Assembly (NCBI GenBank): GCA_018715935.1
Contig: DVKR01000029.1
Span: 1 to 64,000 of the forward strand
Length of the DNA stretch: 64,000 nucleotides
Direction of reading: 5' to 3'
Source: Candidatus Aphodovivens excrementavium
GTDB taxonomy: Bacteria > Actinomycetota > Coriobacteriia > Coriobacteriales > Eggerthellaceae
The notes under the pieces were generated by a model. It had not been told where the DNA came from, did no database searches, and saw nothing but the letters and a program-made list of their open reading frames with translations. Below, in pieces: positions 1 to 64,000 of this stretch. The position numbers and the translations under genes are program-made. The first letter of the stretch is position 1. Every line of letters starts with the position of its first letter.

Positions 1-76
<76 letters not shown>

Positions 77-86
77 TTTTAGCGAT

Positions 87-135
87 AAACGCTCCACCGT
101 GAGCCGAGTTTGCCGGTGGAGCGTTTATTTATAAA
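87..135 (+). terminator. Hairpin terminator-like element after tRNA-Ile
   Basis: A perfect 13-pair stem (AAACGCTCCACCG at 87-99 with its complement at 114-126) closes a 14-base loop and is followed by an A/T-rich stretch. It lies between the two tRNA genes and suggests they are not simply co-transcribed to completion. Confidence 0.6.
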
Positions 136-161
136 AAGTGCCGTCCTCCAGAAGGACATAC

Positions 162-237
162 GGGGCATTAGCTCAGCTGGGAGAGCGCGGGCTTTGCAAG
201 CCTGAGGTCAGGGGTTCGATCCCCCTATGCTCCACCA
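162..237 (+). tRNA. tRNA-Ala (TGC)
   Basis: Complete 76-base cloverleaf: acceptor GGGGCAT pairs with ATGCTCC, anticodon TGC at 195-197, T-loop TTCGATC, and encoded CCA at 235-237. Decodes GCN alanine codons. Confidence 0.96.
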
Positions 238-246
238 TCAACGTCG

Positions 247-276
247 AGGCCGTCAGCTCAGGTTGGCGGCCTTTTT
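247..276 (+). terminator. Terminator of the tRNA-Ala gene
   Basis: Stem AGGCCG (247-252) pairs with CGGCCT (267-272) and is followed by a T run to 276, ten bases past the tRNA end. Its presence shows that no 23S rRNA gene follows. Confidence 0.7.
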
Positions 277-377
277 CGTGAGGCCGTCGGGGGATCGAAC
301 CCCGCGAGGGTTCGACAGCCCAGTGGGCTGTCGAATGAGGAGGGCGCAGCCCGACGTCCCGAGACGCGACGCGCCCA

Positions 378-1070
378 TCACAGCCAGAGATGAATAAGCC
401 CCAGCAACGCGATATGCGCAGGGTAATACGCATAGAAGAACCACTTCAAAGGTCTCCCGCGCTTCCCGTTGTAACGGCACAGCAATAGTCCCGCAATTCC
501 ATTTCCAAGGGCATACAGAAACACCGGAAGTGCGGCAACAGATCCCATAGCCAATTCGAACAGAGCCGGTAAGCCAAAACCCAGCATGGGAAGTGCGGCA
601 GAATAGAGCGCCCGTTCCCGCTGCGTGGGCATGAGAGCGGAAATGAGAATCATGGGAATGCCGATAAAACCCCAGTCGCACACTCCGCTTACCACTATTC
701 CTCCCGCAACCAAACCCCACCAAAGGGCGCGCTTGCTCACAACGCTTCTGAGGTGAAGCAGACCCAACCCGAGAAACAGGGTTACCAGGACGTTGCACTG
801 ATTATCTAAAAAGAGACTGTAGGGGATTTGGGACACAAGCGCGAAGACGCCGAGCCTGATCTCGTACTTCCGAATATTGGACGTGTGTCGCCAGCCCTCG
901 GCGAGCAAGAAAGCCATGATGGGAAACGTAACGCCGCCCGCACCTTCCATGACGCACATCACAGGAAAGGGGAGCTGCTCGGAAAACAGCCAGGAGGCGT
1001 GGTTGCACGTCATGCCCACTATGGCGATGATTTTAAGCGCAAACGACGATATGCCCGACTTCTCCTGCAT
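378..1070 (-). CDS. TraX family integral membrane protein
   Basis: A 230-residue, very hydrophobic protein with about seven to eight predicted membrane segments. It resembles the TraX family, named after the F-plasmid pilin N-acetyltransferase; chromosomal copies are common in anaerobes and their acyl acceptor is unknown. The N-terminal part (SGISSFALKIIAIVGMTCNH, then an Asn-His pair early in the first helix) and the FPIMAFLLAEGW stretch fit the family. ATG at 1070 is preferred over an upstream GTG because AAAGG lies five bases before it. It is divergent from the CPBP protease gene. No plasmid genes surround it, so a role in conjugation is not supported. Confidence 0.8.
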   Translation of the reverse strand: MQEKSGISSFALKIIAIVGMTCNHASWLFSEQLPFPVMCVMEGAGGVTFPIMAFLLAEGWRHTSNIRKYEIRLGVFALVSQIPYSLFLDNQCNVLVTLFLGLGLLHLRSVVSKRALWWGLVAGGIVVSGVCDWGFIGIPMILISALMPTQRERALYSAALPMLGFGLPALFELAMGSVAALPVFLYALGNGIAGLLLCRYNGKRGRPLKWFFYAYYPAHIALLGLIHLWL

Positions 1071-1204
1071 ACCCACCTTTAAAACGTACCTTTTCGTTAA
1101 CAGTTCCTAGTAAAGCGATGAGCTGGTGATATGCTACCATTGCGAAAGATTCAGGGGGACATGATAGAAAATCACCATTTCGAACAATCAATGGAAGGCA
1201 CCTG

Positions 1205-2134
1205 GTGAAACCCACAGAAAGCAAATCGAGCGGCAAAACCTCGCGCGCTGCGCTTTTGTGGTGCAGGAAAAACCCCCTCGAGGTTGCCGTTCTCACGTTT
1301 TTGGTAACTCTGCTGGCTCTGTCTTTAGGCTCTTCGGTTTTCACTGCGCTGTTTCCCGCCCCCATGGAAAACGCCGAATCGCTTGCTGCGGCATTGTTTT
1401 CCGCGCTGCTCTGCTCGGCGGTGGTGTCGGTTCCCCTCATTTCCACGCGAAAGAAGCGAGTCGCCGAATTAAGGCCTTCGGCCGCGCTCATTGCGGTTTT
1501 GTGTCTCGTCCTTTCCGCCGTGGGATATCTTGTTGTTCTGTATCTTATGTACAACGAGCAGGGAAACCCGCTTCTCGTTCTTATGGGGAATAATTCAGCG
1601 GAAATTGCAGAGGAAGCAATAAGGCAGTTCACTCCATTGACGGGGGTCTCGCGAATACTCGCCTTTTTGATTGTCTGTCTTGCGACGGCGTATTACGAAG
1701 AGGCGCTCTTTCGCGTTTTGCTCCATCGCGGTGTGGAGGAAGTCATTTGCCAGAGAAGCTCGACGTGCACACGGCCTACGTTTTATGCCGCTTTGGCGGT
1801 GAGCGCGCTGTTCGGTCTTCTTCATGTTACCGGGGTGTCGTATTCTCTCTCGAATGAGCAGGTAATAATTCAAACGGTACTCAAGTTTCTTCAAGGGATG
1901 CTCTTTGGCCTGATCATGACGGGGCTTCTAAAGAGAAGCGGAAGCTTTGTGTTCATTGCTGGTCTTCATGCCTGTTACGACCTCCTGCTCTTTTTCCCCT
2001 ATGCACTTTCGTTTGGCGTATTCCCCCTTTCGTACTGCACGGACTCGGTTTCGGCGACAGCCGCTTTGGCTGTATCGGTGACTCTTCTCGTTCCGGCAGC
2101 GGTAGGAGCCATTCGCAGCTTGCATCGTGGGTAA
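1205..2134 (+). CDS. CPBP family intramembrane metalloprotease
   Basis: A 309-residue membrane protein with about eight hydrophobic segments. The CPBP (Abi/CaaX protease and bacteriocin-processing) signature is visible: motif 1 YYEEALFR near residue 165 (tandem Glu and Arg), motif 2 FGLLHVTG (His) and motif 3 AGLHACYD (His). These are the expected metal ligands and catalytic residues of a glutamate-type intramembrane protease. It starts at GTG with GGAAGG upstream. Substrate unknown; no bacteriocin precursor is adjacent. It is monocistronic and divergent from the TraX gene. Confidence 0.88.
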   Translation: MKPTESKSSGKTSRAALLWCRKNPLEVAVLTFLVTLLALSLGSSVFTALFPAPMENAESLAAALFSALLCSAVVSVPLISTRKKRVAELRPSAALIAVLCLVLSAVGYLVVLYLMYNEQGNPLLVLMGNNSAEIAEEAIRQFTPLTGVSRILAFLIVCLATAYYEEALFRVLLHRGVEEVICQRSSTCTRPTFYAALAVSALFGLLHVTGVSYSLSNEQVIIQTVLKFLQGMLFGLIMTGLLKRSGSFVFIAGLHACYDLLLFFPYALSFGVFPLSYCTDSVSATAALAVSVTLLVPAAVGAIRSLHRG

Positions 2135-2404
2135 TGCGACTGAGGTGCGAAGACGGATAAATGCGCTCCGAGCACTGAATTGCGTGCGGGCCAGCGTGAC
2201 AGCTCCAATACGGGGGAATGCAGGGAGAAAAACCGCAAACCCAATGCGAAGAAAGCAGCACGGCAGCTCGGATGCAGGAAGATGTAGGGTACACTCCTTT
2301 GCCGCTGAGCGGCTGCTTATGGGGGAGCCGTGCACAATCACGCGCGTTGTTGTCCCACGTGTTAGAATCATCTGCTGCAACCGTATGTAGTATGGCAGGA
2401 GAAC

Positions 2405-2995
2405 ATGAACCGATCCGAAGCGCTGCGAATTCTTGGGCTTTCTTCCGATGCGAGCCCTGACGAAATAAAGGCAGCGTACCGGGAAACGGCTCAAATTCTT
2501 CATCCAGACAAATTCGCTGGCAACAAAAAACTGCAGGAACGCGCAACGGAGCAGTTCAAGAACTTGCAAGAGGCCTACGACGTCCTGACAAAAAAGGCGT
2601 CGTCGGCAAGGGCGGGCGCTTCTTCTCGTTCTGCCTCATCGCGGTCGACAAACGGTTTTTCTGGTCTCGACGAAGAGCAGGAGATAGAAGCACGCTTGTC
2701 GGGCATTGCGGCCGCGCGCGTGCAGCTGGCTGCCCAGCGAGATGCGTTCAGCGACGAGCGCCGCAATGGCATAGGGTTTTTAGCTGTAGGCGGCTGCCTC
2801 GCGCTTATTTGCGGACGCCGTCCAACGGGTCTTTTTCTTGCGGTTTGCGCGCTTGCTTCGGCTGCGGCGATATGGGGAGCCGTCCAGGTTCTTTCTGCTC
2901 AGCGCAGCATAGCGACGCTCGACGTGCGCTTGGCCGAACTTCGTGCGGAACAAAACAAGCTAACCGAACGCCTCGCTGAGATAAGAGAAGGGTAA
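2405..2995 (+). CDS. J-domain (DnaJ-like) membrane protein
   Basis: A 196-residue protein. Residues 1-60 form a J domain with the diagnostic HPD in LHPDKF, which stimulates DnaK ATPase. A Ser/Ala-rich linker follows, then a short charged segment, two adjacent membrane helices at about 118-160 and a C-terminal coiled-coil-like tail. There is no Gly/Phe region or zinc-finger domain, so this is a type III J protein, probably recruiting DnaK to the inner face of the membrane. AGGAG lies just before the ATG. It ends 44 bases before typA and may be co-transcribed with it. Confidence 0.85.
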   Translation: MNRSEALRILGLSSDASPDEIKAAYRETAQILHPDKFAGNKKLQERATEQFKNLQEAYDVLTKKASSARAGASSRSASSRSTNGFSGLDEEQEIEARLSGIAAARVQLAAQRDAFSDERRNGIGFLAVGGCLALICGRRPTGLFLAVCALASAAAIWGAVQVLSAQRSIATLDVRLAELRAEQNKLTERLAEIREG

Positions 2996-3039
2996 TCCGT
3001 CTGCTTGGCAAAGCAGGCGAAGAAGAAAGAAGGAGAGCA

Positions 3040-4854
3040 GTGAAGCAGGAGAATTTGCGCAACGTTGCCATCATCGCTCACGTTGATCATGGCAAGACCA
3101 CCTTGGTGGACCGTTTGTTGTACGCAGCGGGCGTGTTTCGCGCCAACCAGCAGGTGGAAGACCGCGTGCTTGATAGCAACGACCAGGAGCGTGAGCGCGG
3201 CATCACCATTTTGTCTAAGAACATTTCCATCACGTACAAAGACGTGAAGATCAACGTTATCGACACGCCCGGCCATGCCGATTTCGGCGGCGAGGTCGAG
3301 CGCGTTTTGAACATGGCTGACGGCGCGTTGCTTATCGTCGACGCTTACGAGGGGCCAAAGCCCCAAACGCGCTTCGTTCTTTCTCATGCGCTGGCATCTA
3401 ACCTGAAAATCGTGGTGGTGGTCAACAAGATCGACCGTCCCAACGCCGATCCCGAAGGCGCGGTTGACAAGGTGTTCGATCTGATGGTTGAACTGGGAGC
3501 AACCGACGAGCAGCTCGACTTCAAGGTAATCTACACCTCCGCAGTCAACGGCTACGCTCGCGTTGAGCCCAACGACGGCAACATGGACATGATTCCGTTG
3601 CTCGACACCATTTTGGAGGAGATTCCCGCTCCCGATGTAGAGCCCGATGGTTCGGTTGCGCTTCAGGTATGCACGGTTGACCACAGCAGCTACGAGGGTC
3701 GTATCGGCGTGGGACGCTTGCATAGCGGCATCCTGCACGAAAAGGAGCAGGTGCTGGTGGTTCGCCCCGACGGCTCTCAGTACAACGCTCAGATCCGCAA
3801 GGTATACACCTTCGACAAGCTGGGAAAGGTTGAAGTTCCCGAAGCACATGCCGGTGACATCATCGCGGTTATCGGCGTTGAGGACGCCGACATCGGCGAC
3901 GTTATCACCGACCCCGAAAACCCGGTAGAAATGCCGCCGATTGCCGTGGAAGAACCCACCATGTCGGTAGTATTCGAGGCTTCTACGAGCCCGCTGGTAG
4001 GTCGTGACGGCGAGATCGTGGGTGCCCGTCAGCTGAAAGAGCGCCTGATGCGAGAAAAGGAGAGCAACATCTCCATGCGCATCAACGAGACCGAAGACAA
4101 ATCGGGCATCGAGGTGGCAGGACGCGGCGTGCTGCACCTTTCCGTGTTGATGGAGACGATGCGCCGCGAGGGCTTCGAGTTCCAAGTGGGCCGCCCTCAG
4201 GTGGTCTATAAAACCGCTGAAGACGGCAGCAAACTTGAACCCATCGAGGAGGCCACCGTTGACGTTCCCAACGATTATTCCGGCAAGGCTATCGAGGTTA
4301 TGGGTACTGCAGGCGGCATCATGGAGGACATGGCTTCCGATGACAGCATGACCCATCTGGTCTTCCGTATTCCTTCGCGCGGAACCATGGGTTTGAAAAC
4401 CCGTATCCTTAACGCGACGCACGGCGAGGCGGTGTTATTCCATCGCTTCCGTGAATACGGGCCGTTTACGGGAGAGATGGCAGGCCGAAAAAACGGCAGC
4501 ATGATTGCAATGTCTACGGGAAAAGCCGTGGCATATGCGCTTGATACGCTCCAAGAGCGCGGAAAGCTCTTCGTTGGCCCGGGCGACGAGTGCTACGAAG
4601 GCATGATCGTGGGAGAGTCCGCCAAAGAAGGCGATATGGTGGTCAATGTGGAGAAGACCAAAAACCTTGGCAATCAACGCTCTTCCACGGCAGACAAGGC
4701 AATTCAGCTGACGCCTCCCATAACCTTCACGTTGGAAGAAGCGCTGGAATACATCGAGGACGACGAGTTGGTTGAGGTCACTCCGCTTAACATCCGCCTG
4801 CGCAAACGCATCTTGTCGGCAACTGAACGCAAGAAGGCGGCGAAGCGTCAGTAA
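3040..4854 (+). CDS. typA: Translational GTPase TypA/BipA
   Basis: A 604-residue ribosome-associated GTPase of the EF-G superfamily. It has G1 AHVDHGKTT near residue 14, the effector-region ERERGIT, G3 DTPGHADF and G4 NKIDRP, followed by the EF-G-like beta-barrel and domains III and V and the BipA-specific C-terminal domain. Length matches the family. TypA supports 50S assembly and growth under cold and other stress. The start is GTG with GGAGAG seven bases upstream. A strong hairpin terminator follows. Confidence 0.97.
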
Positions 4855-4916
4855 GCCAGAGGCTCGATCGTCCTACGTGCGCGGGCGATCCGGTAATTCA
4901 TCTCCATCAATATCGA

Positions 4917-4957
4917 GCGCCGAAAGAAGCAGCGAGAGCTTCTTTCGGCGCTTCTTC
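4917..4957 (+). terminator. Terminator of typA
   Basis: A perfect 14-pair stem (4917-4930 with 4938-4951, GCGCCGAAAGAAGC and its complement) with a 7-base loop, followed by a pyrimidine/T-rich tail. Confidence 0.85.
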
Positions 4958-5111
4958 TTTGCATTATGGCGGCGTGTGTGAAACAGAAGTGGGCATCTTG
5001 TGCAGCGGTTAAGGCTCAATTAACCGTGTGCGAAAATACACTGCGTCGTATCCCATGTTCCGCAAGGTCTTGTACCTTCGCGAACATGAAAACATAAAGG
5101 GAAGGGCCCAT

Positions 5112-6344
5112 ATGATAACTGCGCGCTTTATTAAAGTGGCTTGCGTGGCCGGGTTAGCTGCAGCGTGCGTGTGTGGTAGCGCCGCATGCTCATCTTCTAC
5201 GACTTCAGGGTTAACCGGCGGCGTGGCGGCAACGGTCAACGGGGTGGAAATATCCGAAGACGAGGTGACCACCACCATTCAGAACCTTCGCACGTCTTAC
5301 GGGCTTGAAGACCAAGACACGTGGGGCAACTACCTGGCACAAATGGGTATGACCCCGGAAGAACTCCGTACCAACGTTATTGAATCGTTTGAAGACGAGG
5401 AACTCCAAAAACAGGGCGCCGAAGAGCGGGGCGTAACTGTCGACCAAGCCGATATTGATGCGGTTGTTGAGCAAATCAAAGCGAACTACGACTCGGAAGA
5501 TAAATGGAATCAGGCGCTTGAACAGGCTGGTTTTGCTGACGAGGCCGATTATCGCGAAAACGTAAACGACGGCCTGCTGCGCGAGGCGCTGCTGGAGTCG
5601 TTCACTGCGGAGGATCCTACCGACGAGGAGATCGTCGAATACGCCTCCACTGCCATAACGTTTGATGTCGCCAAACGCTCCTCTCATATTTTGTTCGATC
5701 CCAACGATCAAGAAACTGCGCAGTCGGTTCTCGATCAGATCAACGCTGGCGAGATCGATTTCGCCACTGCAGCCCAGGAATACTCTACCGACACGGGCAG
5801 CGCACAAGACGGTGGCGATGTTGGTTGGGATCAGCTCACGACGTTTGTAGATGAGTATCAAACGGCCTTAGACGGGCTGTCGGTGGGTCAGGTGAGCGAG
5901 CTCGTTGAGAGCGATTACGGCTGGCATATCATCACCTGCACAGACGAGTTCGTTCCTCCTGACGAAATCACTTCGATCGATCAGCTTCCCCAGGAATTCG
6001 TGGATTCGTACCGCGACTCGCTTTCTCAGGAAAAGCAGCAAGAGGCCTATCAGACTTGGTTTGAGGAGTATAAAGAGAGTGCCGACATCGTAGTGAACGA
6101 CCCGCCGGAGGGTTTGCCCTACATGGTTGATATGTCGCAATATCAAACCGAAGACACATCCGAAGACGCTACCGAGGGCGAATCTACCGATGAGAGCGCC
6201 GGCAGCGCTGAGGGCGACGCCACGGCCGACGCAAGCGCCGAAGGCGAGTCTGCCGAAGACTCCACGGCCGACGCGAGCGCTTCTTCTGAGGGAGAGTCGA
6301 CCGATGCCGAAACGAGCGGTGAGAGCTCCGCTGAAGCTGCGTAG
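5112..6344 (+). CDS. Lipoprotein peptidyl-prolyl isomerase (SurA/PrsA parvulin type)
   Basis: A 410-residue secreted foldase. ATG 5112 gives a classic signal peptide with a lipobox ending GSAAC near residue 23, so the mature protein is lipid-anchored outside the membrane; the upstream in-frame ATG at 5028 would bury this signal. Residues about 40-170 form a SurA-N-like chaperone domain, and residues about 190-280 a PpiC rotamase domain (RSSHILF...GGDVGW...YGWHII). The last 60 residues are a low-complexity tail of Glu, Ser, Ala, Asp and Thr. It probably assists folding of exported proteins. GGGAAGGG lies before the ATG. Confidence 0.92.
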   Translation: MITARFIKVACVAGLAAACVCGSAACSSSTTSGLTGGVAATVNGVEISEDEVTTTIQNLRTSYGLEDQDTWGNYLAQMGMTPEELRTNVIESFEDEELQKQGAEERGVTVDQADIDAVVEQIKANYDSEDKWNQALEQAGFADEADYRENVNDGLLREALLESFTAEDPTDEEIVEYASTAITFDVAKRSSHILFDPNDQETAQSVLDQINAGEIDFATAAQEYSTDTGSAQDGGDVGWDQLTTFVDEYQTALDGLSVGQVSELVESDYGWHIITCTDEFVPPDEITSIDQLPQEFVDSYRDSLSQEKQQEAYQTWFEEYKESADIVVNDPPEGLPYMVDMSQYQTEDTSEDATEGESTDESAGSAEGDATADASAEGESAEDSTADASASSEGESTDAETSGESSAEAA

Positions 6345-6364
6345 CAAATGCACTTATGTTTTGC

Positions 6365-6393
6365 TTGTGAGAGCGTAGCAGCTGCGCTATACT
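6365..6393 (+). promoter_or_regulatory. Sigma-70-type promoter of tRNA-Ser (GGA)
   Basis: TTGTGA (6365-6370), a 17-base spacer and TATACT (6388-6393), placed about 43 bases before the tRNA gene. It starts only a few bases after the lipoprotein stop codon. Confidence 0.6.
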
Positions 6394-6435
6394 ATGTTGC
6401 TGCTGCGCTCCAGTAAGCGCCAAGCGGTTTATTGC

Positions 6436-6527
6436 GGAGAGATGTCCGAGCTGGCCGAAGGAGCACGATTGGAAATCGTGTATGCGCCAAAAGCGTATCC
6501 GGGGTTCGAATCCCCGTCTCTCCGCCA
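6436..6527 (+). tRNA. tRNA-Ser (GGA)
   Basis: A class II tRNA with a long variable arm. Acceptor GGAGAGA pairs with TCTCTCC, anticodon GGA is at 6471-6473, and CCA is encoded at 6525-6527. Confidence 0.95.
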
Positions 6528-6535
6528 GAAAAAGT

Positions 6536-6570
6536 AACGCTGCAGCTATCCACAGATTGCAGCGTTTTTT
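6536..6570 (+). terminator. Terminator of tRNA-Ser (GGA)
   Basis: Stem AACGCTGCA (6536-6544) pairs with TGCAGCGTT (6558-6566) and is followed by a T run. Confidence 0.8.
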
Positions 6571-6607
6571 ATATCGAACGGTAGGGTTTACCTATCGCAC
6601 CCCATGC

Positions 6608-6700
6608 GGAGGGGTGGCAGAGTGGTTGAATGCGGCGGTCTCGAAAACCGTTTTGCCCGTAATCCGGGTAACGAGGGTTCGAATCCCTCCTCCTCCGCCA
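6608..6700 (+). tRNA. tRNA-Ser (CGA)
   Basis: A second class II serine tRNA with a long variable arm. Acceptor GGAGGGG pairs with a CCTCCTCC stretch, anticodon CGA is at 6642-6644 and CCA is encoded. The two serine tRNAs are separated by a terminator, so they are probably transcribed independently. Confidence 0.95.
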
Positions 6701-6711
6701 GAGCGATCCTT

Positions 6712-6740
6712 CAGGCCCGGCAGTGCGCCGGGCCTGTTTC
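6712..6740 (+). terminator. Terminator of tRNA-Ser (CGA)
   Basis: A ten-pair GC stem (CAGGCCCGGC at 6712-6721, complement at 6727-6736) with a five-base loop and a TTTCTT tail. Confidence 0.85.
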
Positions 6741-6912
6741 TTATCGTGTGTTTGATCTTGCCGAAAAAGCCCGTCGTCTCACAAGGTTGTAAGGATGCGG
6801 GGAGAGTTTTCGCCTACACTGTCCGAAACAAGATTCTGCGTTCCTGCAGAATGCTTCATCTACTTGGTGTGAAACGCAGCGCAAGCGTGCGTCGGCCGGA
6901 AAGGAAAACGCT

Positions 6913-7491
6913 ATGACCGAACGTATAGTAGAGAGCTCGGTTGACGAAGTTCCCGAAATTCCTGAGATCCTCGAGAAGGTTCTGCTGTTCTCCCTCGACC
7001 GAGCGAAAGGCAAAATGGAGGAAGGGGAAGACGTTGTCCCCTTCACCTCGCTTGCCGTCAAGGAAACGCTTTTTATGGAAAGTCATCCTGGCGATGACGA
7101 GCAAGCCTGTTTCAACCTGGCGCGCCACACCGTGCAAAACGCGCGCGGAGCGGAAGCCTATTCGTTCTGCTATGACGGCTATGTTGATTTGGACACGGGT
7201 ATGCAAGACGCCCTTATCGCTGAAGGAGGAGTGCCCGGCGCCGATAAAGGGTTTGCGGTAGGGCAACTCTATACGGTGGAGGAGGACGGCACCGTTTCCT
7301 TCGAGTCGGAGCCGGTATACATCGGTCCTGCGCCTAACTTCATGATTGCGCTTAAGCCCGCAGGCGAATACGACGACGAGGAAATCGACGAGAAATACCT
7401 TGACGACGAAGAAGTTGAAAACGAAGACGATGGCATGTCGTCTGACGACGCTGCCGAGGCGACCGAGGACGCAAAGACCGAAGAAGACTAG
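6913..7491 (+). CDS. Uncharacterised acidic protein
   Basis: I do not recognise this 192-residue protein. It has no signal peptide or membrane segment. Residues 1-145 look like a compact soluble domain with a conserved-looking stretch (FSLDRAKGKMEEGEDVVPFT and a later Cys-Tyr-Asp-Gly-Tyr-Val patch). From about 150 to the end it is a strongly acidic tail of Asp, Glu and Ala. GGAAAGGA just before the ATG gives good initiation. It stands alone between the tRNA-Ser pair and the ribosomal-protein operon and has its own terminator. The tail resembles that of L9 and the parvulin of this genome, so it may be a lineage-specific addition. Confidence 0.75.
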   Translation: MTERIVESSVDEVPEIPEILEKVLLFSLDRAKGKMEEGEDVVPFTSLAVKETLFMESHPGDDEQACFNLARHTVQNARGAEAYSFCYDGYVDLDTGMQDALIAEGGVPGADKGFAVGQLYTVEEDGTVSFESEPVYIGPAPNFMIALKPAGEYDDEEIDEKYLDDEEVENEDDGMSSDDAAEATEDAKTEED

Positions 7492-7518
7492 CTCGCGAAA
7501 GAAACATGCGAGGTTTGC

Positions 7519-7558
7519 AAAAGAAGCGCGCGATATAAACGTGCGCTTCTTTTGTTTT
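7519..7558 (+). terminator. Terminator after the acidic protein gene
   Basis: Stem AAAAGAAGCGC (7519-7529) pairs with GCGCTTCTTTT (7543-7553), ending in a T-rich tract. Confidence 0.8.
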
Positions 7559-7838
7559 ATGCGCAAGGAAGAGCTCGTTTTTCGAATAACTTTCTCACAT
7601 TGCGCAGAGACATACTGTCGTATGTCGCATAAGGCGGCGATGGTATCGTGCCAAGCACTGAGGCGTCGTCGGACGGTATTGGTACTTGTCTACAAGCAAG
7701 GACGTGGTGAAAGCGTGAACAAACCATGTAACCAGCGCCCCTTGCAGGAAAGCTTTGCTAGAATAGGCAGGCTGTTCCTGCCCCGGGCGAAATGCCTTCA
7801 CCAGCCCCGGGGCCGTAAAGTCCAAAGGAGGTGAGCTG
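7559..7838 (+). promoter_or_regulatory. Leader and promoter region of the rpsF operon with a candidate S6:S18 hairpin
   Basis: This non-coding stretch holds a TAGAAT box at 7759-7764 without a clear -35 partner. Two hairpins follow: GGCAGG/CCTGCC at about 7766-7782, and a GC-rich stem CCCCGGG (7781-7787) with CCCGGGG (7806-7812). The second sits just upstream of the rpsF Shine-Dalgarno. Many bacteria have an S6:S18-binding RNA at this place that gives feedback control. Position and GC-rich stem fit, but I cannot confirm the consensus bulge. Confidence 0.4.
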
Positions 7839-8132
7839 ATGAAGGCTTACGAACTGCTGTATTTTGTTGCTCCTACTATCGATGAGGACACCCGCGCTGC
7901 TGTTACGAAGCGTATCGAAACCGCTATCGCGCAGGGCAATGGCACCATCGACAACGTCGACAATTGGGGCAAGCGCAAACTCGCTTATGAGATCAATGGT
8001 CTGAATGACGGCGATTATACGCTCGTCGACTTCCATGCCAATCCGGCCGATGTCGCAGAACTCGATCGCGTGCTTCGCATTACCGACGCGGTAGTACGTC
8101 ACATGATCGTTAAGCGTCCGGACCGCGACTAA
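7839..8132 (+). CDS. rpsF: 30S ribosomal protein S6
   Basis: 97 residues, typical for S6: MKAYELLYFVAPTID at the start, and the WGKRKLAYEINGLNDG core followed by DRVLRITDAVVRHMIVKR. It binds S18 and 16S rRNA in the platform of the small subunit. A perfect AAAGGAGGTGA precedes the ATG. First gene of the rpsF-ssb-rpsR-rplI operon. Confidence 0.98.
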   Translation: MKAYELLYFVAPTIDEDTRAAVTKRIETAIAQGNGTIDNVDNWGKRKLAYEINGLNDGDYTLVDFHANPADVAELDRVLRITDAVVRHMIVKRPDRD

Positions 8133-8185
8133 TTGCACAGTAAAGCAAAGACGGCCTATGCCGTCGCATGGAAGAGGTGAAGATC

Positions 8186-8659
8186 ATGAGCATCAACAGG
8201 GTTATCATCAGCGGGAACCTTACGCGCGACCCCGAACTGCGTCAAACGTCAAGCGGTACTAACGTGTTGTCTTTCGGCGTTGCGGTGAACGATCGCCGTC
8301 GCAATCCGCAAACGGGCGAGTGGGAGGATTACCCCAACTTTATCGATTGCACCATGTTCGGAGCTCGTGCCGACGCGCTTTCGCGGTATCTGTCCAAGGG
8401 AACAAAGGTTGCCATCGAGGGCAAACTCCGTTGGAGCCAATGGGAGCGCGAAGGGCAGAAGCGCAGCAAGATCGAAGTCATCGTTGACGAGCTTGAGTTC
8501 ATGACGAGCCGCGGCAACGGTGAGCCTCGCCAATACGCGCCCGCACAACCCGCTTCGAACCAGTATGGTTCTGCTCAGAACGGGCAGTACGCAACGTCGA
8601 ACCCTGCGCCTGTGATCGACGCCTCCTCATCTGTTTATGACGAGGACATTCCGTTCTAA
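8186..8659 (+). CDS. ssb: Single-stranded DNA-binding protein
   Basis: 157 residues. An OB fold covers about 1-110 ([20 protein letters not shown], then [20 protein letters not shown]), then a Gln/Ala/Ser-rich linker, and the acidic tip DEDIPF that recruits replication and repair proteins. ATG 8186 is chosen because GAAGAGGTGA lies directly before it; an in-frame ATG six codons earlier would lie upstream of this ribosome site. Its place between rpsF and rpsR is the standard arrangement. Confidence 0.97.
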
Positions 8660-8681
8660 GCGAAACGAAAGAGGTTTACTA

Positions 8682-8942
8682 ATGGCTGAATATGTAAAGC
8701 AGCCTCGGCGTAAGTACTGCCAGTTCTGCAAGGACGACGCGCAGTACATCGACTACAAAGATACGCAGCTGCTGCGCAAGTACGTTACCGACCGTGGCAA
8801 AATCAAGCCCCGTCGCGTGACGGGTGCCTGCACCCAGCATCAGCGCGACATCGCAAACGCGGTGAAGCGCGCCCGCGAGATGGCTTTGATGCCCTACGCA
8901 GTTCCCGCTGTTAGCGGCCGTGGCGACCGTCGCAACCGCTAG
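8682..8942 (+). CDS. rpsR: 30S ribosomal protein S18
   Basis: 86 residues with the S18 hallmarks [36 protein letters not shown] and [17 protein letters not shown]. It keeps Cys residues at the N-terminal CxxC and in TGAC, the pattern of zinc-binding (C+) S18. It is the S6 partner in the 30S subunit. AAAGAGG lies before the ATG. The next gene, rplI, starts 15 bases after its stop codon. Confidence 0.97.
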
Positions 8943-8957
8943 GCGCAAGGAGGTATC

Positions 8958-9503
8958 ATGAAGGTCATCCTGCTTAAAGAACTGAGGGGCAAGGGCGGCG
9001 AAGGCGACGTTATCGACGTCGCTCCCGGTTTTGCCAACAACTACCTGTTCACTCAGGGCTACGCTATTCCGGCTACCAAGGGCAACCTGAAGCAGCTGGA
9101 GCAGCGCAAGCACAATATCGCTAAGCGCGAAGAGAACCGCATTGCGGCTGCCGAGCAGCTGAAGGCTCAACTCGACGGCACCAAGGTGAAGGTTGATGTC
9201 CAGGTAGGCGAAGAGGGTCAGCTTTTCGGCTCTGTTACCGCCCAAATGATTGCAGACGCAGTCCAGGAGGCAACGGGCACGGAGATCGATCGTCGTCGTG
9301 TCGAGTTGAACCGTCCCATCAAGGTTGCCGGTCTGCATGACGTAAGCATCTCTTTGTACCGCGACATCAAGACGGTCGTGAAGGTTCAGGTGGGCGACGT
9401 GGTTGAAGAGCCCGCCGAGGCTACCGAAGAGGCTCCTGCAGAAGAAGCAGCTGCCGAGGCTCAACCTGAGGTTGAAGAGGCTGCTACCGAAGACGCCGAG
9501 TAA
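8958..9503 (+). CDS. rplI: 50S ribosomal protein L9 with acidic C-terminal extension
   Basis: 181 residues, about 30 more than usual. The N-terminal rRNA-binding domain (MKVILLKELRGKGGEGDVIDVAPGFANNYL), the long connecting helix and the C-terminal domain are intact to about residue 150. A tail rich in Glu and Ala follows. L9 binds 23S rRNA near the L1 stalk and helps frame maintenance. Last gene of its operon, followed by a strong terminator. Confidence 0.96.
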   Translation: MKVILLKELRGKGGEGDVIDVAPGFANNYLFTQGYAIPATKGNLKQLEQRKHNIAKREENRIAAAEQLKAQLDGTKVKVDVQVGEEGQLFGSVTAQMIADAVQEATGTEIDRRRVELNRPIKVAGLHDVSISLYRDIKTVVKVQVGDVVEEPAEATEEAPAEEAAAEAQPEVEEAATEDAE

Positions 9504-9539
9504 CGCGCGTTTTCACTCCTGCAACTTTTGCTTGAGAGT

Positions 9540-9573
9540 AAGCCCCTTGCGATTCAGCAAGGGGCTTTTTTCG
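9540..9573 (+). terminator. Terminator of the rpsF-rplI operon
   Basis: An 11-pair stem (AAGCCCCTTGC at 9540-9550, complement at 9557-9567) with a six-base loop and an uninterrupted T run. Confidence 0.9.
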
Positions 9574-9663
9574 TAGGCGGTTTACGAGAAAGACGCACGC
9601 TTGGCCAGTATGGGGTACCATGGGTGAGATAAAAGACAGCGATTTGCACTAGAGGAGGTAGGT

Positions 9664-11079
9664 ATGCCGGCGAATGGAACTTCCCCATCGCGTCCATCCG
9701 ATTTTAACGGGCAGCCCACATCCAAAAACAAGCCGATGCCACAAAACATCGAGGCAGAGCAGTCGGTGTTAGCTGCCTGCATGCTTAACCAAGATGCCGT
9801 TGAAGAGCTGGTTCTCAAACTTAAGCCCGAGAACTTCTATCGCCCCGCCCACCGCATCATTTTTGAATCAGTGTGCGATTTGAACATTCGCCGCATCCCG
9901 GTCGATCAGATCTCTCTGGCAGACACGCTCACGGCGTCGGGTCAGTTGGATGCCGTCGGCGGCAAGGCATACCTCATCGAGCTTGCGGACAACACCTTTG
10001 CCCTCACCAATTGGCAAAACCATGCCGCCATCGTAAAGCGCACCGCGATACTGCGCGAGCTGATCTACGCATCGGCTTCCATTAACGCGCTTGCCTACGA
10101 CGCGCCCGACAACCTCGACGAAGTGGTAGAAGAAGCCGAAAAGACGCTGTTCAACGTTACGGAAAAGCGCGTCTCTTCAACGTTCCGCAAAATGGATTCC
10201 CTGCTTAATGACGCGTTTGAGGAAATAACGCAGCTCGCCGAGCAAAAAAGCCACATGGCGGGCGTGCCTACCGGATTCAAAGACGTGGACGATTTGTTTC
10301 ACGGGTTCCGCGGCGGCGACCTGATCATTCTCGCGGCGCGACCGGGCGTAGGCAAAACGTCCTTTGCCCTTAACCTTGCCGTGAACGCCGCAAAACGCGG
10401 AACGGCGGTCACCTTCTTCTCGCTGGAAATGAGCGCGGGGCAGTTGGTTCAGCGTATTCTTTGCGCCGAAGCACGCGTGAGCCTTTCAAAGATTCGTGCG
10501 GGATATATCTCAGAGGGCGACTGGGGCGCTATTGCGGATGCAATGAATTCGCTCTCGCAACTTGAACTCTATATCGACGATTCTCCGGGTCTTTCCATTT
10601 TGGAGGCGCGTGCGAAAGCTCGTCGCGAACTGCGCAAGGCAGCAGGAAAAGGCCTGATAGTAGTTGACTACCTGCAGCTCATGCAACCGCCGCAAACGCG
10701 TCGTGACGGCAACCGCGCAGTGGAGGTAGGCGAAATTTCGCGTGGCCTGAAAGTGCTTGCCAAAGAGATGGACATGCCTGTGCTGGCGCTTTCGCAGCTT
10801 TCCCGCGCAGTAGAAATGCGCGGGAAGAAACGTCCTATGTTGTCGGACTTGCGCGAATCGGGCTCTATCGAGCAGGACGCCGACATCGTTATGTTTATCG
10901 ATCGAAGCATGGACGAGGCAGAGGCCGAAAGCGACGATCGTCCCGACTGGGGCACTGCGGAGCTCATTGTGGCGAAACACCGCAACGGCCCTACGCGCGA
11001 TATCACGCTGGCATTCAACCCGGAATACACTCGCTTTATGGATCACTTCGATGATTCGCGCGCAGGCGGCTATGTCTAA
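9664..11079 (+). CDS. dnaB: Replicative DNA helicase DnaB
   Basis: 471 residues. The N-terminal DnaB domain (PQNIEAEQSVLAACMLNQDAV) covers about 25-125. After the linker helix, the RecA-like domain carries Walker A ARPGVGKTS near residue 222, Walker B VVDYLQLM, and the arginine-rich region near the C-terminus (LSDLRESGSIEQDAD). It is a hexameric 5'-3' helicase at the replication fork. There is no intein. GAGGAGGTAGGT gives a strong start. It follows the rplI operon, a common bacterial neighbourhood. Confidence 0.98.
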   Translation: MPANGTSPSRPSDFNGQPTSKNKPMPQNIEAEQSVLAACMLNQDAVEELVLKLKPENFYRPAHRIIFESVCDLNIRRIPVDQISLADTLTASGQLDAVGGKAYLIELADNTFALTNWQNHAAIVKRTAILRELIYASASINALAYDAPDNLDEVVEEAEKTLFNVTEKRVSSTFRKMDSLLNDAFEEITQLAEQKSHMAGVPTGFKDVDDLFHGFRGGDLIILAARPGVGKTSFALNLAVNAAKRGTAVTFFSLEMSAGQLVQRILCAEARVSLSKIRAGYISEGDWGAIADAMNSLSQLELYIDDSPGLSILEARAKARRELRKAAGKGLIVVDYLQLMQPPQTRRDGNRAVEVGEISRGLKVLAKEMDMPVLALSQLSRAVEMRGKKRPMLSDLRESGSIEQDADIVMFIDRSMDEAEAESDDRPDWGTAELIVAKHRNGPTRDITLAFNPEYTRFMDHFDDSRAGGYV

Positions 11080-11109
11080 GCCTACCTGCTGAAGGGCTAC
11101 ACGTTACGT

Positions 11110-12399
11110 ATGGGAGCAAAGCTAACATTTCTGCACGCAGCCGACTTGCACCTGGGCGCACCGTTCAGGGGGTTGCGCGCGCTGTCGAAGACGTGGGCCC
11201 AGCGCCTGATCTCGGCGCTTCCGGAAGCATATGACCGCGTGATTGATGCCGCGCTCTCCCGCAACGTGGACTTTGTCGTGTTTGCGGGTGATATTTTTGA
11301 CAACTCGCATCCCTCGTATGGCGACTATCGTCACTTTTTTACGGGTGTAGAGCGCCTTCGGGAGGCGGGCATCCCCGTGTATTTATGCACCGGAAACCAT
11401 GATCCGTATACGTCGTGGCAAAACGATCTGTTCGCCTTGCCCGACAACGCGGTTATGCTGCCTGCCTCCAAGCCGGGGTTTGCGCTTTATCGGCGAGGTG
11501 ACGAGCCGCTTTGCCTGATCGGCGGGCGCGGCTTCTACAGTCAAGCGTGGCCGATAGACGAAGACATCGCTTCCGGCATAACCCGCACTGCGGCCCTGCA
11601 GGCGCTGCAGGACGCCGAGCCCGATGCGGGTCTTGCCCCCTTTGCAGTGGGCATTCTCCATACCGGCTTTGACCTCGATCTTCAAAAGGCGCCCACCGAC
11701 CCCGCAAAACTCATAACGGCGGGAATGGACTATTGGGCGCTGGGGCACCTTCATAAAAAGCTGGTGTATCCGTCGCCGGCAAACCCGAAGGCTGCGTTTT
11801 CGGGCTGCATTCAAGGCCGAGACATCAAGGAGACCGGTGAGCGCGGATGCTTTGTCGTAACGTTGGAAGAGCATGTCCCTCTGCAGTTGGAATTCGTTCC
11901 CACGGCAAGCGTTGTTTGGGAGCAAATTGAAGTCGATATATCCGAGTGCTCAACGGTGTCGGAGATCCCCGACCTCATCATGCGCGCCCTTTTCCGAGCG
12001 AACGGAAAAGCCCATTGCGAGGAGATGTGCGCGCGCATAACGCTTGTTGGCTCTACCGGCTTGCACGAGCTACTTGGTAGACCGGGCGTTTTGGAGGATC
12101 TACGCCAGCATATCAACGATAGCTATCCCGAGTTTTTCTGCGATGCGCTCTTAGATGCAACGCGCCGCCCGCTCGATAAGGGAGCCTTGCGCGCTGAGGG
12201 TCTGTTTCCCTCGGTGTTCCTGAATACCGCGCGCGCACAGCGGGCCAATGTTGCCGACGAAGTTGCCTACTTGCAAGAAGAGTTCTTGCGAAAGGGCATG
12301 CCTTTGCCTGCGTCTTGTGTGAAAAGGGTTGATGATTTAGCGGCATGGGCAGAAGATGTCGTGCTTGACCTGCTGCAAGGAAGGGATGATCGCTCATGA
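11110..12399 (+). CDS. DNA repair exonuclease, metallophosphoesterase (YhaO/SbcD-like)
   Basis: 429 residues. The calcineurin-type phosphoesterase motifs are in order: HAADLHLGAPF (DxH) near residue 9, FAGDIFDNSHPS (GDxxD), CTGNHDPY (GNHD), then GILHTGFD and ALGHLHKK (GHxH). The C-terminal part is a capping domain. It overlaps the next gene by four bases (ATGA), the usual arrangement of a nuclease with its SMC-like ATPase partner, so the two most likely form an SbcCD/Mre11-Rad50-type complex. Size and partner match Bacillus YhaO better than SbcD. Confidence 0.9.
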   Translation: MGAKLTFLHAADLHLGAPFRGLRALSKTWAQRLISALPEAYDRVIDAALSRNVDFVVFAGDIFDNSHPSYGDYRHFFTGVERLREAGIPVYLCTGNHDPYTSWQNDLFALPDNAVMLPASKPGFALYRRGDEPLCLIGGRGFYSQAWPIDEDIASGITRTAALQALQDAEPDAGLAPFAVGILHTGFDLDLQKAPTDPAKLITAGMDYWALGHLHKKLVYPSPANPKAAFSGCIQGRDIKETGERGCFVVTLEEHVPLQLEFVPTASVVWEQIEVDISECSTVSEIPDLIMRALFRANGKAHCEEMCARITLVGSTGLHELLGRPGVLEDLRQHINDSYPEFFCDALLDATRRPLDKGALRAEGLFPSVFLNTARAQRANVADEVAYLQEEFLRKGMPLPASCVKRVDDLAAWAEDVVLDLLQGRDDRS

Positions 12400-14720
12400 G
12401 CCAGAGCAGAAACGTTCCCAACCTTCCGCCCGCTCCCCAACAGGCGTTTCTTGGTGAAGCCCCGCGCCGAGCCCCTTATCTTAAGAGCATAAAGATCAAC
12501 CGCTTCGGCGCATTTTCCGACAAGGTGGTAGGGCCCCTCTCACCTCGTCTGAACGTGGTTTTCGGTCGCAACGAAGCGGGTAAGACAACCATTTCGGCTT
12601 TTGTTAAAGGAGTGCTTTTCGGCTGGGAAGAGGCGCGCGGCGAGCGTAACACCTACCGGCCTAGCAACGCCGAGCGTTCAGGGTCTTTGGTCTTTGCGGA
12701 GAGCGCCGCATCGAGCGCAAGCAAAAAGCAATCCAAACGGTCGGACGCGCAGTCGGCCGGCCTAGCGGAAAAAGACGCACTGTCTGCCGAGCCGAAAGAG
12801 TGGGTGCTGACGCGCGTGCGCAATGCCGACGGATTGCAGGGCAACGCCGAACTAGTGGCCGACATCGACAAAGACACCTATTCGACAATGTTCTCGCTCG
12901 ACTCAGACGTGCTGCGCAGCTTGCGTGGGACGTCCAACGTTGCCGCAAAACTCTTGACGGCGGGGTCGGGCACGGGATCAAGCCCAACCGAGGCGCTTGA
13001 CGAGGTGCAGCAGCGTTTGGCTCGGCTCACGTCGCGTGCGGCGCATGCGCCAAATTCGCTGGTGAACCTGGCGGAGCAGCTTTCTGATGTTCGCGCACGG
13101 CTGGCGGAAGCAACCGATGAGGCGGAGCACATTCGCCATCTCGACAATGAATTTGCCGAGCTCGAACCCGAACGCCAGGACATGATTCAGCGCATCGACG
13201 ACGCCAACGACCAAATAGAGCGGCTTACCGCCCAGCGGGCTGCGGTTGAGCGCATCGATCAACAGCTGCAAGACCTTGCTGGCCAACGCGACGGCCTGCA
13301 GGAGGATCTGCGTACGCTCAAAACTGAACGTCGTGCGCGCATGTCGCCGTACAGTCCCGCCTTGGTGGAGATAAGCGCCGCGTCAGAGCGCTCTCTTCGC
13401 GATCAGATTGACGCGCTCGCCGATGAGCAAGCAAAGCACGAGCATAGCGTTGATCTTGCGAGCGAGAACTTTGCCGCATCGACGGCGGCTTACGAAGCGC
13501 TGTTGGAATCGGGGGATGACCCCGATAGCGACCGTGCGCGGCGGCAACGCCACACGCAAATTGCTCTTTCGGTGGTGCTGCCTGTGCTGTTCGCACTGGT
13601 GGGAGTGGTAGTGTTTTTGCACGGGCGTCAGATATCCAGCCTGTCGTTCACGGCGCTCGGCATCGGTCTGGTGGTGTTCTCTCTGTTTCTGGCGTTTGCC
13701 GCTTTAGTGATGCTTTTCCGACCGAACAAAGACAAAGAGAGGCGAGAGGCCCACGAGCGCGATGCACACTGGGTCATGCTGCAAGACCAAAAGAAGCTTG
13801 AGGCGGTAGAGGCGTCGCGCGAAGCATGCGCGCGTTCTATCCGCGAGCAACTTGAGGAAATGGGGTTGAGCGCTGCCGAGGGGTCGTTGCGCCGCGCACG
13901 GCTTCTGCTAGACGAAGCGCATGAGGGCCGCTCAGAAAAAGAACTGTTCGACCAACGCGAGCGCGCGCTGACGTCGCGTTTAGGGTCTGTGGAGAAAGCC
14001 ATCGCCGAAGCGCGACGGCGCCGCCAGGCAGCCTTTGAAGAGGCGGGGCTGGGAAACGAAGACTCCTTCGCGGCGTTTGACGAGGAGCTGGCGCGCGCCA
14101 GCAGGCGAAGGAGCGCCCTGCTGGAGGCGAGCGAGGGGATAAACAGGCGCTACGGAGAACTCAAGCAAACGCTTGCGCAGGCGCGTAGCGCCCGCCAACT
14201 CGATGAGCTTAAGCTCGAACAACAGCAATTGCTTACGCGTCAGGAGGAAAGCGCGCGTGAATACGCGATGCTGCTGTTGGCTCGACGCATGCTGCAGGCA
14301 GCTATTGCCACATGGGAGGGAAAGAGCCAGCCAGAAGTGTATCGGCAGGCAAGTCGATACCTCCAGCTTATGACCGACGGGCGCTGGCAAAAGGTAAAGA
14401 TGTCTTCGGAGGGAACGCTCCAAATAGAAGACGCCGCGCATACTTCGCGCGACCCGTTGCACCTTTCTTTGGGCACGCGCCAGCAGTTGTATTTGGCGCT
14501 GCGCATCGCGCTGCTGCAGCAAGCAGACAATGTAGGCAGGGCTATTCCGGTTTTCGCCGACGACATACTGGTCAATTTCGATGCGCGTCGGCGGCGCGGT
14601 GCCGCGCGCGCTTTGGCAGAGCTTGCGCGCACGCGCCAAGTGGTGCTGTTCACCTGCCATGAAGAGGTGGTGAAAGCGCTGCGCAAAGCAGATCCCGATC
14701 TCACGGAATTGGAGTTGTAG
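12396..14720 (+). CDS. SMC-like AAA ATPase (YhaN/SbcC-like) with central membrane segments
   Basis: 774 residues. Walker A FGRNEAGKTT lies near residue 50 after an AIKINRFGAFSD-like start. Heptad-rich coiled coils flank a central pair of hydrophobic segments (about residues 388-410 and 416-438). The ABC signature region LHLSLGTRQQLYLALRIALL and Walker B IPVFADDILVNFD are near the end. The hydrophobic pair is typical of YhaN proteins and would anchor the arm tip to the membrane. It is shorter than Bacillus YhaN because the coils are reduced. Partner of the overlapping nuclease gene. Confidence 0.87.
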   Translation: MSQSRNVPNLPPAPQQAFLGEAPRRAPYLKSIKINRFGAFSDKVVGPLSPRLNVVFGRNEAGKTTISAFVKGVLFGWEEARGERNTYRPSNAERSGSLVFAESAASSASKKQSKRSDAQSAGLAEKDALSAEPKEWVLTRVRNADGLQGNAELVADIDKDTYSTMFSLDSDVLRSLRGTSNVAAKLLTAGSGTGSSPTEALDEVQQRLARLTSRAAHAPNSLVNLAEQLSDVRARLAEATDEAEHIRHLDNEFAELEPERQDMIQRIDDANDQIERLTAQRAAVERIDQQLQDLAGQRDGLQEDLRTLKTERRARMSPYSPALVEISAASERSLRDQIDALADEQAKHEHSVDLASENFAASTAAYEALLESGDDPDSDRARRQRHTQIALSVVLPVLFALVGVVVFLHGRQISSLSFTALGIGLVVFSLFLAFAALVMLFRPNKDKERREAHERDAHWVMLQDQKKLEAVEASREACARSIREQLEEMGLSAAEGSLRRARLLLDEAHEGRSEKELFDQRERALTSRLGSVEKAIAEARRRRQAAFEEAGLGNEDSFAAFDEELARASRRRSALLEASEGINRRYGELKQTLAQARSARQLDELKLEQQQLLTRQEESAREYAMLLLARRMLQAAIATWEGKSQPEVYRQASRYLQLMTDGRWQKVKMSSEGTLQIEDAAHTSRDPLHLSLGTRQQLYLALRIALLQQADNVGRAIPVFADDILVNFDARRRRGAARALAELARTRQVVLFTCHEEVVKALRKADPDLTELEL

Positions 14721-14817
14721 CTGCGAGAAGGCGAGCGAGGAGGCGCCATGGAACCGGCAAGGAACAAATTCGTTGTGCGGTTCCAGGGAGCTTGCGTCAT
14801 CGAACTGCTCCCATTGA

Positions 14818-16254
<1,437 letters not shown>

Positions 16255-16326
16255 GGCAGACATCCTGGGCGCCGCGACGTCACAAACGAACCCGTACTCA
16301 AGTTTTGTTGGGTGAAAGGACTGAAG

Positions 16327-17619
16327 ATGAACATTCTGGTGTTGGGTAGTGGTGGTCGAGAGCACGCCATCGCCTGGGCTATCGCGAAGTCGTCGAAATG
16401 CGACAAGCTTTTTGTGGCGCCGGGCAACGGCGGCACGGCCAACGTTGCCGAGAATATCCCTACGCTCGATATGATGGACGGGGACGCTGTCCTCGGTTTC
16501 GTGAAAGACCGCGCTATAGACCTGGTGGTTATTGGCCCTGAAGCGCCGTTGGTAGCAGGCGTTGCAGACAGTTTGCGCGCGGCGGGCGTTCCGGTCTTCG
16601 GCCCTAACGCGGAGGGGGCTCAGCTCGAGGGAAGCAAAGACTACAGCAAGCACTTCATGGGAGACAACGACATCCCTACCGCTGCTTACGCTACGTTCAC
16701 TGCGTGCGAGCCTGCGCTCGAGTATGTGCGCGAGCAGGGCGCTCCTATCGTCATCAAGGCCGACGGCTTGGCCGCAGGCAAGGGCGTGGTTGTTGCCGAA
16801 ACGCTTGAGGACGCCGAGGCTGCAGTGCGCAATTGCTTCGATGGAGCCTTTGGCGATGCCGGCAGCACGGTAGTTATCGAAGAGTGCATGACTGGCCCGG
16901 AATGCTCGCTGCTTGCGTTCGTGTCTAACGGAAAGGCACATTGCATGGCCACGGCGCAAGACCACAAGCGTGCGTTCGACGGAGACAAAGGACCCAACAC
17001 GGGCGGCATGGGCGTGTACTCGCCGGTGCCGATTGTTACCGATGACGAGATGGCCTCCATGGTGGACATCATGGAACGCGCGGCTGCCGCTACGGCGCGC
17101 GAGCCGTTTGCCTCCGACTATCGCGGCGTTCTGTACGGCGGCTTTATGCTTACGCCGCAAGGACCTAAGGTCGTGGAATACAACGTGCGCTTTGGCGACC
17201 CTGAAACGCAGGTTGTTTTGCCGCGCCTTGAATCCGACTTGGTTGACATCATGATGGCGGTTGCCGAAGGCCGCCCAGACGATATCGAGCTTGCCTGGTC
17301 CGATAGTTGGGCGGTGTGCGTGGTACTCGCAAGCGAGGGGTACCCGGGCTCCTACGAAAAAGGCAAGGTCATCTTGGGGATCGACGAGGCAGAAGAGCTG
17401 GAAGGCGTTACGGTGTTCCATGCGGGCACTGCCCTGAACTCCGACGGAGAGCTCATTACTGCCGGCGGCCGCGTACTCAACGTGGTGGCGCTGGGATCCA
17501 CGTTCGAAGAAGCTCGCGAACAGGCGTATCGCGCCGTTGACCTTATCAATTTCGAAGGCAAGCAGTTCCGCACCGATATCGGCGAGAAGGCATCGCGCGG
17601 TCGCGACGCCTGGGAGTAG
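16327..17619 (+). CDS. purD: Phosphoribosylamine-glycine ligase
   Basis: 430 residues. It makes glycinamide ribonucleotide from phosphoribosylamine, glycine and ATP in purine synthesis. The N-terminal MNILVLGSGGREHAIAWA, the ATP-grasp core (APIVIKADGLAAGKGVVVA), the DHKRAFDGDKGPNTGGMG motif and the metal-binding VVEYNVRFGDPETQ are all present. ATG 16327 is preferred over an upstream GTG because AAAGGA lies between them. Its stop codon is only three bases before the next gene. Confidence 0.98.
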   Translation: MNILVLGSGGREHAIAWAIAKSSKCDKLFVAPGNGGTANVAENIPTLDMMDGDAVLGFVKDRAIDLVVIGPEAPLVAGVADSLRAAGVPVFGPNAEGAQLEGSKDYSKHFMGDNDIPTAAYATFTACEPALEYVREQGAPIVIKADGLAAGKGVVVAETLEDAEAAVRNCFDGAFGDAGSTVVIEECMTGPECSLLAFVSNGKAHCMATAQDHKRAFDGDKGPNTGGMGVYSPVPIVTDDEMASMVDIMERAAAATAREPFASDYRGVLYGGFMLTPQGPKVVEYNVRFGDPETQVVLPRLESDLVDIMMAVAEGRPDDIELAWSDSWAVCVVLASEGYPGSYEKGKVILGIDEAEELEGVTVFHAGTALNSDGELITAGGRVLNVVALGSTFEEAREQAYRAVDLINFEGKQFRTDIGEKASRGRDAWE

Positions 17620-17622
17620 CGC

Positions 17623-18948
17623 ATGCTGTCAGAACGACTGCTGACCCAGGTGGTGCGCCAATGCACGAACCAATACCTGAAGCTTCGCCCGACTGATGAG
17701 ACGCGCGTCCCGGCGCCTGAGCCGGGAAAGCGTTATATGCTCTATGCACACGTGCCGTTCTGCGAGCGTTTGTGTCCCTACTGTTCGTTCAACCGTTTTC
17801 CCTTTTCGGAAGACCGCGCCAAGCCGTATTTCGAGAACATGCGCAAAGAGATGCGCATGCTCAAGGACTTAGGATACGACTTCGAGAGCCTCTATGTGGG
17901 CGGCGGCACGCCTACGATTATGATTGACGAGCTGTGCGAGACCATCGACCAGGCGCGCGATATGTTCTCGATCAAAGAGGTGTCAAGCGAGACCAATCCC
18001 AATCACTTGATCCCCAGCTATCTGGACAAACTCAAAGGCCGCGTGCAGCGCCTGTCCGTTGGCGTGCAAAGCTTCGATGACGGCCTGCTTAAGCAGATGG
18101 ATCGCTACGACAAGTACGGCAGCGGCGATGAGATTGTGGCGCGCATCCAAGAGGCAAGCCCGTACTTCGTCTCGATGAACGCCGATATGATCTTCAACTT
18201 CCCGGCACAAACAGAAGACATTCTTATCAGCGATATCGAGCGCGTAGTTGAGAGCGGAGCAAGCCAGACAACGTTTTATCCGCTCATGGCGTCGCCATCG
18301 GTCGAGCGCAGCTTGGCGCGCACGGTGGGCAAAGTCGACTACCAGCGGGAGCAACTGTTCTACCAGATCATCGACGAGCTGCTCTGCGCCGGCGAAAAGC
18401 CGTTGTTTACGCACGGGTCGGCATGGACGTTCAATCGTCTCGATACCGCCGCGGCCGCCGAGGACGCGATGATCGACGAGTATGTCGTCGATTACGAGGA
18501 GTACCCGGCTATCGGCTCGGGCGGCATCACGTATCTGGGCTCTAACTTGTACGTGAACACGTTTTCGGTGCGCGACTACAACGCCGACATCGAGGCGGGG
18601 CGCATGTCTATCATGGGGAAAACCACGTTTAGCAAGCGCGACCGCATGAGATATCGCTTCATGATGCAGCTTTTTGGCGGCCGTCTCGATAAACGCGCGT
18701 GGTTCCGCGATTTCGAATGCACGGTTGAAGCGGGGCTTCCGGTAGAGATGGCGTTCATGAAGTTGTCGAGAGCGTTTGACAAAGACAGCGATGACGAGAT
18801 TACGCTTACGGCGAAAGGGCGTTATCTTCTGGTGGTTATGATGCGGCAGTTCTTCATCGGGGTCAACAACCTGCGCGATCAGGCGCGCGCTGCGCTGCCG
18901 GGCGAAGAGAAAGAGTTGCTCTTCGGTGAGGGCATCGCCTGCAAGTAG
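17623..18948 (+). CDS. Radical SAM protein, HemN/HemW (coproporphyrinogen III oxidase-like) family
   Basis: 441 residues. The radical SAM cluster motif C47-x3-C51-x2-C54 sits in VPFCERLCPYCSF, followed by VGGGTPT (SAM-binding GGGTP) and QSFDDGLLKQMDR, all typical of the HemN/HemW family. The residue after the last Cys is Ser-Phe rather than the extra Cys of true HemN, so it could equally be a HemW-like haem chaperone or another porphyrin-modifying enzyme. It begins three bases after purD and is likely translated from the same mRNA, with no obvious pathway link. Enzymatic role not assigned. Confidence 0.8.
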   Translation: MLSERLLTQVVRQCTNQYLKLRPTDETRVPAPEPGKRYMLYAHVPFCERLCPYCSFNRFPFSEDRAKPYFENMRKEMRMLKDLGYDFESLYVGGGTPTIMIDELCETIDQARDMFSIKEVSSETNPNHLIPSYLDKLKGRVQRLSVGVQSFDDGLLKQMDRYDKYGSGDEIVARIQEASPYFVSMNADMIFNFPAQTEDILISDIERVVESGASQTTFYPLMASPSVERSLARTVGKVDYQREQLFYQIIDELLCAGEKPLFTHGSAWTFNRLDTAAAAEDAMIDEYVVDYEEYPAIGSGGITYLGSNLYVNTFSVRDYNADIEAGRMSIMGKTTFSKRDRMRYRFMMQLFGGRLDKRAWFRDFECTVEAGLPVEMAFMKLSRAFDKDSDDEITLTAKGRYLLVVMMRQFFIGVNNLRDQARAALPGEEKELLFGEGIACK

Positions 18949-19015
18949 ATTCTGCGGAAAGAAGGGCTCGCAGAAGTCTTGGGCTTTGCGGGAAAAGGTT
19001 CTGCAGAACATATGC

Positions 19016-19044
19016 TTGACCGCAATAAAGGCATCCGCTACAAT
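19016..19044 (+). promoter_or_regulatory. Sigma-70-type promoter of tRNA-Phe
   Basis: TTGACC (19016-19021), a 17-base spacer and TACAAT (19039-19044), about 30 bases before the tRNA. It is one of the best consensus matches in the window. Confidence 0.8.
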
Positions 19045-19074
19045 ACTACCTCGCGTTCGCAAGGATGCACAGCT

Positions 19075-19150
19075 GGTCGGGTAGCTCAGTTGGTAGAGCA
19101 GGGGACTGAAAATCCCCGTGCCGAGGGTTCGAGTCCCCCTCCGACCACCA
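19075..19150 (+). tRNA. tRNA-Phe (GAA)
   Basis: A 76-base cloverleaf: acceptor GGTCGGG pairs with TCCGACC, anticodon GAA is at 19108-19110, T-loop is TTCGAGT and CCA is encoded at the end. Confidence 0.96.
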
Positions 19151-19159
19151 TTTAAGATG

Positions 19160-19184
19160 AAAGCCCCTGCAAAGGGGCTTTTTC
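19160..19184 (+). terminator. Terminator of tRNA-Phe
   Basis: Stem AAAGCCCCT (19160-19168) pairs with AGGGGCTTT (19173-19181) over a four-base loop and is followed by a T run. Confidence 0.85.
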
Positions 19185-19269
19185 ATTTTCTAGCACCTGG
19201 CACCTCTGCAGATTGGGGTATAGTCGAATCTGTGTCCGCAGGGAGAACGCACGCAGAAATGAGGTCGTC

Positions 19270-20103
19270 ATGAAAGTTACCGTTCTGATGGAGAACTCCA
19301 CGCCGTCGGCACGCTTTGCCGCGCGGCATGGGCTGAGCCTGTTTTTGGAAACCGGCAATGCGCGAATCTTGTTCGACGTTGGCCCAGACGAGGCATTTCT
19401 CGAGAACGCACATGCGGCGGGCGTTGACGTTTCCACTGCTCAGACTGTGGTCATCTCGCACGGCCATTCCGACCATGGCGGTGGATTGGACGCCTACTTG
19501 GACGCTACGGCGCACACTGCCCCTTCCGCGCCTATTTATGTGCGCGACGGCGCGTTCGTTCCCCACGCCGCAGGCACTCCTGAACGCCATAACGACATAG
19601 GGCTCGACCCTGCGCTTGCCGAGAATCCGCGCGTTGTTCTCACGCAGGATCGGCGTGCGTTGGGAGACAATCTGCTGCTTTTTTCCGCCGTGGACATCAA
19701 GCATCCCATCGTGAAGTCGAACGGCGTGTTGCTTGAAGAAACCGAGTCGGGCTTCAAGCCCGACCCATTCCGCCACGAACAAAGCCTTTTAATAACCGAG
19801 GGGCAGCGTCATCTGCTTGTTTCGGGATGCTCGCACTGCGGGATTTTGAATATCATGGATAAGGCAGAGCGGCTTGCGGGTGCGCCGCTAGACGTTGTTG
19901 TTGGCGGGTTTCATCTTATGGATCCTGGGTCGGGCAGGGTGGAGGCTTCCGAGTTCACCCGCGAGCTTGCAAAAGAGCTGGCAGCGCGCAAGGCGCGTTA
20001 CTATACCTTCCATTGCACGGGCATCGACGCGTTTGCGCTGCTCCGTGACGAGCTGGGCGAGCGCATAAGCTACTTGTACGCGGGCGCTCAGGTGGAAGTA
20101 TAA
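19270..20103 (+). CDS. MBL-fold metallo-hydrolase
   Basis: 277 residues. The metallo-beta-lactamase motif HGHSDHGGGLDAYL (HxHxDH) near residue 60 and the later SGCSHCGILN and GGFHLMDPG carry the remaining metal ligands. It fits the branch annotated as 7,8-dihydropterin-6-methyl-4-(beta-D-ribofuranosyl)-aminobenzene-5'-phosphate synthase-like, found in many anaerobes that do not make methanopterin, so the substrate is unknown. ATG 19270 has GAGG just upstream. It precedes purE by 61 bases. Confidence 0.85.
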   Translation: MKVTVLMENSTPSARFAARHGLSLFLETGNARILFDVGPDEAFLENAHAAGVDVSTAQTVVISHGHSDHGGGLDAYLDATAHTAPSAPIYVRDGAFVPHAAGTPERHNDIGLDPALAENPRVVLTQDRRALGDNLLLFSAVDIKHPIVKSNGVLLEETESGFKPDPFRHEQSLLITEGQRHLLVSGCSHCGILNIMDKAERLAGAPLDVVVGGFHLMDPGSGRVEASEFTRELAKELAARKARYYTFHCTGIDAFALLRDELGERISYLYAGAQVEV

Positions 20104-20164
20104 GAAGGTTTACGTTGTGCCGCTTCATATGAGCGGCAAAAGAAGCTCAGGCGAAAGGAGCATT

Positions 20165-20632
20165 ATGGCAGACGAGAACAAGCCGGTTATCGGCATCATT
20201 ATGGGCAGCGAGTCGGATATGCCGGCTATGGAGCCTTGCATGAAGCAGCTTGACGAATTCGGCATGGCGTACGAGGTGAAAATCGCCTCGGCTCATCGCA
20301 AGCCAGCCGTGGTCCACGAGTGGGCGTCTACGGCGCACGAGCGCGGCATCAAAGTCATCATTGCCGCAGCGGGCAAGGCGGCGCATTTGGGCGGCGTTGT
20401 GGCTGCGTTCACCCCGTGCCCGGTTATTTGCGTCCCCATGAAGACGAGCGATTTGGGCGGTCTGGACTCCTTGCTGTCCATGGTGCAGATGCCTTCGGGT
20501 GTTCCCGTTGCCTGCGTTGCCATCAATGGCGCCAAGAATGCCGCCATCCTGGCAGTTCAAATGCTCGGCACAGGCTGCAAAGGCGCCCGTCAGAAAATCA
20601 TCGATTTCAAGGAATCAATGGCTCAAGCGTAG
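20165..20632 (+). CDS. purE: N5-carboxyaminoimidazole ribonucleotide mutase
   Basis: 155 residues. The PurE signature is clear: GIIMGSESDMPAM near residue 10, ASAHRKPAVVHEWA (catalytic-loop His), AAAGKAAHLGGVVAAFT and MPSGVPVACVAINGAKNAA. It interconverts N5-CAIR and CAIR in purine synthesis (class I type). AGGCGAAAGGAG precedes the ATG. The last ten bases overlap the 3' end of the convergent alarmone synthetase gene. Confidence 0.97.
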   Translation: MADENKPVIGIIMGSESDMPAMEPCMKQLDEFGMAYEVKIASAHRKPAVVHEWASTAHERGIKVIIAAAGKAAHLGGVVAAFTPCPVICVPMKTSDLGGLDSLLSMVQMPSGVPVACVAINGAKNAAILAVQMLGTGCKGARQKIIDFKESMAQA

Positions 20633-21402
20633 CGGGTTGCACCAAAGAGGGAGGGCGCGCCATCTTGTATCCCTTTGGCGCGCTCCCCTTTGGCATGCTC
20701 AGTACGCTTTTTTTCGTCGAGCATCGCGCTCGTTTCCGTCATCAGCTTGTCAATGTGCGCGGAAAGTTCGGCGCATTCCAATAGGTTTTTGCGCATTGCT
20801 TCAGGGTCGCGCGGCTCGGCTTTCTTGTATGCCAGCTTGTGCTCGAGGCTTGCCCACATGTCCATCGCCATCGTGCGCAGCTGGACTTCGACCTTCATGG
20901 TCTTCATCTCGTCGTACAGAAAGATGGGAATGGCGATGACGAGATGGAGGCTGCGGTATCCGCTCGGCTTGGGATGGGCGATGTAGTCGACGCGCTCGAT
21001 GAGACGCACGTCGGTTTGGCGCAGCAGCGATTCGGCGATCAGGTACACGTCCGATTCGAACGAGCAGATAACGCGGATGCCGGCGATGTCGTCAATGTGC
21101 TCCTCGATGGCCTCGACAGAAAAGTCGATTCCCTTGCGTTCCACTTTGTCGAGGATGCTTTCGGGCGATTTCAAGCGCGACTCGATGGAGTCGATCGGAT
21201 TCGCCTCTCCTTCGAGCGAAAGCTCCTCGTTCAACACACGGAACTTCGTCTCCACCTCCATTAAGGCGCAACGATAGTACGACATGAGCTCTCGAAACGG
21301 GCGCGATTGCTCTTTGATCCACGTTCGGGTCTCTTCAGTGTTCAGCCGCTGACGCAGGGCCGCTTCCAAAGATTTGATCCCGTTGGCAAGAATTCTTTGC
21401 AT
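20623..21402 (-). CDS. Small alarmone (p)ppGpp synthetase, RelA/SpoT domain only
   Basis: 259 residues. The synthetase domain is present: DDIAGIRVICSFESDVY, HPKPSGYRSLHLV (substrate-binding Tyr-Arg) and VEVQLRTMAMDMWASLEHKLAYK. There is no HD hydrolase domain and no TGS/ACT regulatory domain, which places it with YjbM/RelQ-like small synthetases that transfer pyrophosphate from ATP to GTP/GDP. AAGGA lies before the ATG. It converges on and overlaps purE by ten bases, so the two transcripts are antisense at their ends, notable because ppGpp regulates purine synthesis. Confidence 0.92.
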   Translation of the reverse strand: MQRILANGIKSLEAALRQRLNTEETRTWIKEQSRPFRELMSYYRCALMEVETKFRVLNEELSLEGEANPIDSIESRLKSPESILDKVERKGIDFSVEAIEEHIDDIAGIRVICSFESDVYLIAESLLRQTDVRLIERVDYIAHPKPSGYRSLHLVIAIPIFLYDEMKTMKVEVQLRTMAMDMWASLEHKLAYKKAEPRDPEAMRKNLLECAELSAHIDKLMTETSAMLDEKKRTEHAKGERAKGIQDGAPSLFGATRYA

Positions 21403-21774
21403 AGGAGCATTCCTTCTCTAGATTCAGGGGTGCCTTCTTCAGGGGCGCTTTTCGCCCTGCTCATACGCACCTGTGCGGGGAATATTGTAGCGGCGATTGC
21501 GTCGAGACTTCTCATGTTGGGAGAACCGTCAAAACATCGTTTTCTCTTCAGTGCGGAACATGACACGGTTCGGTCTTTCGGCCCCGGCGGTCGCGCCCGT
21601 TGTGTTTGCCGGATTTCTGGTTCTGCTTCGGGGTTGCCCTCGGTGTCGAGGGGTTCTCGGTATATGATGGAACGAGTGGGGGTCGACGGCAGAGGAGCCG
21701 ATTGCCTGTATGAAGCAAGCCAATGCTCCAAAATCGCGTCGATGCTCAAGAGTCCAGAGAACACAGGGCAGACT
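21403..21774. other. Divergent intergenic region between alarmone synthetase and iorA
   Basis: 372 bases without a supported gene. The in-frame extension upstream of iorA here has no family-like sequence and is unlikely to be translated. A TATGAT box lies at 21663-21668 with no well-spaced -35. No terminator or riboswitch was recognised. Confidence 0.4.
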
Positions 21775-23877
21775 ATGACTAAAAAACTTTTGATGGCCAA
21801 TGAGGCGTTTGCGCATGCCGCGCTCGAGGCCGGCGTGCGTGTTGTTGCGGGATATCCGGGCACGCCGTCTTCCGAGCTTATCGAAACGGTGGCGAGGCTG
21901 CATGCCGAAGGGCATGCTCACGGCGTGCATGTGGAGTGGTCGACCAACGAGAAGGCGGCATTGGAGCTTCTGGCGGGGGCGTCGTACGCAGGCGCACGCT
22001 GCCTGTTCACCTGCAAGCAGGTTGGCCTCAACGTTGCAAGCGACGCCTTGATGAGCTTGAACTACGTGGGCTGCGGCGGAGGGCTCGTGCTCTTTGTTGC
22101 CGACGACCCCGGTCCCATTTCATCGCAGACCGAGCAAGACACCAGGCGTTTCGCGGGATTTGCAAAGGTGCCTGTGCTGGATCCTTCTACCCCCGAAGAA
22201 GGCTTCGCCATGATGAAAGCAGCGTTCGACCTGTCTGAGCGCCACCATACGCCGGTGATCGTGCGTCCTACTACGCGCATTTGCCATGCCTCCACGTTCT
22301 TCGACGTGCAAGACGAGACGGTTTCGCGCCCGCTGCCCGAAGGCGGCTTTAGAAAAAGCCCGAAATGGGTGATTTTCCCACGAAGAGCCTGGGAAGCGCA
22401 TGGGGAGATAAACGAGCGGCTGCGTTGCATGCAGCGAGAGTTCTGCGAGCCGCCGCTGTCGCGTTTCAACTCGGTGACCGAAGTTGCGCCCGGCGGCTCC
22501 ATTGATCTGGCTCCTTCGTTTACCGGGGCGGAATTCGTTTCCGCTTTGGACGCCCAGGAGGCAATGGACGATGTAATGGAATGGGAGGGCGTCGCTCGAC
22601 CCGTTGCCGAAACGGCGGACGCGCCTTCGGTGGGGGTAGTCGCAGGGGGCGTTTCTGCTGCGTATGCGCGCGAGGCGCTGCGTATGCTAGAACAGGCTCA
22701 AGAAGCGGCCGGCAAGCAACTGCCTGCCTACCGATTCATGCAGGTGGGCACTCCGTTTCCCTTCCCCGAAGATCTCGCACGCTCGTTTTTGAAGGGCTTG
22801 GATAACGTGGTGGTGTTTGAAGAGCTTGATCATGTTTTGGAAGACGGCCTTGTTCGGACAATTGTGGAAAAGCATCTCGCGTGCAGCGTGCTTGGTCGTT
22901 CGTCGGGCATGTTGCGAGACCGGGGAGAGAATTCAACCGAAGATATCCTCAACAGCCTAACGAGCTTTTTTGGGGTCTATGCCGACGCCGATCTTGACCG
23001 CTCGCTTCAATCGCGCCAGCCTTTCCGTTTTGAAGGAGATCTGCCAACCCGTCCTCCAGTGCTGTGTGCAGGATGCCCTCATCGAGGCAGCTTCTACGCG
23101 GTAAAGCGCGCGCTTGGCAAGAAAGAGGCGGTGCTTTGCGGGGACATCGGCTGCTACACTTTGGGAAACGCTGCTCCGCTTGATGCGGTTGACACGTGTT
23201 TGTGCATGGGCGGCGGCATTACGATGGCGCAGGGGTTCTCTGTGGTGGAGCCGCAAAAAAAGCAGGTTGCCTTTGTGGGCGACTCCACGTTTTTTGCGAG
23301 CGGCCTTACCGGAATTGCGAACGCCGTTTACAACGGTCACGACATAACGGTATGCGTGTTGGATAACGCAACAACGGCGATGACCGGCGCGCAGCCTCAC
23401 CCGGGCACGGGCGTCACACTGATGGGAGAGCATCGCAAGCCCATCGACATCGAAGCCGTTCTGCGTGCGTTGGGCGTGGAGTGCATTGTGTGCGCAAACC
23501 CGCTCGATCTGCATGAATCGGTTGCGGCGGCTGCCGAAGCGATAGAGTACGCAGGGCCTTCGGCTTTGATATTCCAAAGCCCGTGTGTGCAACTGAAAAA
23601 GCCCGATCCGGCAGCAATGGTTAACCCGGATCTATGCACCGGTTGCAAGAAATGCATTACCGAGATAGGTTGTCCTGCAATTGGCTTTGATGCCGGCGCG
23701 CAAGGTCCGCGTTCGAGGAATCGCGGTCAGGCGTTCATTGATTCTAGTCAATGCAACGGCTGCAAGTTGTGCACGCAGGTGTGTCCTTTTAAGAGCATCG
23801 TTTTGACGAGTGATTCTCCTGCCGATGCTGCGGCGGCACGTGGCGCTACCAATGCCGAGGAGGCCAACCATGATTAA
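21775..23877 (+). CDS. iorA: Indolepyruvate:ferredoxin oxidoreductase, alpha subunit
   Basis: About 700 residues from ATG 21775. The N-terminal pyrimidine-binding TPP domain begins MTKKLLMANEAFAHAALEAG with GYPGTPSSE; the pyrophosphate TPP domain has CAGCPHRGSFYAV, GDIGCYTLG and the GDSTFFASGLTG...NATTAMTG motif. The C-terminus carries two 4Fe-4S motifs (CTGCKKC...GCP and CNGCKLCTQVCP). With IorB it converts aryl pyruvates from Trp, Phe and Tyr to aryl-acetyl-CoA and reduces ferredoxin, in the cytoplasm. The start lacks a strong Shine-Dalgarno, so a nearby alternative is possible. Confidence 0.94.
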   Translation: MTKKLLMANEAFAHAALEAGVRVVAGYPGTPSSELIETVARLHAEGHAHGVHVEWSTNEKAALELLAGASYAGARCLFTCKQVGLNVASDALMSLNYVGCGGGLVLFVADDPGPISSQTEQDTRRFAGFAKVPVLDPSTPEEGFAMMKAAFDLSERHHTPVIVRPTTRICHASTFFDVQDETVSRPLPEGGFRKSPKWVIFPRRAWEAHGEINERLRCMQREFCEPPLSRFNSVTEVAPGGSIDLAPSFTGAEFVSALDAQEAMDDVMEWEGVARPVAETADAPSVGVVAGGVSAAYAREALRMLEQAQEAAGKQLPAYRFMQVGTPFPFPEDLARSFLKGLDNVVVFEELDHVLEDGLVRTIVEKHLACSVLGRSSGMLRDRGENSTEDILNSLTSFFGVYADADLDRSLQSRQPFRFEGDLPTRPPVLCAGCPHRGSFYAVKRALGKKEAVLCGDIGCYTLGNAAPLDAVDTCLCMGGGITMAQGFSVVEPQKKQVAFVGDSTFFASGLTGIANAVYNGHDITVCVLDNATTAMTGAQPHPGTGVTLMGEHRKPIDIEAVLRALGVECIVCANPLDLHESVAAAAEAIEYAGPSALIFQSPCVQLKKPDPAAMVNPDLCTGCKKCITEIGCPAIGFDAGAQGPRSRNRGQAFIDSSQCNGCKLCTQVCPFKSIVLTSDSPADAAAARGATNAEEANHD

Positions 23878-24466
23878 CATCCTATTGGCGGGTGTTGGCG
23901 GTCAGGGAACCGTACTAGCGGCAAAAGTGCTGGCACAAGCGGCTCAGAACAAAGGCTGGCAGGTTCGCACGGCTGAAACAATTGGCATGGCGCAGCGCGG
24001 CGGCAGCGTGGTGTCTCATGTTCGCATGGGCTCCGAAGGCGAGGCGGTGCATGCGCCTCTCGTTACGCCGGGGACGGCGGATGTGATTATCGCATTCGAG
24101 CCGGGCGAGGCGGCGCGCTCGCTGGGCTATCTGAAACCGGGCGGCACCGTGGTGAGCGCTACGTCGCTCGTGCAACCGGTGACCGCGGCACTTTCGTCTG
24201 CCCCTTATAGCGCATCCGAGGTTGTTGCGAATCTTCGTGAAGCGCTCGACCGCGCAGATGCGTCGTTGCGCTTGGTGAACGATGGGGAAGTCCTGGCCGC
24301 TTTGGGCAATCGGCGCGCCCTGAACACGGTTCTTCTTGCGACTGCGGTGGCGTGTGGGGCCGTGCCGCTTACCCTTGAGGAGCTGAAACGCGCGGTGACT
24401 GCGTGCGTGAAGCCGCAGTTCGTCGACGTAAACATCGCAGCAATTGATGCAGCCGCGCAGCGATGA
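23870..24466 (+). CDS. iorB: Indolepyruvate:ferredoxin oxidoreductase, beta subunit
   Basis: 198 residues of the 2-oxoacid:acceptor oxidoreductase gamma-type fold: ILLAGVGGQGTVLAAKVLA at the start, then AETIGMAQRGGSVVSHVRMG and the DVIIAFEPGEAARSL region. It binds CoA and completes the IorAB complex. It overlaps iorA by eight bases, with GAGGAGG inside the iorA end, so the two are translationally coupled. Confidence 0.95.
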   Translation: MINILLAGVGGQGTVLAAKVLAQAAQNKGWQVRTAETIGMAQRGGSVVSHVRMGSEGEAVHAPLVTPGTADVIIAFEPGEAARSLGYLKPGGTVVSATSLVQPVTAALSSAPYSASEVVANLREALDRADASLRLVNDGEVLAALGNRRALNTVLLATAVACGAVPLTLEELKRAVTACVKPQFVDVNIAAIDAAAQR

Positions 24467-24581
24467 GCGCTAGCGTGTCGAAGGGATGCGTCCGCACGCC
24501 CGCGCGTTTTTGTCATGCTCCCTATGGCGCGCTTTCCCGAACAGCTGCGGGTGCCGTTACTGGAATTTAACAAAAGAGCCC

Positions 24582-24611
24582 TTGACGGCATTTCGCCCCT
24601 ACCGCTATTAT
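24582..24611 (+). promoter_or_regulatory. Promoter of the T-box/ECF transporter operon
   Basis: TTGACG (24582-24587), an 18-base spacer and TATTAT (24606-24611). The transcript would begin near 24618, at the 5' base of the T-box leader. Confidence 0.75.
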
Positions 24612-24617
24612 GCCCAC

Positions 24618-24890
24618 CATAAACCTGTGACGTGGAGGTAAAACCCAGCCAGGCGCAGTACAGAGAGCGGGCGATGCTGAGAATCCCGCAGAGAGCAGTT
24701 GGGCAAATGGACCACCGAGGGCGAGGGGCGTTGTCGCGCAAGCGGCCAATCCGAGACGTACGCCGGCGTTAACGGCAGAGGGTGTGATAGCATCTTCGTG
24801 AGAGGGCTCCCGCAAGGGAGTCAAGAAAAGGTGGCACCGCGGATCTTCAATCCGTCCTTTTCGCGAAAGCGACAAGGGCGGATTTTTTTA
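24618..24890 (+). promoter_or_regulatory. T-box riboswitch leader, tryptophan-type
   Basis: The hallmark T-box AGGTGGCACCGCGG lies at 24829-24842. Upstream are stem I elements: an AGTA box at 24657-24660, AGAGAG repeats, a GATG (GNUG-like) motif, and a distal stem GCGGG/CCCGC. On the 3' side of stem I, TGG at 24708-24710 followed by A is the best specifier, that is tryptophan UGG. The acceptor-binding bulge reads UGGC, which pairs with a tRNA ending GCCA; a G discriminator is typical of bacterial tRNA-Trp. A terminator follows, so uncharged tRNA-Trp should allow read-through into the ECF operon. The specifier is read by eye, not folded. Confidence 0.85.
24849..24889 (+). terminator. Regulated terminator of the T-box leader
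   Basis: Stem AATCCGTCCTT (24849-24859) pairs with AAGGGCGGATT (24874-24884, one G-U pair) and is followed by a T run to 24889. It competes with the antiterminator formed by the T-box sequence. Confidence 0.85.
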
Positions 24891-25067
24891 TTCTCCCGGT
24901 CCTTTTCTCACGAGGAGACCCTGCGAAGGCGGGCTAGCGGCAACGGTGGCTCGCAGGCAAGGCCGACGTTTCGGCGTCGGCGGGGTGGGCGCTCCGCTGC
25001 AAGCGGAGCGGCCGCAGAGTTCGGGCAGCGTGCTCGACCTGCGGTCAGTCGAGGAAAGGACGAAAAA
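24891..25067 (+). other. Structured leader segment between T-box terminator and the first ECF gene
   Basis: 177 bases, non-coding, with three strong successive hairpins: CCTGCGA/TCGCAGG (24920-24926, 24951-24957), GCCGACG/CGTCGGC (24962-24968, 24975-24981), and CGCTCCGCT/AGCGGAGCG (24990-24998, 25002-25010). None has a T tail, so they are not simple terminators. A GAGGAAAGG ribosome site closes the segment. Confidence 0.55.
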
Positions 25068-25640
25068 ATGACTGACATTGCAATGAAGCGTGAGATGAAC
25101 GTCAAGGAGAAGGGCGGGCTCCGCACATCCGACCTGGTGCTTGCTGCGGTGCTTATCGCGGCAGGTGCCGTGCTGAAGCTCGTCGTGGGCATGGTGTTCC
25201 AAGGCGGCGTCAAGCCTAACTTCATGATTGCGGCGTACTGCCTAGCGCTGCTGCTCATTCGGCCGAACACATACAGGCAGGGTGCCGCTTACGGCGCCGT
25301 CATCGGCCTTATCACCGGTGCGGTGTCTCAGATCCCGCTGCTGTGCGGAACCCCGTTCGTGAACTTTGCCTCCGAGCTTGCCGGCGGCATTGTCATCGGC
25401 ATGTTGGCAGCCGTCCCGCAAAAGGCGGGCAAGCTCAATCTCATCCCCACCGTGGGCACGTTCGTCGCAACGTTTATCTCGGGTGGGCTGTTTTCGTTGA
25501 TCGTCGTGATCATGCGGAGCATGGACGCGATGGCAGGTCTGGTTCAGTATGGCCCCATCGTGATATTCGCGGCGCTGTGCAATGCGGTGCTGGTGGGTGT
25601 GCTGATCATCCCGCTGCGTCGTGCCCTTCGTCGGAGCTAG
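25068..25640 (+). CDS. ECF transporter S component, probable tryptophan transporter (TrpP-like)
   Basis: 190 residues with five to six membrane helices. The first helices contain LVLAAVLIAAGAVLKLVVGM and GGVKPNFMIAAYCLALLLI; the Gly-Gly-x-Lys-Pro-x-Phe-Met stretch resembles Bacillus TrpP. It is the substrate-binding membrane subunit of an energy-coupling-factor importer whose A, A' and T subunits follow. The tryptophan-type T-box leader in front supports tryptophan as substrate; family resemblance alone would not settle it. GAGGAAAGG lies before ATG 25068. Confidence 0.82.
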   Translation: MTDIAMKREMNVKEKGGLRTSDLVLAAVLIAAGAVLKLVVGMVFQGGVKPNFMIAAYCLALLLIRPNTYRQGAAYGAVIGLITGAVSQIPLLCGTPFVNFASELAGGIVIGMLAAVPQKAGKLNLIPTVGTFVATFISGGLFSLIVVIMRSMDAMAGLVQYGPIVIFAALCNAVLVGVLIIPLRRALRRS

Positions 25641-25675
25641 AGGCTTTGAGGGCAAGCGAAGGGAGGCAGCCTGAC

Positions 25676-26548
25676 ATGCGGAACCTCGAGCAAGAGAGAT
25701 CTGCGGCTCCGCTGGTGGAGATCGATCATCTCAGCTTCGCCTACGGAAAAGGGCAACGCTTGGCGCTTGACGACGTAACGCTTACGGTTCACCACGGCGA
25801 CTTTTTGGGAATTATCGGCGAAAGCGGAGCGGGGAAAACGACTCTAGGCCACTGCATGAACGGAGTCGTTCCCCATTATTTCAAGGGCGACTACTACGGG
25901 TCGGTGAAGGTGAACGGCGAAGACGTGTTCGACCTTCAGATAACCGACATCGCACGTGTTCTCGGAACGGTGGGGCAAGACGTAGACGGACAGATGGTAG
26001 CAGCGGTCGTAGAAGACGAGCTGCTCTATGGTTTGGAGAACTTCGGCGTCCCGGCAGCCGAGATAGAAAGCCGCCTTGTCCGTTCCTTGTCAGAGGTTGG
26101 CATCGCCGATTTACGGCATCGCGAGATTGCGACCTTATCTGGCGGCCAGAAGCAAAAGGTGGCGCTGGCGGCATTGCTGGCGTTGCGGCCTTGTGCCGTG
26201 TTGCTTGACGAGCCCACCGCCGAGCTCGACCCCCAATCAAGCGTGCAGGTGTTCGACTTGCTGCGCGCCCTTAATGAGAGGGGCGTTACCGTCGTCGTGA
26301 TTGAGCAGAAGGTGATGCTGCTTGCCGAATATGCCCGTCGCCTTGTGGTGATGGATCAGGGCAGCGTGGCGCTCTCCGGGTCGGTTGACGAGGTGTTCTC
26401 TCAGGTTGATCGCATGGTTGCGCTAGGGGTTAACTGCCCACGCGTCTCCCTTCTCACCTACGAGCTAGGCAGACGCGGGGTCGAATGCGGCGGCGTTTCA
26501 CGTACCGTGGAAGAGGCGGCGCTCCGTATCGAGGAGGTGCTGGCATGA
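25676..26548 (+). CDS. ECF transporter ATPase subunit A
   Basis: 290 residues, an ABC ATPase: Walker A GESGAGKTT near residue 48, Q-loop GTVGQDVDGQMV, signature LSGGQKQKVALA and Walker B AVLLDEPTAELD, then the H-loop region. It is the first of two ATPases that energise the ECF module. Start at ATG 25676 after GGGAGG. It overlaps the next ATPase gene by four bases. Confidence 0.94.
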   Translation: MRNLEQERSAAPLVEIDHLSFAYGKGQRLALDDVTLTVHHGDFLGIIGESGAGKTTLGHCMNGVVPHYFKGDYYGSVKVNGEDVFDLQITDIARVLGTVGQDVDGQMVAAVVEDELLYGLENFGVPAAEIESRLVRSLSEVGIADLRHREIATLSGGQKQKVALAALLALRPCAVLLDEPTAELDPQSSVQVFDLLRALNERGVTVVVIEQKVMLLAEYARRLVVMDQGSVALSGSVDEVFSQVDRMVALGVNCPRVSLLTYELGRRGVECGGVSRTVEEAALRIEEVLA

Positions 26549-27399
26549 GCGAGGTGATGCTCGAATTCGACGAGGTGGCGTTTCGCTACCGCGACCATGC
26601 GGTCATGGAGAAGGTGAGCTTTTCTGTGAGGCGCGGCGAGTTCGTCGCGTTGCTAGGCCCCAACGGCGTGGGAAAGTCGACCAGCTTGCGCCTTGCCGAT
26701 GGGCTGTTGCATCCCACGAAGGGAGCGGTTCGCGTGGCGGGGCGCGACACCACGCAGACTCGCACAAGCGATCTTGCGCGCCAGGTTGGGTTTTTATTTC
26801 AGAATCCCGACCGCCAGATCTGCCGCAATACTGTACGTGACGAGATAGCCTTTACGTTGCGCACGCTGCACGGCGACGACGATCCGCGCGTTGCCGCGCG
26901 CACTGCCGAAGTGCTGGAACTGCTTCATCTTGATGGCGACGCCGATCCTTTCAGTTTGTCCAAGGGGCAGCGCCAAGCCGTTGCGTTGGCGGGCTTGATT
27001 GCCGCCGCGCCCGAACTTCTGTTGCTAGACGAGCCCACCACGGGGTTCGACTACGCCGAGTGTATGGAGATGATGGCGCATATCAAGCGCATGAACCAGG
27101 CGGGCACGACGGTGCTGATGGTGTGCCACGACATGGAAGTTGTGCTCGACTTCGCCAGCCGTGCAATCGTTTTGGCGGATGGCGGGGTTGTTGCCGACGC
27201 ACCGGTGCCCGACGTGTTCTCCAATCGCGCGGTGCTTGAGAGAGCCGCTTTGCTTCCGCCGCAAATCTGCGCGCTCTCGCAAAGGCTTGCTCCTGCACAC
27301 CCCGAGCTTGGGGGCATGTACGGAGTGGATGAGATGGTCGATGCGGTTGTAGCTTCCGCCAAGGCATCGAAGGCAGCCACAACGAAGGAGGTAGGGTAA
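26545..27399 (+). CDS. ECF transporter ATPase subunit A'
   Basis: 284 residues. Walker A GPNGVGKST, Q-loop FLFQNPDRQICRNTVRDEIAF (the NPDxQ motif common in ECF ATPases), signature LSKGQRQAVALAG (Lys replaces one Gly), Walker B LLLLDEPTTGFD, and the switch His in VCHDMEVV. It pairs with the preceding ATPase as a heterodimer. Its stop overlaps the EcfT start by one base. Confidence 0.94.
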   Translation: MSEVMLEFDEVAFRYRDHAVMEKVSFSVRRGEFVALLGPNGVGKSTSLRLADGLLHPTKGAVRVAGRDTTQTRTSDLARQVGFLFQNPDRQICRNTVRDEIAFTLRTLHGDDDPRVAARTAEVLELLHLDGDADPFSLSKGQRQAVALAGLIAAAPELLLLDEPTTGFDYAECMEMMAHIKRMNQAGTTVLMVCHDMEVVLDFASRAIVLADGGVVADAPVPDVFSNRAVLERAALLPPQICALSQRLAPAHPELGGMYGVDEMVDAVVASAKASKAATTKEVG

Positions 27400-28166
27400 T
27401 GGGAAGCGTGTTTTCGTATGTGCCGGGCAGCAGCTTTTTTCACAAGCTCAGCCCGCTGACCATGTTTGCCGCCGCGTTTATTGTGTGTATCGCCGCTGCT
27501 GCAAGCACGAGCGCCCTGTTCATTCTGGCGCTGATAGTTGCGTTACTGGCTTGCTCCGCAGTTGCCGGCGTGTTTCGCCAAAGCGCCAAGCTGGTGTTGG
27601 GTCTGGGCGCAATCGCACTTATCGCGTTGGTGCTGCAGGTGGTTTTCGTCCGCACCGGCGAGGTGTATGCGCAGGCAGGCCCGCTTTTGGTAACAAGCGG
27701 AGGCGTGTCAAGCGGCATACTGGTAGTGCTCAAGGTGGTATGCATGGTTTTACCCCTGAGCCTCGCCTTCATGGTGGCGCCGGTGAACGCGCTTGCCAAC
27801 GAGCTGGTAAGCAAGTGCCGCCTACCCTACAAGTATGCGTTTGCCGCTACCACCGCCATTCGCTTCATTCCGCTGTTCATGCAGGAAATGAGCCAGATTA
27901 TGGAAGCGCAAAAGGCGCGTGGTGTCCGTTTCGACACCCGCAACGTGTTCAAAAAGGTGGCGCTAATCGTTCCGCTTGCGGTTCCGCTGCTCGTCGATTC
28001 CGTCAAGCGGACTGACGCGATTGCCATTGGCGCAGAACTGCGCGGTTTCTCGCTGCGCGGACGCAGCAGCGCCTACCGCACGTATCCGTTCGGTGCACGT
28101 GATGCCGTGTTCGCGTTTGCGTGCATCGTAGTGCTTGTCTTGGCCATTGCCGTCAACATCGTCTAG
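27399..28166 (+). CDS. ECF transporter transmembrane subunit T
   Basis: 255 residues with about five to six membrane helices. Starts GSVFSYVPGSSFFHKLSPLTM, typical of EcfT. The cytoplasmic coupling helices carry Ala-Arg-Gly (MEAQKARGVRF) and a second Arg-Gly region (ELRGFSLRGRSSAY), which contact the two ATPases. It couples the ATPases to the S component. Being co-transcribed with one S gene, the module appears dedicated (group I type). Confidence 0.93.
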   Translation: MGSVFSYVPGSSFFHKLSPLTMFAAAFIVCIAAAASTSALFILALIVALLACSAVAGVFRQSAKLVLGLGAIALIALVLQVVFVRTGEVYAQAGPLLVTSGGVSSGILVVLKVVCMVLPLSLAFMVAPVNALANELVSKCRLPYKYAFAATTAIRFIPLFMQEMSQIMEAQKARGVRFDTRNVFKKVALIVPLAVPLLVDSVKRTDAIAIGAELRGFSLRGRSSAYRTYPFGARDAVFAFACIVVLVLAIAVNIV

Positions 28167-28167
28167 A

Positions 28168-28194
28168 TTGATGCGCCTCGGCGCACGGTATAAT
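28168..28194 (+). promoter_or_regulatory. Possible promoter of the CoA ligase gene
   Basis: TTGATG (28168-28173), a short 15-base spacer holding GCGCCTCGGCGC, and a perfect TATAAT (28189-28194), ending 33 bases before the CoA ligase ATG. The short spacer lowers confidence. Confidence 0.5.
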
Positions 28195-28227
28195 CAACAA
28201 ACGCGCAAAAGAAAGGTCGTATTACCC

Positions 28228-29469
28228 ATGCAACTCACAGACGAACAATTTTCCCTGCTCAAAGAACAGTTCCGCACGCTTAAGGACCGCTCGGCCTTCT
28301 ATGCTAAGAAATTTGAAGGCATCGATCTAACCGACGTTCAAACCCAGGCAGACTTCGAAAAGCTTCCTTTCTCGGAAAAAGCCGATCTGCGCGCAGCCTA
28401 TCCGCTGGGGTTGCAGGCGGTTCCCGATGAAGAGGTCGTGCGCATCCACAGCTCTTCGGGCACGACAGGCACGCCGGTTATCATTCCCTACACGCAGCAA
28501 GACGTCACCGACTGGGCAATACAGTTCGCGCGCTGCTACGAGACGGCGGGCATCACCAGCGCCGACCGTATCCAGATCACGCCTGGCTATGGTTTGTGGA
28601 CGGCGGGCATCGGCTTTCAGTTGGGGGCAGAACGTCTGGGGGCTATGGCTATCCCTATGGGTCCGGGCAACACTGAAAAGCAGCTGCAGATGATGCAGGA
28701 TCTGAAGTCGACGGTGTTAGGCGCAACTAGCTCCTATGCCCTTCTTTTGGCGGAAGAGATAAACCAGCGCGACCTCCGCGACAAGATCCACCTGCGCAAG
28801 GGCGTTATCGGATCCGAGCGCTGGGGAGAGAAGATGCGCCGCCGCATCGAAAACGAGCTTGGCGTTGAGATCTTCGACATCTATGGCCTAACGGAAGTCT
28901 ACGGTCCGGGCATTGGCATTTCCTGTCACGAGCATGCGGGCATGCACGTATGGAGCGATTACGTCTATATCGAGATTGTTGACCCCGATACCGGCGAGGT
29001 GCTTCCCGACGGAGAGACGGGCGAGCTGGTTCTCACCACGTTGCGCAAGCAGGGCGCGCCGCTTATTCGCTATCGCACGCACGACCTTACGCGCATCATT
29101 CCCGGCGCGTGCAAATGCGCACACGGCGACAAGCACCCGCGTATCGATATTCTGGTTGGACGCACCGACGATATGTTCAAAGTCAAAGGCTGCAACATGT
29201 TCCCCGCCCAGGTGGAAGACGTCATTGCCATCACCGATGGAGCCAGCAGCGAGTACCAGGTGATGATCGAGAACATTTCCGGGCGCGACGTGCTTACGGT
29301 GCTGTTCGAGACGCCGCTTGAGGGAGAAGAGAAGAGGCGTTGCGAAGAAGAGCTCGCTGGCATCTTCAAGGCCAAGATCGGCTGCACTCCCGATGCCGTT
29401 GGCGTGCCGATGGGCGAGCTGCCGCGTTCCGAAAAGAAGACCAAACGCATCTTTGACAGCCGCTACTAG
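28228..29469 (+). CDS. Phenylacetate-CoA ligase-like aryl-CoA ligase (PaaK family)
   Basis: 413 residues, a short PaaK-type adenylate-forming enzyme. The P-loop SSGTTGTPVIIPYT lies near residue 77, the GYGLWTAGIGFQLGAERLGA region and IYGLTEVYGPG follow, and the C-terminal domain contains RTDDMFKVKGCNMFPAQVED and a Lys-rich end (RSEKKTKRI). It forms aryl-acyl-CoA from the acid, CoA and ATP, or the reverse. Position after iorAB and a tryptophan importer suggests indoleacetate, phenylacetate or a related acid. A 35-base segment spanning its 3' end is duplicated just downstream. Confidence 0.9.
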   Translation: MQLTDEQFSLLKEQFRTLKDRSAFYAKKFEGIDLTDVQTQADFEKLPFSEKADLRAAYPLGLQAVPDEEVVRIHSSSGTTGTPVIIPYTQQDVTDWAIQFARCYETAGITSADRIQITPGYGLWTAGIGFQLGAERLGAMAIPMGPGNTEKQLQMMQDLKSTVLGATSSYALLLAEEINQRDLRDKIHLRKGVIGSERWGEKMRRRIENELGVEIFDIYGLTEVYGPGIGISCHEHAGMHVWSDYVYIEIVDPDTGEVLPDGETGELVLTTLRKQGAPLIRYRTHDLTRIIPGACKCAHGDKHPRIDILVGRTDDMFKVKGCNMFPAQVEDVIAITDGASSEYQVMIENISGRDVLTVLFETPLEGEEKRRCEEELAGIFKAKIGCTPDAVGVPMGELPRSEKKTKRIFDSRY

Positions 29470-29560
29470 CGCCGTCGAATGCTGGGGTGCGGCTGCGTAA
29501 GCGGGACGATGTAGCCGCTGTTGCCCGCTACTAGCGTTGTCGAACGCTGGAGCGCGGCTG
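29461..29560 (+). repeat. Tandem duplication of the CoA ligase 3' end
   Basis: A 35-base segment (29461-29495) beginning with the last sense codons and stop codon of the CoA ligase recurs at 29526-29560 with five mismatches, 65 bases later. Both copies begin CGCTACTAGCG and end GCGGCTG. The rest of 29470-29677 is GC-rich and non-coding. Confidence 0.75.
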
Positions 29561-29677
29561 GATGCTGGCGGCGCCGCCGAGCGCCGATAGCGCGGCTGCG
29601 CGCGGTGTGCTATTCTTATCGCCGTTTTTGCGTTCGTCGGAAGACGATGCGACACATGGGGAGAGGGAAGAGCACGC

Positions 29678-30466
29678 GTGGCGGTTATCCAACTTCAAAA
29701 CGTTCGCAATGTGCGCGATTTGGGCGGCATTGTTACCGAGGACGGCCGGGTTGTAAAGCCCGGCCTGTTCTATCGTGGCGCTGCGCTTTACGAGGCCACC
29801 GATGCCGACAAAGACGCGCTTTTCAATCAACTGGGAATTCGCTGTGTAATTGACGTGCGGTGCGGATGGGAGCGCGAGGCGAAGCCCGATGTGGCGGTGC
29901 CCGGCGTGGAAAACCTGCACGTCCCGTTTTATGACCTCGATAAGGTTGGAGTGGAATACACCGAGCCGGCAGCGGGGACGAAGGTGGTCGGACGCGATGT
30001 CGCGTGCGATCCAATTCGTTTTTACGGCTCGCTGTCAAACGTGCTTACCGCACGGCAAATGCGCGAGGGCGTGCACGATGCGTTCTCGCATGCGCTCGAA
30101 GGAAAGCCTGTATACGTTCACTGCAGTGGGGGAAAAGACCGCGCAGGCGTTATGTCGGTGCTTATTCTGGCAATTCTCGGTGTCGGAAAAGAAGCGATTC
30201 TGAGGGACTACCTGATAACCAACGAGTCGCGTGACCGTCACTACGAAAGCGAATTCCGGCGTTTCTTGCGTTTTGCCGACGGAAACGAAGAGCTTGCGCA
30301 CAAGCTGACGCGTGCGCATCGCGCGAACCCCGAGAACTTGCAGGCGTTCTACGATTCGCTCGAGGCGCGTTATGGCGGCATGGACGCCTTTATCGTAGAG
30401 AAGCTGGGCATTGACAGGCATTATCGCGCGAAGCTGCATGAGCAACTTACGGTTCCTGCCTGTTAG
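29678..30466 (+). CDS. Tyrosine/serine protein phosphatase (MptpB-like)
   Basis: 262 residues. NVRDLGGI near the N-terminus and the catalytic P-loop VHCSGGKDRAGV (C149 to R155, Cys-x5-Arg) define the Y_phosphatase3 family, whose members act on phosphotyrosine, phosphoserine or phosphoinositides. The Lys-Asp pair inside the loop is typical of the lipid-active branch. GTG start with GAGAGGGAAG upstream. No signal peptide. Substrates unknown; the flanking genes give no clue. Confidence 0.88.
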   Translation: MAVIQLQNVRNVRDLGGIVTEDGRVVKPGLFYRGAALYEATDADKDALFNQLGIRCVIDVRCGWEREAKPDVAVPGVENLHVPFYDLDKVGVEYTEPAAGTKVVGRDVACDPIRFYGSLSNVLTARQMREGVHDAFSHALEGKPVYVHCSGGKDRAGVMSVLILAILGVGKEAILRDYLITNESRDRHYESEFRRFLRFADGNEELAHKLTRAHRANPENLQAFYDSLEARYGGMDAFIVEKLGIDRHYRAKLHEQLTVPAC

Positions 30467-30481
30467 CGGCTGCGCGGCGCA

Positions 30482-31654
30482 CTACCGCAGCCCGAAGCAG
30501 TCTCGCGCCAGCATTTCCATAAAGCTGTCAGAAAGATAGCGGGGAAACTTTCTGCGCGTGCGTTGCGTCATATGCCCTTCGACCATGCCGAGATAGACGG
30601 GCAGCGCCTTGCAGAACCAGGTGGTTGAGCGCAGCGCCGTCATCATGCGGAAGGCGCGAAACCTTGCATCGAAGCTTCCGCGCACGAAGCGTCCGTCGAC
30701 CGCGCACCAATACTCCTCTACAACTTCTTCGGCTTGCGCCGCCGTGAAGAAGAACTCGCTATCCCAAAAGGTGGTTGTTGGAGCTACGAAATACGCAAGA
30801 TCTTGGGCTACCTCGCCGATAATCGGGCGCTCCCAGTCAATGAAAGAGCCGGGGTTGTCGCGCCAATCGGCTGTATTTGCACGGGGGCTGTTCTGCGGCT
30901 TGGCGGGCGGGCTTGCTTGCCCGCTTCCCTGCGTGGCGCTTACCCCACCGGATGCTGCCGTTTGCGCTGCTTGCTTGGTAGACTCTTCGGGAATGAGAAA
31001 GTGGGCGGCAAGCGTTTCGGTGTTGACGATATGGTTGCGCTCTTCTGGTGGGCAGTAAGTATCTAGCGCATTTTGAGCCGCCGCGATGAACCGTTCGGTC
31101 CAACGTGTGAGCTTGGGATCTTCAATTCCCGATGCTCGGTAGTTTTTAAAACGCGCGAGGCATTCGTCAAAAAGCCCGCGCAGTGGGTCGGCAGGTCGAT
31201 AGAGTGCGTGAGCTGGGGATTGAGGTACGGGAACGGCGTGAATGTCTGCCAATATCTGCACGGCGCAGCGCAGCTCACCTGGCTGCAGGCAATCGAAGTT
31301 CAGCTGCTTGCCGTCGCAGAACGTCTCAACCAATGCGCCTTTGCCGGGAGCTTGCGGCGAGTCGTCAAGATACAGCGGTATCGGCGTTCGCCCACAGGGC
31401 TCCAGCAGTGTAAGAGCAGCGAATTCGTAGGCGACTTGGTTTTTGTGGAACGGCTGCGGCTCGACGTTGATGCGCAGCACGAACCTGCGCCCATTGGTTG
31501 GATCGGCAAACCAAAAGTTGCGGTTGTGCTCGCCCTCGCCGAGATAGTGTGGGGTCAGCTCGGTTGTGCGTGCAATGTCGAGCGCGTGGCGCAGATCGGC
31601 GTTGCCTTCAAGGTAGCGTGCTGCGTCTACGAGCTCAATTGATGTCTCTTCCAT
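30482..31654 (-). CDS. Phosphotransferase-like protein (aminoglycoside phosphotransferase/choline kinase fold) with altered catalytic loop
   Basis: 390 residues. The N-lobe nucleotide region GEGEHNRNFWFADPTNGRRFVLRIN and the C-lobe FIDWERPIIGEVAQDLAYF match the APH/choline-kinase fold. The catalytic loop, normally HxDxxxxN, appears as NTETLAAHFLI, with Glu in place of Asp and His in place of Asn, by eye. A Ser/Ala/Pro/Gln-rich insertion of about 40 residues separates this loop from the DWE motif. It may phosphorylate a small molecule or be inactive. Start ATG 31654 has GAAGGGA upstream. Confidence 0.68.
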   Translation of the reverse strand: MEETSIELVDAARYLEGNADLRHALDIARTTELTPHYLGEGEHNRNFWFADPTNGRRFVLRINVEPQPFHKNQVAYEFAALTLLEPCGRTPIPLYLDDSPQAPGKGALVETFCDGKQLNFDCLQPGELRCAVQILADIHAVPVPQSPAHALYRPADPLRGLFDECLARFKNYRASGIEDPKLTRWTERFIAAAQNALDTYCPPEERNHIVNTETLAAHFLIPEESTKQAAQTAASGGVSATQGSGQASPPAKPQNSPRANTADWRDNPGSFIDWERPIIGEVAQDLAYFVAPTTTFWDSEFFFTAAQAEEVVEEYWCAVDGRFVRGSFDARFRAFRMMTALRSTTWFCKALPVYLGMVEGHMTQRTRRKFPRYLSDSFMEMLARDCFGLR

Positions 31655-31712
31655 CGTCGTTTCCCTTCGTGCCGTGGCGCTTCCTTGCGGAGCGGTATCG
31701 AGGCCGACCCTC

Positions 31713-32657
31713 TTACACAGGGTGCATTCGCGAATACTCTGCATGACGCGTTCGGAATAGGGCTTGCAGGCTGCGTATGAACAGTTTTGCGTCGTTGGAT
31801 AGCTTTGCATCGTGGCGGAACAGAAAGCCCGTTGTTACGCGTGGCATGTCGCTGATGGTGATAAATCTCAACCGAGCCGAGGTGCGGGAGGGCGAAGCCT
31901 TGAGACGGTAGAACGCAAACGAATCCAGAAGAACTGCTGTTTGCCGCGACTCGGCCCACTGCATGAGTTGGGTGCTGTCGGAGGTTTTAAGGATGATGTT
32001 CGGCGGCTGCTTATCTCCGTATGTTTTTTCAAGCACCCAATCGATCGACTCATCGTGAAAACACGCGAACTCAATTCCTACGAGGTCGGCTGCATTTACG
32101 TGATGCTCGCGCGAGGAGAACGATTCGGGTACTACGAGCCCGAACTCCGTTTGAAAGATAGGCAAAAAGCGGTTGAAGGAAAGCATGCGCTTTGCAAGCG
32201 TGCTGTTTTCGAAAAGGTCCGTTACGTAGAGGTGATCAGTATTGCTGGGGTCAGCAAGGAGCTGCGCGATGTTGCTTGGAGCAAGCTCCTGTACCCTGAG
32301 CTGCTCAAACAGCTTGTTGTTTGCGAGGTCGTCGAAAACGGTGTGAAGCGCATAGGCGGTAGCGCCAATGGCGAGAGAGGGGCCTTGGGAGACAGCAAGC
32401 TGCCGCTGCGCTATGTCGGCAACGGTTCTGTCGAATGCAGCGATGGTCTGCTCGCAAAAGGCCAGAAACCTCTTCCCGTCGGGTGTGAGGACGGTACCCG
32501 ATCTTGTGCGTTCGACGAGGGAGAATCCCAACTCTGTCTCCATTGAGTGAATGGCCTTGTTCAAGCCCTGCTGCGACAAAAACAGATGTTTCGCCGCTTT
32601 GGTGATGGAGGCCGCTTTCGCCACTCCGACAAAATAACGCAGGCTGTTGATGTCCAT
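31713..32657 (-). CDS. LysR family transcriptional regulator
   Basis: 314 residues. The N-terminal winged helix-turn-helix (residues 1-65) is MDINSLRYFVGVAKAASITKAAKHLFLSQQ-like, followed by an effector-binding domain of two periplasmic-binding-protein-like lobes. It is divergent from the molybdoenzyme gene with 198 bases between, the classic arrangement of a LysR regulator controlling its neighbour in response to that enzyme's substrate. Confidence 0.93.
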   Translation of the reverse strand: MDINSLRYFVGVAKAASITKAAKHLFLSQQGLNKAIHSMETELGFSLVERTRSGTVLTPDGKRFLAFCEQTIAAFDRTVADIAQRQLAVSQGPSLAIGATAYALHTVFDDLANNKLFEQLRVQELAPSNIAQLLADPSNTDHLYVTDLFENSTLAKRMLSFNRFLPIFQTEFGLVVPESFSSREHHVNAADLVGIEFACFHDESIDWVLEKTYGDKQPPNIILKTSDSTQLMQWAESRQTAVLLDSFAFYRLKASPSRTSARLRFITISDMPRVTTGFLFRHDAKLSNDAKLFIRSLQALFRTRHAEYSRMHPV

Positions 32658-32855
32658 GTGTCCCCCGAATCGAACTTGAAACGACGCCGCAGGATCCCAA
32701 AAGCAATTGTAGCAACTTTTAGTTGTCTCCCTGCGAACCTATCGCTGCTTTCTGGGATGGGCGCGCCCTTTCTACAATGGATGAACCAGATGCCGGATGC
32801 GTCGTAAGACGAGGCGGTGCGTTCGGCGCTTCTAACCAAGGAGCGAGGAGGAGCT
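32658..32855. promoter_or_regulatory. Divergent promoter region, lysR / molybdoenzyme
   Basis: 198 bases expected to hold both promoters and the LysR operator. I did not find a convincing T-N11-A palindrome or well-spaced -35/-10 pair by eye. GAGGAGGAG is the ribosome site of the molybdoenzyme gene. Confidence 0.4.
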
Positions 32856-35039
32856 ATGAGTGTGAAGAAAGTTCGCAGTGCATGCGTGTCGTGCCACGCA
32901 CGGTGCGGCGTCATCGTTACAGTCGATGGCGACAAGATTCTGAAAATCGAAGGCGATCCGGAAAATCCGAAGTCGCGCGGCGCCATTTGTGCAACAGGCA
33001 TGTCGCAGCGTGAGATTCACGAAGATGTTGAAAACCGCATTCTCTATCCGATGAAACGAGTAGGCGAGCGCGGATCGGGAAAATGGGAGCGCATCACGTG
33101 GGATGAGGCGATGGACACGATCGCCTCAGAATGCCTGCGCATTAAGAAGGAATACGGGCCAGAAGCCATTATCACGGGGCAGGGAACAGGGCGTACCTCC
33201 AATCATTGGCACTGCCGCCTGAATTCATCACTGGGGCTTGAAGGGTGGAGCATGGCACCAACTCACGTATGCCTCATGCCTCATATTCTGCCGAACGCGT
33301 TTACCCTGGGTTTGTTCAACACCGGAATGGGAGACCTGGCTCATGCGGACGTCGTCGTCATTTGGGGTTACAACCCTGCCATGATGCGCAGCGTCACAAA
33401 GGCCATCTACGCTTCGCTTGACCGCGGGTGCAAGCTGGTGAGCATCGACCCGCGTTTCACTGACCTATCGAAAGTGGCTGATTGCAACTTGCAGGTGCGT
33501 CCCGGCACCGATGGCGCGCTGGCGTTGGCAATTATGCACGAAGTCATCAATAACGAATGGTATGACAAAGAGTTCGTTGAGAAATGGAGCCAGGGCTTTG
33601 ATGAGCTTGCAGCGCGTGTGCAGGATTGGACGCCCGAGCGCGCAGCGGAAATATGCTGGCTTGATGCCGATGACATTCGTGAAGCTGCGCGCCTCATCGG
33701 CACTTCGGGTGCGGCATCGTTTGCCATCTTTACCGGTCCGGGATGCATGCACACCAACGCTATTCAAACGGGCCGTGCCATTGCGTGCCTGCAAGGACTG
33801 TTGGGTTACATCGATGTGCCCGGCGGAGTGAAGGTGCCTCTTTCGTTCGACAAGATGCTTGACGACAAAATAACCCTGTGGGATCCCGCAAAAAGCCCCG
33901 GCCGTCCCGACCTGTTTACATTCGGCGGCGAGAAGCACCCCCTCTATAAATCGTTTGGTCGTTCAAACGATCCACACTCGGTTTTCGAGGCGATGATTAC
34001 GGGTAAGCCGCGTCCGGTCAAGGCGTTTATCGGCATCGCGAGCGATCCCATCATGTGCTATGAGGACGCGCATCTTACGCGTGAGGCGCTTACGTCGCCC
34101 AACCTTGATCTGGTGGTGGTAAAAGACTTTTACCTGTCGCCGACGGCTCAACTCGCCGACATCGTTCTTCCCACTGCCGACTGGTCCGAGCGTGATACGT
34201 GGGACGAGGAGATGGACGGCAATATGATCATCTCCGTTCAGAAGGCAGTGGAGGCTCCTGGCGAATGCTGGGACGATTGGAAGTTCTTCCTCGAGTGGGG
34301 CAAGCGCATCGATCCTGAAAACTGGCCGTGGAAAGACGAGCGCGAGATGGTGCTTTGGAGGCTCAACGAGCTGTACGGCATGGACATTCCCGACTGGGAT
34401 ACGTTTGTCTCGCAGCCGTTCTACTCTACCGAGCCGGGCGGCAAGAAGGGCGAGATCGTCTACAAAAAGTACGAGAAGGGCATGCAGCGTCCCGACGGAA
34501 AGCCGGGATTCCCCACCGCTTCGGGCAAAATCGAATTTCTGTGTCCCACCATGGCGGCATTTGGATATGATCCGCTGCCCGATTACGTGGAGCCTGCCGA
34601 ATCGCCGATCAGCCAGCCGGAACTCGCCAAGGAATACCCCTTGGTTCTGACAACGGGCTTCCGCCTCTATTCGTTCTTCCATTCGGCTTGGACTAATGTT
34701 CCCATGCAGCGCAAATTCTACCCTGAGCCGTTCGCTCTCGTGCACCCCAACGACGCGAAGCGTTATGGGGTCACTGACGGCGAGTGGATGACCATTTCGT
34801 CGCCGCGCGGTCACATTATCTCGAAGGCTCGCGTCACCTACGAAATCAAGGAAGGCGTTATCGCTTGTCCGCGTCCTGGTTGGCGTGATGCATGTCCCGA
34901 ATTGGGTTTGCCCGGATACGGTTGGGACAAGGCAAATCCTAATATTCTGGTTCCGTCCGAGCCTGCCGAGCCGGGGTTTGGCGCCACGGCAATGAGATCG
35001 TCATTGTGCAAGATCGAAGCAGGGAGAGGGGATCTCTAA
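32856..35039 (+). CDS. Molybdopterin (bis-MGD) oxidoreductase, acetylene hydratase / catechol dehydroxylase-like
   Basis: 727 residues. C10, C13, C17 and C45 form the N-terminal 4Fe-4S site of the DMSO reductase superfamily. Downstream are the MGD-binding domains (WERITWDEAMDTIA, SIDPRFTDLSK, RPGTDGALALAIMHEV, LSPTAQLADIVLP) and a C-terminal barrel (PLVLTTGFRLYSFFHSAWTN). Length and pattern are close to acetylene hydratase, pyrogallol transhydroxylase and gut catechol dehydroxylases. There is no Tat signal, so it acts in the cytoplasm. It shares one base with the ferredoxin gene that follows and lies opposite a LysR gene. Substrate unknown. Confidence 0.88.
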   Translation: MSVKKVRSACVSCHARCGVIVTVDGDKILKIEGDPENPKSRGAICATGMSQREIHEDVENRILYPMKRVGERGSGKWERITWDEAMDTIASECLRIKKEYGPEAIITGQGTGRTSNHWHCRLNSSLGLEGWSMAPTHVCLMPHILPNAFTLGLFNTGMGDLAHADVVVIWGYNPAMMRSVTKAIYASLDRGCKLVSIDPRFTDLSKVADCNLQVRPGTDGALALAIMHEVINNEWYDKEFVEKWSQGFDELAARVQDWTPERAAEICWLDADDIREAARLIGTSGAASFAIFTGPGCMHTNAIQTGRAIACLQGLLGYIDVPGGVKVPLSFDKMLDDKITLWDPAKSPGRPDLFTFGGEKHPLYKSFGRSNDPHSVFEAMITGKPRPVKAFIGIASDPIMCYEDAHLTREALTSPNLDLVVVKDFYLSPTAQLADIVLPTADWSERDTWDEEMDGNMIISVQKAVEAPGECWDDWKFFLEWGKRIDPENWPWKDEREMVLWRLNELYGMDIPDWDTFVSQPFYSTEPGGKKGEIVYKKYEKGMQRPDGKPGFPTASGKIEFLCPTMAAFGYDPLPDYVEPAESPISQPELAKEYPLVLTTGFRLYSFFHSAWTNVPMQRKFYPEPFALVHPNDAKRYGVTDGEWMTISSPRGHIISKARVTYEIKEGVIACPRPGWRDACPELGLPGYGWDKANPNILVPSEPAEPGFGATAMRSSLCKIEAGRGDL

Positions 35040-35377
35040 TGAAAAAGAAACTGAATGCTGGCGGCGTGGCTATGCTTGTCGACCTGGACGCCTGCACGGG
35101 ATGCTATGGCTGCGAGGCGGCTTGCCGCGAGACCCATCGCTATGGATACGAGGAAGATTGGATGAGGGTTATCCGCCGCGATCCGTTTTATGTCGACGGA
35201 AAGCTGAGGCAATACCATCTTGTGGCGCCCGTTTTGGACAAATGCGCTGCCTGCGTGGAAAACGACCCCGCCCCTCTGTGCATGACTGGTTGTCCTGCGG
35301 CAGCTTTGATAGTAGGCAGGTTTGAGGATGTGGTGAAACAGGCGGCAAGCCGCCATTGCGCAATCTTCACGGCTTAG
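35039..35377 (+). CDS. Small 4Fe-4S ferredoxin subunit of the molybdoenzyme
   Basis: 112 residues. Two cysteine sets are seen: C19-x2-C22-x2-C25-x3-C29 and C69-x2-C72-x8-C81-x3-C85. These resemble the first half of DmsB/NrfC-type subunits, which normally carry four clusters in about 200 residues, so this is a short two-cluster version. It overlaps the molybdoenzyme stop by one base (TAATG) and most likely carries electrons to it. No membrane anchor gene follows, so electrons must come from a soluble donor. Confidence 0.88.
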   Translation: MKKKLNAGGVAMLVDLDACTGCYGCEAACRETHRYGYEEDWMRVIRRDPFYVDGKLRQYHLVAPVLDKCAACVENDPAPLCMTGCPAAALIVGRFEDVVKQAASRHCAIFTA

Positions 35378-35402
35378 CGCTGCCAAGCGATTCTGCTTAG
35401 AT

Positions 35403-35434
35403 GCGGCCGCCCTTTTTGCCAGAGGGGCGGCCGC
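35403..35434. terminator. GC-rich hairpin between convergent genes
   Basis: A ten-pair stem (GCGGCCGCCC at 35403-35412, complement at 35425-35434) lies between the ferredoxin gene and the convergent Nramp-related gene. No T run follows on either side, so its terminator role is inferred from position. Confidence 0.45.
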
Positions 35435-35444
35435 GTGCGTTCAA

Positions 35445-36995
35445 TTACCCAATGCCCAGTAGCTGCATCGCGAGCAAGGCGACGGTGAGCACGGTGACAA
35501 TGGCAACCGTTACCCAAATGAGAATACGGGAGACAATGCCGCTGCGCTGTGCGCCCATTACGTGTTTGTCGGCGGCGATGATGGCCATGAAAACCAGAAG
35601 CACGGGCAAGATGAGGCCGTTGACGAACTGCGCGGTGAGCATGACGCCCATCAGGTCGATGCCGGGGATCAGCACGATGAGCGCCGCCAGGGCGATGATG
35701 AACGTGAAAATGCTCTTGAACAGAGGGGCTTCGCGCCACTTGAAGGACACGCCTGCCTCCCAGCCGAATGCCTCGCAGATCACAAAGGAAGTGGTGAGGG
35801 GAAGCACGCATGCTGCCAAAAACGAGGCGGCGATAAGCCCGATGGCAAACAGCCCTTCTGCGTAGGGGCCGGCAAACGGCGCCAGCGCCGAAGCGGCGTC
35901 GGCGGCCGAGGAGATCTCGATGCCCTGAGGGTAGAGCACGGTTCCCGTTGTGACGATAATGAACCACGCCACCAGACAGGCTGCGATGGTGCCTGCCACT
36001 ACGTCGATTTTCTGAAGGGGATATTCCTTCATATCGACGCCCTTTTCCACCACGTTGCTTTGGGCGTAGAACATCATCCACGGCGCAATGGTGGTGCCAA
36101 TCATGGAAATGATGAGAGAGATGAAGCTTTGGTCGTTCACCAGGCGGGGCACAACGGTGCTGCGGGCGGCGTCCTCCCAGTTGGGTTGCGCCAAAAATGC
36201 GGCAACCACATAGGTGACAAACACCAACGACAGGATAAGGAAAACTTTTTCGACGCGCTTGTAGCTGCCGCCTACTACCAACAGCCAAACGGCGACGGCG
36301 GCAACGGGCACGGCCACGTAGCGCGAGACGCCAAACATCTCCATGCCCGAAGCTATGCCGGCAAACTCAGAGAAGGTAGTGCACACGTTGCCAATGAGCA
36401 ATGCGAGCATCGCAAGTGCCGTAAGACGGATGCCAAAGCGCTCGCGGATAAGCGCCGCAAAGCCTTTGCCGGTGACAGCACCCATTTTGGAGGCGGTCAT
36501 TTGAACCACCAGCAGCAGCACGCACATGACCGGGATCACCCACAACGTGGCATAGCCGAACTTTGCGCCAACGGTCGAGTAAGTTGAAATGCCGCCCGCA
36601 TCGTTGCCTGCCATGGCGGTAACGATGCCAGGCCCTAGCGCCGCTAAAATCAACAGCGCTTTGTTCCGTTGCTTTTTGGGGGCGATGTCCTCCTGTGCGG
36701 CCACCGACCCGGCGTTGAAAGCGGTGGACGCCGCCGCAAGCGAGGTTTTTTTCGGCTGGGCGAGAGCCTTATGCTGCTCTTGCGACCATTGAGCGCGCGC
36801 GGCTTTTCCTGCCTGATGCTGGGCAATGCGGCTCGGGCGCGCAGCCGTGCTGCCGGTTGTGCGCGACACTGGTTTGCGGCCGCTCGTCGCGGCGCCACCC
36901 GATGGCTTCGCCGTCTTCCTCTTGCCTATTCTCTTGCCTTGGTTGCGCGATGGGCCGCTTGCGGCGTTTGCTGCGTCTGTTTTCCTCAGCGCCAT
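35445..36995 (-). CDS. Nramp-related magnesium transporter (NRMT-type SLC11 protein)
   Basis: 516 residues. The first 110 are a basic, Ala/Ser/Lys-rich, apparently disordered cytoplasmic extension; about eleven membrane helices follow. In helix 1 the canonical DPGN metal motif reads DAGG (D132 kept, Asn replaced by Gly135). In helix 6 the canonical MPHN reads APWM (304-307), so the Met that favours transition metals is Ala. These changes match the Nramp-related magnesium transporters (NRMT), the clade known from Eggerthella. It starts three bases after the CBS partner gene, with GGAGGC at the end of that gene. Confidence 0.87.
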   Translation of the reverse strand: MALRKTDAANAASGPSRNQGKRIGKRKTAKPSGGAATSGRKPVSRTTGSTAARPSRIAQHQAGKAARAQWSQEQHKALAQPKKTSLAAASTAFNAGSVAAQEDIAPKKQRNKALLILAALGPGIVTAMAGNDAGGISTYSTVGAKFGYATLWVIPVMCVLLLVVQMTASKMGAVTGKGFAALIRERFGIRLTALAMLALLIGNVCTTFSEFAGIASGMEMFGVSRYVAVPVAAVAVWLLVVGGSYKRVEKVFLILSLVFVTYVVAAFLAQPNWEDAARSTVVPRLVNDQSFISLIISMIGTTIAPWMMFYAQSNVVEKGVDMKEYPLQKIDVVAGTIAACLVAWFIIVTTGTVLYPQGIEISSAADAASALAPFAGPYAEGLFAIGLIAASFLAACVLPLTTSFVICEAFGWEAGVSFKWREAPLFKSIFTFIIALAALIVLIPGIDLMGVMLTAQFVNGLILPVLLVFMAIIAADKHVMGAQRSGIVSRILIWVTVAIVTVLTVALLAMQLLGIG

Positions 36996-36998
36996 GCT

Positions 36999-38351
36999 TT
37001 AGCCTCCGATTACACCGGTGACCTGCAGCAATATAAGCGTGTACAGACCTAAGCCCGCCGCCGCTGCAACAACGATGCCCACGATCTTCAGCGCAGACGC
37101 CTTCATCTTGTCGCCGCTGACGTCTTCTTCGATGGCATCCCAAGCGTCGTCAACCGTCACGATGCCCAGCAAGGCTCCATGTTCGTCAACCACCGGCATG
37201 GCGGGGATGTCGTACTTGAAGATGTCCGCCGCAACGTCGTCTTCCTCTTCGTCGGGCGGCACCGAAATGATTTCGTCGTACATGACGTCTTTGATAAGAG
37301 CGTCGTCGCGTGCCAGCACCAGGGTGCGCAGAGAGAGAACGCCAATGAGCTTGTCGTACTCGTCGAGTGCGTAGACATAGTGGACGGTGGGGTGGTCTTC
37401 GGGCAGTTCGCGCAGCACCTCGATGGTCTGGCCGACGGTGTCGCTTTGGCGCACGGCAACGAACTGCGTGGTCATCATGCCGCCTGCGGTGCCGTCTTTG
37501 TATCCCAGAAGCTGGCGAATTTCCGCCGCGTCCTCCACGCCCATCAGGCGCAGAAGCGTTTCGGCTTTCTCGTAGGACAGGTCGCGCACGATGTCGGCGG
37601 CATCGTCGGGATCCATGTTTCCCAACAGGTTTGCGGCGCGTGCTTCGTCCAGGTCTTCAATGAAGTCTGCCTGGTACTCGTCTTCCATTTCAGATACGGC
37701 TTCGGTTGCCTGCGCGTCGTCAAGGTGCTTGAACACGTTGGCGCGTTGCTGCGGATCAAGCTGCTCCAAGATGTCGGCAACGTCGGCGGGATGCAGCTCG
37801 TCCAGGCGTTTGTGGGTAACCGAAAGCTGCACTTCAGAGAGGTCGCGGTCGAGCAGGTCCATGTAGTTCCAAGCAATGAGCTTTTCCTCGATGCGTTTGT
37901 GGAAGAGTTCTGCGAGGGAGACAACGGCTTTTTCCAGTAGAGGGGAAAGCCCGCGCAGGATACCGCGCGTGCCCACTTCGGCACCAAGAAGGCGCAGTTG
38001 AGAGCCGGATTCGGAAAGCTTCAGGTCGTTTACGCGCACGACTTTCATGCCCTGCGTGTCAACGATTTGACGATCGAGCAGGTCGCGGGCAAGCAGAACC
38101 TCTTCGGGCTGGAGATAGCTGAAGCGGATGTCTTTAGCGGGCACGGAAAGCTCGATGCCCGACTCGTCGAATTTCCCCACGTACTTGCGCCACGAGATCA
38201 TGAAGGGAACTTTGCCAGGACCCTGAAATGCAAGGCTGGTAATACGCGGAAACACCTCGCCGGTTGAAATAGCGAGGTCGGAGACGGTACCGATCTTTTC
38301 GCCGGTGGAATCTATGACGGGCTTTCCCGTCATTTGAGACAGATAGAGCAT
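36999..38351 (-). CDS. MgtE-N / CBS domain magnesium-sensing partner protein
   Basis: 450 residues. The N-terminus has a PRC-barrel-like region (PVIDSTGEKIGTVSDLAIS, repeated as QIVDTQGMKVVRVNDLKLS), then a MgtE N domain (LHPADVADILEQLDPQQRANVFKHL and MDPDDAADIVRDL) and two CBS domains at about 300-410. Instead of the five-helix MgtE channel there is only one C-terminal membrane helix (about 425-447). It therefore looks like a Mg2+ sensor lacking its own pore. It is transcribed directly ahead of the Nramp-related gene, which likely supplies the pore. Confidence 0.87.
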   Translation of the reverse strand: MLYLSQMTGKPVIDSTGEKIGTVSDLAISTGEVFPRITSLAFQGPGKVPFMISWRKYVGKFDESGIELSVPAKDIRFSYLQPEEVLLARDLLDRQIVDTQGMKVVRVNDLKLSESGSQLRLLGAEVGTRGILRGLSPLLEKAVVSLAELFHKRIEEKLIAWNYMDLLDRDLSEVQLSVTHKRLDELHPADVADILEQLDPQQRANVFKHLDDAQATEAVSEMEDEYQADFIEDLDEARAANLLGNMDPDDAADIVRDLSYEKAETLLRLMGVEDAAEIRQLLGYKDGTAGGMMTTQFVAVRQSDTVGQTIEVLRELPEDHPTVHYVYALDEYDKLIGVLSLRTLVLARDDALIKDVMYDEIISVPPDEEEDDVAADIFKYDIPAMPVVDEHGALLGIVTVDDAWDAIEEDVSGDKMKASALKIVGIVVAAAAGLGLYTLILLQVTGVIGG

Positions 38352-38473
38352 GGTTTTCCCTTACTGTTCGACAGCTTGAGTTCCGACTGCCGACACAAGG
38401 GAAGGAGTCGGAAACTACTTACTGTGAGGTTTCTGTTTTCGAACCTTCAAAGTAATGTCCTTCTTCCGGGTAC
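38352..38473 (-). promoter_or_regulatory. 5' region of the magnesium transport operon
   Basis: About 120 bases between the upstream tRNA-Arg terminator and the CBS gene start. TCCGACT/AGTCGGA forms a hairpin at about 38390-38421. I could not recognise an M-box or ykkC-type riboswitch. Confidence 0.35.
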
Positions 38474-38509
38474 AAAAAAACCGCACGTGCTGGGGTCAGT
38501 CGTTGCGGT
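38474..38509 (-). terminator. Terminator of tRNA-Arg (minus strand)
   Basis: Read on the minus strand: stem ACCGCA (38509-38504) pairs with TGCGGT (38485-38480), followed by a run of seven T. Confidence 0.75.
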
Positions 38510-38527
38510 GGTCATCCAGCTGTAAAA

Positions 38528-38604
38528 TGGTGCGCCGTGAGGGATTCGAACCCCCGACGTACTGATTCGTAGTCAGTCCCTCTATCCAGCTGAGGTAACG
38601 GCGC
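38528..38604 (-). tRNA. tRNA-Arg (ACG)
   Basis: A 77-base cloverleaf on the minus strand: acceptor GCGCCGT pairs with ACGGCGC, anticodon ACG is complementary to 38568-38570, T-loop is TTCGAAT and CCA is encoded. ACG is normally edited to ICG by TadA and reads CGU, CGC and CGA. Confidence 0.95.
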
Positions 38605-38811
38605 ACGTCGAAACAGCAGACGATATTATGCTCGCAATCTTCACGTGTGTCAATGAAAATTTTTCTGTGTGTAGAACCTTCACAGCTCCTTCAAGCCCGC
38701 CTGCCCTGATGAATAGTCGGTATACTGAACGTTCGAAGAAAAACACCGCCATGCAAAGCCGCACGCAGGGGTGGCGGCAGGCGGACATCCAGCGGATCGG
38801 AAAGAGCGGGT

Positions 38812-41112
38812 GTGGTAACCATGGGAGCACGGTTTTCAGTTGCGCGCGCGGTTGCGGCGGCCTCAACATGGGGTTTGCGGCATATAGCAAAGCGTCCCGC
38901 GGGCAATTTGCCCGGGAAGCTGGCGCTGCGCATCGATCCGGGAGCAATCGCCCACTTACGCCCCAAAGTGAAGGAATGCTCAATTGCGGTGGTGGGAACC
39001 AACGGAAAAACCACCGTCACCAATTTGCTTGCCGATGTGTTTGAGCGAGCGGGGAAAAGCGTGATTTGCAACCGCTCGGGCGCCAACATGAGTCCGGGGG
39101 TTGCCACGGCGCTTCTGCACGCTCAGCCATCGGAGATAGGCGTGTTCGAAAGCGACGAGCTTTGGCTTGCCCGTACGGCGCCGCAGTTGCAGCCTCGCTA
39201 TGTCCTCTTGTTGAACCTGTTTCGCGATCAGCTTGATCGCATGGGGGAAATAGACCGCATTCAAGACAGTATTGTCGACGCGCTTTCCAACACGCCTTCG
39301 GCTACGCTGATATTCAACGCCGACGATCCGCTTTGCGCAGCAATAGCACAACGAGCAGGCAACCCGGCTATCGCGTTTGGTGTGGAAGGCGATATGGGGC
39401 TTGAGCAAAACACCGTTGCCGATGCTCAAATGTGTCAGAACTGCCTGAGCATGATGGAATACTCCTACCGCCAATACGGGCAGTTGGGGGAATATCGATG
39501 CCCGTCGTGCGGCTTTGCGCGGCCCGCGCGTGCTTGGTCGGCAACAGGCGCCTGCTTCGGCGCAGAGGGCATGAGGTTTGCGGTGTCGAACAACCAGGCA
39601 GACGAGTCCTTTGAGCTTCGGGCGTCGTTTGGCGGGGCGTACATGGTGTACAACCTGCTTGCCGTGGCGGTTGCCGCACGGGTCATGGGAGCTTCCGCTT
39701 CAGATATACAGCAGGCAATTGATGTGTTCAATCCGCAAAACGGCAGGCTGCAACAGTTTAGGCTGAACGAACGCAGCGTCCTTTTGAACTTGGCGAAAAA
39801 TCCCACGGGCTTCAACCAGAACCTCAAAATAATCCTGCAAGACAAAGGGCCCAAAACCGTGGCGTTTTTCATTAACGATAAGGTCGCCGATGGTCACGAC
39901 GTTTCATGGCTGTGGGACATCGACTTTGAGGAACTGGCGGGGCATGCCAACTTGCGTGCGTATGCCGGAGGAACGCGGGCGAATGACATGCAGGTGCGGT
40001 TGAAGTATTCTGGCGTGCCTGCCGATCTGGCGGCGAGCGCGTCGGACGTGCTGCAAAAATCTGCCGTCGACGCATGCGGGCAGCACGTCTACATTATCGC
40101 GAACTACACCGCATTGCCCGCATTGAGAGTTGAGCTTGAGCGCATGGAGAAGAACCCGTCCTCCGTTGCAGCGGTTTCCCTTGACGAGGGCTTTGCGAGG
40201 GATGCCGGCTCAGGTTCTGCGATCGATGCGAGCGCAACGGCGCCGAAGGCGGATGGCGCCGTGTTGGCTGCACCCGCCGCGGGCGAAGCGGAGCCCATCG
40301 CTGACGACGCAGTTTCTTGCGACGGTGCCGCTGCGCCCGTTGTTTCAGCGTCTGCGCCTCCGCTGGTTATTGCCCATTTGTTCCCCGACCTTTTGAACCT
40401 CTATGGCGACGGCGGCAACGTGACGGTGCTTGCCAGCCGCCTTCGCCGACGTGGCATTCCTGTTGAAGTGCGTCGCGTTGAGCATGGTCAGACGTGTGAC
40501 TTGACCGACGCCGACATTGTCTTTCTGGGCGGTGGGCCCGACCGTGAGCAGCATCTCGCCTCGCAGGCGCTGCTGCGTATGCGAGACGCGCTTTGCGAGT
40601 TTGTGGAAGGCGAAGGCGTTCTGCTTGCCATTTGCGGCGGCTTCCAGATTCTCGGGCGCGAATGGCTGCTTGGCGAAGACATCGTTGAGGGTTTGGGGAT
40701 AGTTGACATGACCACCGTTCGCGCCGAAGGCGGCTCGGGCAACCGTCTGATAGACAACATCATTCTGCAGTCGCCCGTTTCTGATCGCTTGGTGGTGGGA
40801 TACGAAAATCACGCGGGACGTACCCATTTGGGAGAGGGCGTGTGCCCGTTCGGAACGGTTGTTTCGTCGTGCGGACACGGCAACAACGATGACAGCAAAG
40901 CGGATGGTGTCCTCTACAAAAACGTGCTGGGAACGTACCTGCATGGGCCGTTGCTGTCGAAAAACCCGAACGTCGCCGATTGGCTTTTGGCGCGCGGCTT
41001 AGAACATCGTGCCAAACGGACGGGAGAGCCAATTTTGCGTCTTGCGCCGCTGGATGACTCGCAAGAAATAGCGGCCAACGAATCTCTGTGCCAGCGGTTC
41101 GGCGCGAAGTAA
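38812..41112 (+). CDS. Fused lipid II isoglutaminyl synthase (MurT-GatD)
   Basis: 766 residues joining two normally separate subunits. MurT part (1-460): Mur-ligase ATP site GTNGKTT at 62-68, a Cys4 zinc ribbon beginning C208-x2-C211 and closing CPSC near 230, and the DUF1727 region (NEDKVADGHDVSWLWDIDFE-like). An Ala/Ser/Asp-rich linker covers about 460-514. GatD part (515-766): nucleophile C608 in AICGGFQILG and H711 in YLHGP of a class I glutamine amidotransferase. It amidates the D-Glu of lipid II, which transpeptidases need. GTG at 38812 has GGAAAGAG five bases upstream; ATG 38821 is an alternative. Confidence 0.93.
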   Translation: MVTMGARFSVARAVAAASTWGLRHIAKRPAGNLPGKLALRIDPGAIAHLRPKVKECSIAVVGTNGKTTVTNLLADVFERAGKSVICNRSGANMSPGVATALLHAQPSEIGVFESDELWLARTAPQLQPRYVLLLNLFRDQLDRMGEIDRIQDSIVDALSNTPSATLIFNADDPLCAAIAQRAGNPAIAFGVEGDMGLEQNTVADAQMCQNCLSMMEYSYRQYGQLGEYRCPSCGFARPARAWSATGACFGAEGMRFAVSNNQADESFELRASFGGAYMVYNLLAVAVAARVMGASASDIQQAIDVFNPQNGRLQQFRLNERSVLLNLAKNPTGFNQNLKIILQDKGPKTVAFFINDKVADGHDVSWLWDIDFEELAGHANLRAYAGGTRANDMQVRLKYSGVPADLAASASDVLQKSAVDACGQHVYIIANYTALPALRVELERMEKNPSSVAAVSLDEGFARDAGSGSAIDASATAPKADGAVLAAPAAGEAEPIADDAVSCDGAAAPVVSASAPPLVIAHLFPDLLNLYGDGGNVTVLASRLRRRGIPVEVRRVEHGQTCDLTDADIVFLGGGPDREQHLASQALLRMRDALCEFVEGEGVLLAICGGFQILGREWLLGEDIVEGLGIVDMTTVRAEGGSGNRLIDNIILQSPVSDRLVVGYENHAGRTHLGEGVCPFGTVVSSCGHGNNDDSKADGVLYKNVLGTYLHGPLLSKNPNVADWLLARGLEHRAKRTGEPILRLAPLDDSQEIAANESLCQRFGAK

Positions 41113-41220
41113 AACGAGTAAAATTACTTGCCGGTAATCTTGTGTTCAGCGGGCAGCTGCTTGCGGTGTCGGAGTGTTCGCTGCCAGACATAGGGCGTGT
41201 TTCGAAGCGGAAGGGATAGC

Positions 41221-42054
41221 ATGTTCGAAGAGTTGTACGAGCCGTTGCCTGATCGCGCGCAGTACTGGCGCAAGATAGGCTTGCCTGAGCCTGCGCCCGA
41301 CGACCCGCGCGACGTAGAGCTACTCGATCGTATGATATTCGCCCACCAATGCGCCATTCCGTTTGAAAACTTGGACATTTACGACCTGCATCTCAATGTG
41401 TCTTTGGGAATATCCGATGTGTTTAACAAGGTGGTTCGCGGAAAACGCGGAGGGTATTGCTTCGAGCTCAATGCGCTGTTCCATGTCCTGCTGGAAGAAA
41501 CGGGCTACGAGGTCATGCCGTGCGTGGGCCGCAGTCTGAAAGATCGCGGGTACGTATACCCGTGCACGCACAGAGGGATCATCGTTACCGTGGAGGGTCA
41601 GCGAAGGATTTGCGACGTGGGCTATGGCGGGCCGATGCCGTCATGTTCGGTGCCCCTTATTGACGGCTATGAAATTACCTCTCATGGGCAGGTGTTTCGG
41701 ATGGAGCGCGGCAAGGGGAATTGGTGGCATCTTTTCTACTTGGGTCGCACGGGCGAACAGGGAGAAGGCGGTGCAGAAGGAAGGCCCGCCCATGAAAAGG
41801 TGCCGGTAACCGCTATCCTCGATGAGCCCATGCAGCTTACCGACTATGTGGCGCTCTCTCACTTCTGCGCCACCAGCCCGTATTCGGTGTTCACGCAACG
41901 GCGGATGGTAAACCGCCGTACCGACGAAGGCAGCGTTTCCATCACCAACGATCGGTTCACGCGCGTGAGCGCGCAGGGCAAAGAAACAATGGATATCGAA
42001 TCGGACGAGCAGATGTCGCGCCTGTTGGAAGACGAGTTCGGCATAGTGCTGTAA
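41221..42054 (+). CDS. Arylamine N-acetyltransferase
   Basis: 277 residues. The cysteine-protease-like triad is complete: C80 in GGYCFELN, H117 in CTHRGI and D132 in CDVGYGGP. It transfers acetyl (or another acyl) from CoA to arylamines, hydrazines or arylhydroxylamines in the cytoplasm, by a ping-pong mechanism. In gut bacteria such enzymes act on drugs and dietary amines. GGAAGGGA precedes ATG 41221. It is followed 46 bases later by rlmH. Confidence 0.93.
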   Translation: MFEELYEPLPDRAQYWRKIGLPEPAPDDPRDVELLDRMIFAHQCAIPFENLDIYDLHLNVSLGISDVFNKVVRGKRGGYCFELNALFHVLLEETGYEVMPCVGRSLKDRGYVYPCTHRGIIVTVEGQRRICDVGYGGPMPSCSVPLIDGYEITSHGQVFRMERGKGNWWHLFYLGRTGEQGEGGAEGRPAHEKVPVTAILDEPMQLTDYVALSHFCATSPYSVFTQRRMVNRRTDEGSVSITNDRFTRVSAQGKETMDIESDEQMSRLLEDEFGIVL

Positions 42055-42100
42055 GCGTTTGAAGGTGCACCGCGCAGGCACCTGTGTTGGGAGAGGGACA

Positions 42101-42571
42101 GTGGCATTCACCGTAGTTGCCGTGGGCAAACTGAAAGAGAAATTCTGGAAAGCTGCCTGCGACGAGTATCTAAAGCGCCTGCAGCCTTACATGCGCACGC
42201 GTGTGGTGGAAATTGCCGATATCGACCCAGCTCGCGCGGGAGGCGTTGACGCTGCGCGTCGCAAAGAGGGCGAGGCGATACTGGCGGCTCTGCCGGCTCA
42301 AGCGCACGTGATCCTGTTGGCAATCGAAGGCAAGGAACGCTCCAGCGAGAGTTTTTCGCAGCGGCTCGACAGTCTTCTGATCCAGGGGAAAAGCGACATC
42401 TCGTTTGTTATCGGCGGATCCGACGGCGTGAGCGAAGACGTGCGCGCTCGCGCCAACGAGACTCTTTCGTTTGGGCCCATTACCTTGCCGCACAACCTTG
42501 CTCGCGTGGTGCTGCTAGAGCAGCTGTATCGAGCAGAAAAGATTTCTCGGGGAGAGCCGTACCATAAGTAA
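42101..42571 (+). CDS. rlmH: 23S rRNA pseudouridine-1915 N3-methyltransferase RlmH
   Basis: 156 residues, the usual length. The SPOUT (alpha/beta knot) fold is shown by LLAIEGKERSSESFSQRLD, FVIGGSDGVSEDVR and the C-terminus LPHNLARVVLLEQLYRAEKISRGEPYHK-like end, which is diagnostic. It methylates pseudouridine 1915 in helix 69 of 23S rRNA using SAM. GTG start at 42101 after GAGAGGGA. Confidence 0.97.
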   Translation: MAFTVVAVGKLKEKFWKAACDEYLKRLQPYMRTRVVEIADIDPARAGGVDAARRKEGEAILAALPAQAHVILLAIEGKERSSESFSQRLDSLLIQGKSDISFVIGGSDGVSEDVRARANETLSFGPITLPHNLARVVLLEQLYRAEKISRGEPYHK

Positions 42572-42950
42572 GGTTCTGTGCGCGGGAATGGAAGCACGCC
42601 TAAAGGTCGTTTGTGGCGTTTTGAACCGAGCGGCGCAAGCGTGCCGATGCCTACCCGAAAGCAAAAAGATCAAACAAAGGGAAGACCGCCAGCAGAGGCG
42701 GTCTTCCCTTTTCCGTGCTTCAGACTAATCAACAGTATAGCTTCATACCAGCCGATTTCAAGCGGTAGACGGTAGTTTTTCGGCGGCGGTCGGTATTTTT
42801 CGACGAGGGGCACAGCCTTGCGAGATGAAGCGCAGGTGGGGTTTCTTGCTGGCAGCGCGCTATCGGGAACAGGAGGTAGAAAATGAGGTAGGATGACACC
42901 GTAAGGGGCAGCGAAGCCCCAATGCCAATACGTGGAGAAAGGCGTTGTGT
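42572..42950 (+). other. Intergenic region rlmH-xth
   Basis: About 380 bases with no full-size gene. It holds a strong terminator at 42679-42713 and a hairpin GGGGC/GCCCC at 42905-42919. A strong ribosome site AGGAGGTAG is followed by ATG AGG TAG at 42883-42891, a two-codon frame, and then ATG ACA CCG TAA at 42893-42904. These are probably accidental. Confidence 0.45.
42679..42713 (+). terminator. Terminator after rlmH
   Basis: A perfect 12-pair stem (GGGAAGACCGCC at 42679-42690, complement at 42697-42708) with a six-base loop and a TTTT tail. Confidence 0.9.
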
Positions 42951-43736
42951 ATGCGCTTTATATCTTGGAATGTGAACGGCTTGCGAGCCGTATTGAAGAA
43001 GGGCTTCGAGGACATCTTTGCCCAGTTTGACGCCGATGTGTTCGCTTTGCAGGAAACGAAGCTTCAAGAAGGGCAGGTAGAGCTTGAGCTGCCGGGCTAC
43101 AACACCTACTGGAGCTACGCGGAAAAGAAGGGGTATTCCGGCACGGCGGTGTTCTCTAAACGAGAGCCCTTGCAGACCATTCACGGCCTCGGCGAGGAAG
43201 CGCTTGACACCGAGGGCAGGATCGTGGCGCTGGAATTCCCGGAACTGTGGTTTGTGGACGTGTATACCCCTAATGCGCAGTCTGAGCTTGCTCGTCTTGA
43301 CCACCGCATGGCCTGGGACGACGCGTTCCGCGATTTTTGCAAAGGGCTTGAGGCGGGCGTCGTGCCTGCCGGTGCCCAGAAAACAGCCGCTAAGCCTGTG
43401 GTGATGTGCGGCGACTTCAACGTCGCCCACCAAGAGATCGACTTGAAAAACCCCGGCCCCAACCGTGGAAACGCGGGATTTTCCGACGAGGAGCGAGAAA
43501 AGTTCGACCTTCTCCTAAAAGCGGGGTTCACCGACACGTTCCGAACCTTGCATCCCGACCTTACGGGAGCCTATTCGTGGTGGAGCTATCGCTTTAATGC
43601 GCGCAAGAACAACGCAGGATGGCGCATCGACTATTTCCTCGTGAGCGACGAGCTTGCGCCACGGGTGGAGTCGGCGAGCATCTACAGCGAGGTAATGGGA
43701 TCCGACCACTGTCCTATCGGTCTGACGCTTGCCTAG
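42951..43736 (+). CDS. xth: Exodeoxyribonuclease III (AP endonuclease)
   Basis: 261 residues of the exonuclease III/APE1 family: MRFISWNVNGLRAVLKKGF, LQETKLQEGQVELE (catalytic Glu), YTPNAQ, GDFNVAHQEIDL (Asp-x-Asn), WWSYRF and GSDHCPIGL at the end (Asp-His pair). It cuts DNA at abasic sites and removes 3' blocks during base-excision repair. ATG 42951 has GGAGAAAGG eight bases upstream; an in-frame TTG two codons earlier is less likely. Confidence 0.96.
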   Translation: MRFISWNVNGLRAVLKKGFEDIFAQFDADVFALQETKLQEGQVELELPGYNTYWSYAEKKGYSGTAVFSKREPLQTIHGLGEEALDTEGRIVALEFPELWFVDVYTPNAQSELARLDHRMAWDDAFRDFCKGLEAGVVPAGAQKTAAKPVVMCGDFNVAHQEIDLKNPGPNRGNAGFSDEEREKFDLLLKAGFTDTFRTLHPDLTGAYSWWSYRFNARKNNAGWRIDYFLVSDELAPRVESASIYSEVMGSDHCPIGLTLA

Positions 43737-43755
43737 CGATCGGCCAGCGATCGGC
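43735..43755 (+). repeat. Short tandem repeat at the xth stop codon
   Basis: AGCGATCGGC occurs at 43735-43744 and again at 43746-43755; the first copy includes the end of the xth stop codon. The following 85 bases are rich in TGACG and GACGCT words. No gene is supported before folE. Confidence 0.6.
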
Positions 43756-43887
43756 AGGCGACCTGCCGGCGCTCGACTGACGCTTGACGGGCTCTACGCT
43801 CGCGTGACGAGCGCTTGTCCAACGATCGCCTGACGCTTTACTGGAGCAAAGGGCTTTTCTCGGTTTTGCAGGGGAGGGAATAACACC

Positions 43888-44448
43888 ATGGATCAGGAAA
43901 AGATTGAGCAAGGCGTGCGCATGATCCTAGAGGGGATTGGAGAAGACCCGAATCGCGAAGGGCTGCGTGAAACGCCTGCGCGCGTGGCTCGCATGTACGA
44001 AGAGGTATTTGCCGGAATGACGCAAGACCCTTCCGAGCACTTTCAAAAGACGTTCGATGAGCATCATCAGGAAATGGTCCTGGTACGCGACATCCCGTTT
44101 TATTCCATGTGCGAGCATCATCTCGTTCCCTTCTTCGGCATGGCGCACGTTGCGTATATCCCCGATGCCGATGGCCGGGTGTGTGGGCTTTCGAAGCTGG
44201 CGCGGCTGGTGGATGTGTATGCGAAGCGTCCTCAGGTGCAAGAGCGCTTGACTTCGCAGATCGCCGATACTCTCGTGCATGAGCTGCAGCCGCAGGGGGT
44301 TATCGTGGTTCTTGAGGCAGAGCATTTGTGCATGAGCATGCGCGGGGTGAAAAAGCCCGGATCGAAAACGGTAACGAGCGCCGTCCGAGGCGCCTTTCAG
44401 CGCAGCCAAAAAACACGTGAAGAGGCGTTGTCGCTGATCTTGCACTAG
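43888..44448 (+). CDS. folE: GTP cyclohydrolase I
   Basis: 186 residues. The signature blocks are present: [41 protein letters not shown] (zinc-binding Cys and His pair), [22 protein letters not shown], and [17 protein letters not shown] with the second zinc Cys. It opens GTP to 7,8-dihydroneopterin triphosphate, the first step to folate. GGGGAGGGA precedes the ATG. No other folate gene is adjacent. Confidence 0.97.
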
Positions 44449-44519
44449 GAGCAAGGCGGTTTCGGGTACTATGCGGTAGAGTAGATGCAAACCACGTTTG
44501 CCCAACGAAAGGAAAACCA

Positions 44520-44792
44520 ATGAAGTGCGTTGTGTCGGTTTTGGGAAAAGACCGCAGCGGTATCGTTGCAAAAGTGGCAACCGCGTTGGCGGATTGCGGC
44601 GCCAACATTGACGACATTAGCCAAACCATCCTCAACGGCAACATCTTTTCTATGACCATGATGGTGACCCTTGATGCGGAGGTCGCCGACTTCAACACCG
44701 TGCAAGAGCGCCTGAGGGCGGTCGGCGAAGATCTGGGCATGCAGGTGATCATCCAGCGCGAAGACGTATTTCAGTACATGTACAAGGTGTAG
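44520..44792 (+). CDS. ACT domain protein (UPF0237 family)
   Basis: 90 residues forming one ACT domain: CVVSVLGKDRSGIVAKVATALADCGANIDD, followed by a second beta strand (IFSMTMMVTLD). Such stand-alone proteins bind small ligands, often amino acids, as dimers. ACGAAAGGA precedes the ATG. It lies between folE and the menaquinone cluster, with no defined target. In the family, a companion DUF711 gene often follows; it is not present here. Confidence 0.88.
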   Translation: MKCVVSVLGKDRSGIVAKVATALADCGANIDDISQTILNGNIFSMTMMVTLDAEVADFNTVQERLRAVGEDLGMQVIIQREDVFQYMYKV

Positions 44793-44842
44793 AAAATACC
44801 TTGCATTGCGTACGGTGACCTTATCTGCAGGAAGACGTCCTC

Positions 44843-46087
44843 ATGACAAAAATCTATTCTAGCTCGGTTCCTATTGAGGCCGATATCGTTGATGCTTTTT
44901 GCGATATGCAAAAAGGGTTCACCGACCAATTCGTCTATTACCGCAAAGACTTGCTACGCCGGTTTATGGGGCTGGGGCGCTGTATTGCCTTGCCGGCTCT
45001 TGAAGGGCTCGACTACGAACTGGAAGGCCCTGCCAACGTGGCACCGGTGTTCTTTTCGTTCAATCGGTTTGATGCGGAAAACCCGGCGCCGTCCGACGAG
45101 CTGTTCGAGGCCTTTCCGCGCCTGCGCTTCATGCTGCCGGAAATCGTGCTTATCGAAAATGAAGCGGGCACGTTTTTGCAGGTGAACTCTTTAAGCCCGG
45201 TGTACCGCGGCAGGGTCGAGCGCTTTTTGCGGCAGGCGGCAGCTGCCCCTCAGAGGAAGCGTCGCTCCATTCCCTATACGCTTATGCCCGATTCGCGGGA
45301 CAATTGGCGCGCGGAAGTGGCGCAGGCGCTTGATACTATCGGCGAAGGCGTGGTGGAGAAGGTGGTGCTCTCGCGCAGGCTTCTCCTTGTGGCAGACGCG
45401 CCCTTCTCTTCGAAGGATTTGCTCGTAAACCTTATTGACGGGCAAGCGCGGGGGGCGGTGCTGCTGTATCGGTACGCCGACGTGTTCTTTTGCGGATGCA
45501 CGCCGGAGCTTTTGGTGCGCAAGCAGGGCAGCAGGGTCGAAAGCATGTGCCTGGCGGGCACGTGCCCTGCGAGCAGCGACGGCAAGGAGCGCCAGCGTCT
45601 CGCAGACGAACTCATGGCGGATGCGAAGAACCGTCGAGAGCACGATTATGTGGTGAGGCATGTGCGTGAGGTGTTTCGTCGTGTGTGCTTTGACGTTAAG
45701 GTGCCCGACTGCCCGACGATCATGCCCCTTACCCATATCCAGCATCTCTACACGCCTGCTGAAGCGCAGGTTCTTGATGGGGTTGACCTGTGGGAGCTGA
45801 TGGGCGATTTACATCCTACTCCTGCGGTTGCCGGCACGCCGGTGGGCGAGGCGCGCATGCTCATCTGCCGCATCGAGGGATACAACCGTGGCTTTTTCGC
45901 GGGCGCGTGCGGCTATGTGGATGCGGCAGGCGACGGCGAGTTTTCCGTAGGCTTGCGCACGGGCGTTTTCGATGGCGAAAGAGGCTGGCTCTATGCGGGG
46001 TGCGGAATCGTAGAGGGAAGCGACGCCGACGCAGAATACGATGAAATCGATCTAAAACTCAAGACCATATTGGATGCATTTGCATAG
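44843..46087 (+). CDS. menF: Isochorismate synthase
   Basis: 414 residues of the chorismate-utilising family: VEKVVLSRR, FCGCTPELLVRK, LAGTCPASSDGKERQRLADELMADAKNRREHD-like region, THIQHLYTP, LHPTPAVAGTP and GVEG-like ending YAGCGIVEGSDADAEYDEIDLK. It converts chorismate to isochorismate, the first step of classical menaquinone synthesis. Context (menD next, 52 bases on) fixes the role as menaquinone rather than siderophore. CAGGAAGACG precedes the ATG. Confidence 0.95.
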   Translation: MTKIYSSSVPIEADIVDAFCDMQKGFTDQFVYYRKDLLRRFMGLGRCIALPALEGLDYELEGPANVAPVFFSFNRFDAENPAPSDELFEAFPRLRFMLPEIVLIENEAGTFLQVNSLSPVYRGRVERFLRQAAAAPQRKRRSIPYTLMPDSRDNWRAEVAQALDTIGEGVVEKVVLSRRLLLVADAPFSSKDLLVNLIDGQARGAVLLYRYADVFFCGCTPELLVRKQGSRVESMCLAGTCPASSDGKERQRLADELMADAKNRREHDYVVRHVREVFRRVCFDVKVPDCPTIMPLTHIQHLYTPAEAQVLDGVDLWELMGDLHPTPAVAGTPVGEARMLICRIEGYNRGFFAGACGYVDAAGDGEFSVGLRTGVFDGERGWLYAGCGIVEGSDADAEYDEIDLKLKTILDAFA

Positions 46088-46139
46088 CGCCAAACGGGCG
46101 AGCGAAGCGTGCGAGCAAAGATATGCAAGGGGACAACTC

Positions 46140-48185
46140 ATGCCTGATCAGGGGAAACCAACACCTGCGCAGACTACCGCACTGTGGTGCGCTGCGTTTT
46201 TCGACGAGCTGGTTCGCTGCGGAGTTAGGCAGGTGGTGGTAAGCCCCGGCTCTCGCTCGACTCCCTTGGCCATGGCGGCGTACGAATTGAGCTGTCGAAG
46301 GCCGGACGTTTTGGAGCTGTATGTTGACATCGACGAGCGCGGCGCGGCGTTTTTGGGGCTTGGCATGGCGAAGGCACAGGGGCGCCCTGTTGCCTGCATA
46401 TGCACGTCGGGCACGGCTGCTGCTAACTACTATCCGGCGGTGATAGAGGCAGAAACCTCGCGCGTTCCGCTTATTCTTCTCACGGGCGATCGGCCTGGGC
46501 GTTTGCAGGGGCTGGGAGCTCCCCAGACCACCGATCAACTGAAGCTGTTTGGAAATCACGTAAGGGCGTTTCGAGCCATGCCGCTGCCGTCAACAGACGG
46601 GCAATCCCTGGCATTTGTGAGACAGGCGGCGTTTGAAGCGGTGCTTGCGGCGATGGGCGCAGGTGGCGTGCCCGGCAAAAGGGCGGCGCTCGATGCAGCT
46701 GCGGCACCCGGCAAAGGGGCAGCATTCGACGAAGAAACAATGCCTGCTGAAGGTGTGGCGCTCAGCGAAGACGCGGCGTCTGAAGTGGCGTCCGGCGTTC
46801 AAGTGGCCTCGCGCGGCTGTGATCGTATGGCAGGTCCCGTTCAGGTGAATTTCCCCTTCGATGAACCCTTCACTCCCGACTTCGCAGCTGCGGACGAGCT
46901 CGCGCGAGAAGGCGGTAGCGCTTCAGATGCTTTTGACGTTGCCAGAAAGAGCAGCGGCATTTGCCCGCTTGCGGCAGTGTCTTCAACACTTGACGAGCAG
47001 ACGGCGGCTCGACTGCAGCGTCTGCTGGAAGCCAAGCGCGTGTTGGTGCTTGCGGGCGAGGGCACGTGCTCTTCGCTAGGGGAGGCGCATGAGGTTGTCG
47101 CATGGGCTAAAGCCGCCCGGCTTCCGCTCCTTGCTGACCCGCTATCGGGTCTTCGTTCGGTTGACGACCCTGTGGTGATCGACGCCTATGATGCGGTGTT
47201 GGGACAGCCTGACTATCCCGCGCCGCAGGCGGTGATCAGATTCGGGAGGTATCCCGTCTCAAAGCGGGCAACCACTGCCTTGACGAGAGGGCAAGACGAA
47301 GTTTTACACGTTGTGGTGGATGCAGAGGAAACGCGGGACTACCCTGCGGCAACTGATATGTTCGTGCCGCTTTCCCCCTTGGAGTTCGTTAGGGCAACGG
47401 CGGCTTGGGAAGGCCCCTCCTCCTCCCATCAAGACGCCTTTTTGCAGAAGTGGATAGCCTGCAACGACGCGGCGGCGCGCCGGATTGAGCGAATTGTCGG
47501 GGCGGCGAGCGAGCCGGCAGGCAACGTCGAGGCTAGCGTGCCTGACAAACCTGCAGAGTGCCGACCCGTGGGCGACGCTGCTGCGCTCCCTGCAGCTCCC
47601 CTCCATGAAGGAGCGGTGTTGCAAGCGTTGCTTAAGGAGGCGCCTGCTCAGTCGTGCGTGTTTGCGGCCAACTCTATGGCGGTGCGCAACGTCGACACCT
47701 TTTTACGACGGAGCTCCAAGCCTTTGTGCGTGATGGCGAACCGCGGTCAAAACGGCATCGACGGCACGCTGTCAAGTGCTATTGGCGCAGCGCAGCACTT
47801 CCGAACGACCACCTTCATAACAGGCGATCTCACCCTGCAGCACGACATCAACGCGCTGGCATTGCAACGCGAGCTTCAAGTCCATCATGCTGGCTCGCCG
47901 CATACGTTGGTGGTGGTGCTGCTCAACAACAACGGCGGTGCGATTTTCGACATGCTTCCCCAGGCGTCGGCGCAGCCCTATTTCCAGCGGCTTTTCCTAA
48001 CGCCGCAAGACGTCGAGTTCTGTCAGGCTGCCTGCGCTTTCGGCGTTCCCTATTACCGAGCGTCCAGCATGCAAGACCTGCTTGAGCACTACCAAACGTG
48101 CTTGGCTGCGTCAGGAATAAGCTTGATAGAGGTTTGTGTTCCGTTGCGCGGGCTGAAGGAGCGTTTAGGTGGGTGCTGGAGATAA
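46140..48185 (+). CDS. menD: SEPHCHC synthase MenD, with repeat-containing insertion
   Basis: 681 residues, about 100 more than usual. The TPP enzyme core is clear: VVSPGSRSTPLA, DERGAAFLGLGMAKAQGRPV, CTSGTAAANYYPAV, GDRPGRLQGLGAPQTTDQLKLFG-like region, ANSMAVRNVDTF and the TPP motif GDLTLQHDINAL...NNNGGAIFDMLP. Residues 177-212 are three 12-residue units (VPGKRAALDAAA, APGKGAAFDEET, MPAEGVALSEDA) inside an insertion of about 55 residues; a second Ala/Pro-rich stretch lies near 460-500. It adds 2-oxoglutarate to isochorismate. AAGGGGA precedes ATG 46140. Confidence 0.95.
   Translation: MPDQGKPTPAQTTALWCAAFFDELVRCGVRQVVVSPGSRSTPLAMAAYELSCRRPDVLELYVDIDERGAAFLGLGMAKAQGRPVACICTSGTAAANYYPAVIEAETSRVPLILLTGDRPGRLQGLGAPQTTDQLKLFGNHVRAFRAMPLPSTDGQSLAFVRQAAFEAVLAAMGAGGVPGKRAALDAAAAPGKGAAFDEETMPAEGVALSEDAASEVASGVQVASRGCDRMAGPVQVNFPFDEPFTPDFAAADELAREGGSASDAFDVARKSSGICPLAAVSSTLDEQTAARLQRLLEAKRVLVLAGEGTCSSLGEAHEVVAWAKAARLPLLADPLSGLRSVDDPVVIDAYDAVLGQPDYPAPQAVIRFGRYPVSKRATTALTRGQDEVLHVVVDAEETRDYPAATDMFVPLSPLEFVRATAAWEGPSSSHQDAFLQKWIACNDAAARRIERIVGAASEPAGNVEASVPDKPAECRPVGDAAALPAAPLHEGAVLQALLKEAPAQSCVFAANSMAVRNVDTFLRRSSKPLCVMANRGQNGIDGTLSSAIGAAQHFRTTTFITGDLTLQHDINALALQRELQVHHAGSPHTLVVVLLNNNGGAIFDMLPQASAQPYFQRLFLTPQDVEFCQAACAFGVPYYRASSMQDLLEHYQTCLAASGISLIEVCVPLRGLKERLGGCWR
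46668..46775 (+). repeat. Three degenerate 36-base units inside menD
   Basis: Three consecutive in-frame 36-base units encode the 12-residue pattern x-Pro-(Gly/Ala)-(Lys/Glu)-x-(Ala/Val)-Ala-(Leu/Phe)-(Asp/Ser) followed by three acidic/Ala residues. Units start at 46668, 46704 and 46740. Confidence 0.7.
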
Positions 48186-49206
48186 CGGCAAGGCGCACGT
48201 GGCGTGCGGGGCTTTCCCCGGCGGTGAAGGCGGCAAGGAGAACGAAGAACCCAAAGGGAACCCTGGCTTCGAAGGGAACGAAGGACCCAAAGGAAGCGCA
48301 GAGCCCAAGGGAGACGCAGAAACCAAGGGGAGCGCCGGACCCAAAGGGAACGTCTACGTTCTTGTCCATGGGTTTGCCCAAAGAGGAGATTCTTGGGACG
48401 ACGTGGCGTCTTTCCTTCGCTCCTGCGGGGGAACGGTGTATGCTCCCTGGCTGATGGACTTGGTTGAGCCCGTCTCGGAAGACAATGGTTTGCGCACCGT
48501 TGCCCAACGTCTTTTGGATTACTGCGCATTCGTCGCGCAGAAGCATGAAAAAAAGCCCGTTGTCGTGGGATATTCCATGGGCGGGCGCATCGCGCTTGAG
48601 GCAGCGTGTCTTGCTTGCGGCGTCCAAACAGGCGCCCTTCCTTCCGCCAGGGTCCAGCCAAGCGACATACCCTTTTCTGCCCTCGTGTTGGAGAGCGCGG
48701 GATTGGGACCCGCCGTCGATGAAGACCGCAACCGGCTTCGCGAGCGCAATAGCGCGTGGGCCAAGCTCGTGCACGAGCAGGGCGTAGGTGCGTTCATGGA
48801 ATGGTGGGAAACGCTTCCGCTGTTCGCCTCTCAGCAAAACCAGCCGGCGGCAAAGCGGGAGGCGCAGCGTCGCCAGCGTATGCATAACTCGGCGAAAGAT
48901 ATAGCCTTGCAGCTGACCGTCTGGGGGCAGCACCATCAATCCAGCCGGGAAACGACTCTGGCAGCGTTGAATTGGCTGGAAGATACAGGCGTTCCCGTCA
49001 GCTATTTTGCGGGCGAACTTGACGAAAAATATTGCAGAGCGGCAGCGTGCGTGCAGCAAAACGTTTCACGTGCAACAGTGAAGCTATTTCCTGGCTGTGG
49101 GCACAACGTCCATTGGGAAGACCCGCGCGCCTACGCCGACGCGCTGCTGGCGATTTTCGACGCTCCCGTGCACGACGCAAGCTCGCCGAATGTTAACCTC
49201 CTGTGA
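48169..49206 (+). CDS. menH: SHCHC synthase MenH-like alpha/beta hydrolase with collagen-like N-terminus
   Basis: 345 residues. The hydrolase domain starts at about 62: VYVLVHGFAQRGDSWDDV (oxyanion region), nucleophile S136 in GYSMGGR, and H312 in GCGHNVHWEDP. It eliminates pyruvate from SEPHCHC to give SHCHC. Residues 25-60 are six hexads each ending in Gly (NEEPKG, NPGFEG, NEGPKG, SAEPKG, DAETKG, SAGPKG), unlike any typical MenH. GTG 48169 has AAGGAG seven bases upstream, so the repeats are translated; no later start precedes the hydrolase domain. It overlaps the menD end by 17 bases in another frame. Confidence 0.88.
   Translation: MGAGDNGKAHVACGAFPGGEGGKENEEPKGNPGFEGNEGPKGSAEPKGDAETKGSAGPKGNVYVLVHGFAQRGDSWDDVASFLRSCGGTVYAPWLMDLVEPVSEDNGLRTVAQRLLDYCAFVAQKHEKKPVVVGYSMGGRIALEAACLACGVQTGALPSARVQPSDIPFSALVLESAGLGPAVDEDRNRLRERNSAWAKLVHEQGVGAFMEWWETLPLFASQQNQPAAKREAQRRQRMHNSAKDIALQLTVWGQHHQSSRETTLAALNWLEDTGVPVSYFAGELDEKYCRAAACVQQNVSRATVKLFPGCGHNVHWEDPRAYADALLAIFDAPVHDASSPNVNLL
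48241..48348 (+). repeat. Six tandem 18-base repeats at the 5' end of menH
   Basis: Six in-frame 18-base units, most containing the core CCCAAAGG or CCAAGGG. The DNA similarity is high between units 1, 3 and 6, which suggests expansion by replication slippage. The region is unusually purine-rich on the plus strand. Confidence 0.85.
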
Positions 49207-49213
49207 AAATAAA

Positions 49214-49242
49214 TTGCACGCTTGCGTTCGATGCGGCATAAC
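49214..49242 (+). promoter_or_regulatory. Possible promoter of menB
   Basis: TTGCAC (49214-49219), a 17-base spacer and CATAAC (49237-49242), about 114 bases before menB. It would give menB and the fused menE-menC a transcript separate from menFDH. Confidence 0.5.
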
Positions 49243-49355
49243 ATGGTATTAGAGTTACCATTGTTCTGATCACCTAAACGCAGTGAATTTGCAGCACGAC
49301 TCGATGGCTATCTCCATCGAGGGGCATTGTGTGCGTTCGGCATGAAAGGGCCCAC

Positions 49356-50195
49356 ATGAGCAACATTGTTTGGCAGCCGGGTAAGAGCTATCGCGAAATA
49401 ATCTATGAAACCTGCGATGGCATCGCAAAAATCACCATCAACCGACCCGAACGGCGCAACGCCTTCACTCCGCTTACCGTCAACGAGATGTACGATGCGT
49501 TCACAACGGCACGCGACGACGCGTCCATTGGCGTGATTATCTTGACGGGCGCCAACCATGGGGGCAAGCACGAAGACGAAGCGTTTTGCAGCGGTGGCGA
49601 TCAAAAGATCCGCGGCAACGGCGGCTATGTTGGTGAAGACAATATTCCCCGCCTGAACGTGCTTGACCTGCAGCGCCTCATTCGTGTGGTGCCCAAGCCC
49701 GTCATTGCGATGGTGAACGGCTATGCCATCGGCGGAGGGCATGTGCTCCATATTCTATGCGACCTTTCAATTGCAGCGGACACCGCGAAGTTCGGCCAAA
49801 CCGGGCCTAAGGTGGGCAGCTTCGACGCAGGCTACGGCGCAGGATATCTTGCCGCTATCGTCGGACAGAAAAAGGCGCGCGAGATATGGTATTTGTGCCG
49901 TCAGTACTCGGCGGCAGAGGCGCTTGAGATGGGCTTGGTCAACAAGGTTGTTCCCTTCGACGAGCTTGAGGAAGGGTGCGTGGCATGGGCGCGCGAAATG
50001 CTTCGGCTTTCGCCCACGGCGCTGCGTTTTATGAAGGCTTCCTTCAACGCCGCCACCGACGGCCTGGCGGGGCTGCAGCAATTGGCGGGCGATGCAACGC
50101 TTTTGTTCTACACCTCCGACGAGGCCAAGGAGGGGCGTGACGCATTTAAAGAAAAGCGCTCTCCCGACTTTACGCAGTTCCCCAAGTTTCCCTAG
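49356..50195 (+). CDS. menB: 1,4-dihydroxy-2-naphthoyl-CoA synthase
   Basis: 279 residues of the crotonase fold: [103 protein letters not shown]. The Gly-Gly-Asp-Gln and GSFDAGYG motifs are specific to MenB. It closes o-succinylbenzoyl-CoA to DHNA-CoA. ATG 49356 has AAAGGG upstream. Confidence 0.97.
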
Positions 50196-50264
50196 GATTC
50201 AGATCCGCATAATCCTTCGCGCAGAGCAGCAAGCAAGTTGAGTAGATAGGAAAGTTGTTAGACG

Positions 50265-53192
50265 GTGCAAGAAGGGCTAGGCAAAACAGCTTCCATCATC
50301 GAAGCATTCGAGAGGACCACACGCAGGTTCCCTCTAAGAACGTGCTTTACGTATGTTGACGACGAGGGCGCGGAGATTGCCTATTCCTATCGTGAGGTGC
50401 GCATGCTGGCAGCAGCTTTGGCTTGGCATCTTCGGCATCGAGGGGTTACCCGCGGCGCGTCGGTGGCAGTTGATCTCGCCAATGGCCCCATGTTCGTGTT
50501 GCTTGCGTTGGCTGCGGCGTACGGTGGGTTTTCCCTGGTAACGCTTAACCATCGTCTGACAGCGAGCGAAAAGCTCACCTGTTTGCTGGAGTTAAAGAGA
50601 TCGGCGGGCGTTACGCCAGCGTATCAAGTTGACGAAGACGGCGTACGTGAGCTCTACGATCACATCGCGGCGCTCTTGGCAGGAGAAGACGCGCGTACGC
50701 AGCAATCGCAAAGGCAGCAGTCGGCGCGCCGTTTTCGGGACGATGCGCCGCTTTCGCGACCTCGTTCCCATACGGCGCTTTCCGGCAGGGCAATTGCCGC
50801 TGCCGCCACCGCGCGTTCAACAAGAGCGCTTGGCAGGGCGAAGCCGGGGCGCGATGCGCGCCGTCGTCAGGGGGAGATGGAGCGCCAGGACGCCGTTGAG
50901 CTGATAATCCATTTTGCCGAGCGCTCGTCTCGCACGTTCAACATTGATGCCCGTGCCTTGGTCATGTTCACTTCGGGTTCCACGGGAAAGCCCAAGGCAG
51001 TTCCTTTGACATGGGGTAATCTGTGCGGCGCGGCATTGGCTTCGAACCGTGTGCTCAATCAGCCTGGCGTTGGCGTATGGCAGGTGACGCTGCCGATGTT
51101 TCACGTTGGCGGCTTCCAAACGGTGGTGCGCAGCTTTTTGAACGAGACGCCGTTTGTTATCTACCGGCGCTTCGACGCACAGCGCGTGCTCCTCGATGCC
51201 GACCAGCGCCATACCACCCATATTTCCGTGGTGGATAAGATGCTGCAGGATATGCTGCAGGTGGTTGAGAAAAAGGGAGCCGCTTCTCAGGAGGCGGCGG
51301 CGCTGAGAGCCTACAAATGCGTATTACTGGGAGGAGCCGCTGCCAATCCGCGCACGCTCGAGCGCGCTGTGGCAGCCGGTGCGCAGGTGGTTGCCAGCTA
51401 CGGCATGACAGAAACGTCCAGCCAAATTGCAAACGCACCGGTAGGGGAGCGGTTCGACGGGGCGCTCAAGCTCCTTCCCGGATACATGGTTCGTGTGGTC
51501 GACCCCGATTCCGAAGGGTTCGGCAAGCTGGCAGTGCGAGGACCGGGGGTGACCTCTGGGTATCTGAACGCGCACACGCCGAAAACCATAGACGGATATC
51601 TTCTTACGGGCGATACCGCCGCCTTCGAAGCGGGGCAGCTTTATCTGCGCGAACGTACGCAAGACATGTTTGTGTCGGGCGGAGAGAACGTGTATCCTGC
51701 GCAGATTCGCAATGCGCTTTTGCGTCTTCCCGAAGTGACTGATGCCTATGTGTTCGGCGCGCCGGATGAGACATGGGGACGACGCCCGGTGGCGTTCGTG
51801 GAAAGCACGGCTGCAACGCTTCCTTCTCAAGGCGATGTTTTGCGCAAGGTGTCCCCGTTGCTCTCGAAGCTGTATTTGCCGCGAGAGGTTTATGTGACGC
51901 GGCGGCTGCCGCGCACGGGTATCGGCAAAATCGATCGAATGGCTGTGGAGCGACGCTGGGAGCAGCGTATAGACGTAGAAAGCGTCACGCTCTACCGAAT
52001 TCGAGTGCCTTTCAAGACGCCGTTTGCCACGGCAAAGGGCGTGCTTTCCCATCGGGAATCGCTTCTTGTCGAGGTGCGCGACCGTGAAGGGCGCACCGGA
52101 CTGGGCGAATGCGTGGCGTTTGAGACCGACTGGTATTTGCCCGAGACGCTCGACGAAGACGAGCGCGTGTTGCGCGAGGTTCTGGCGCCGGCTGTGGTTA
52201 ACGAAATCTATCTGCATCCCAGTTATGCGGCGGCCTCGTTCGCCTCAAAACGTGCTGCGGCGAACTATCCTCTGGCGCGCGGGGCACTGGAGCCTGCGCT
52301 GTGGGATTTGTATGGGAAGATATCCGGCAAGCCGCTTTGGCGGCTTATCGGCGGAGTCGAGAACAAAGCGGCCGCGGGTTCGCGCATTGCAAAGCCGGGC
52401 AAGCGCTCGGCACAGGCTGCAGGAGTCGGTGCGGGATGGGTTCCCGCCGGCGCGGTGGTAGGGCTTGGCTCAGCGGAGCAAACCGTTCGGGCGGTTGAGC
52501 GCTGCGTGCAAGAAGGATATCGGCGTGTGAAGCTCAAAGTTGCTCCCGGGCGTTCGGTTGAGGCGGTGCGTGCCGTAAGAAAGGCGTTCCCGCAGCTGGT
52601 AATCACGCTCGACGCGAATCAGAGCTTTGTGGAGGCGGATCGATCGCAGCTGCGGCAGCTCGACGAATGCGGCGCTGCGTGGATCGAGGAACCGCTGAAC
52701 CCCACGCGCCCTCCCGCGCATGGCTCAAGCGACATCTTGACGCGCCTGGCAAGGTTGCAGCGCTGGATGAAAACGCCCATTTGCCTTGATGAGTCTTTGG
52801 TGAAGCCAGACGATGCAGCACGCGCGCTGCATTTCCCCGAGCTTCGCTGCTTTGCGCTCAAGATCGCAAAGTGGGGCGGGGTTCAGCCTGCTTTGGAGTT
52901 CGCGGCGGCAGCGCTTGAGCGGGGATGCACCGTGTGGATGGGCGGCATGTACGACACCGGCATTTCTAAACGGCTTCATGCCGCGTTCGAGGCGTTGCCG
53001 GGCATCGACGCGCCGGGCGATATAGGCTCATCTTCGCGCTATTTCCCCGTGGACGTGTGCGATCCTCCCTATGAGGTGTCAGACGGGCTTGTTCAGCTTA
53101 ACCCTGCAGGGCATGCATGCGGCATAGGATGCGATCTTAATCGCGATGCTCTTAAAGACGTGCTGGTGAGAAGCGTAACCATCCACGCCTAG
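50265..53192 (+). CDS. Fused o-succinylbenzoate-CoA ligase (MenE) and o-succinylbenzoate synthase (MenC)
   Basis: 975 residues. MenE part (1 to about 565): P-loop FTSGSTGKPKAVP near 235, SYGMTETSS, GDTAAFE, ERTQDMFVSGGENVYP and GKIDR (catalytic Lys) near 560; an Arg/Ala/Ser-rich insertion at about 143-203 interrupts the N-domain. MenC part (from about 574): enolase-superfamily residues K756-x-K758, D783, E808/E809, D842 and K866/K869. MenC makes o-succinylbenzoate and MenE activates it with CoA, consecutive steps now on one chain with almost no linker. GTG start at 50265 with ATAGGAAAG upstream. Confidence 0.93.
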   Translation: MQEGLGKTASIIEAFERTTRRFPLRTCFTYVDDEGAEIAYSYREVRMLAAALAWHLRHRGVTRGASVAVDLANGPMFVLLALAAAYGGFSLVTLNHRLTASEKLTCLLELKRSAGVTPAYQVDEDGVRELYDHIAALLAGEDARTQQSQRQQSARRFRDDAPLSRPRSHTALSGRAIAAAATARSTRALGRAKPGRDARRRQGEMERQDAVELIIHFAERSSRTFNIDARALVMFTSGSTGKPKAVPLTWGNLCGAALASNRVLNQPGVGVWQVTLPMFHVGGFQTVVRSFLNETPFVIYRRFDAQRVLLDADQRHTTHISVVDKMLQDMLQVVEKKGAASQEAAALRAYKCVLLGGAAANPRTLERAVAAGAQVVASYGMTETSSQIANAPVGERFDGALKLLPGYMVRVVDPDSEGFGKLAVRGPGVTSGYLNAHTPKTIDGYLLTGDTAAFEAGQLYLRERTQDMFVSGGENVYPAQIRNALLRLPEVTDAYVFGAPDETWGRRPVAFVESTAATLPSQGDVLRKVSPLLSKLYLPREVYVTRRLPRTGIGKIDRMAVERRWEQRIDVESVTLYRIRVPFKTPFATAKGVLSHRESLLVEVRDREGRTGLGECVAFETDWYLPETLDEDERVLREVLAPAVVNEIYLHPSYAAASFASKRAAANYPLARGALEPALWDLYGKISGKPLWRLIGGVENKAAAGSRIAKPGKRSAQAAGVGAGWVPAGAVVGLGSAEQTVRAVERCVQEGYRRVKLKVAPGRSVEAVRAVRKAFPQLVITLDANQSFVEADRSQLRQLDECGAAWIEEPLNPTRPPAHGSSDILTRLARLQRWMKTPICLDESLVKPDDAARALHFPELRCFALKIAKWGGVQPALEFAAAALERGCTVWMGGMYDTGISKRLHAAFEALPGIDAPGDIGSSSRYFPVDVCDPPYEVSDGLVQLNPAGHACGIGCDLNRDALKDVLVRSVTIHA

Positions 53193-53287
53193 CGAATCCT
53201 CTCGATCACCGGGGCTTGAGAAAAGAAGCACAGGGCAAGCAGGCCAAGGGCGGCTACAGGAGCTAGAACATACAGTGCGACCTTCAT
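53189..53287 (-). CDS. Small single-helix membrane protein (32 residues)
   Basis: A 32-residue frame with a strong CAAGGAGA ribosome site seven bases before its ATG. The sequence MKVALYVLAPVAALGLLALC, then a short polar tail ending in Glu-Arg-Ile-Arg, is one membrane helix. I do not recognise it. It lies antisense to the end of the MenE-MenC gene, sharing four bases including both stop codons. A role as a stabilising subunit of a membrane complex, like CydX or KdpF, is possible but unproven. Confidence 0.5.
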   Translation of the reverse strand: MKVALYVLAPVAALGLLALCFFSQAPVIERIR

Positions 53288-53616
53288 AAGAATCTCCTTG
53301 CAACGAGGCGGTTGATTTGGTGGTTCCCACTGTATCGGCGCAACCTTGCAGCAACCTTGCGCGCAGCTTTCAGTTTGATGAAGATTGCGCGCGGCGTGCT
53401 GCGCTCGAATAGTGTCAAATGCGTAACGTACTTGCGAAAAACGTGAGCCAGCTGCGACAATAATGGGGTTGCGCACAGAGAGGTTGGAGCGGTTGGAGCG
53501 CTCTCGCGCATTTAGGCCTCGGCATAGCCGACGGGCGTGCGGTTCTGTGTTGCGCAGTGCTGCAATGAAGTATGAGTCGCAGCGATTTGATCCCGAGAGA
53601 AGGAGTTTGTTTCTAC
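53288..53616. other. Intergenic region upstream of the CNNM gene
   Basis: About 330 bases without a supported gene. A plausible plus-strand promoter is TTGCGA (53432-53437), an 18-base spacer and GACAAT (53456-53461). GAAGGAG, 13 bases before ATG 53617, is the ribosome site. Confidence 0.4.
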
Positions 53617-54954
53617 ATGTCCATTGCAGTTAGCCTTGCGCTGGTGGTTGTTTTCCTTATCATGAACGCGTTTTTCGTCATTGCGGAATTCGCCTTGGTG
53701 CGCGTGAGGAAATCTCAGCTTGAACTGGCAATCGACGAAGGAAAGTCCGGCGCGAAGAACGCTATGCGCATCGCTGAGAATGTAAATGCGTATTTGTCTG
53801 CCTGCCAGCTGGGCATCACGCTGGCGTCGCTTGCCTTGGGCTGGTTGGGCGAGCCGGCGATCTCGAAGCTGTTCGAGCCTTTGTTCAACATGCTTGGCTT
53901 GCCCGAGGCCGCCATCGTTGCAATTAGCGTGGCAATTGGCTATTTCATCATGACGACGTTGCACGTGGTGGTGGGCGAGCTCATTCCCAAGTCGTTCGCT
54001 ATCTTTGCTACGGAGCGCTGGGCGCTTCGCACGGCCACGCCGCTCATTTGGTTCTATCGCATTACCTATCCCATCATGCTGCTATTCAACGGCATTACCA
54101 ATGCGGTTGTTCGCCTGACGGGGCACGATCCCGCCAACGAGCACGATGTGTATACCGGCGAGGAAATACAGCTGCTTATCGACGAGAGTACGGAAAGCGG
54201 CCTGATCGACCCGGAGCAAAACGAATTCGTAGACAACATCTTTGATTTGGGCGACAAAGACGCCGAAGCCATCATGACGCCGCGCATGGACGTCATCTGC
54301 GTCGATTTGGAAGACTCGCTGGCAGAGAATTTGCAGGTAATCAAGCAGTACAAGTACACGCGCTATCCGGTGTGTCGCGGCCACAAGGATCGCATCGTGG
54401 GATTTGTGCACGTGAAAGATCTCTATACGATGCCGCAAGGCTCCACCGTGCACGATTTGAATATTCGCACCATCGAGGCCGTGCCCGAGAGCATGCCCAT
54501 TGCGAAGCTGCTGCAAGTCCTGCAGGCGAAGCACACCAAGATCGCCGTGGTTATTGACGAGCACGGCGGCACGGCGGGCATTGTAACCATGAGCGATATC
54601 ATCGAGCAGATTGTGGGCAAGGTTGACGACGAGTTCGTGCACGACGACGACCAAGGTGCAGTGCGCATGGAAGACGGCAGCTATCTGGTTGAGGGCACCA
54701 TGCCGATAGACGACCTCACCGAGCTCATGGGCTTCACTCCCGACGAGGCTAACGAGTGCGAAACAGCCGCCGGTTTGCTGCTGGCGCTTTTCGATCGCAT
54801 CCCGCAAGCGGGCGACGTAGTGGAGATCGAGCACAGCGACGCCCGTGAGACCGTTCATATTACGTTCACGGTCGTGATGATGGACAGGCTGCGCATCGAC
54901 AAGTTGCGCATGGCCGTTCAGACCACTGAAAAGCAGGGCGAAGACGGCGAGTAG
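53617..54954 (+). CDS. CNNM/HlyC-type membrane protein with CBS domains
   Basis: 445 residues. The N-terminal DUF21 domain has about four membrane segments (SLALVVVFLIMNAFFVIAEFALVRVRK; LGWLGEPAIS; VVVGELIPKSFAI). The GEEIQLLIDE segment leads to a CBS pair (DAEAIMTPRMDVICVD; TIEAVPESMPIAKLLQVLQ), and the end is a CorC_HlyC domain (VEGTMPIDDLTELMGF). Homologues (CorB, CNNM) transport or regulate Mg2+. The old name haemolysin is misleading. It may act alongside the magnesium operon elsewhere in the window. Confidence 0.93.
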   Translation: MSIAVSLALVVVFLIMNAFFVIAEFALVRVRKSQLELAIDEGKSGAKNAMRIAENVNAYLSACQLGITLASLALGWLGEPAISKLFEPLFNMLGLPEAAIVAISVAIGYFIMTTLHVVVGELIPKSFAIFATERWALRTATPLIWFYRITYPIMLLFNGITNAVVRLTGHDPANEHDVYTGEEIQLLIDESTESGLIDPEQNEFVDNIFDLGDKDAEAIMTPRMDVICVDLEDSLAENLQVIKQYKYTRYPVCRGHKDRIVGFVHVKDLYTMPQGSTVHDLNIRTIEAVPESMPIAKLLQVLQAKHTKIAVVIDEHGGTAGIVTMSDIIEQIVGKVDDEFVHDDDQGAVRMEDGSYLVEGTMPIDDLTELMGFTPDEANECETAAGLLLALFDRIPQAGDVVEIEHSDARETVHITFTVVMMDRLRIDKLRMAVQTTEKQGEDGE

Positions 54955-55065
54955 CGGCAACGAGAGGCGGGCAACGAGCAGCGAATGATCTTTGCCCGCC
55001 TTCAAGGGTTTCGCCTGTTCGTTCGCCTGGCGAGGGAGATAGGCGCATCCTGCGCCCATATGCAG

Positions 55066-55098
55066 ATTGCCGGCAGCCCGCTTGGGGCTGCCGGCAAT
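55066..55098. terminator. Bidirectional hairpin between CNNM gene and hpf
   Basis: A perfect 14-pair stem (ATTGCCGGCAGCCC at 55066-55079, complement at 55085-55098) with a five-base loop, between two convergent genes. The T run is weak on both sides. Confidence 0.6.
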
Positions 55099-55224
55099 CT
55101 TGTGACGGGGCATTGCTGCCCCGGAAATCCGCCCGCATACCGTGTCGATAGGGGCGGATCGTCGTTCGCGCCCAGCATGTCGCTTGGCTGGCGAACGCAG
55201 ACGGTGGAGCTGAGCGGCTAGGCG

Positions 55225-55803
55225 TTACTCCTTGGGCATCAGCTTGCCGTATCCGCCGTTGGTGCGGCGGTAGATCACGTTCACATTGCCGCTGTCGCGG
55301 TCGGTGTATACGAAGAAGTCGTGGTCGAGCAAGTCGATCTTGACCAGCGCCTCCTCTTCGGTCAGCGGTTCGAACTCGATCTCCTTGACGCGCAGCACGG
55401 CGTCGTCGGCAGACAGCTCTTCCATCAGGGCGTCGAAGTCGACGTCGCCCATTGCGGCATCAGGCGCACCAGAGGCAACCTTCTCGGTTGCGCGCGTCTT
55501 GCGGTCGACGACTTTGGTCTTGTACTTGCGCAGCTGGCGAACCACCTTGGCGGCGGCGACGTCGATAGCTGCGTACATGTCCTCCTCGCGCTCCTCGACG
55601 TGGATGACGTGCCCTTTGGTGCGCAGCGTAACCTCGCACGTGCAGGGAGTGGGGTTGGCCGGGTTCTTCTCGACGGACAGCACGACTTCGGCGTCCAGCG
55701 GGTTGATGTCCATGACCTTCATGGAATTGCCGATTTTATCCTCGGCGTACTGACGCAGTGCATCGGTAACAGTTATTTTGCGTCCGGCAACGGTAACGGC
55801 CAT
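55225..55803 (-). CDS. hpf: Ribosome hibernation promoting factor, long form
   Basis: 192 residues. Residues 1-95 are the S30AE ribosome-binding domain (MAVTVAGRKITVTDALRQYAEDKI; DMYAAIDVAAAKVVRQLRKYKTKV). A linker follows, then the C-terminal dimerisation domain (VRVKEIEFEPLTEEEALVKIDLLDHDFFVYTD-like, NVIYRRTNGGYGKL). Long HPF joins 70S ribosomes into 100S dimers in stationary phase. ATG 55803 has AGAGGTGAT upstream. Confidence 0.97.
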   Translation of the reverse strand: MAVTVAGRKITVTDALRQYAEDKIGNSMKVMDINPLDAEVVLSVEKNPANPTPCTCEVTLRTKGHVIHVEEREEDMYAAIDVAAAKVVRQLRKYKTKVVDRKTRATEKVASGAPDAAMGDVDFDALMEELSADDAVLRVKEIEFEPLTEEEALVKIDLLDHDFFVYTDRDSGNVNVIYRRTNGGYGKLMPKE

Positions 55804-55923
55804 GCGATCACCTCTTACCTCGTGGCGAATAAAAAAGCAGCTCTTGAAAGGCATCTTCCCTCTCGTGCGGGAGGGCGTATGCTCTACAAGCACGATCTGG
55901 GCGGCTCCTTTCAACTTGCTGCA

Positions 55924-56326
55924 GAATAAGTCTAACTCAAAAAGCGATGTTGTGCGGGTTGATTTTGGTCTGTTACGTATTCGAAAGATGAAAGGTATCC
56001 GCAGGTGGGAGGGGTGATAATGCCACGCGTCCGCGCGTGTCTATGTGTGAGCGAGGCACGCCCGTTTCGGAAGAGGGGAGGGCTTCTTCCGCAGACGCTC
56101 GCGAAGCCTCTGCCGTCGGAGGGCAAACCCGTTTCGGAAGAGGGGAGGACTTCGTGTGGGCGAGGGGATTCAATGGGGAAAGGTGCTGCCAGGGTGCTCA
56201 GCGTCGTGATGGCGCTGCCGGAATGCGAAGGGGCGCTCTGGCGATTTGTGCACAATTTCAGGTGTCGAAAAGGGCGTTCTTTTTCGCATGATATGATGCT
56301 TCGAAATTTCAAGAGACAGGCATTCA
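55924..56326. other. Intergenic region upstream of nhaA with direct repeats
   Basis: About 400 bases between divergent hpf and nhaA with no supported gene. A 21-base sequence beginning CCCGTTTCGGAAGAGGGG occurs at 56061-56081 and identically at 56128-56148, 67 bases apart. I found no clear promoter or riboswitch. Confidence 0.5.
56061..56148 (+). repeat. Pair of identical 21-base direct repeats
   Basis: Copies at 56061-56081 and 56128-56148 are identical over 21 bases and both continue into a purine-rich CTT-containing flank. Spacing is 67 bases start to start. Confidence 0.75.
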
Positions 56327-57721
56327 ATGACCGACAATTTGTTTATCGATGAGGTGCAGGGGCATCAAAAGCGCTACCGCAAGCTCATCAGCTTCACGCA
56401 CTCGTCTACGCGGGCGGCGCTTGTTATGCTGCTTGCCGCAGTTGCCGCAGTTGTTATCGTAAACACCGACGCGTACGGCCCTTTCGAAGAGATTCTCCAC
56501 ACCGAACTGGGATTTTTCTTTGGTGAGTATTCTGCTCATATGTCGGTGGCGCATGTAATCAATGACCTGTTCATGGCGTTGTTCTTCCTGCTTGTGGGCC
56601 TTGAGATCAAATATGAGATGACCGTTGGGGAGCTTACCAACATCCGTCAGGCAGTCCTGCCTATTATGGGAGCGCTTGGCGGCGTGGCAGTTCCCATCGT
56701 GGTGTACCTTGCGTTCAACGCGGGCAATCCGGAGACGGTTCAAGGTTGGGGCGTGCCCACGGCAACCGACATCGCCTTCGCGCTGGGCATTTTGGCGCTG
56801 CTGGGCAAGCGCGTTCCGAGCGGGGTGCGCGTGTTTCTGAGCACGCTTGCGGTGGTTGACGACATCATCGCCATTCTGGTTATTGCCGTTTTCTACGGGC
56901 ATGCCCCTTCTTTCGGCTGGCTTATGGTGGCAGCGGGCATCATGCTCGTGCTCGTAGCGATGAACCGCATGCACGTGTACGCGCTCGTTCCCTACCTTAT
57001 CGTGGGGGTGTTCCTATGGGTGTGCGTGCTGCTTTCGGGCGTGCACGCCACCATTGCCGGCGTGTTGCTGGCGTTTGCCATCCCCACCGGGTCTCGCGTG
57101 AACCTCACGAGCTTTATGGACTGGTCGGGCGAAAAGGTGAGCCAAGCCCGCGAGGCGTATGAGCCCGAGGAGCCGGTGCTGGCGCAAGGCCATTACTTGA
57201 AAACGGTCAAAAGCCTCAGCAGGGTTGCCCGGCAGGTGGTTCCCCCTGCAATCCGTTTGGAGCATCGACTGCATCCGTGGGTGTATTTCGTATGCATGCC
57301 GCTGTTCGCGCTCACCAACGCAGGCGTTCGTTTTGTTGACAGCGACCCAACCGCCCTGTTTGCCGACCCGGTGCTTTTCGGCGTGATGCTGGGCTTGCTT
57401 GTTGGCAAGCCGGTGGGCATCGTGCTGATGAGCGTGCTCACGGTCAAGTGCAAGATAGCGCGGCTTCCCCAGGGGGTCACCTGGATGCATCTCGTGGGCG
57501 CGGGCATCTTGGGCGGCGTGGGCTTTACAATGGCCATCTTTGTGGCGAATCTTGCGTATGCCGACGCCTTGCATGTGGCCATTGCGAAAATGGGCATCTT
57601 GCTGGCGTCGCTTGTTGCGGGCGTGGCGGGCTTCCTGTTCTTGTATGTGCAAGCGAAGCGGTCGCGGCGTGAAGACGAGGCGGCGGAAGGCGGCACGCTT
57701 GGGGCGCAGCCGGAAGGCTAG
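56327..57721 (+). CDS. nhaA: Na+/H+ antiporter NhaA
   Basis: 464 residues with about twelve membrane segments. The NhaA signature is present: AHVINDLFMALFFLLVGLEIKYE, GALGGVAVPIVVYLAFN, GWGVPTATDIAFALG (Asp of the ion site) and LAVVDDIIAILVIAVFY (the Asp-Asp pair), then a GTLL-like pore segment near the C-terminus. It exports Na+ in exchange for protons. The C-terminal 25 residues are charged and cytoplasmic. The ribosome site is weak. Confidence 0.96.
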   Translation: MTDNLFIDEVQGHQKRYRKLISFTHSSTRAALVMLLAAVAAVVIVNTDAYGPFEEILHTELGFFFGEYSAHMSVAHVINDLFMALFFLLVGLEIKYEMTVGELTNIRQAVLPIMGALGGVAVPIVVYLAFNAGNPETVQGWGVPTATDIAFALGILALLGKRVPSGVRVFLSTLAVVDDIIAILVIAVFYGHAPSFGWLMVAAGIMLVLVAMNRMHVYALVPYLIVGVFLWVCVLLSGVHATIAGVLLAFAIPTGSRVNLTSFMDWSGEKVSQAREAYEPEEPVLAQGHYLKTVKSLSRVARQVVPPAIRLEHRLHPWVYFVCMPLFALTNAGVRFVDSDPTALFADPVLFGVMLGLLVGKPVGIVLMSVLTVKCKIARLPQGVTWMHLVGAGILGGVGFTMAIFVANLAYADALHVAIAKMGILLASLVAGVAGFLFLYVQAKRSRREDEAAEGGTLGAQPEG

Positions 57722-57888
57722 CCGAGCCGCGGCAAAGCCAGGCGCCGGAAAGCTCAGGGTGCCCGGCGTGCGCGCCGACAAGTGTGCGGTATACTTTTTG
57801 CGATGTCTTTGATGGCAAAGCTCACGTTCTTACGAATGGTGTGATTACCACCAGGTAAGGCGAAGATTCAAACGCTAGGGAGGTCGCC

Positions 57889-59280
57889 ATGGAGTCTGCT
57901 GCAATTGTTTTGGCTGCCGGTGCCGGCACGCGCATGAAATCGAAGAAGCCGAAGGTTGCGCACGAGGTATTGGGCAAGCCTATGGTGCGCTGGGTTATCG
58001 ATGCGGCGCACGCGGCGGGTCTTACGCGCGTTGTTACCGTTGTCGGCCATGAGCGCAACCAGGTCATCCCGCTGGTTGAGTCAGACACCGAGATTGCCGA
58101 GCAGTATGTGCGCCGCGGCACTGCCGACGCCGTCAACTCGTGCCGCGAGCAACTGGGCGATTTTGCCGGTTCGGTTGTTGTTCTTTCGGGCGACTGCCCT
58201 CTCATAACGTCGTCCACCATTCGCAAACTCGTTGAAATGCGGGAGCGCGCCGACGCCGCCGTGGTAGTGCTTACGATGGAGCTTGACGACCCAACAGGGT
58301 ACGGGCGCATCGTGCGCGACGGCGCGGGCGAGGTGGAGCGTATCGTCGAGCAAAAAGACGCGAACGAAGCCGAAGCCGCTATTACCGAGTGCAATTCAGG
58401 CTTCTACTGCTTTGACGGGAAAGCCCTCTTTGACGCGCTTTTGAAGGTGAGCAACGACAACGCCCAAGGCGAGTTCTACCTTACCGATGTGCTGGCAATC
58501 TGCCGCGAGGCGGGACGTTCCGTGCTGGCTCTTCCGACGGACAATCCTGCGGAATGCCTTGGCGTTAATTCGCGCGGTCAGCTGGCTCAGGCTACCAAGC
58601 AGCTGCAGCGCCGTATCAACGAGCGCTTGATGGCGGATGGCGTGACCATGACCGATCCCGATCTGGTGTGGGTGGGCCCTGATGCAAAGGTCGCTCGCGA
58701 CGTTGAGCTGCTGCCGATGACCTTCCTCTATGGGTCTACCAGCATTGGAGAGGGCAGCGTCGTTGGCCCCAACACGCGTCTGACCGACACGGTGGTAGGC
58801 CGCGGTTGCGTGGTCGACGAGACGGTGGCGCTCCAGTCGGCAATCGACGACGGTGCAACGTGCGGGCCGCGCGCCTATCTGCGCCCGGGCGCTCATTTGT
58901 GCGAGGGAGCCAAGGCGGGCACGCATGTTGAGATCAAGAAATCGACGGTGGGCAAGGGTTCGAAGGTTCCGCACCTCAGCTATATCGGAGATGCGCTTAT
59001 CGGCGAAGGCGTCAACATCGGCGCAGGTTCCATCACGTGCAATTACGACGGTGCGAAGAAGCATTCCACCATCATCGGCGACGGGGCCTTTATCGGCAGC
59101 GACACCATGATGGTGGCTCCCATCAATATCGGCGCGGGCGCCATTGTGGGTGCGGGCTCGGTTATCACCGAAGACGTTCAAGCCGATTCTTTGGGCATTG
59201 CGCGTGCAGAGCAGCAAGAGGTCAAGGGCTGGGCGGAAAAGAAGCGCGCCCGTTTGGGAATTTTTGGCAAGAAGAAATAG
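57889..59280 (+). CDS. glmU: Bifunctional UDP-GlcNAc pyrophosphorylase / glucosamine-1-P acetyltransferase
   Basis: 463 residues. The N-terminal nucleotidyltransferase (LAAGAGTRMKSKKPKV at about 8-23) makes up about 1-230; the C-terminal left-handed beta helix has hexapeptide repeats and the acetyltransferase motif SYIGDALIGEGVNIGAGSITCNYDGAKKH. It makes UDP-N-acetylglucosamine for peptidoglycan. AGGGAGG precedes the ATG; a TATACT box lies at 57790-57795. prs follows about 185 bases on, a common glmU-prs-pth order. Confidence 0.98.
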   Translation: MESAAIVLAAGAGTRMKSKKPKVAHEVLGKPMVRWVIDAAHAAGLTRVVTVVGHERNQVIPLVESDTEIAEQYVRRGTADAVNSCREQLGDFAGSVVVLSGDCPLITSSTIRKLVEMRERADAAVVVLTMELDDPTGYGRIVRDGAGEVERIVEQKDANEAEAAITECNSGFYCFDGKALFDALLKVSNDNAQGEFYLTDVLAICREAGRSVLALPTDNPAECLGVNSRGQLAQATKQLQRRINERLMADGVTMTDPDLVWVGPDAKVARDVELLPMTFLYGSTSIGEGSVVGPNTRLTDTVVGRGCVVDETVALQSAIDDGATCGPRAYLRPGAHLCEGAKAGTHVEIKKSTVGKGSKVPHLSYIGDALIGEGVNIGAGSITCNYDGAKKHSTIIGDGAFIGSDTMMVAPINIGAGAIVGAGSVITEDVQADSLGIARAEQQEVKGWAEKKRARLGIFGKKK

Positions 59281-59465
59281 AAAAACAGCGATTGCGCCAA
59301 AGGTTTCCCCTTGTCAAACTGAATTGAGGAGATAATCCGGCTACAATAAGGCCTACAGGCTCCAACGTGGTTCGATCTGTCACTGCACTGCGAGGTGCGG
59401 CGCGAAGAGGCGAAACGCATGGCAGCCGAGGCCTTATCTATTTGCGAAGCGAAGGAGCGCGCACC

Positions 59466-60428
59466 ATGGCAGAAGAGAGAAGCATTGCCTTGTTTGCAGG
59501 TTCGGTGAACCCAGGCTTGGCCGACGATATTTCCAAGGAGCTGGGCGTTCCTCTGGGAAACGTTAAGTTGGAGAAGTTCGCCAATGGCGAGATCTATGCG
59601 CGCTATCAGGAAAGCGTGCGCGGCAAGGAAGTTTTTCTGATCCAGTCGGTGAGCTGCGGTTCGGGCATGGACGTCAACGACGCTCTCATGGAGCTGCTTA
59701 TCATGGCCGACGCCGCCAAACGCGCTTCCGCTCATAACGTTTCTGCCGTCATCGCCCATTACGGATATGCTCGTCAGGATCGCAAAGCGGCTCCGCGCGA
59801 GCCCATCACGGCGAAGCTTGTTGCCGATCTGCTTGAGGCTTCCGGCGTCGACAACGTGATCACCATCGACCTACACCAGGACGCTATCCAAGGCTTCTTC
59901 GATATTCCCGTAAACCACATGACCGCCATGGGCATTTTCGTCGACTACTACAAGAGCATGGGCTTGGATCCCGAAGAGGTTGTCGTTGTGTCTCCCGACG
60001 TTGGGCGCGCCAAAGCGGCCAAGAAGTTTTCCACCATGCTCGATTGCGACATCGCCATCATGCACAAGGATCGCCCGAAGCACAATCAGGCGGAAATCAC
60101 GGCGCTCATCGGCGACGTGTCGGGCAAGATCTGCATTCTCAACGACGACATGATCGACACGGCTGGCTCGCTGGTTGCTGCTGCAAGCACGCTTAAGGCA
60201 AAGGGCGCCAAAAAGGTGCTGGCGTGTGCAACGCACGGCCTGTTCAGCGGTCCGGCGTACGACCGCATCGAGAACTCTTGCATCGAGCAAGTGCTGGTAA
60301 CCAATGCCGTTCCCGTGCCGCTAGAGCGACAGACCGGCAAGATCAAGGTCATGTCGCTGGGTCCGCTGTTCGCCCAGACCATTCAGAACGTGTACAAAAA
60401 CGGTTCCGTGGCGTCTCTGTTCGAGTAG
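59466..60428 (+). CDS. prs: Ribose-phosphate pyrophosphokinase
   Basis: 320 residues. LFAGSVNPGLADDISKELG, KFANGEIYARYQESVRGKEVFLIQS-like start, HYGYARQDRKAAPREPI (ATP-binding), DLHQDAIQGFFDIPV (flexible loop and Mg site) and the PRPP loop LNDDMIDTAGSLVAAA. It makes PRPP for the purine genes in this window, among others. AAGGAG precedes ATG 59466. Confidence 0.98.
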   Translation: MAEERSIALFAGSVNPGLADDISKELGVPLGNVKLEKFANGEIYARYQESVRGKEVFLIQSVSCGSGMDVNDALMELLIMADAAKRASAHNVSAVIAHYGYARQDRKAAPREPITAKLVADLLEASGVDNVITIDLHQDAIQGFFDIPVNHMTAMGIFVDYYKSMGLDPEEVVVVSPDVGRAKAAKKFSTMLDCDIAIMHKDRPKHNQAEITALIGDVSGKICILNDDMIDTAGSLVAAASTLKAKGAKKVLACATHGLFSGPAYDRIENSCIEQVLVTNAVPVPLERQTGKIKVMSLGPLFAQTIQNVYKNGSVASLFE

Positions 60429-60432
60429 GAGG

Positions 60433-60458
60433 TTTCGCTTGCCTGCCGGCAAGCGAAA
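60433..60458. repeat. Perfect hairpin just after prs
   Basis: An 11-pair stem (TTTCGCTTGCC at 60433-60443, complement at 60448-60458) with a four-base loop, starting five bases after the prs stop. No T run follows, so it is not a standard terminator. Confidence 0.7.
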
Positions 60459-60472
60459 CGGCTCGCCGCTGC

Positions 60473-60571
60473 GGGCCGATCTGGCGGCACGGCTGGCGCT
60501 CCAAGGTTTCCTCACGGCCCAAAGGCCGCTTCGGAAACCTTTCACGCCATCCTCGCTCGCCAGATCGGCCC
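60473..60571. repeat. Nested inverted repeat in the prs-pth spacer
   Basis: A perfect 14-base inverted repeat (GGGCCGATCTGGCG at 60473-60486, complement at 60558-60571) encloses a second one (AAGGTTTCC at 60503-60511, GGAAACCTT at 60533-60541) and a GGCC-rich tip. Together they form a long, 99-base hairpin. It looks like a repetitive intergenic palindrome or structured spacer; only one copy was seen in this window. Confidence 0.7.
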
Positions 60572-60625
60572 TCGCTGTCTTTGACTCGACCCGTAACACT
60601 ATCGTCGCTGGGAGAGGGGGTTCTT

Positions 60626-61183
60626 ATGTACCTGATCGTCGGTTTGGGGAATCCGGGGGAGGAGTACGCGCATACTCGGCACAACGCCGGGTTCGACACC
60701 GTCGACCTCATCGGCCAGGAAGTGGGCGCACGCTACTGGAAAACCGAGTGTGGTGCGCTCACGGCCAAGGGCGCCTACCACGACATCGACGTCGTGCTGG
60801 CAAAACCGCAAAGCTACATGAACACCTCTGGCGGCCCGGTCAAGCAGCTGTGCAACGCCTACGGGATTGCGCCTGACCACCTGGTGATCATCCACGACGA
60901 GCTGGACATCGACCCCGGCACCATCCGCGTTAAGTTCGGCGGCGGACACGCTGGTCACAACGGGCTGCGCTCGATCTGCGACAAGCTGGGCACGCGCGAC
61001 TGGTTCCGCGTGCGGTGCGGCATCGGGCGCCCGCCGGGGCGCATGCCGGTGGTCGACTGGGTTTTGTCGCAACCGAAGAAAGAAGCGCTTGATGATTTTC
61101 AACAAGCATGCGACCTTGCTTGCCAGGCGGCGCTTTATCTGATCGAGCACGGGCTGGAGAAAACGCAGCAGAAGTTCAACTAG
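60626..61183 (+). CDS. pth: Peptidyl-tRNA hydrolase
   Basis: 185 residues: MYLIVGLGNPGEEYAHTRHNAGF (catalytic His), KPQSYMNTSGGPV, IHDELDIDPGTIRVKFGGGHAGHNGLRSI. It releases tRNA from dropped-off peptidyl-tRNA. GGGAGAGGGGG precedes the ATG. The order glmU-prs-pth is a conserved set, here interrupted by the palindrome. Confidence 0.98.
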   Translation: MYLIVGLGNPGEEYAHTRHNAGFDTVDLIGQEVGARYWKTECGALTAKGAYHDIDVVLAKPQSYMNTSGGPVKQLCNAYGIAPDHLVIIHDELDIDPGTIRVKFGGGHAGHNGLRSICDKLGTRDWFRVRCGIGRPPGRMPVVDWVLSQPKKEALDDFQQACDLACQAALYLIEHGLEKTQQKFN

Positions 61184-61447
61184 AGGGGCGGGTGTGCTCC
61201 ACTATGCATCCAGGCTATTCGGGTCAAGCAGGAAGTCCCTTAGGCTCATGGTTGCCACGCCGTTCGCTTTAATCGGTCGGGTCGAATAGGGCAGTTGAGC
61301 GCTATACTGCAACTTGCCTTGCGTGGAAGGGTGCCGACGGCTCGCGCGAGTGTTTCGTTTCCGCCGCGCGGCATGGAGAGAGCATGGCTGACGGCTGTCG
61401 TTCTGCGCAGCCGGCTCTTGCCTTTCGGGCTGCGAGGAGGTTGTGTA

Positions 61448-62821
61448 ATGGGGCTGATTAAATCCGAGCGCGGGCAGGTATACGCGCTGTTCGCTATTGT
61501 GGTGTTTGCCTGTGCGTTTGGCTCGCTCACTCAGACCGTCATGAACTCTATGCTTGGCGGCGTCGAAGCCGATTTCGGCGTGGACGCGGCCACGGGGCAG
61601 TGGCTTACCACCGTCTACATGCTCGTGCTGGGCATTACGGTGCCGCTCGTCACATTCCTTTCGCTCAAGTTTTCGACGCGCAATCTGCTTTTTCTGACGC
61701 TTGCTCTGTTTTTCGCGGGTTCGCTTGTTTCCTTTGTTGCACCGAACTTTCTTGTGCTGGTGGCGGGGCGCGTGCTTCAGGCGGTCGCTGCGGGCATCAC
61801 GCTGCCGCTCGTACAGTCGATTGCCATGATGCGCTTTCCCAAGGGCCAAAACGGCACGGCAATGGGCATCGCCGGCATCGCGATGGGGTTCGCGCCGAAT
61901 ATTGGCCCTACTATCGGCGGTGCGCTCGTTGATTCGTGGGGGTGGCGCAGCTTCTTTCTGATCCTGATGGCGGCACTTGCGGTGTTGTTTGTGCTTGCGG
62001 TTTTACTGGTGAATCGCGAAGACGCTCCGCGCGGGGCTGCTTCGCTCGATGTAATTTCGTTTGCGCTCTCAACGCTGGGCCTGGGCGGTCTGCTGCTCGG
62101 GTTCTCCAACGCGTCGAGTGTGGGCTTTGCCGAGCCTACGGTTTGGACCGCGTTGCTGATTGGTGTGGCGTGTCTGATTTTGTTTGTGAGCAGACAGAAG
62201 CGCATCGAGCATCCGCTTATCAACATGGACGTGTTCTCATCGCGGCGCTACCGTGCGAGCTTTATCATCCAGAACTGCCTGTTTGGCTCGTTTATGGGCA
62301 TTACCCTTATCGTGCCGTTATATGTGCAGGGACTGTGCGGCGGTACGGCGCTTGAGGCGGGGCTTGTGTTCATTCCTGCAACTATCTTGGCGATTGTGTT
62401 CAACCCGCTGGCGGGTATTCTTGCCGACAAGATCGGCCCGCGTCCGGTGACCATCGCGGCGGGCGCCTTTTTGTTTGTCGGCGCGGTCTCGATGGCGTTT
62501 ATCGACGAGACGACGCCGCTGTGGCTGGTCACGTTGATGCAGACCATTCGCGGCATCGGCGTAAGTTCGCTCATCGGGCCGCTCAATTCGTGGGGCCTTT
62601 CCGAGCTTCCTCATCAGATCATAATGGACGGCAGTGCGTTTTTCGCCTGCATTCGCCAGGCCTGCGCCTCGTTCGGCACCGCGCTGATGGTGTTTGCGAT
62701 TGCGGCGTTTGGGGCTGCGGCGTCGGGCGAGGCAGTCGCGCTTGGGTATCAGGTGGCGTTTGGCCTGTCTGCGGTGCTGTCGCTGTGCGTGCTGGCGGGC
62801 GCTGTGTGGAAAGTGCGCTAG
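61448..62821 (+). CDS. MFS transporter, DHA2 (EmrB/QacA-like) family
   Basis: 457 residues with about thirteen to fourteen membrane segments. It starts with TVMNSMLGGVEADFGVDAATGQWLTTVYMLVLGITVPL, which is typical of DHA2 exporters, and has the motif C-like stretch GIAMGFAPNIGPTIGGALVD. It probably exports drugs or other toxic compounds by proton antiport. ATG 61448 has GAGGAGG upstream. It is monocistronic and convergent with the ABC-F gene. Confidence 0.9.
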   Translation: MGLIKSERGQVYALFAIVVFACAFGSLTQTVMNSMLGGVEADFGVDAATGQWLTTVYMLVLGITVPLVTFLSLKFSTRNLLFLTLALFFAGSLVSFVAPNFLVLVAGRVLQAVAAGITLPLVQSIAMMRFPKGQNGTAMGIAGIAMGFAPNIGPTIGGALVDSWGWRSFFLILMAALAVLFVLAVLLVNREDAPRGAASLDVISFALSTLGLGGLLLGFSNASSVGFAEPTVWTALLIGVACLILFVSRQKRIEHPLINMDVFSSRRYRASFIIQNCLFGSFMGITLIVPLYVQGLCGGTALEAGLVFIPATILAIVFNPLAGILADKIGPRPVTIAAGAFLFVGAVSMAFIDETTPLWLVTLMQTIRGIGVSSLIGPLNSWGLSELPHQIIMDGSAFFACIRQACASFGTALMVFAIAAFGAAASGEAVALGYQVAFGLSAVLSLCVLAGAVWKVR

Positions 62822-62926
62822 CCCAGGCATTGCGGCGGGCAGGCGCCCTGTCTGTATCCAGCGGGCCTGGAACGCCGTCTTTGGCACGTCTGGCGCGCCC
62901 TGTCTTGGCGCGCGCCGCGCCCTTCC

Positions 62927-64000
62927 TTATTCCCCGAGTTTTTCGGCGGCTTCCAGCCACTCCTCTTCCAAGGCTTCTATTTGAGACTGCAGATCTTCTA
63001 GTTGCTTTTGAAGGGTACCCAGAGCTACGAAATCGGAAGGATCGGCTGCGTCCATCTCGTTGCGTACCTGGTCAACTTTGCCCTTCAGCGTTTTGATTTT
63101 GTTCTCGTTCGACGCCATGGTCTTGCGAAGTGTGCGTATCTCGCCACCTGTGAGGTGCTTCTCTTCGGAAGCGCTGCCTTTGGCGGGCTCTTTCTCCGGC
63201 GGGGCGAAGGGAAGCGGCTTCTCGCTTTGTGCGACCAGCTCCAAATATTCGTCTACTCCGCGCGGAAGATGGCGGATCTTTCCATCAATGAGCGCAAACT
63301 GATGGTCGGTCACGCGCTCCATCAGATAGCGGTCGTGCGTGACCAAAAGCAGTGTGCCCGGCCAACCGTCGAGCAATCCCTCCACGGCGGCAAGCATATC
63401 GGTATCCAGGTCGTTTCCTGGTTCGTCGAGGATCAGCACGTTGGGTTCGTCCAGCAAAATGAGCATGAGGGCAAGGCGACGCTTCTGTCCGCCCGAGAGG
63501 TCTTCCACCGGCTCGTTCAGGTCGTCGCGCGTGAACTCCAAGCGTTCCAATAGCTGTGCAGGGGTCATGCTCTTGCCATCAAGCATGGTGCGGCGCCCGT
63601 AGCGACCGACGACCTCGCGAACGCGATCGCCTTTGAATTTCATCAGCTCTTCCAAATGCTGAGACAGCACGGCGAACCGAACGGTTTTGCCTATTTTTAC
63701 CGTTCCGGAAGTCGGCTGCTGTATGCCCTGGATTGTCCGCAGCAACGTGGTCTTGCCCACGCCATTTCCTCCGACGATGCCATAGCGATCACCCGGCCCA
63801 ATAATCCAGTCGATACGGTCGAGAACCGTGTGACCGTCGAACGCGACGGTTATCTGCTTCATCTCGACTACCTGCTTGCCTAGCCGCGCCATGGCCATGC
63901 GTTTGAGTTCGAGGGGGTTGCGCAATTCGGGAACATCCGCGATGAGCGCCCGTGCGGCATCTACGCGGAATTTCGGTTTGGTCGAGCGCGCCTTTGCGCC
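62927..64000 (-). CDS. ABC-F family ATPase, C-terminal part (cut by the window end)
   Basis: The last 357 residues of a protein that continues past 64000. One full ATPase domain is seen: Walker A GGNGVGKTT, signature LSGGQKRRLALM, Walker B VLILDEPGNDLD and switch VTHDRYLMERV, with no membrane domain. The end (SASEEKHLTGGEIRTLRKTMASNENKIKTLKGK and after) is a coiled-coil tail with DNA-binding character as in Uup. ABC-F proteins act on the ribosome. A preceding ATPase domain should lie beyond the window. Confidence 0.93.
   Translation of the reverse strand, partial: GAKARSTKPKFRVDAARALIADVPELRNPLELKRMAMARLGKQVVEMKQITVAFDGHTVLDRIDWIIGPGDRYGIVGGNGVGKTTLLRTIQGIQQPTSGTVKIGKTVRFAVLSQHLEELMKFKGDRVREVVGRYGRRTMLDGKSMTPAQLLERLEFTRDDLNEPVEDLSGGQKRRLALMLILLDEPNVLILDEPGNDLDTDMLAAVEGLLDGWPGTLLLVTHDRYLMERVTDHQFALIDGKIRHLPRGVDEYLELVAQSEKPLPFAPPEKEPAKGSASEEKHLTGGEIRTLRKTMASNENKIKTLKGKVDQVRNEMDAADPSDFVALGTLQKQLEDLQSQIEALEEEWLEAAEKLGE

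Follow-up and report, generated by a model that had tools for sequence, protein, structure and literature searches.

The window, a 64,000-nucleotide stretch from an Eggerthellaceae bacterium of the gut or rumen, holds an ECF transporter cassette (S–A–A–T, 25068–28166) behind a structured leader. We asked what this leader senses, what the transporter imports, and in which direction the neighboring enzymes work. The leader at 24618–24890 is very probably a transcriptional T-box that reads tRNA-Trp and controls a TrpP-type ECF tryptophan importer; from the computed sequence, structure, tRNA match, and conservation, we infer binding, read-through, and substrate. The wider locus, with iorAB upstream and paaK downstream of the T-box and its cassette (Table 1), is an addition to the first-pass annotation of this DNA.

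Table 1. Features of the tryptophan locus, in window coordinates
Feature	Position	Strand	Evidence
iorA, indolepyruvate ferredoxin oxidoreductase alpha, upstream of the T-box	21775..23877	+	TIGR03336, E 1.3e-190
iorB, indolepyruvate ferredoxin oxidoreductase beta	23873..24466	+	POR, IOR_beta
Promoter-like site TTGACG-18-TATTAT	24582..24611	+	consensus match only
T-box leader (stem I, stem II region, stem III, antiterminator)	24618..24862	+	RF00230 match; covariation over 50 orthologous leaders
AGUA-box position (AGGUAAAA), 5' side of specifier loop	24636..24643	+	alignment to RF00230
Specifier codon UGG (Trp), followed by A24711	24708..24710	+	RF00230 alignment; UGG in 63/63 T-boxes directly upstream of orthologous S genes
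Antiterminator AAAAGG...GCGGAU/AUCCGU-CCUUUU	24826..24861	+	fold -8.8 kcal/mol; helices 97.7 and 98.3% paired, 50 sequences
Acceptor bulge UGGC, complementary to tRNA-Trp GCCA-3'	24832..24835	+	own tRNA-Trp gene ends G73-CCA
Intrinsic terminator, overlapping the antiterminator 3' half	24849..24890	+	-23.5 kcal/mol, z -6.2
S component (probably TrpP-type), 190 aa	25068..25640	+	S-component fold; PF17099 TrpP matches in 41/55 homologues
ECF ATPase 1	25676..26548	+	TIGR04520, E 5.7e-63; ABC_tran
ECF ATPase 2	26545..27399	+	TIGR04521, E 9.1e-60
ECF transmembrane T component (CbiQ family)	27399..28166	+	PF02361, E 1.3e-28
paaK, AMP-forming arylacetate-CoA ligase, about 60 nt after ecfT	28228..29469	+	TIGR02155, E 4.5e-114

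The first-pass annotation had called a T-box with a terminator at this locus and proposed an Infernal run with RF00230. In that run, cmscan aligned the whole model (positions 1–219) to the leader with 63.5 bits (E = 2e-13), which is lower than the Rfam gathering score of 93, and the T-box is unlisted at that threshold. RF00230 matched in 53 of 60 related genomes, with a score above 93 in only 7. The call was borne out by this match and by two hairpins at the 3′ end of the leader. The antiterminator, built on the T-box core AAAAGG-UGGC-ACC-GCGGAU (24826–24844), and the terminator are mutually exclusive, because 24849–24861 is common to both. None of 200 shuffled sequences was as stable as the terminator hairpin (24849–24884), which is followed by a U run. 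The minimum-free-energy fold of the whole leader did not recover the full T-box fold and was set aside. The promoter reported earlier is present, and sites of this type are not rare (2.5 expected per 9.5 kb scanned). An AGTA box had been placed at 24657–24660, but these bases align with those preceding the distal AGAGAG loop, and the AGUA-box place is taken by AGGUAAAA.

The stretch from the terminator to the S start codon (24895–25060) comprises about 165 GC-rich, hairpin-forming nucleotides (e.g., gccgacgtttcggcgtcggc and cgctccgctgcaagcggagcg); the S locus L091 has other hairpins at the matching place. A weak Twister-sister match at 24950–25005 (15.9 bits, E = 2) was dismissed as chance. 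The sole other T-box found in the genome (L002, G000:C10:53577–53912) lies upstream of pheS, with the core GGTGGUACCGCG and a probable UUC (Phe) specifier.

Stem I places UGG in its internal loop, between helices 24632–35/24712–15 and 24644–49/24698–703. The organism's own tRNA-Trp (G000:C2, L056) carries the matching CCA anticodon, in agreement with the UGG-A specifier suggested from the first reading. The same tRNA ends in G73-CCA, so the bulge UGGC pairs fully with GCCA. Two findings had been named beforehand as grounds for giving up the assignment, another codon in the specifier loop or a tRNA-Trp lacking G73, and neither came true. The earlier argument that UGGC demands a G discriminator stands only in part: G73 is there, but the bulge does not by itself demand it. 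UGGU replaces UGGC in 13 of the 63 orthologous T-boxes described below, and genomes with UGGU T-boxes (G043, G086, G088, G090, G091) also encode a tRNA-Trp with G73. A U–G wobble is evidently tolerated at the bulge, and the fourth bulge base alone is therefore weak evidence for tRNA identity.

In the proposed mechanism, uncharged tRNA-Trp would pair through its CCA anticodon with the specifier UGG and through its 3′ GCCA with the bulge UGGC. This pairing would stabilize the antiterminator, and RNA polymerase would read on into the ECF genes (S, A, A′, T). Charged tRNA-Trp would leave the terminator to form and transcription to stop, because it cannot pair at the bulge.

Covariation was assessed in an alignment of 50 orthologous leaders with a structure of 41 pairs, using partners slid by 1–3 columns as controls. 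In this structure 89.4% of the cells were paired, as compared with 38–46% after sliding, a percentage that leans toward the window because the structure was drawn from the window sequence. Changes on both sides were found in 34 of the 41 pairs, with a covariation score of 0.476 (0.10–0.14 when slid), and these compensatory changes are stronger evidence than the percentage paired. RNAalifold independently predicted most of the same helices from the alignment.

The S gene was found in 30 of the 60 related genomes. A T-box lay directly upstream of it in 22 of the 29 loci with a usable upstream region, and UGG was present in all 22. A wider scan, covering one genome each of 84,980 species, yielded 80 further S loci, partly from the same species as the first set. 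A T-box directly preceded S in 63 of these 80 loci, always with UGG (57 by pattern, 6 by eye). Four of the 63 carry a variant ACCAUGG core: in L112, L113, L118, and L131, GGUGGYACCAUGG replaces ACCGCGG, and the UGG specifier and the matching 3′ strand are kept. At L061 (G043:C17:119933–120180), a second, divergently oriented T-box lies near the S-linked one. T-boxes were also seen in Synergistaceae (L144, L146, L166); one published listing names only Firmicutes, Actinobacteria, Chloroflexi, Deinococcus-Thermus, and Geobacter (PMC3766115). The statement that T-boxes are less described in Actinobacteria had to be softened, as 32 of them are published from 12 of 19 actinobacterial genomes (PMC2494555), together with a T-box transcriptional attenuator of the C. 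glutamicum his operon (PMC9413887). Our literature search returned no report of a link between TrpP-ECF and a T-box or between a T-box and IOR; some clostridial T-boxes may appear in 2008–2009 surveys beyond its reach.

Two other kinds of tryptophan control were found at S genes. At L024, L035, L048–L051, L126, L132, and L142, S is preceded by a short leader open reading frame with a Trp run (e.g., MKKSIASLNNWWWRDANPFGRR), its Trp codons being covered by a hairpin and followed by a terminator; in G040, a WWW reading frame precedes trpB2–S. The WWW leader was absent from all 63 T-box loci. A competing antiterminator was not seen in the leader-peptide regions, where the terminator persisted in equilibrium folds of all three states. 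The tree of S proteins requires the leader-peptide state to have changed at least four times along well-supported branches. The leader peptide of G017 and the T-box of L092 both follow recN, as do several other T-boxes, so the control swap occurred at a syntenic site. Two genomes hold two tandem S genes behind a WWW leader peptide (G044:C10:7931–9266 and G059:C12:108907–110151), and the second gene of each pair may serve another substrate.

Treponema S genes have two 20-bp palindromes no more than about 190 nt from the S start (chance 0.012 per kb); the TTGACA of a probable promoter falls inside one of the two. The palindrome pattern gave 37 exact sites in 10 genomes, and the reversed pattern gave none. 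These operator sites stand upstream of trpE, trpG–trpD, the S gene, and paaK. A TrpR-family protein (PF01371) is encoded in all 10 genomes, and the operator is similar to the consensus that PMC9413887 gives for TrpR. Only two loci, L093 and L158, had no recognized tryptophan control. Three different tryptophan sensors converge on one transporter: the same S gene stands under a T-box, a leader-peptide attenuator, or a TrpR-type operator, with the input kept and the sensor changed.

The genes around the window cassette recur with these controls in several arrangements. Of two genomes in the same genus, G001 shows the order iorAB–Trp T-box–trpB2, which in G002 continues with paaK. A Trp T-box stands directly before paaK in G021 and G106, both of another genus. 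Seven clostridial and halanaerobial loci (L097, L100, L101, L104, L112, L118, L140) have the order T-box–S–A–A–T–iorA–iorB–paaK with short gaps, and a sheep rumen MAG (L094) has T-box–trpB2–S–A–A–T–iorA–iorB–paaK. Placement of all Eggerthellaceae paaK genes directly under a Trp T-box was ruled out, being true in 2 of the 30 nearest loci. At 700 aa, the product of the window iorA exceeds the usual length, and its match to the IOR alpha model is split in two; a second, ordinary iorA is present at G000:C37:450–2171.

Scarcity of tryptophan leads to higher expression under T-box and TrpR control alike. Controls induced by tryptophan starvation make sense for paaK and iorAB if these genes are biosynthetic, and their regulation suggests that IOR and PaaK may run reductively here, from indoleacetate to tryptophan. 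PaaK, an AMP-forming ligase, would convert the arylacetate to arylacetyl-CoA, IOR would carboxylate this reductively to indolepyruvate, and transamination would give tryptophan. Rumen bacteria incorporate indoleacetate into tryptophan. For Bacteroides, a biosynthetic role of IOR with an AMP-forming ligase has been suggested enzymologically, by analogy with methanogens (PMC13285125).

The opposite direction is a real possibility, if short of probable. In that case, iorAB and paaK would serve an oxidative fermentation (tryptophan to indoleacetate, ATP, and reduced ferredoxin), the transporter would feed this pathway, and the joint control would be incidental. Such fermentation of aromatic amino acids via 2-oxoacid:ferredoxin oxidoreductases is documented, although the window ligase belongs to the AMP-forming family, which has been argued to favor acyl-CoA synthesis (both PMC13285125). 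Nearly all relatives (55 of 60) have IOR genes, and 117 of 138 family genomes carry paaK, mostly without a T-box among the 30 nearest paaK loci. In the window, iorAB comes before the T-box rather than under its control, and paaK is possibly also read from a local promoter-like sequence (TTGATG-15-TATAAT). Starvation-induced control of a catabolic pathway would, however, be paradoxical. It would have to be accepted for the T-boxes directly before paaK, for those before the seven S–A–A–T–iorA–iorB–paaK operons, and for the Treponema paaK, which bears the operator of trpE.

The reductive direction concerns the flanking enzymes; the substrate of the transporter was approached through its S component. 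The S–A–A–T cassette had been called in the first-pass annotation, and family matches confirmed the two ECF ATPases and the CbiQ-family T component behind S. The first gene had been described as TrpP-like. The window S protein is a membrane protein; used alone, it gave no direct family match in Pfam, TrpP included, and nothing useful in NCBIfam and PDB sequence searches, so the alignment route was needed. Pfam TrpP (PF17099) matched 41 of the 55 aligned homologues, with a best value of 4.5e-13. The AlphaFold model of the S protein (pLDDT = 81.5) has the S-component fold: the top 18 rows of a VIA structure comparison were all S components (Z from 16.5 for PanT to 10.4), and the next unrelated row had Z = 8.7. 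Plain Foldseek gave weak E-values. Helix 1 contains A27-x3-A31, invariant in a 29-row alignment (A1), and the two alanines of such an AxxxA motif form the EcfT contact (PMC11109136). The S–A–A–T arrangement is conserved across Coriobacteriia, Clostridia, Synergistaceae, Treponema, and others. In L036 (G040), the S component and the first ATPase are apparently fused in one open reading frame of 497 aa.

Published work describes TrpP itself as a tryptophan transporter. Judged by its sequence relatives, the S component is probably a TrpP-type tryptophan binder; with its own energizing module, it would therefore import tryptophan when tRNA-Trp is under-charged. No trpA match was found in the organism's own genome (98.95% complete). 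Among the genomes with S, 5 of 30 have trpA, versus 12 of 30 without S, and the Clostridia with the iorAB–paaK operon are mixed for this gene. Since the co-occurrence is weak and the Clostridia are mixed, auxotrophy was not used as proof.

A T-box sensing tRNA-Trp would suit any route to tryptophan, and the ECF system might instead import a precursor (indole, indoleacetate, or indolepyruvate). The cassette is flanked by iorAB and paaK, whose products act on indolepyruvate and arylacetates, and the genes form one operon in Clostridia. We consider precursor import unlikely, because the S homologues match TrpP and because most Eggerthellaceae have the same T-box and S–A–A–T without adjoining iorAB or paaK, often beside recN. 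It is far less likely still that a neighboring triplet of the loop sequence AAAUGGA, readable in other frames as GGA (Gly) or AUG (Met), is the specifier for another tRNA, given that UGG holds its position in all 63 orthologous T-boxes, that the base after it varies, and that S orthologues lacking a T-box have Trp codon runs instead.

The window T-box, taken as a sensor of tRNA-Trp, looks recombinant from its sequence, with a 5′ half like that of a trpB2 T-box and a 3′ half like that of an ECF T-box. The trpB2-linked T-box of G001 is identical to it at 170 of 173 positions over 24618–24790 and at 61 of 100 over 24791–24890; for the S-linked T-box of L091, the values are 139 of 173 and 87 of 100. 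Diagnostic sites divide 18:1 (G001-like:L091-like) before about 24798 and 3:27 after it (Fisher 2e-9 at the best break, with no correction for having chosen it). On the simplest reading, a crossover within the T-box would have left the sensor half in place and swapped the expression platform and the genes behind it.

The window leader shares the stem I specifier, the AGAGAG distal loop, the UGGN bulge, and the competing terminator with other transcriptional T-boxes (RF00230), such as the Trp T-boxes of Firmicutes. It differs from the latter in its host (Eggerthellaceae, Actinomycetota), in its ECF cassette target, and in its position between iorAB and paaK, and from known T-boxes in that its two halves have different closest relatives. 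TrpP is a homologous S-component-like family, but nearly every S gene found here has a dedicated A–A′–T module behind it, and the window protein is too divergent for the TrpP model. The S fold, the two ATPases, and the CbiQ-type T component are shared with ECF systems of known S structure (PanT, ThiT, FolT, RibU); those import vitamins, whereas the window system is a predicted amino acid importer. A sequence search with the S protein returned no structurally solved relative.

The S-gene leader peptides resemble the attenuators of trp operons in their short Trp-run reading frame, hairpin, and terminator. In contrast to these, they precede an importer (trpB2 and importer in G040) rather than a biosynthetic operon, and they occupy the place held by the T-box in sister lineages. 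The pairing of iorAB with an AMP-forming PaaK-type ligase is likewise known from methanogens, where it is biosynthetic, and this role is proposed for Bacteroides (PMC13285125). Here, the starvation-responsive Trp controls (T-box and TrpR-type operator) lend independent support to the reductive direction.

As T-boxes go, this one is ordinary, and the transporter is probably a TrpP-type ECF system. The case is lifted by three sensors on one transporter, by the gene exchange behind a Trp T-box, and by the hint at the direction of IOR and PaaK. The three independent regulatory links assign tryptophan to a widespread ECF S-component family. We lean slightly toward viewing the locus as a tryptophan-acquisition island, in which Trp-starvation sensors control interchangeable routes (TrpP-ECF import; trpB2, from indole and serine; PaaK and then IOR, by reductive carboxylation of indoleacetate) and the T-box is the crossover joint for exchanging the controlled genes. 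If this is true, the T-box- or TrpR-controlled "fermentation" genes paaK and iorAB would be biosynthetic in some gut and rumen Eggerthellaceae, Clostridia, and Treponema. The result is a regulatory argument on the direction of IOR and arylacetate-CoA ligase in gut and rumen bacteria; depending on that direction, such organisms are either producers or consumers of the host-active metabolite indoleacetate.
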